IMG/VR virus record: IMGVR_UViG_3300028897_000010
Span: 1 to 20,191 of that record
Source of the DNA: a virus
Direction: 5' to 3' (one strand)
Length of the DNA: 20,191 bases
The position numbers were made by a program, and so were the translations under genes. Under the pieces are notes generated by a model that worked only from the letters and a program-made list of their open reading frames with translations, ran no database searches and had not been told where the DNA came from. How positions within the stretch are numbered: the first letter of the stretch is position 1; each line of letters starts with the position of its first letter. This document shows positions 1 to 20,191 of the stretch, one piece after another.

Positions 1-504
1 CAAATCGCCGGGCAAATTTGGATGAACAAGCCAAATCTTGCAGATGCGAAATTTGCTCTAAACAATCTTGATCCAAAATATCTTGGTGCGCCAAAAGAAG
101 AAGTTTTGAAGCAACTTAAAGGGCTTCATAAAGCAAATGCTCGGCTGTCTGGGAGCTTTTACAAAGTAGACCTCCCCGACGAACACATAGCGAAGATGCT
201 GGATTGGGATAAGCCGCTGAGTGAACAACCGGAAAATGTGAAGAAGGCGTTTGCCGCAGCAGGCATTAAAGGAGATCAAATGCTTACGAGTGGACAAAAA
301 GCATATAACGATTTCGCTTATAGCCTTAAAACTTCGCCAGAAATGAGCGGCCCTCAAGTTGAGAAGATGGCCGCACAAAAGTTGCGTGAACTTGGCATTC
401 CCGGTATCCGCTACCTAGACGGCGGCAGCAGAACAGGCGGCGCAGGCACAAGTAACTTTGTCGTATTTGATGACAAAATTCCAAAAATTATAGAGCGAGA
501 ATAA
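1..504 (+). CDS. Polyvalent-type phage protein, C-terminal ADP-ribosyltransferase-like domain (5' partial)
   Basis: The frame is open from base 1 to the TAA at 502-504, so the ATG at 22 is probably internal and the gene starts upstream of the window. The visible part has two motifs: an LDWDKPLSEQ-type segment around bases 199-228, and near the end GIPGIRYLDGGSR followed by a G/T-rich turn and NFVVFDD. From memory, this pair marks the C-terminal domain of large phage polyvalent proteins (the ART-PolyVal type, proposed ADP-ribosyltransferases that modify host proteins or accompany injected DNA). The N-terminal part and most candidate catalytic residues are out of view, so activity cannot be judged. 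It abuts the portal gene with no gap, so it belongs to the head operon. It could equally be a minor head protein of MuF-like position. The domain family is fairly likely; the function is inference. Confidence 0.6.
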   Translation, partial: QIAGQIWMNKPNLADAKFALNNLDPKYLGAPKEEVLKQLKGLHKANARLSGSFYKVDLPDEHIAKMLDWDKPLSEQPENVKKAFAAAGIKGDQMLTSGQKAYNDFAYSLKTSPEMSGPQVEKMAAQKLRELGIPGIRYLDGGSRTGGAGTSNFVVFDDKIPKIIERE

Positions 505-2808
505 ATGGAAGCCATCGCAACCGGCGTGCAGAAATACTTGAATATCGTTAGTCAATACGACAACGAATTCAAAAAATGGGAAGCGCGCGCAGAAAAGATT
601 GTCAAACGGTATCGAGACGATAACCGCAGCCAGCACACGAACGAAACCGCAAAATTCAATATTCTGTGGTCAAACGTGCAAACGCTCGTGCCTGCCGTTT
701 ACGCAAAGCTGCCCAAAGCGGTGGCAGAGCGCCGGTTCGGCGATAACGATCCCGTCGGCCGCGTGGCGTCAGAACTGATTGAGCGCGCCCTTGATTACGA
801 AATCGAGCATTACCCAGACTTTCGCGCCACGATGCGCTATGCCGTCGAAGATCGTTTTCTCGGGGGCCGCGGCACCGCCTGGGTGCGTTATGAGCCGCAC
901 GTTAAAACGCTTGATGTTCCCGAGGACGGGTTACAAATTACCGAGGACATTGAAAATGAGCGAGCAGAAGGTCAGACCCCCGAGGGCGCCCCGAATCCCG
1001 AGAACCAAAACTACACCGCAGGCGAAGCCGAGCCGCAAGAGGAAATCGAATACGAATGCGCGCCAACCGATTACGTTCATTGGAAGGATTTCGGCCATTC
1101 TGTCGCGCGCACTTGGGAGGAAGTAACCTGCGTTTGGCGCTGGGTTTACATGACGCGCGACGCGCTGATAGAACGTTTTGGCGATGTGGGCAAAAAAATC
1201 CCGCTTGATTCAGGGCCGGAAACGCTTAAAACTTATGGCCAAAGCAACAAAGAGCGCACACGCGCCAAAATCTGCGAATTGTGGGACAAAGAAACCGGCA
1301 AAGTTTACTGGTTCACCAAAAACTATAATGAGCTGATCGACGAGCGCGATGATCCGCTTGAGCTTGAAGGCTTTTTCCCCTGCGCAAAACCGCTCTACAG
1401 CACAACGACCAGCGATACGCTGATTCCGGTGCCGGATTTTGTGTTGTATCAAGATCAGGCCAACGAACTGGACATTCTGAGCGATCGCATTGACGGGCTT
1501 GTCAAGGCGCTGCGCATCCGCGGCGTTTACGATGCCAGCCAGCCGGCTTTGCAGCGGCTGTTGACCGAAGGCGACAACAACACGCTGATACCGGTCGACA
1601 AATGGATGGCGTTTACTGAAAAGAACGGCCTTAAAGGCAGCATTGATATTTTGCCGATTGATGAGCTGGCAAATGCTTTGCTGCAATGCTATCGGGCGCG
1701 CACCGAAATCAAGGCGCAGATTTACGAGATTACCGGCATTTCTGACATTATTCGCGGCGCATCGTCGGCGAGTGAGACTGCGACCGCCCAGCAGATCAAA
1801 GGGCAATACGCCGGCCTGCGACTCAGATCCATGCAGGAAGAAGTGGCGCTATTTGCCAGCGAACTGATAAGGCTTAAAGCGCAGGTCATTTGCAGTAAAT
1901 TCCAGCCGCAAACGATTCTGGCGTATGCCGCTGCCGGCCAGATGAGCCAGCCTGACCAGCAGATGATTCCGCAAGCCATGCAGCTAATGCAAAACAACCC
2001 GTTGCGGAATTTCCGCATCGAGGTTGATGCAGACAGCTTGGTGCAGCTGGACGAGCAGCAAAACAAACGCGACCGCGTTGAATTCCTGACCGCCTTTGGC
2101 GGCTTTATGAAGGAAGCGCTGCCGGTTGGCCAGCAATCGCCGGAACTGGTGCCGATGTTGGTAGAATTGATTAAATTCGGCATCGGCGGCTTTAAACAGG
2201 CAAAACCGATTGAGGGCGTGCTTGATGTGGCTCTTGAGCAGATGAAGCAAAAACAAGCCGTCCCGCAACAACAAAAGCCAGATCCCGAAATGATCAAGCT
2301 GCAAGCGCAGCAACAGGCCGATCAGATGCGCATGCAAGCTGATACGCAAGCCGCGCAAGCAAAAATGCAGGCCGATATGCAAATCACGCAAGCCAAGGCG
2401 CAAGCGGACATGCAAATTGAGCAAATGAAAATGCAACATTCTGCGCAACTTGAGCAACAAAAGCTGCAATTTGAAAGCCAGCTCAAAAACATGGAAATGC
2501 AAGCGGCAAAAGAAAAAGCAGAGCTCGAGGCCGCAACCAAAATCATGGTGGCACGTATCGGCGCTAACCCTGGGCTCGATATCCCGCTGATTGAAGCGCA
2601 GCAAGCGGCATCGGAAAAGGTTACCGCAGAACTCGGCGAAAACGTGCGGGCGGCGATCGACAACATGGCGCAAATGCACGAAAACATGGCCAACATGCAT
2701 GGAGAAACGATGAACCGCATTGGCGGCGTAATGCAAGCACTGGCAGCGCCTAAACGCATCCTGCGCGGCCCTGACGGCAAAGCTATCGGCGTTGAGGTGG
2801 CAGCATGA
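505..2808 (+). CDS. Portal protein
   Basis: This 767-residue protein is the probable dodecameric portal, the DNA entry and exit pore at one capsid vertex. The N-terminal helix-rich section, with phrases such as KFNILWSNVQTLVPAVYAK and FLGGRGTAWVRYEP, and the central TGISDIIRGASSASETATAQQIKGQ segment are typical of phage portals. Position before scaffold and capsid genes, and size, agree. A Q/P-rich linker at about residues 580-597 leads into a long helical coiled-coil tract (598-674) built of 11-residue repeats, then a further helical C-terminus. By analogy with the P22 portal, this tract could form an internal barrel. The ATG directly follows the previous TAA, so translation is probably coupled. 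The exact portal subfamily is not assigned. Confidence 0.9.
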   Translation: MEAIATGVQKYLNIVSQYDNEFKKWEARAEKIVKRYRDDNRSQHTNETAKFNILWSNVQTLVPAVYAKLPKAVAERRFGDNDPVGRVASELIERALDYEIEHYPDFRATMRYAVEDRFLGGRGTAWVRYEPHVKTLDVPEDGLQITEDIENERAEGQTPEGAPNPENQNYTAGEAEPQEEIEYECAPTDYVHWKDFGHSVARTWEEVTCVWRWVYMTRDALIERFGDVGKKIPLDSGPETLKTYGQSNKERTRAKICELWDKETGKVYWFTKNYNELIDERDDPLELEGFFPCAKPLYSTTTSDTLIPVPDFVLYQDQANELDILSDRIDGLVKALRIRGVYDASQPALQRLLTEGDNNTLIPVDKWMAFTEKNGLKGSIDILPIDELANALLQCYRARTEIKAQIYEITGISDIIRGASSASETATAQQIKGQYAGLRLRSMQEEVALFASELIRLKAQVICSKFQPQTILAYAAAGQMSQPDQQMIPQAMQLMQNNPLRNFRIEVDADSLVQLDEQQNKRDRVEFLTAFGGFMKEALPVGQQSPELVPMLVELIKFGIGGFKQAKPIEGVLDVALEQMKQKQAVPQQQKPDPEMIKLQAQQQADQMRMQADTQAAQAKMQADMQITQAKAQADMQIEQMKMQHSAQLEQQKLQFESQLKNMEMQAAKEKAELEAATKIMVARIGANPGLDIPLIEAQQAASEKVTAELGENVRAAIDNMAQMHENMANMHGETMNRIGGVMQALAAPKRILRGPDGKAIGVEVAA
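2296..2526 (+). repeat. Seven 11-residue (33-nt) repeats in the portal C-terminus
   Basis: Residues 598-674 of the portal divide without gaps into seven 11-mers: KLQAQQQADQM, RMQADTQAAQA, KMQADMQITQA, KAQADMQIEQM, KMQHSAQLEQQ, KLQFESQLKNM, EMQAAKEKAEL. The first position is charged (K/R/E), the second mostly M or L, the third always Q, and the seventh Q in six of seven. A hendecad (11 residues in 3 turns) is a recognised coiled-coil repeat giving nearly straight or slightly right-handed bundles. The repeat is visible mainly at protein level. Confidence 0.85.
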
Positions 2809-2993
2809 TCGTAAATACTACCAAAGGCGAAATAGACGATTCGCTGCTTGAAAAGCGAGAGGGAGCCATTGACAACGACAACGAAAACACCACTTGGGTG
2901 GAATATTGGCTGGCCGGTGAATTGGTGCACAGATCCGCGCACGTCAGGTTAAAAAAACCGATCATTTCAATATCCGAAGCAGGGAGTTTCTAA
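2805..2993 (+). CDS. Small conserved-type phage protein of unknown function
   Basis: This is a 62-residue soluble protein with an acidic, D/E/N-rich first half (EIDDSLLEKREG) and a W/H-containing centre (TTWVEYWLAGELVHRSAHV), ending in a basic stretch. There is no signal peptide or membrane segment. It starts in an ATGA overlap with the portal stop, so it is translationally coupled to the portal. I recall similar small proteins next to podovirus portal genes but know no assigned role. A head-assembly accessory role is only positional inference. Confidence 0.8.
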   Translation: MIVNTTKGEIDDSLLEKREGAIDNDNENTTWVEYWLAGELVHRSAHVRLKKPIISISEAGSF

Positions 2994-2994
2994 G

Positions 2995-3450
2995 ATGGCC
3001 AATTCTCAAGCAATGTGCACCAGTTTTAAATCTGAAATTCTCAGCGGTATTCACGCGCTGGGAACAACCGTTACCCGAGCCGGAACAGGCGCAGACACAA
3101 TCAAGGCGGCGTTATATTTGGCAAGTGCATCGTTAGGGGCCGCCACGACTGCGTATAGCGTCACTGGCGAGGTTTCCGGCGCCGGATATAGTGCGGGTGG
3201 CATAACGGCCACAAACGCCACAGCGCCCACATCAAGCGGAACCACAGCCTATTGGACGCCTAGCGCCAGTTTTACTTATACAAACGTCACTTTGACCACA
3301 TCTTTTGATTGCGTGCTGGTCTATAACAGCACTCAATCTAACAAAGCGATCAGCGTGCATACTTTCGGCGCGCAAACCATTACCGCCGGCACTTTTGTTC
3401 TGTCCATGCCGACCAATGACGCCAGCAACGCGCTGATTCGTATTGCCTAA
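2995..3450 (+). CDS. Beta-rich virion structural protein candidate
   Basis: The protein has 151 residues and is dominated by T, S, A and G with alternating hydrophobics (for example TAYSVTGEVSGAGYSAGG and TAYWTPSASFTYTNVTL). This suggests an all-beta exposed virion protein. It has no transmembrane segment. The start follows an AGGGAG-type Shine-Dalgarno site at about 2981-2986. It lies between portal and scaffold, so a head decoration or head-fibre-like role is plausible. I do not recognise a named family with certainty. It resembles a small protein often seen at this place in environmental podovirus genomes. Confidence 0.75.
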   Translation: MANSQAMCTSFKSEILSGIHALGTTVTRAGTGADTIKAALYLASASLGAATTAYSVTGEVSGAGYSAGGITATNATAPTSSGTTAYWTPSASFTYTNVTLTTSFDCVLVYNSTQSNKAISVHTFGAQTITAGTFVLSMPTNDASNALIRIA

Positions 3451-3453
3451 CAC

Positions 3454-4053
3454 ATGGCACAAGGCGCTTGGGACACCGGCACATGGGATGCGGCCCTATG
3501 GGATTCGCTGCCTGTTACCGGCAACTCTGCCGCAGGCTCTCCGGGCAGCGTCGGCGCAACTGTTACGGTTGCGCTGTCAGGTGTTCAAGCGACAGGACAA
3601 GTCGGCACTGAGGGCGAGGCTACAACAGTTCCGATTGCCGGCACAGAAGCGACCGGCGCCGTTGGTAATGTCGGACTGGTCGTTACGGTTGCGCTGTCAG
3701 GCAATAGTGCAAGCGGCCAAGTGGGCGATGTTACATTCATCCCGCAACCCATCTTGCTTATTGATGACACGCACGATGGGCGCCGGTTTAAAGAGCAGCT
3801 AGAACGCGATAAAAAACTCAGGAAAAAGCAAAAACAACAAATTCTTGATGCTTTTGAGCGAATTGTCGAGGGGCGGCCGGAAATCGCCGAAGAAATTGCC
3901 GCGCCTTACGTCGTTACAAGGTCAAAAACAAAAGCCGCGCCTATCAAGCAAACTATCAATTTTGACGCATTATTTGCTGATCTTGATAGAGTGCAGCGGA
4001 TTTGGGAAACGCACTTAGAAATGGATGATGAGGACGTTTTGACACTATTATGA
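3454..4053 (+). CDS. Repeat-containing structural protein with a WD-rich N-terminus
   Basis: The 199-residue protein has three parts. Residues 6-18 hold WDTGTWDAALWDS, tryptophans exactly five apart. Residues 32-91 are three tandem 20-residue beta-type repeats ending G-x-V-G, preceded by a degenerate partial copy. Residues about 98-199 are helical and highly charged (RRFKEQLERDKKLRKKQKQQ), ending in an acidic tail. This layout suggests a surface or connector protein with an extended repeat stalk, but no function is assigned. No Shine-Dalgarno site is evident in the three bases between the preceding stop and this ATG, so coupled re-initiation is likely. The W motif recurs in the tail hub protein at 9008-10588. 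Confidence 0.75.
   Translation: MAQGAWDTGTWDAALWDSLPVTGNSAAGSPGSVGATVTVALSGVQATGQVGTEGEATTVPIAGTEATGAVGNVGLVVTVALSGNSASGQVGDVTFIPQPILLIDDTHDGRRFKEQLERDKKLRKKQKQQILDAFERIVEGRPEIAEEIAAPYVVTRSKTKAAPIKQTINFDALFADLDRVQRIWETHLEMDDEDVLTLL
3547..3726 (+). repeat. Three tandem 60-bp (20-residue) coding repeats
   Basis: The units are residues 32-51, 52-71 and 72-91 of the protein at 3454-4053. Each reads roughly xVGxxVTVxLSGxxATGxVG. Units 1 and 3 share an identical 20-nt stretch (gttacggttgcgctgtcagg at 3562-3581 and 3682-3701), 120 bp apart. The middle unit has diverged, which suggests past unit duplication or gene conversion between the outer copies. Confidence 0.85.
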
Positions 4054-4382
4054 GAAAAAGCTACGTGCAAATCAATGGCGAACTGATTGAGAAAACAGAC
4101 AGTTATCAAGATCCGCTGGCGCCGATCGTGATGCCGGATATCCAGCCCTATAAATCCATGGCAGACGGCAGCATGATTACGAGCCGCAGCCAGCACCGCG
4201 ATCATTTGCGCCAACATAATTGCATCGAAATCGGCAACGAAAAGATGGAAAACAAGCCCGCGGCGCAGGTAAAAGACAACCGCCGTGAGATTTTGCGCGC
4301 ACAGCTTGCCAATATGACGCATGACCAGGCTAATAAAATACTCGCCAAAGCGCGAGATGATTTACGTTTCACCCGTCGTTAA
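4050..4382 (+). CDS. Small phage protein of unknown function upstream of scaffold
   Basis: The 110-residue soluble protein has a central segment PIVMPDIQPYKSMADGSMI followed by SRSQHRDHLRQH. The two arginine/histidine-rich clusters are reminiscent of nucleic-acid- or metal-binding surfaces, but no complete Cys/His metal site is present (only one Cys). The C-terminal third (LANMTHDQANKILAKARDDL) looks helical. It begins in an ATGA overlap with the previous stop and precedes the scaffold gene by 26 bp. From memory, similar proteins are common at this position in environmental podoviruses, without known function. Confidence 0.75.
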   Translation: MRKSYVQINGELIEKTDSYQDPLAPIVMPDIQPYKSMADGSMITSRSQHRDHLRQHNCIEIGNEKMENKPAAQVKDNRREILRAQLANMTHDQANKILAKARDDLRFTRR

Positions 4383-4408
4383 ACCAACCCCCACAGGGAG
4401 AAGCAAAA

Positions 4409-5413
4409 ATGCCAGACTTGAATGAGATAGTGCCAGTCGAAAATCCAGATGCGCGCCGTGAATTGCTAGAAAAGCAGTTTGATGAGGCAGAAAGCGCTGC
4501 GCCAGAGCCGGCGCAGTCGCAGCCTGCTCAAGCCGAAAAGCCGCGCGATGAAACCGGCAAATTTGCCAAAACGACCGCAGCCGCGCCGGCTGAGGCAAAA
4601 CCGGATGATGAGCCGGTATGGCGTCGGCCACCGGCAAGCTGGAAAAAGGACTATCACGAAGTCTGGCAAACCGCCGATGACAGGCTAAAACAATACGCAT
4701 GGCAGCGCGAAAACGAAATGAAGGCCGGCGTTGAGCCGTTGCTGACAAAAGCACAGTTTGCCGACCAAATGCAGGAGGTTTTGAGCCCTTACATGACCAC
4801 CATACAAGGGCTGGGGATTGACGCGCCGAAAGCGGTCAAGGCACTGATGGAGGCCGACCACGCGCTGCGCTATAGCACGCCGCAGGAAAAACGTCAATAT
4901 TTTGCTAGACTGGCGCAGTCGTACGGTGTAAATTTAAACGAAATGGGCAACGACCTGCCACAACAGGTTAATGTTGATCCGACAATTTACGCACTTCAAA
5001 ACGAATTAAATAATGTTCGTGGCGAAGTGATGGGCTGGAAACAACAGCAAGAGCAACAACAGAACCAGGCCCTTTTGGGCGAAATCAACAATTTCAGCCA
5101 AAAGGCCGAGCATTTTGAAGAAGCGCGCCCGACCATGATCCAGCTTTTACAAAGCGGCATGGCAAGCGATCTTGAAGATGCGTACGAAAAAGCAATACGC
5201 CTTAATCCAGAACTTTTTGATGCAGTTCAACAAAGCCAACAAGCTAAAGTTGATGCAGAAAAAAGAGCTCAAGCGAATAGCGCGGCTAAACGGGCAAGGG
5301 CGGCAGCGGTGAGCGTTAAAGGTTCCACACCCGGAACGGTTACGAATACCAAAGCGCAAGATCGCCGGTCGTTACTTGCCGAACAATTCGACAATATTAG
5401 CGACCGACTCTGA
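4409..5413 (+). CDS. Scaffolding protein candidate
   Basis: The 334-residue protein is acidic, A/Q/E-rich and largely helical, directly upstream of the major capsid gene. The first ~75 residues are low-complexity (E/A/P/Q, with DETGKFAK). They are followed by a conserved-looking RPPASWKKDYHEVW segment, a central helical region, a Q-rich coiled-coil stretch near residues 210-220 (WKQQQEQQQNQ) and a basic C-terminus (AEKRAQANSAAKRARAAA). A basic C-terminal helix is what scaffolds use to hold coat protein in P22-like systems. The start is supported by AGGGAG at 4395-4400, eight bases before the ATG. No protease motif is seen. The role rests on position and composition. Confidence 0.8.
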   Translation: MPDLNEIVPVENPDARRELLEKQFDEAESAAPEPAQSQPAQAEKPRDETGKFAKTTAAAPAEAKPDDEPVWRRPPASWKKDYHEVWQTADDRLKQYAWQRENEMKAGVEPLLTKAQFADQMQEVLSPYMTTIQGLGIDAPKAVKALMEADHALRYSTPQEKRQYFARLAQSYGVNLNEMGNDLPQQVNVDPTIYALQNELNNVRGEVMGWKQQQEQQQNQALLGEINNFSQKAEHFEEARPTMIQLLQSGMASDLEDAYEKAIRLNPELFDAVQQSQQAKVDAEKRAQANSAAKRARAAAVSVKGSTPGTVTNTKAQDRRSLLAEQFDNISDRL

Positions 5414-5416
5414 TAA

Positions 5417-5429
5417 TTTTTTTTAGGAG
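5417..5429 (+). promoter_or_regulatory. T8 tract and strong ribosome binding site of the capsid gene
   Basis: Eight T residues (5417-5424) run directly into AGGAG (5425-5429), which sits eight bases before the capsid ATG at 5438. An unstructured U-rich leader next to a strong Shine-Dalgarno site suits very high translation of the most abundant virion protein. No stem precedes the T run, so it is not read as a terminator. Confidence 0.7.
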
Positions 5430-5437
5430 CTTTAATT

Positions 5438-6439
5438 ATGGCTTTTGCCAATAGCTCGATCAGCGACATCATTGCGACTAACATTCAAAGTCGTTCGGGT
5501 GAGCTGGCCGATAACGTTACAAATAACAACGCGCTTCTGCGCCGCCTTAAAGAACGTGGCAACGTCAAAACGTTTTCCGGCGGTAACGTCATTTTGCAAG
5601 AGGTGATGTATAACGACAGCACGACCAACAACACCAACAGCTATAGCGGCTATGAAGTGTTGAACGTCAGCCAAAACAGCCCGATCAGCGCGGCGCAGTT
5701 CAGCATTACGCAATATGCGGCGGCGGTTTCGATCAGCGGTCTGGAGATGATCCAGAACAGCGGCAAGGAAGCGATTATCGACCTGCTGGACGGTCGCATG
5801 AACGTTGCCGAAGCGCAGCTGATGAACCGTATCGGTTCGGACATTTACCTGGACGGCACCGGCAACTCTGGCAAAAACATTACCGGCCTTGGCGCTGCTG
5901 TGCCGGATAGCCCCAGCACCGGCACCTATGGCGGCATTAACCGCGCCACGTGGTCGTTTTGGCGTTCGGTTGCTTATTCCGGCGTGACGAACGGCGGCGC
6001 TGCCGTGACTGCTTCCAACATCCAGCAATATATGGATGCGGTTGCTGTTCAGCTGATCCGCGGCACCGACAAGCCCGATTTGATCGTTGCCGATAACAAC
6101 TATTACCGTCTGTATCTGCAGTCGTTGCAATCCATTCAGCGCATCTCTGATTCGGGTTCCTCGATGGCCGGCGCTGGCTTTGCTTCGCTGAAGTATTACG
6201 GCGCGGGCATGGCTTCCGACGTTGTGCTTGACGGCGGTATCGGTTCTGCTGCCACTGCCAATCATATGTGGTTCTTGAACACGAAATATATTTTCTTCCG
6301 GCCGCACGTTGACCGGAATTTCGTGCCGATTGGCGGCGAGCGCCAAGCGGTTAATCAAGACGCGATTGTTAAACTGATTGGCTGGGCGGGTAATATGTGC
6401 TCAAGCGGTCCGCAGTTTAGCGGTGTGCTGATTGCGTAA
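5438..6439 (+). CDS. Major capsid protein
   Basis: This 333-residue protein is the likely HK97-fold shell subunit. It follows the scaffold, has a strong ribosome site and reads like family members. The N-terminus is NSSISDIIATNIQSRSGELADNV, then LLRRLKERGNVKTFSGG (N-arm/E-loop entry), QYAAAVSISGLEMIQNSG with a long spine-type helix (EAIIDLLDGRMNVAEAQLMNRI), and a C-terminal strand region (NTKYIFFRPHVDRNFVPIGG). No N-terminal prohead-protease domain is visible and no protease gene is present, so assembly probably uses the separate scaffold without proteolytic maturation. The shorter size compared with P22 coat protein suggests no large inserted domain. Confidence 0.9.
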   Translation: MAFANSSISDIIATNIQSRSGELADNVTNNNALLRRLKERGNVKTFSGGNVILQEVMYNDSTTNNTNSYSGYEVLNVSQNSPISAAQFSITQYAAAVSISGLEMIQNSGKEAIIDLLDGRMNVAEAQLMNRIGSDIYLDGTGNSGKNITGLGAAVPDSPSTGTYGGINRATWSFWRSVAYSGVTNGGAAVTASNIQQYMDAVAVQLIRGTDKPDLIVADNNYYRLYLQSLQSIQRISDSGSSMAGAGFASLKYYGAGMASDVVLDGGIGSAATANHMWFLNTKYIFFRPHVDRNFVPIGGERQAVNQDAIVKLIGWAGNMCSSGPQFSGVLIA

Positions 6440-6465
6440 TTTTTAGAAATTAAGGAGAAATAATT

Positions 6466-6762
6466 ATGGCTTATTCAGTAACCCCGCTGATTGGTGTTGA
6501 TCTGAACAATATTGTTCCGACCAATACCAACTCTGCCGGCACTGCTGTGCCGACTTTTGGCCCGCTGGGGACTCAGGTTTTTGGCTCTGACGGCAAGCGT
6601 TATGTGCTTGCGCAGGCTAATGCTTCGATCTCAGCGTCAACCACTGTGTGCGATATCAACGCAACAACCTTTCTGGTTGCCGCGTCTGGTGGCGCTTACA
6701 CCAGCCCCGCTGTCGCTCTGGTGAGCGGCGATGTGGCGTGGTTTGGCAAAGCGTCGGTGTAA
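6466..6762 (+). CDS. Small capsid-associated (decoration-type) protein candidate
   Basis: The 98-residue, hydrophobic/T/S/G-rich beta protein has the phrases PTFGPLGTQVFGSDGKRYVLAQ and VALVSGDVAWFGKASV. It has its own strong AAGGAG site at 6452-6457 and lies immediately after the capsid gene, followed at once by a terminator. This means high expression together with the capsid and fits a stoichiometric head decoration or cement protein. I do not recognise a named family; the function is inferred from position, size and composition. Confidence 0.75.
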   Translation: MAYSVTPLIGVDLNNIVPTNTNSAGTAVPTFGPLGTQVFGSDGKRYVLAQANASISASTTVCDINATTFLVAASGGAYTSPAVALVSGDVAWFGKASV

Positions 6763-6767
6763 ATATT

Positions 6768-6795
6768 GGGCGGGGTTAATTCCCCGCCCTTTTTT
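6768..6795 (+). terminator. Intrinsic terminator after the capsid block
   Basis: A perfect 8-bp stem GGGCGGGG / CCCCGCCC (6768-6775 with 6782-6789), a 6-nt loop TTAATT and a run of six T (6790-6795) form a classic rho-independent terminator. It lies six bases after the stop at 6760-6762. The next gene's AAGGA follows immediately, with no evident promoter between, so it probably reduces rather than abolishes transcription of the tail genes. Confidence 0.92.
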
Positions 6796-6809
6796 AAGGA
6801 ATAAAGAAT

Positions 6810-7166
6810 ATGTCGCTCCCCTCCCGCGTTTTGGCAGCTGGCTCAAGCCCGTTGCTTTCGACCACGATTTGCGGTGATGTTGGCAACACGCTGACCGCTG
6901 CTGGCTCATCCACTACCGATGCGCTACAACTTGCCGCCGTTCACAATCGAGTATCGACAACTGCATCGTCAACTGGCGTTAAATTGTTGCCTGCTGAAGC
7001 CGGCGCAATAATGACGGTTGCAAACGATGGCGCAAATACTTTGACTGTTTACCCGGCCACCGGCTCAACGATTGACGGCGCTGCGTCTGTTTCGATTGCA
7101 ACAACGAAACGTCGTATTTTTGTTGGTATCAGCCCGACCGTTTGGGTATCTATTCTCGGCGCTTAA
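6810..7166 (+). CDS. Small beta-rich virion protein, paralogue A
   Basis: The 118-residue protein is S/T/A/G/V-rich with a probable all-beta fold: MSLPSRVLAAGSS at the start, ICGDVGNTLTAAGSS in the first third, STGVKLLPAEAG in the middle, then NTLTVYPATG. The TGVKL...G...N.G....VYP.TG pattern is widespread in phage structural proteins of unknown role. It follows the terminator by 14 bp with AAGGA upstream, and its stop overlaps the ATG of a homologous gene. A virion surface or fibre-accessory function is inference only. Confidence 0.75.
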   Translation: MSLPSRVLAAGSSPLLSTTICGDVGNTLTAAGSSTTDALQLAAVHNRVSTTASSTGVKLLPAEAGAIMTVANDGANTLTVYPATGSTIDGAASVSIATTKRRIFVGISPTVWVSILGA

Positions 7167-7531
7167 TGACAATTCCGTCGCGTGTTTTGGGTGCTGGTGC
7201 TTCTCAACTTATGACCGTTGCCATTTGTGGCGACGGCGCTGATGATTTGACGGCCACCGGATCAACTAGCGCGGATGCGTTGCAGCTAACAAAAATTTAT
7301 AACTCAATTGATGCGGCAACCGCTGGAACTGGCGTAAAACTGCCGCCCACTCAAATGGGCACAACTATTTTTATTGCCAATTCTAGCGGTAGCGCGATCA
7401 AGGTTTATCCATACGAAGCAACAACAACGATAAATCAATCAGCATCCGCATCCATTTCAAAAGATCACACCAGCATATTTTTTGCTGTAACAAATTCGAT
7501 TTGGTATAGCATCAATGGAACTAAAACTTAA
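7166..7531 (+). CDS. Small beta-rich virion protein, paralogue B
   Basis: This 121-residue protein is homologous along its full length to the preceding gene product: MTIPSRVLGAG vs MSLPSRVLAAG, ICGDGADDLTATGS vs ICGDVGNTLTAAGS, GTGVKLPP vs STGVKLLP, IKVYPYEAT vs LTVYPATGS. Identity is roughly 40% by eye. The start at 7166 lies in a TAATG overlap with paralogue A and is preferred over the in-frame ATG at 7142, because only it matches the paralogue N-terminus and avoids a longer overlap. The pair is an old tandem duplication. The function is unknown, as for its partner. Confidence 0.78.
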   Translation: MTIPSRVLGAGASQLMTVAICGDGADDLTATGSTSADALQLTKIYNSIDAATAGTGVKLPPTQMGTTIFIANSSGSAIKVYPYEATTTINQSASASISKDHTSIFFAVTNSIWYSINGTKT

Positions 7532-7554
7532 TTTTCCCCACAGGAGATAGCAAA

Positions 7555-8097
7555 ATGGCTTTAGATAGCGACATTCAGAATGCAGATTCGCACTTGCACG
7601 TTGAGTTTTATTTGAACGATCAAGGCGATTACAAGGCAAATCCGAAAGAGTTTGTGCGGATTATTGTGCCTGGTGACAAAACAAATGTCGTTGATCAGCC
7701 TGTGCGAGAAGATCATAAAGAGCGTTTTCCGCGTCAATATCTTTATTGGAAAATGCAAAGTTCTGATGCGTCTGCTATCGGCACTCCGTTGGAAAAGTGG
7801 AATACAGACTTCCCCGAGGAACTGAATTCTCATCAAATGGCAGAACTGCAGATTTTGAAATTTCAAACTGTTGAGCAAATCGCCACTGCCACTGATTCAC
7901 AGATACAGCGCGTCGGTATGGGCGCATCTGGCTTGCGCGAGAAAGCGCGCCTGTATTTGACCAAAAAGAACAAATCGCAAAGCGATACCGAACTGGAAGA
8001 AACGCGCGCGCAGCTCAAAGAATTGCGAGAGCAAATGGCCATGCTGATGGAGGCTCGCAAGCCTGGGCGCCCGCGCAAAGAGGCCGAGGCCGCTTAG
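7555..8097 (+). CDS. Head-tail region protein with HhH-like helices, coiled coil and AT-hook-like tail
   Basis: The 180-residue protein has three recognisable parts. The N-terminal beta/alpha section (about 12-95) includes HLHVEFYL, EFVRIIVPGDKTNVVDQPV and ERFPRQYLYWK. Residues about 103-135 (FQTVEQIATATDSQIQRVGMG...LREKARLYL) look like a small helix-hairpin-helix-like unit. A coiled coil spans about 142-168, and the tail RKPGRPRKEAEAA carries a GRPRK core like the DNA-binding AT-hook. From memory, proteins with this N-terminal part are common between capsid and adaptor genes of environmental podoviruses. A role at the portal/DNA interface is inference. AGGAG at 7542-7546 supports the start. 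Confidence 0.72.
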   Translation: MALDSDIQNADSHLHVEFYLNDQGDYKANPKEFVRIIVPGDKTNVVDQPVREDHKERFPRQYLYWKMQSSDASAIGTPLEKWNTDFPEELNSHQMAELQILKFQTVEQIATATDSQIQRVGMGASGLREKARLYLTKKNKSQSDTELEETRAQLKELREQMAMLMEARKPGRPRKEAEAA

Positions 8098-8109
8098 AAA
8101 GGTTGAATT

Positions 8110-9021
8110 ATGTCTAGCACGATGTTGCAGCTTGTGCAGCAGGTTACAAATGAGCTCGGCGTTTCGACGCCGACATATGTGGCTGGCAACACTAATCAAG
8201 ATGTAACGCAGATTTTAGCGTTGATGAACGCAACTGGTTATGAACTGCTGCGCCGACACAATTGGCGTGCGATGACAAAGCAACACGGATTTTATACTCA
8301 ATACCTGACCACGACCGGAAACTGGACCACCGCAGCGCGCACAATTACGGGCATTCCAAGCACTGCCGGTCTAGATGCGACTTATCAAGTGCAAGGCACT
8401 GGCATCAACCAAAATACTTATATCGTGTCGGTTGATAGCGCAACGCAGGTGACCGTCAATCAAGACTTTGCAGCCGCTGGCGGCGTTGACGCAACCGCCT
8501 ATTTTCAGAAAATCCGATATAGTTTGCCGAGCGATTACGAGGCGCTTATTCCGCGCACAATGTGGGATAAGTCAAAGCATTGGGAAATGCTCGGCCCCGA
8601 GGATGCGCAGCAATGGGAGTGGTTGTTGTCAGGTTATATCAGCACTGGCCCGCGCATCCGCTGGCGTTTGCTTGGCAATTATTTTCAAATTTGGCCCGGT
8701 ATGTCTACGGCAGAAAGCCTCGGATTTGAATATCGCAGCAACGGATGGGCAGAAGCGGCAGATGGAACCGTAAAAACCAGTTTTACGGCAGATACAGACA
8801 CCACGATATACCCAGATCGTTTGATGGTGCTTTCTACAAAACTCAAGTATTTTGAGGCTAAGGGTTTTGATACGACTGCCATGTATCGAAATTATTTGAT
8901 GGAACTTGAGGCCGCGATGGCGCTAGATATGTCAAGCGCAAACCTGAGTTTTGCGCCGCGGCCTGGCACTGTTTTGATCGGCTACGACAATATACCGGAC
9001 ACCGGATATGGCCCGAACTAG
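8110..9021 (+). CDS. Head-to-tail adaptor protein (P22 gp4/T7 gp11-like position) with inserted beta domain
   Basis: The 303-residue protein probably binds below the portal and extends the channel. The N-terminal helical part (residues 1-57: MLQLVQQVTNELGV ... LMNATGYELLRRHNW) matches the helical-bundle opening of phage adaptors. It is interrupted at about 65-131 by a beta-sandwich-like module (TITGIPSTAGLDATYQVQG ... TYIVSVDSATQVTVNQDF), then resumes at YSLPSDYEALIPRTMWD. The C-terminal part has conserved-looking IRWRLLGNYFQIWPG and FEYRSNGWAEAADG, then a helix FEAKGFDTTAMYRNYLMELEAAM, cut here for length. It lies just upstream of the hub gene, overlapping it by 14 nt. The adaptor assignment is good; the exact family is uncertain. 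Confidence 0.75.
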   Translation: MSSTMLQLVQQVTNELGVSTPTYVAGNTNQDVTQILALMNATGYELLRRHNWRAMTKQHGFYTQYLTTTGNWTTAARTITGIPSTAGLDATYQVQGTGINQNTYIVSVDSATQVTVNQDFAAAGGVDATAYFQKIRYSLPSDYEALIPRTMWDKSKHWEMLGPEDAQQWEWLLSGYISTGPRIRWRLLGNYFQIWPGMSTAESLGFEYRSNGWAEAADGTVKTSFTADTDTTIYPDRLMVLSTKLKYFEAKGFDTTAMYRNYLMELEAAMALDMSSANLSFAPRPGTVLIGYDNIPDTGYGPN

Positions 9022-10588
9022 AGGCGTCAATCAGCTGGTGCAGCGAGCAGCTGCCCGCGTGGCGTCTATTCCGGCGCCAGTGGGCGGCTGGAACGCGCGC
9101 GACTCCATCGCAAACATGGAGCCATTAGACGCGGTGCAGTTAATAAATTTTTTCCCCACTGTTAGCAATTGCGTTTTGCGCGGCGGCTCAACAAACTGGG
9201 CAACCGGCATGACTGGGCAAGTGCAAAGCCTGATGGTTTACAGCGGCGGCACTTCAAATAAGATGTTTGCCGCTGTTGGAACGCCTGATTTAAAGTTTTA
9301 TGACGTCACAACTGCAGGTGTTGCTACCGCCACCAGCGTAACAGGGCTTACTAATGCAATTTGGGAATACGTCAATATAACGACCTCCGGCGGCCATTAT
9401 TTGTATACCGTCAACGGCTCAGATAAGCCGCGCCTTTACGATGGCACCACTTGGACGGCAATAGATAGCGCATCAACGCCTGCAATCACTGGCGTTACAA
9501 CAACGACGCTATCAAACGTCACGCTGTTTAAAAATCGTTTGTGGTTTATTCAAAAAGACACGCTAAAAGCATGGTATCTGCCGACCAGTTCAATCGGCGG
9601 CGCTGCGCAGGTTTTGGATTTATCAGCAATTGCCAAGTTTGGCGGCCATCTGGTCGATTTGGATACTTGGACGATTGACGCCGGATATGGGGTTGACGAT
9701 AACCTTGTTTTTGTGACCAGCAATGGCGAAGTTATTGTTTATCGAGGCACCGATCCCTCTAGCGATGCCACTTGGGCGCTCGCGGGCGTCTGGAAGTTAG
9801 GCAGCCCGATCGGCAACCGGTCAATGTTGAAATGGGCTGGCGATCTGCTGATTTTGACTTATGACGGTTTGATGCCAATGGCGCAAAGTCTGCAATCTTC
9901 TCGGCTTGATCCTCGCGTTGCGCTGTCAAATAAAATACAAGGCGCAATTACTCAGGCAACAACCAATTACGGCGGCGATCATGCCGCTGTCGGTTGGCAG
10001 GTTTATTACAACGCAAAACGAAATGCAGTCTGGATAAATGTGCCAATTGCTGAAGGTCAGCAAGAGCAATACGTGATGAACACTATCACGCGAAGCTGGT
10101 GCCAATTTCAGAACTGGCCTGCTAATTGTTGGGATACGCTAAACGATAACCCGTATTATGGCGGTGATGGCGTTGTTGTCAAAGCGTGGGATGATACTTA
10201 TTCTGATGGTGCATCAAACATTTTTACAAACGTTTTCCAAGCATTTAATTATTTTGATAGCAGAGGCGTTAAAAAATATTTCACTAGAGCGCGGCCTAGT
10301 ATTTTTACAAATGGCGCGCCTTCAGTTTTTGTTGGCATGAATGTTGATTTTGACGTCGAAGATACGGCGGCAACACTATCATTGTCCCCGTCATCTGTTG
10401 GTTTGTGGGATTCTGGAAGATGGGATTCTGCTTTTTGGGGTTCTGGTCTGGAAATTACAAACAATTGGCAAGGCATTACCGGCATAGGTTATTGCGGCTC
10501 TATACAGCTCAAGAGCGCAAGCAGCGGATTGCAGATTGAATGGGCATCAACAGATGTGGTATTTCAAACCGGATGGGCAGGTATATAG
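9008..10588 (+). CDS. Tail hub / DNA-stabilisation protein (P22 gp10-like position)
   Basis: The 526-residue protein has many short repeated beta segments (LKFYDVTTAG, LYTVNGSDKPRLYDGTTW, LWFIQKDTLKAWYLPTSS, LVFVTSNGEVIVYRGTDP, DLLILTYDGLMPM), as expected for a beta-propeller tail hub or packaged-DNA stabilisation protein. The N-terminus IPAPVGGWNARDSIANMEP and the C-terminus, with GLWDSGRWDSAFWGSG then an IEWASTDVVFQTGW end, are typical of this environmental podovirus tail family as I recall it. It overlaps the adaptor gene upstream and the GNAT gene downstream. The role as a tail component is likely; equivalence to gp10 is inferred from order and fold signs. Confidence 0.75.
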   Translation: MARTRGVNQLVQRAAARVASIPAPVGGWNARDSIANMEPLDAVQLINFFPTVSNCVLRGGSTNWATGMTGQVQSLMVYSGGTSNKMFAAVGTPDLKFYDVTTAGVATATSVTGLTNAIWEYVNITTSGGHYLYTVNGSDKPRLYDGTTWTAIDSASTPAITGVTTTTLSNVTLFKNRLWFIQKDTLKAWYLPTSSIGGAAQVLDLSAIAKFGGHLVDLDTWTIDAGYGVDDNLVFVTSNGEVIVYRGTDPSSDATWALAGVWKLGSPIGNRSMLKWAGDLLILTYDGLMPMAQSLQSSRLDPRVALSNKIQGAITQATTNYGGDHAAVGWQVYYNAKRNAVWINVPIAEGQQEQYVMNTITRSWCQFQNWPANCWDTLNDNPYYGGDGVVVKAWDDTYSDGASNIFTNVFQAFNYFDSRGVKKYFTRARPSIFTNGAPSVFVGMNVDFDVEDTAATLSLSPSSVGLWDSGRWDSAFWGSGLEITNNWQGITGIGYCGSIQLKSASSGLQIEWASTDVVFQTGWAGI

Positions 10589-11007
10589 CATCAGGGCCGG
10601 ATATCGGCCATTGGGTTGCAAAACACGTCGATGGCGGTTTTTTTGAAGGCAGGGCGACTGCTTTAGGATTGAAGCGAGATGATGAAATCATTGCCGGCGT
10701 CATTTATGAAAACTGGAACCATCAAAGCATCTGGTGCCATTTCGCAATTCAGGGGCAAATGACGCCGGCCTATTTGGCGGCAATATTTGATTACCCGTAT
10801 AACGTATGCCAAGTGGAAAAAATTATTGTGCCGGTGGGCAGCGACAATGCGCAAAGCACAAAAGTGGTGAAAAACATGGGTTTTAAGGAAGAAGGCAGAA
10901 TCAAGAACGGCAGGCCAAATGGTGACATTGTTTTTTACACGTTGCACCGAGATGATTGCCGTTTTTTAAATAAACGATACAGCAAAAGGATAGAAAATCA
11001 TGGGTAA
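10573..11007 (+). CDS. GNAT-like acetyltransferase family protein
   Basis: From the ATG at 10573 the product has 144 residues (MGRYIASGPDIG...). This start is preferred over the in-frame ATG at 10540 because family members begin near this point and the overlap with the hub gene drops from 49 to 16 nt. Central strands GLKRDDEIIAGVIYENW and a C-terminal block SDNAQSTKVVKNMGFKEEG match the N..S..v...GF..EG block of RimJ/RimL-type N-acetyltransferases. A clear R/Q-x-x-G-x-G/A acetyl-CoA loop is not seen, so activity is uncertain. GNAT-like genes do occur among phage tail and internal-protein genes. The substrate is unknown: perhaps a virion protein or a host target. Confidence 0.72.
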   Translation: MGRYIASGPDIGHWVAKHVDGGFFEGRATALGLKRDDEIIAGVIYENWNHQSIWCHFAIQGQMTPAYLAAIFDYPYNVCQVEKIIVPVGSDNAQSTKVVKNMGFKEEGRIKNGRPNGDIVFYTLHRDDCRFLNKRYSKRIENHG

Positions 11008-13426
11008 ATCTTCCCCTTCGCCGCCCCCGGCACCGGATTACGCAGGCGCAGCTGCCGCACAAGGCGCGGCCAACTTGGAAACTGCGCAAGCGCAAGGCCG
11101 GATGAACAATCCAAACGTTATCGGCCCCCTCGGCAGCCAGACTGTCACGTGGGGGACGCCTACTTTTAACCAAGCCGCTTATGATAGAGCGATGGCGGCT
11201 TATACGGCGCAACCGCAACGCGGTGCACAGCCGACTTTAGACCAATTTAGGGTTGCCACGGGCAGCGATGAAGGCGGCACCACCTATGGTCTCGACCAAG
11301 ACGCCTACGCAAAGGCAATGACGGATTGGGCAAATTCTGGCGTTGCCGGCCCTGCGCCGACGCGCGAGCAATTTACGACCAATGCGAACGCCGATCAGGC
11401 CACGATCACGCAAACATTGACGCCGGCCGCACAAGCCACGCTAGACGCTCAGCAACGTGTTCAGCGGGCTTTGGCCAACTTGGGCGAGCAAGGTCTAGGA
11501 ACCGCAAGCAATGTGCTTGGAACGGCGTTTAATCCAAATCTGCCAGGTATTCAAACAGGCATCGGAAATGCAGGACAGATTGCGCAAACGCCCGATTTAG
11601 GCAGATACGGGCAGGCGGGCGCAAATGTTAGCGGCGGCCAAATAATGGAAACGCCCGATCTGGGGCGCTACGGCATGGCTAACGCAAACGTCAGCGCGCA
11701 GGGCGTAAATTACGGACCGCAAGCCGGCCAATATGGAATGGCGCAAGGCGGCCCCGCCGGCAATCAATTCGGCACCGCTGGCGCTAATGTCGAACGCCAA
11801 TTCGCCGGCGGCGGCCCATCGGCAGATCAATATGGACTGGCGCGAGGAAATATAAATTTCAATATGGCCAGAGGCGGTCCTGCTGCCGGGCAATATGGAA
11901 TGCAACAGGGCGGCGTGCAAGGCCCGCAATTGCAGACTAATCTGGATGCGTCGGGGCAAATCAGCGGCGGCCCGCAGATGGGTATGTATGGTTTGGCTCA
12001 AGGCGGCCCTGCGGTTGGCCAATTGCAAACATCATTAGACACGTCCAATTTGGCCGCAATGCCGATCAATGCGGGCACTACGGCGCAGCAGGCGATTATG
12101 TCTCGATTGCAGCCGCAGCTAGAGCGCCAGCGCGCACAGCTTGAAACTCGACTGGCTAATCAAGGGCTAGTCCGCGGCGGAGAGGCATATAACGCCGCTT
12201 TGACCGAACAAGGGCAGCGGGAAAATGATCTGCTGTCACAAGCTGCTTTGCAAGGCATAAATCTCGACCTGGCTGCACGTCAGCAAGGCTTGGGAGAAGC
12301 GCAAACTTTGGGCGGTTTTGCTAATCAGGCGGCTTTGTCGCAATTTGGCGCCGGCCAGCAGGCCAACCAAGCGCAAAATGCGGCCATGCAACAGAATTAT
12401 GCGCAGGCTATGGCGTCCGCACAACAGGGCAATGCCGCACAACAACAGGCGTTTAATCAGCGCGTGCAGGCCGGTGAATTCGGGAATGCGGCGCAAATTG
12501 CATCGTTTAATGCGGCGCTTCAGAACCAGCAAGCAGGCAATCAAGCGGCTGCGGCTAACTTTGCGCAGGCGCAGGCGGCGCAACAAATGCGAAATCAAGC
12601 TGCCGGCCAGAACTATCAGCAAGCACTGGGGGCTGGCCAGTTTGCCAATCAGGCCGCAGCCCAAAACTTCGCGCAAGGTCAATCTGCGCAACAACTTGCA
12701 AATCAAGCCGCAGCGCAAAACTTTGCGCAAAATGTCACTGCTCAACAATTGCAAAATCAAGCAATTGCTCAAAATTTTGGTCAAGGTCAGGCTGCAAACG
12801 CTGCGCAAAATGCCGCAATCGGGCAAAATTTCGCTCAAGGATTGTCTGCTCAACAGGCACAAAATGCAGCCGCGCAACAATACTATAATCAAATCATGGG
12901 CGAGCAAGGGTTCAGAAATCAAGCCGTCGCTCAAAATCAACAAACTGCATTGGCGCAACAACAAGCAGCACTTGCCGCGCAGCAACAAGGATTCGGGCAA
13001 CAGGTTACGCAGCAACAATTGGCGAATCAGGCGCTCAGTCAAAATCAGCAGGCGGCCTTGCAACAACAGCAGGCAGCCTTGGCGGCTCAGAATCAACAAT
13101 ACAACCAATTGTTGCAAGCCGCTCAATTTGGCAACACTGCGCAACAACAAAGCCTGCAACAGCAGCTCGCATTGCGGAATCAACCGCTAAACGAGATTGC
13201 CGGCTTGATGAGTGGTTCGCAGATTCAGATGCCGCAATTTCAAGGCTATCAAGGCGCAAACGTTGCGCCGCCGCCTATTTTTGCGGGCGCGCAAGCCGCA
13301 GGGCAGGCCGCGTTGCAGAATTACGGCATGCAGCAAGCTGCCGCTAATGCCAACACGCAAGGCTTGTTTGGTCTTGCGGGCGCAGGCCTTGGCGCTTATG
13401 GCATGATGAATATGCCTGTTCGTTAA
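11000..13426 (+). CDS. Large internal/ejection protein candidate with Q/A repeats
   Basis: The 808-residue protein begins MGKSSPSPPPAPDYAGAAA. It has an N-terminal domain with QTVTWGTPTFNQAAYDRAM; a Gly-rich repeat region (199-349) with recurring QYGMAQGGP-like units; a helical block 360-440 with LETRLANQGLVRGGEAYNAA; fifteen 18-residue repeats (443-712); and a C-terminus ending in a Gly/Ala hydrophobic segment (GLFGLAGAGLGAYGMMNM). The N-terminal and RLANQG parts match a family of large podovirus virion proteins I recall, of unproven function. Size, composition and place before two further large proteins favour an internal virion or ejection protein. AAAGGA at 10985-10990 supports the start. 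The ATG overlaps the GNAT stop by 8 nt. Confidence 0.72.
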   Translation: MGKSSPSPPPAPDYAGAAAAQGAANLETAQAQGRMNNPNVIGPLGSQTVTWGTPTFNQAAYDRAMAAYTAQPQRGAQPTLDQFRVATGSDEGGTTYGLDQDAYAKAMTDWANSGVAGPAPTREQFTTNANADQATITQTLTPAAQATLDAQQRVQRALANLGEQGLGTASNVLGTAFNPNLPGIQTGIGNAGQIAQTPDLGRYGQAGANVSGGQIMETPDLGRYGMANANVSAQGVNYGPQAGQYGMAQGGPAGNQFGTAGANVERQFAGGGPSADQYGLARGNINFNMARGGPAAGQYGMQQGGVQGPQLQTNLDASGQISGGPQMGMYGLAQGGPAVGQLQTSLDTSNLAAMPINAGTTAQQAIMSRLQPQLERQRAQLETRLANQGLVRGGEAYNAALTEQGQRENDLLSQAALQGINLDLAARQQGLGEAQTLGGFANQAALSQFGAGQQANQAQNAAMQQNYAQAMASAQQGNAAQQQAFNQRVQAGEFGNAAQIASFNAALQNQQAGNQAAAANFAQAQAAQQMRNQAAGQNYQQALGAGQFANQAAAQNFAQGQSAQQLANQAAAQNFAQNVTAQQLQNQAIAQNFGQGQAANAAQNAAIGQNFAQGLSAQQAQNAAAQQYYNQIMGEQGFRNQAVAQNQQTALAQQQAALAAQQQGFGQQVTQQQLANQALSQNQQAALQQQQAALAAQNQQYNQLLQAAQFGNTAQQQSLQQQLALRNQPLNEIAGLMSGSQIQMPQFQGYQGANVAPPPIFAGAQAAGQAALQNYGMQQAAANANTQGLFGLAGAGLGAYGMMNMPVR
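11594..12048 (+). repeat. Gly-rich degenerate repeats (YG units) in the large internal protein
   Basis: Residues about 199-349 contain seven spaced (Q/R/M)(Y/F)G-(M/L/Q/T)-A-type units: DLGRYGQAGANV, DLGRYGMANANV, QAGQYGMAQGGP, NQFGTAGANV, DQYGLARGNI, AGQYGMQQGG, GMYGLAQGGP. Most are followed by a G-rich or NV/NI linker and spaced about 15-30 residues. The units are too irregular for an array of fixed period, which contrasts with the strict 18-residue repeats downstream. Confidence 0.75.
12326..13135 (+). repeat. Fifteen tandem 54-nt (18-residue) coding repeats
   Basis: Residues 443-712 of the large internal protein divide exactly into fifteen 18-mers with no insertion or deletion. Examples: QAAAQNFAQGQSAQQLAN, QAAAQNFAQNVTAQQLQN, AAIGQNFAQGLSAQQAQN. 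Position 7 is F or Y in 13 of 15 units, position 18 is N in 13 of 15, position 2 is always A, and position 16 is often L, F, M or A. A partial sixteenth unit follows (TAQQQSLQQQLALRNQP). At DNA level the units are diverged, so selection has kept the protein period. Confidence 0.92.
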
Positions 13427-13441
13427 TTAGGGAATATCACA

Positions 13442-15052
13442 ATGGCTGAATCCTACAATTTCAACGTAGCAAACCCATACCAACAACAGCAGGAGGAGCT
13501 TGCTCGCCGTCAGAAAATGGCCGAAATCCTGCAACAACAGTCTTTTCAGCCCATCGAGCGCAGCAGTTATGCCGGCATCGAGGCGCCAATCTCACCTTAT
13601 GCGGGTTTGGCAAAAATGCTGCAAGCCTATGCCGGCGCAAAAGGGCAACAAAAGGTTGCGGAAGAAAGAGCGGCGCTTGCAGACGAGGCGCGGAATCGTT
13701 CTCAAATGGAAGGACGCGAGTTTATAAACGCATTGAAAGGCACGCCGGAAATACAAATGCCAGCGGAAGAACTGGGCGGCGGCCCCGGTCGACCGGCGCA
13801 GGGGCCGGATATGGCGCGCGCGTTGGAAATGTCCATGAGTTCTGTCAATCCGATGGTTCAAAGCGCTGGCGGCGCTCTTTTGGCGGCGTCATTGCCCAAA
13901 GCGTCGAAATGGGAAAAGGTGGAACTGCCGACGCCGGAAGGCGGGAAACGGGTCGGGTTTGTTGATATGAATTCGCCGAATCCGGAATCAACATTTCGCC
14001 TTGGCGGCGCACAAGGACCGAAAGTAGATTATGTTAATGTTGGCGGCACGATGGTTCCCCGAACTGGATATGAGCAAAATGCACAGGAAATTCCGCGCAC
14101 TGTATCGCCGGATACCGCTGCAAGGCTGGAACAAGAACGCGCGATATCGGATCGAAACTTTAATCAATTGTCTGCTAATCAACAAGCGCAATTGAAAAAT
14201 GATGCGGCCAAAATTGGAATCAGCGCGCAACAATTATTTTTTGATACAAACATTCGCGCTGGCGGCGCCGCAATGCCGCCTGCAACTGGTCCCAGTTATT
14301 TGCCTACGCCTACTGTCGCAGGTGCCGCACCTGCTGCGCCGGTTATGCCGTCAGCGGCACGGCCTGTTGGGCAAACTGTGCCTGCGCCTAGTGTCGCGCC
14401 TGTGCAAGCCGCACCTCGTATCGGCATGACGCCAGCTCGTCCTGCTCAATCAGTAACGCCGGCATTTTCACCTAATGCGGTTGGCCCGACTGGTCAATCT
14501 GTGCAAACAAATCAAGATAATGTTATCCAAACCGCTGCCGGCCCAGTTCAATTAAGCGGGAGAGAGCGTCAAAAATTAGCGGCTGCGGCACTTGAAGCGC
14601 AGCAAAAGAAAGAACAAGGAATGTCCGGCCTTGGCGAAGCCATTACAGAAGCAAGAAATATATTAACTGGCGTAAATCCATTGACCGGAACGCCTGGACA
14701 AAAACCATTACCTACTGCCAGCGTGGGCGGCAGTCTTATTGATTATCTTGGAAATATTGTCGGCATAGCACCGAAAGGGCAAAACGAGGCAAAACGACTT
14801 GAAGTTATTTCTGCAATATTGACATCAAAAGTGCCTAGAATGGAAGGGCAGCAATCTAATATGGATGTCGAGCTTTACAAAAAAGCGGCTGGTGATGCTG
14901 GCAATTCCAATTTGCCAATTAGCGCAAGACTTGCTGCATTAGATACAATGCAAAAACTTTATGGAAAATATGAGCGGCTTAACGCGCCCGCAGCAAATCA
15001 ACAAACGCAATCACCGCAATCAAATCAGCGTAGATACACGGTGGATTATTAA
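13442..15052 (+). CDS. Second internal/ejection protein candidate
   Basis: The 536-residue protein has an N-terminal helical Q/E/R-rich region (PYQQQQEELARRQKMAEILQ) followed by SPYAGLAKMLQAYAGAKGQQ, a phrase I recall from large podovirus internal proteins. Next is a middle section with SLPKASKWEKVELPTPEGGKR and a long helical stretch around 228-262. An A/P-rich disordered linker spans about 273-352 (with APAAPVMPSAARP and TVPAPSVAPVQAAP). The C-terminal globular helical domain (about 367-520) includes RQKLAAAALEAQQKKEQG and ARLAALDTMQKLYGKYERL. No signal peptide or lysozyme motif is seen. AGGGAA at 13429-13434 supports the start. The function is inferred from context. Confidence 0.7.
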   Translation: MAESYNFNVANPYQQQQEELARRQKMAEILQQQSFQPIERSSYAGIEAPISPYAGLAKMLQAYAGAKGQQKVAEERAALADEARNRSQMEGREFINALKGTPEIQMPAEELGGGPGRPAQGPDMARALEMSMSSVNPMVQSAGGALLAASLPKASKWEKVELPTPEGGKRVGFVDMNSPNPESTFRLGGAQGPKVDYVNVGGTMVPRTGYEQNAQEIPRTVSPDTAARLEQERAISDRNFNQLSANQQAQLKNDAAKIGISAQQLFFDTNIRAGGAAMPPATGPSYLPTPTVAGAAPAAPVMPSAARPVGQTVPAPSVAPVQAAPRIGMTPARPAQSVTPAFSPNAVGPTGQSVQTNQDNVIQTAAGPVQLSGRERQKLAAAALEAQQKKEQGMSGLGEAITEARNILTGVNPLTGTPGQKPLPTASVGGSLIDYLGNIVGIAPKGQNEAKRLEVISAILTSKVPRMEGQQSNMDVELYKKAAGDAGNSNLPISARLAALDTMQKLYGKYERLNAPAANQQTQSPQSNQRRYTVDY

Positions 15053-16648
15053 ATGGCTTACGAGATTGAGACAAAAGACGGGATTGTTATAAGAAATATT
15101 CCAGATAACATTAAACCCGACGATCCTAGCGTAAAAGCAAAAGTCACCAATGCTAGGCAGGCCCGCATGGCAGAGCAAGGCGCCACTGCTGAACAACTTT
15201 CTATTGCCGGAATCAATCCAACGGAAGGAATGAGCACAAGTCAGCGTTTTCTTGCTGGCGCAGGTAAAGCATTTTCAGACATTGGCCGCGGCGTTGGGCA
15301 ACTTGTCGGCGCCATTCCTCAATCGTCAATTGATGAATCTGCAAGATTGGATAAGCCGCTAATAAATACCGGCGCCGGAATGGCCGGAAATGTTGTCGGC
15401 AACGTGGCCGCACTGGCGCCTACCATGATGATTCCAGGAGCCAACACAATAGCTGGCGCCACCATTGGGGGGGGTTTGCTTGGAGCGGCGCAACCAGTCG
15501 AAACCGGGCAGTCAAGAGCGCAAAACATCGGCGCTGGTGCTTTGGGCGGCGCTTTAGGCCAAGGTGCCGCCAATGTAATTGGACGAGTAATACGTCCTGT
15601 GCAGTCTCAGCTTACGCCAGAGGTATCCGCATTAGCGTCTAAAGCTGAAAATGTTTATAACATTCCTTTGACGGCAGCAGATAAAACAGGTTCAAAACCT
15701 TTAAAAATTATTGAATCTGTTTTAGATCAATTGCCGTTAACTGCTGATCGTCAGGCATTGGTAAAAGAATTGCAACGATCTGCATTTAATAAAGCCGCAT
15801 TAGAAACAATTGGAGAATCTAGCACTAAAGCAACGCCTGAAATTTTAAATGCTGCGCGCACAAGAATTGGTGAATCTTTTAATGAATTATCAAAAAGAAA
15901 TACTGTAACTCTTGCTGATGATTTTCTTGATTCATTGGTTAACATTGAAAGCGGCATAAATCCTTTTACAAAACCAGCAGTGCGTGATGCGGTAGACAAA
16001 GGACTTGAACTTGCAACGCAAAAAACAATTAGCGGTAAAGATTACCAAAAAATTAGATCAACACTTGGCAAACAATCAAATGATGCGTTTGCTTCTGGCA
16101 ATAGCGAATTAGGACAAGCTTTAAAATCGCTTAAACTTGGTTTGGATGAAGCCGCAACCGGATCTGTTTCAGCAACAGACAAAGATGCATGGACATTGGC
16201 GCGTCAACAATGGCAATCTTTAAAAGTTATTGAAAAAGCAGCAGCGCCAACGTCTGCAGATGCGGTTGCTGGAAATGTATCTCCGGCAAAACTTGCGCAG
16301 GCTTTAATGTCTGTTGACAAAAAAGGATTTACATACGGAACCAGCAATCAAACTTTAGGAGATTTAGCAAGAATTGGGCAAGCTTTTGTAAAAGAGCAAA
16401 TTCCAAATTCAGGAACAGCGCAACGCAGTTTTTATCAAAAATTGATGAATAATCCAATCACTGCAGTATTAGAAGGCGGTATTGGTGGGGTTTCTGTTCC
16501 GATGCAAAGAATTATGCAAAGTAAAATAGGACAAACATATTTAGGTCAGGGTCCTGTATCAGAAAAAACACTTGCTCTTGCAAGAAAACTTAAAGAAGGC
16601 GCTGGCATTGTTGGAAGCGCTGCTTTACCGAATTACGTGGAACAATAA
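15053..16648 (+). CDS. Third internal/ejection protein candidate with Gly-zipper segment
   Basis: The 531-residue protein opens with a small beta unit (YEIETKDGIVIRNIPDNIKP) seen in other phage proteins. It continues into a Gly/Ala-rich hydrophobic stretch at about 107-179 (NTGAGMAGNVVGNVAALAP, GATIGGGLLGAA, IGAGALGGALGQGAANVIG) that looks like a glycine-zipper membrane-active segment. The remainder is a long helical domain (190-530). Such a segment would suit a protein inserted into the host envelope during DNA ejection, as proposed for podovirus ejection proteins. The ATG follows the previous TAA directly, with no clear Shine-Dalgarno site. The second half is much more AT-rich than the head genes. 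The last domain includes LMNNPITAVLEGGIGGVSVP, a second hydrophobic Gly-rich patch. Confidence 0.7.
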   Translation: MAYEIETKDGIVIRNIPDNIKPDDPSVKAKVTNARQARMAEQGATAEQLSIAGINPTEGMSTSQRFLAGAGKAFSDIGRGVGQLVGAIPQSSIDESARLDKPLINTGAGMAGNVVGNVAALAPTMMIPGANTIAGATIGGGLLGAAQPVETGQSRAQNIGAGALGGALGQGAANVIGRVIRPVQSQLTPEVSALASKAENVYNIPLTAADKTGSKPLKIIESVLDQLPLTADRQALVKELQRSAFNKAALETIGESSTKATPEILNAARTRIGESFNELSKRNTVTLADDFLDSLVNIESGINPFTKPAVRDAVDKGLELATQKTISGKDYQKIRSTLGKQSNDAFASGNSELGQALKSLKLGLDEAATGSVSATDKDAWTLARQQWQSLKVIEKAAAPTSADAVAGNVSPAKLAQALMSVDKKGFTYGTSNQTLGDLARIGQAFVKEQIPNSGTAQRSFYQKLMNNPITAVLEGGIGGVSVPMQRIMQSKIGQTYLGQGPVSEKTLALARKLKEGAGIVGSAALPNYVEQ

Positions 16649-16671
16649 GATACTTAATTTTCTTGTATCTT
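16647..16671 (+). other. Hairpin upstream of the fibre gene
   Basis: AAGATAC (16647-16653) and GTATCTT (16665-16671) form a perfect 7-bp inverted repeat with an 11-nt loop, straddling the stop codon of the previous gene. There is no following U tract, so it is not a standard intrinsic terminator. It could mark RNA processing or simply be chance in AT-rich DNA. Confidence 0.4.
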
Positions 16672-16695
16672 GTCACGAAATAAAGGACATAAAAA

Positions 16696-18195
16696 ATGAG
16701 CTACAACGGAAGCGGCACTTTTAATATCAACACTGCAGGTCAGCCGGTTGTTACCGGCACTGTTATTTCGTCTACTGCTTTTAACGCGCTGACGGCTGAT
16801 CTGGCGACCGGTCTATCGACTGCAATTACCAAAAACGGGCAAACGACTGTTGCAGCAAACATTCCGTTTAATAATTTCAAGCTCACCGGCGTTGGCGTGG
16901 CGACGGCAACGGGGGATGCGCTGTCCTACGGCCAGGCGGCTACCGTTACCTCGCTGGTCGCGTCCACCAGCATTACGGATTCTGCCCTCACCTCTGGCCG
17001 CGTGACATACGCAGGTGCAAGCGGTCTGCTGCAAGACTCTGCCAATTTGACGTTCAATGGCACGACGCTGACTGCCGCAGGATTGTCGGGCCCTCTCAAC
17101 GGCACCGTAGGCGCGACCACACCATCGACGGGTGCGTTTACGACGCTGAGTGCATCTAGCACAACAACCCTCTCAGGCGGCACCGCTAACGGCGTAGCCT
17201 ATCTTGACGGTAGCAAAGTCCTGACCACTGGTTCTGCGCTGACGTTTGATGGGACAAACTTGGGTGTTGGGGGTGCTTCATCAGGTGTGCGTCTTGATGT
17301 GTACGGCAGCATCACTGCACGGTCGGGCACTATAACGGCTGACGCTTACACCAATTACGGCACAAACCTTACGCTTAATTCCGGCGGCAGCTTGCCGATG
17401 GTTTTCCAGTTAAATGCGTCCGAACAAATGCGCCTGACCAGCACAGGGCTGGGGATTGGGACGAGTTTGCCTAAAGAGAAACTTGATTCTCGTGGCGCTG
17501 CGGTATTTAGCGGTGACAACACTACCGGCACCAACGCTTACGGCACAGCGGCAGGCTTGCTTCTCTCTACGTCATCCGACAATACCAAGGCGCGAATCAC
17601 CGCAGTCAGCAACGGTGCAAATAGCATCAGCCTCGTGCTACGGCCTTTGAGTTCTGGGAGCGCGGTTGATGCAGTAACCATCGACTCCTCCGGCAACTTG
17701 CTGGTGGGGGTTACAAGCGCAAACGCAAACGGCGGTGTGCTGCAATTAAAGAGTGGGATTACGTTTCCGGCAACACAGGTTACATCGTCAGACGCGAATA
17801 CGCTGGATGATTATGAGGAGGGAACGTGGACGCCGACAATAAAATTCGGCGGCGCATCAACTGGAATTACCTACACAACGCAAACCGGAACATATACGAA
17901 AATAGGTAATTTGGTTCGCATAACTGCCAACATTGTTTTAAGCAATAAAGGTTCGTCAACTACTTACGCGGAAATTTACGGAATTCCGTTTAACGGGCCA
18001 AGTGTGCTTGGTAACGGCGCTGGCATTGTTCCTTATTACGGCGGCATGTCTGGTTTAACCGGCCCAATGACTGTTGATATATATCAGACGCAAATTAGTT
18101 TAAGGGTTTTTAGTGCTACCCAGTCAACATCAGTTCAAGATACAAACTTCACAAATACCTCATCAATATATTTTACCTGCACATACTACGTTTAA
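16696..18195 (+). CDS. Tail fibre / receptor-binding protein
   Basis: The 499-residue protein is of classic tail-fibre composition (T, S, G, A, N). Residues 1-85 (FNINTAGQPVVTGTVIS, then TAITKNGQTTVAANIPFNNF) form the typical virion-attachment domain. The middle carries repeated beta units (GPLNGTVGATTPSTGAFTTL, LTFDGTNLGVGGASSGVRL). The C-terminal region starts with TLDDYEEGTWTPTIKFGG and GTYTKIGNLVRITANIVL, a domain found at the ends of many phage fibres and likely the receptor-binding tip. No S74-type intramolecular chaperone domain is visible. AAAGGA at 16682-16687 supports the start. The last third is more AT-rich than the rest. Confidence 0.85.
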   Translation: MSYNGSGTFNINTAGQPVVTGTVISSTAFNALTADLATGLSTAITKNGQTTVAANIPFNNFKLTGVGVATATGDALSYGQAATVTSLVASTSITDSALTSGRVTYAGASGLLQDSANLTFNGTTLTAAGLSGPLNGTVGATTPSTGAFTTLSASSTTTLSGGTANGVAYLDGSKVLTTGSALTFDGTNLGVGGASSGVRLDVYGSITARSGTITADAYTNYGTNLTLNSGGSLPMVFQLNASEQMRLTSTGLGIGTSLPKEKLDSRGAAVFSGDNTTGTNAYGTAAGLLLSTSSDNTKARITAVSNGANSISLVLRPLSSGSAVDAVTIDSSGNLLVGVTSANANGGVLQLKSGITFPATQVTSSDANTLDDYEEGTWTPTIKFGGASTGITYTTQTGTYTKIGNLVRITANIVLSNKGSSTTYAEIYGIPFNGPSVLGNGAGIVPYYGGMSGLTGPMTVDIYQTQISLRVFSATQSTSVQDTNFTNTSSIYFTCTYYV

Positions 18196-18201
18196 CCCTT
18201 A

Positions 18202-18222
18202 ACTACACCGGATTAGTGTAGT
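18202..18222 (+). other. Hairpin downstream of the fibre gene
   Basis: ACTACAC (18202-18208) pairs with GTGTAGT (18216-18222) around a 7-nt loop, in the gap between the fibre stop and the next Shine-Dalgarno site (AAAGGAG, 18228-18234). There is no U run on either side, so transcription termination is doubtful. An mRNA-end or processing structure separating fibre and lysis messages is possible. Confidence 0.5.
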
Positions 18223-18242
18223 CAGACAAAGGAGAAACAAAA

Positions 18243-18506
18243 ATGGCAATCACCAAAGAAACCGTAGTCGATCAAATTACAGTAACGGAAAACGGCATCG
18301 TGCTTTTCCGCGAAGTCACCCGCATCATGGAAGATGGCATTGAACTGACCAAGACCTATCACCGCAGCAGCCTGACGCCCGACCAAGACTTGACGGGTGT
18401 GCCGGAAAAGGTTGTGGCGATTTGCAATACGGCATGGACGCCGGAAGTGATCGAAGCATACAAAGCCTCGCTGCCGAAAGTAGAAGATGCAACTGCTCAA
18501 ATCTAA
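18243..18506 (+). CDS. Small phage protein of unknown function after the fibre gene
   Basis: The 87-residue soluble protein begins MAITKETVVDQITVTENGIV. It has an apparent beta first half (VLFREVTRIMEDGIELTKTYH) and a helical end (TPEVIEAYKASLPKVEDA). No signal or membrane segment is present. AAAGGAG at 18228-18234, eight bases before the ATG, gives a strong start. Similar short proteins are frequent next to fibre genes in environmental phages as I recall, often with no assigned role. A fibre-assembly helper is possible but not shown. Its last 20 bases overlap the next gene. Confidence 0.78.
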   Translation: MAITKETVVDQITVTENGIVLFREVTRIMEDGIELTKTYHRSSLTPDQDLTGVPEKVVAICNTAWTPEVIEAYKASLPKVEDATAQI

Positions 18507-18669
18507 AACCGTCTGGTATGCGATCATCATCGCGGTATTGTCTGTGGTGCAGTGCTACTTGAATTTGCTGCCGATGACGCCAGTGGCACAGATGTTTGTC
18601 GGGATTGCGATCTCGGTGGGCATTGTTATTTTGCGTCTACTCACAACTCAACCCATAGGGGATAAGTAA
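18487..18669 (+). CDS. Small two-TM membrane protein, holin candidate
   Basis: The 60-residue protein begins MQLLKSKTVWYAIIIAVLSV. It has two predicted membrane helices, at about 8-29 and 33-54, separated by a short PMTP turn, with a charged C-terminal tail (TTQPIGDK). Size and topology match class II-type small holins, which form lethal lesions in the inner membrane, and similar TVW...LRxxTTQP proteins occur near phage lysis genes. It overlaps the preceding gene by 20 nt and its TAA overlaps the next ATG. It could be another type of small membrane protein; no experiment-based family is recognised with certainty. Confidence 0.7.
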   Translation: MQLLKSKTVWYAIIIAVLSVVQCYLNLLPMTPVAQMFVGIAISVGIVILRLLTTQPIGDK

Positions 18670-18824
18670 TGATTAAGCTGGAATTAGAGCAGAATGAAGT
18701 GCAATTCATTCTTGAAGTTTTGGGTTCTTTGCCCTCGAAATCAGGTTGCTTTCCTTTGATCGTGAAGATTCAAAGCCAAGCGCAGCCGCAAGTCGAGCCG
18801 CCCAAAGAAGAAGCGGCAGCGTAG
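18669..18824 (+). CDS. 51-residue small phage protein
   Basis: It starts in a TAATG overlap with the holin candidate and runs to TAG at 18822-18824. The product begins MIKLELEQNEVQFILEVLGS and ends in a QAQPQVEPPKEEAAA tail. The LELEQNEVQFILEVLGSLP section (a strand then a helix) strongly resembles a very common short phage protein of unknown function, usually with a phrase like ILxALGxxP followed by LIxKIQxQAxPQ. That resemblance supports it as a real gene despite its size. The cytoplasmic role is unknown. Confidence 0.75.
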   Translation: MIKLELEQNEVQFILEVLGSLPSKSGCFPLIVKIQSQAQPQVEPPKEEAAA

Positions 18825-18833
18825 GGGTTGATA

Positions 18834-18998
18834 ATGGTCACCGTCAACGAACTGGAAGGGCGTGTAAATACACATGAGGCCGTTTGTGAGGAACGCTGGA
18901 CTGAAACCATCCTGCGTATCAAGCGGATTGAAGCCATCCTGATCGGAACGGCGGGGGCCATTATCATGTTATTGCTGCATCTTGTGACAAAGACCTGA
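18834..18998 (+). CDS. 54-residue single-TM protein, XhlA/holin-accessory-like
   Basis: It runs from ATG at 18834 to TGA at 18996-18998, with GGGG-type ribosome sequence at 18824-18827. The N-terminal half is amphipathic and charged (VNELEGRVNTHEAVCEERW), followed by a linker helix ETILRIKRIEAILIGTAG and one membrane helix to about residue 50, ending VTKT. This arrangement (an N-terminal coiled-coil-like helix and one C-terminal TM) resembles XhlA-type haemolysin/holin accessory proteins. Its stop overlaps the next ATG (TGATG), fitting a translationally coupled lysis cassette. Assignment is by topology and location. Confidence 0.7.
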   Translation: MVTVNELEGRVNTHEAVCEERWTETILRIKRIEAILIGTAGAIIMLLLHLVTKT

Positions 18999-19639
18999 TG
19001 ATGGCTACCAAACGTGCGCCGAAGAAATCGGTCGTTAAAACCGAAACCAGCATGGTTGACAAGGCGATCGAACTCATTAAATGGGTGGATACGCCTTTTA
19101 AACTGTTTGAAGTCATTTTGCTGGCTTCGGTGTTTTTTCTCGGGTATTTTGCGTGGGATAGCCGACAAGTAATACTTCATGCAATTACCAGTAGCAGTCA
19201 CGTTCCTAAGATACGTGAAGTCGAACATCTGATGCCGATTGCCGAGCGTTTGCAAAAGGATTTGGAAGCAACGACGGTGGTTGTTTTCAAGGCTAATCTG
19301 ACGGTGAACAGCCGCACCACAATGTTGTCTTTGAATGAAAAGGGCCGCGACAAAGAATTGGACGGCATGAACAGCAGCCTGTTCAGCCAAGACCCCGCGA
19401 GGAACTCGTCGATCATTGCCATGCTTAACGGGGAAGTGCAGTGCGCCAATCTGGTAATCACCGGTAAGTCCTCGGAGTGGGAATCAAAGCAGGGTGTGAA
19501 GTTTGTATGCCGTGGCTCAATCCCGCCTGAAATGGGCGCTTTTGACGGTTACACGACGGTTGGATTTAAGTCGGAACCATCGGATTTAAATGCAGTTAAG
19601 ACGAGGATAAATTTAGCCAACACAGAGATGGCAAAGTGA
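18998..19639 (+). CDS. Single-pass membrane protein of unknown function in the lysis region
   Basis: The 213-residue protein has a basic N-terminus (KRAPKKSVVK), an amphipathic helix near 18-30 (MVDKAIELIKWVD) and one membrane helix at about 36-53 (LFEVILLASVFFLGYFA). A probably periplasmic domain of about 160 residues follows, with beta/alpha character and two Cys (in GEVQCANLV and VKFVCRGSIPPEMG) that could form a disulphide. Two ATGs sit in tandem at 18998 and 19001; either may be used. The N-in topology follows the positive-inside rule. A spanin-like or receptor-blocking (superinfection) role is possible, but nothing in the sequence proves it. Confidence 0.7.
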   Translation: MMATKRAPKKSVVKTETSMVDKAIELIKWVDTPFKLFEVILLASVFFLGYFAWDSRQVILHAITSSSHVPKIREVEHLMPIAERLQKDLEATTVVVFKANLTVNSRTTMLSLNEKGRDKELDGMNSSLFSQDPARNSSIIAMLNGEVQCANLVITGKSSEWESKQGVKFVCRGSIPPEMGAFDGYTTVGFKSEPSDLNAVKTRINLANTEMAK

Positions 19640-19908
19640 GATGGTGGTGGATTTCCATTATTTTGCTGTGTGTAATGTTTGCAAGAAGCGCGGAGAATCG
19701 GTGTTCTGTTTATGAGTTTCAGTCCATCGTTTTAATGGCGCATGATCCAACTGAGAGGCATAAATTAGCGGTGCAGTGGCTAAAAGAAAACGGCAACAGG
19801 TGCTCCCCTCAACAGTTGATGTATATACAGAATCGCAGGGCTGAGTGGTTAGGAACAGCGGATTCGCTTCAAATTCAAAACATGATTAACGCTTTGTTGG
19901 AGAGATAA
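19636..19908 (+). CDS. Small exported protein (GTG start)
   Basis: The 90-residue frame opens with GTG overlapping the previous TGA (GTGA), and there is no in-frame ATG near the start. The N-terminus MRWWWISIILLCVMFARSAE is a short signal peptide or N-terminal membrane anchor, with possible cleavage after RSA. The mature part has two Cys (ENRCSVYEF and NRCSPQQL) and ends with a QNRRAEWLGTADSLQIQNM helix. No lipobox is seen at the cysteine, so it is not a typical Rz1 lipoprotein. It is probably periplasmic. The function is unknown; location in a lysis block suggests envelope disruption or regulation. The stop overlaps the next ATG (TAATG). Confidence 0.68.
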   Translation: MRWWWISIILLCVMFARSAENRCSVYEFQSIVLMAHDPTERHKLAVQWLKENGNRCSPQQLMYIQNRRAEWLGTADSLQIQNMINALLER

Positions 19909-20191
19909 TGTTTCCTCTCGGTGCCATCCTCGATATTGGCAGCAAACTGGTCGATAAATTTTTCCCCGATCCGGCGCAAGCTGAGCAGGCCAAACTCAAA
20001 CTGCTGGAAATGCAACAGAATGGCGAACTGGCGCAGCTTGCGGCGGCAACAGATCTGGCGAAATTGCAGATCCAGACCAATATGGAAGAAGCAAAAAGCA
20101 CCAACTGGTTTGTGGCCGGTTGGCGCCCATTTGTCGGCTGGATCTGTGGTGCGGGGCTGGCGTATGTGGCAATCTTTGAACCGATAGCGCG
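19908..20191 (+). CDS. Holin of the 3-TM family (3' partial)
   Basis: The frame starts at ATG 19908 (TAATG overlap) and runs open to the right edge, giving 94 codons so far. The N-terminus is MFPLGAILDIGSKLVDKFFP, then an E/K/Q-rich amphipathic helix (AEQAKLKLLEMQQNGELAQL), then NWFVAGWRPFVGWICGAGLA entering a membrane helix and Pro-containing loop (FEPIA). The GWRPFVGW motif after a charged helix is the signature of the 3-TM holin family known from phages and gene-transfer agents. At least one further membrane helix lies off the edge. This frame is preferred over the overlapping one from 19921, which encodes a W/R/S-rich product without family resemblance. Confidence 0.82.
   Translation, partial: MFPLGAILDIGSKLVDKFFPDPAQAEQAKLKLLEMQQNGELAQLAAATDLAKLQIQTNMEEAKSTNWFVAGWRPFVGWICGAGLAYVAIFEPIA

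Follow-up and report, generated by a model that had tools for sequence, protein, structure and literature searches.

Two length-matched repeat arrays flank an invariant hairpin in a predicted virion protein of short-tailed phages

Gene neighbourhood of the repeat protein

The window analysed here, a 20,191-nucleotide stretch of viral DNA, carries genes for a portal (PHROG 12082), a major head protein (PHROG 9953) and tail proteins. A PHROG search of the window gave a short-tailed gene set in which no long-tail genes were recognised, and the gene order matches annotations in phiGT1, Mx8, RHph_N2 and BUCT555. A partial ORF (1–504) ending GIPGIRYLDGGSR...TSNFVVFDDKIPKII lies just before the portal gene and found no match in Pfam or NCBIfam. 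In the C-terminus of the portal (about 2280–2560), Met, Gln and Ala recur in a repetitive segment (MQADMQITQAKAQADMQIEQMKMQ) that likely forms a barrel helix, and after the major head protein two adjacent, overlapping ORFs (6810–7166 and 7142–7531), probable tandem paralogues, are visibly alike (SRVLxAGxS...ICGD...). The gene at 9008–10588 matches PHROG 5107, labelled 'amidase'; in phiGT1 the corresponding slot contains a gene annotated as tubular tail B (P22 gp10-like), and the 'amidase' label looks wrong. A GTA_holin_3TM holin (19908–20189; PF11351, E 5e-21) stands at the window end.

The gene under study (11000..13426) encodes an 808-aa protein that matches PHROG 6121, 'virion structural protein' (E 4e-23), and no Pfam family. 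This gene, its immediate neighbours and all features of its product described below are on the + strand. Directly upstream, in the slot of P22 gp14 and T7 gp13, is a weakly GNAT-like gene (10540..11007; PF13420, E 0.0035, below the cutoff). Downstream are the second gene of a putative ejection trio (13442..15052; PHROG 33352 and gene order) and the third (15053..16648; PHROG 26400 'DNA ejection protein', E 1e-46), and a separate tail-fibre candidate occupies 16696–18195. In P22, needle gene 26 precedes gene 14 and gene 7 follows it, and in T7 gene 14 follows gene 13; because of these two gene orders, we place the 808-aa protein in the gp7/gp14 slot. The position that gene 26 takes in P22, between the tube-B and gp14-slot genes, is empty in the window. 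The authors of the phiGT1 study reported that 'IVPB' and 'IVPD' match syntenic Mx8 genes (PMC10386132), and we infer that IVPB is the phiGT1 counterpart of the gene studied here.

Using hhalign, we found that the protein is homologous to its counterpart in RHph_N2 (99.9%) and to Mx8 p54 (99.2%). No homology to T7 gp14 or P22 gp7 was detected (probability 0.3 and 0.4, from single sequences, where distant homology could be missed), and there was no similarity to the P22 needle gp26. The preliminary description of this DNA had called the protein an ejection-protein candidate; gene order upholds that designation, and sequence homology to T7 gp14 or P22 gp7 does not contribute to it. A tblastn search of phages with the whole protein gave no match, for which the low-complexity filter is a likely cause, and shorter queries against 50,697 phage records returned only relatives lacking the arrays among the records examined. 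A search of a genome collection added one MAG contig (L091), and all array-bearing family members are uncultivated, as judged by the phage-record searches.

Two arrays that change length in step

The protein begins with an N-terminal domain (residues 1–189; 11000..11566) defined by the AF2 model and by conserved motifs (NPN..GPLG and AQQRVQ); it consists of the MGKSSPSPPPAPDY start, a helix, a beta-hairpin and further helices, with pLDDT about 70–89 over residues 1–175. A Gly-rich array with units of ~10.5 aa follows (residues 190–353; 11567..12058; identity 0.31 at lag 21), and then a helical hairpin (residues 354–424; 12059..12271; MPINAG...LANQGLVRGGEAY...NDLLSQAALQGINLDL) with AF2 helices at 362–387 and 395–443. 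The MPINAG-to-QGL anchor segment within the hairpin is invariant in length, at 34 aa in 149/149 homologues. Beyond it lie a helix array of 16 gap-free 18-residue units (residues 425–712; 12272..13135), delimited by register, homologue lengths and covariation, a closing unit that stays in register (residues 713–730; 13136..13189; TAQQQSLQQQLALRNQPL) and runs into anchor B (PLNEI), and a C-terminal segment (residues 731–808; 13190..13423) with the GSQIQMPQFQGYQG motif and a hydrophobic Gly-rich tail (GLFGLAGAGLGAYGMM). Family members range in size between about 300 aa and more than 1,000 aa.

Fifteen of the 18-mers, at residues 443–712 (12326–13135), had been reported in the preliminary description as gap-free units that have diverged in DNA, 13 of them carrying F/Y at position 7 and 13 carrying N at position 18. 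Our recount gave zero indels and the same residue counts, and the DNA units have a mean identity of 44% and a maximum of 74%. A count of 13/15 for F/Y7 or N18 was reached by none of 20,000 composition-preserving shuffles, and residue identity is 0.42 at lag 18 versus 0.16–0.19 at lags 16, 17 and 19. One additional unit (residues 425–442; AARQQGLGEAQTLGGFAN), with N at position 18 and L at position 7, precedes the fifteen, and the flanks 371–424 and 713–730 keep the same 18-residue register. The two units lacking F/Y7 (starting at 641 and 677; QxQNQ...L) also lack N18 and alternate with normal units, forming two 36-mers.

Scans of viral contigs yielded 156 distinct homologous arrays, whose length was measured from QGL of the hairpin to PLNEI after the array; the unit number n includes two flanking units, so that the array itself has n-2 units, and n is 18 in the window. 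The lengths fall into one class mod 18 in 155 of the 156, and the control distances, taken over flanking regions of the same proteins, show 44 and 25 different values that occupy most of the 18 residue classes. The unit number takes 26 values between n=3 and n=43 (arrays of 1 to about 41 units), and parsimony on a tree with 139 tips requires 56 or more changes in it. Steps of 7 or 11 residues were not seen in the homologous arrays, and a 36-residue quantum, as for a helix pair, was rejected since the unit numbers are both odd and even. Register 0 scored best for 592/592 units of the first set, a mildly circular result because these units also supplied the profile. The sole out-of-register array is L230 (n about 31; anchor distance 576), which has one extra Gly (QFGMGGAQGLGLYN), either a real case of tolerance or a sequencing error. 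The proposal in the preliminary description that unit number would vary in whole 18-residue steps is thus borne out in 155/156 arrays, and this supports its suggestion that length or phase is under selection.

The Gly-rich segment upstream of the hairpin, which the preliminary description did not mention, is a second repeat array, at its cleanest in L016 (YGQAGGVNPNA, YGQAGAVNAGA, YGQAGGVNADA). Its length follows the number of helix units with 10.54±0.04 residues per 18-residue unit (R2 0.999) in 54 of 63 distinct points, within a band chosen after the data had been seen. The other nine points are all above the line, and those inspected carry non-repetitive inserts in the hairpin-distal part of the segment; such inserts, of roughly 30–85 residues, occur in L009, L013, L019, L035, L043, L046, L053, L061 and L074 and are possibly looped-out or exposed segments. 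Without the band, the slope is 10.9 with a Spearman coefficient of 0.90 (first set) and the Theil–Sen slope is 10.5 (full set). Loci gathered after the rule had been noticed gave 10.45±0.05 (R2 0.9997, n=7–43), which takes the rule beyond n=25 and up to n=43. The tree-corrected slope is 10.5, with r 0.84 over all tips and r 0.9999 within the band, which inflates r. The window fits the line, with 204 aa in the fitted segment (150–353) against 204.7 predicted at n=18. Artefacts of metagenome assembly could alter repeat counts, but hardly a second, unrelated array in step.

Portal length (701–824 aa) is unrelated to unit number (rho 0.01), and this gives no support to the earlier idea that the repeats line the portal channel; a portal-matching model was rejected on the same ground. 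Scaling of the two downstream genes with the array was likewise rejected, the correlations being weakly negative (rho -0.42 and -0.31). Because neither the portal nor the two downstream genes scale with n, the length match is specific to the two arrays.

The match extends to where the changes occur. ANTIPARALLEL pairing is suggested by close relatives: those differing by k helix units differ by 11k residues in the Gly-rich array, with a deviation of -4 to +5 (310 pairs, not independent). The indel breakpoints are mirrored about the hairpin (Pearson 0.95 in 24 non-redundant pairs), a correlation in which many pairs lie near the hairpin and which leans on a few distant ones. Helix units with Q at position 7 and Gly-rich units of the form [QV]IxxxPxL share the same index from the hairpin in 28 coincidences versus 6.3 expected (null maximum 13), partly as a consequence of length matching because both lie near the far end. 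For interior units, AQLxSF units pair with LQxxLD units at offset -1 (17 versus 3.8 expected, null maximum 13); in L011, for example, helix units 5, 8, 12 and 16 go with Gly-rich positions 3.9, 6.7, 10.6 and 14.3. Comparison of L048 and its relatives with L064 revealed one protein in which a helix block of 3 units (54 aa) has been duplicated together with a Gly-rich block of 29 aa, which, read from the sequences, is a direct matched co-duplication at 9.7 residues per unit.

Fold of the 18-residue units

The AF2 model of the window protein, made from an alignment of 40 sequences, places helices at 453–544, 563–662 and 680–726 with pLDDT mostly 45–80, and the array region of a short homologue was also modelled as helical with low confidence. 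Covariation across 735 distinct units peaks at a separation of 4, is near-equal at 1–3 and drops at 5; at separations of 17–19 it is negative, with no signal of unit-to-unit stacking. This pattern fits a helix rather than stacked beta coils. The i,i+4 peak and the low-confidence AF2 helices make a phase-locked long helix likely, in support of the long, nearly uncharged helix of the preliminary description, and we consider the 18-mers probably alpha-helical. Its alternative proposal, an array of short helices capped at the Asn, is not favoured, since proline is absent from the array units and the register is continuous with the helical flanks. An ideal helix places positions 7 and 16 at 340 and 160 degrees, with an angle of exactly 180 degrees between them, in agreement with the earlier statement that they fall on opposite faces, and the helical wheel puts the conserved positions 2, 3, 5, 7, 9, 11, 16 and 18 on two opposite faces. 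Against a helix, large hydrophobic residues occur at positions 3, 7, 11 and 16. Because the strongest hydrophobic harmonic is 4.5 residues instead of 3.6, the array is not a classical amphipathic helix.

A profile search found no solved relatives. A PDB fold search gave weak matches only (best E 2.8), and the best VIA-align match (Z 6.2, to a designed bundle) is within the chance range for helical models. Matches in a viral fold library were uncultured-phage proteins named 'intramolecular chaperone auto-processing', consistent with the link to peptidase S74 discussed below.

A paired-array rod and its alternatives

The 18-residue Q/A/N array and the ~10.5-residue Gly-rich array flank an invariant hairpin, vary 1:1 and do so in mirror image, and we propose that they form two paired tracks that quantise the length of a rod. 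The 18-mers would form one continuous alpha-helix, in which 18 residues make 5 turns and 27 Å, so added units would leave both ends in rotational phase. The Gly-rich chain would run antiparallel along the helix in an extended form, at 27 Å/10.54 = 2.6 Å per residue, a plausible value for a kinked extended chain. The product would be a hairpin-shaped rod in which the Gly-rich chain leads out to the hairpin and the helix leads back; because each Gly-rich unit would dock on one helix unit, units would be kept only as matched pairs, and the rod would lengthen stepwise, by about 2.7 nm for each unit pair, to about 43 nm in the window and about 110 nm in the longest member. From gene order, it may be the first of three ejection proteins, in the T7 gp14/P22 gp7 slot, and may serve in genome delivery as an oligomer, either a rod or a conduit element, with a length that would be tuned to the host envelope.

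The paired antiparallel architecture is probable from the sequence comparisons, and the ejection role, suggested by gene order, is tentative and falls a little short of an even chance; architecture and role taken loosely together are somewhat favoured. For the full proposal, a double ruler in which two unlike arrays pair antiparallel and, over 1 to about 41 units, change in evolution as matched pairs, so that a genome-delivery rod is retuned stepwise, we see the balance as even. Against it, AF2 models the Gly-rich array as coil with pLDDT below 50, and its confidence is low in both arrays. The rule of 18 to about 10.5 residues, 1:1 and mirrored, amounts to a checkable structure prediction from indels alone. 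If true, indel covariation would read out contacts that structure prediction misses, with the warning that single-chain prediction can miss long-range pairing that is plain from comparative genomics. Length, phase and pairing are each separately testable in this one protein, which may show how short-tailed phages fit their reach to different cell envelopes.

The strongest competitor, which we consider possible but unlikely, is a trimeric external needle or fibre, with the paired arrays forming a homotrimer shaft outside the head, a self-cleaving C-terminal S74 chaperone aiding assembly and the hydrophobic Gly-rich end serving as a membrane-contacting tip. A peptidase S74 domain follows the C-terminal segment in 45 of 155 distinct homologues by motif (~29%) and in 14 of 40 aligned members by Pfam, and in MyRF the ICA domain, which is of S74 type, requires trimerisation for its cleavage (PMC8326128); both points speak for this reading. 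So do the empty needle position and the longest shafts, whose length of about 110 nm suits a fibre better than an internal protein: if alpha-helical, the n=43 array would be longer than both a podophage head of typical size and any periplasm of usual width, a difficulty for a protein acting internally and spanning the envelope. However, S74 is missing from most members, including, by Pfam search, the window protein; the gene follows the gp14-slot gene beside two putative ejection proteins rather than taking the needle slot; a separate tail-fibre candidate is present; and similarity to P22 gp26 was not found.

A stacked beta-solenoid, with one 18-residue and one 10.5-residue coil per layer and about 0.5 nm per unit, is improbable. 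It would give 1:1 matching at any residue ratio, and the QxIxQxFxQxL alternation, the Gly/Asn at possible corners and the hydrophobic period of 4.5 would suit it. The covariation instead peaks at 4 and is absent at 17–19, where stacked coils should couple, the units are Ala/Gln-rich and free of proline, both AF2 models are helical, and relatives lacking the arrays show, by eye, a helix-like segment there.

Very improbable is the explanation that phase is under little selection and that whole-unit steps arise only as a by-product of mutation, when 54-nt units recombine unequally or slip. Duplications and deletions do involve whole units, and multi-unit blocks recur, as in the 3-unit block of L048, but the units are too diverged in DNA for easy slippage, and non-unit indels are absent from all but one array yet tolerated on both sides in the same genes; the mirrored, in-step change of the separate Gly-rich array would also be left unexplained. 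A disordered low-complexity tether with no fixed structure, to which the low AF2 confidence and the Q/A/N/G-rich composition might point, is already contradicted, since it would not keep a strict register and length coupling.

The T7 gp14 and P22 gp7 ejection proteins are one comparison for the proposed rod: their genes likewise come after that of the gp13/gp14 slot, with two more ejection-protein genes behind them. Among gp14-like proteins the size difference is below 30% (181–240 aa; PMC8954989), and their small size (~200 aa) is not shared by the 808-aa window protein; podophage ejection proteins are considered fairly fixed in size at the gp14 step, whereas members of the present family, in the same slot, differ several-fold while obeying a strict rule of length. 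The P22-type needle (gp26) and S74 trimeric fibres are likewise elongated virion proteins, and some dual-array members carry the S74 chaperone; gp26 differs in sequence and slot, and paired arrays are not described for it in the literature searched. We found no description of a dual array in the openly accessible literature searched. The tape measure proteins of siphophages, whose repeats are of 11 aa or follow an 11-11-18 pattern (PMC3271669), resemble the helix array in their gap-free repeats, aromatic residues at fixed spacing and whole-unit variation in number. They belong to long tails, whose length they set, whereas here the phage is short-tailed, the unit is different, the arrays are not known to set a tail length and there is a second paired array, a feature without description in the tape measure paper (PMC3271669).

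The PHROG 6121 relatives (Mx8 p54, the Sulfitobacter phages pCB2047-A/-C, phiGT1 and Rhizobium RHph_N2) have homologous N-terminal domains, hairpins and C-terminal parts in the same slot; in those inspected the Gly-rich array is missing and the helix array is present as a trace at most. In these array-less relatives the anchor distance is 46 or 64 residues, values that are 18 apart, and 67 in ctMlz233.
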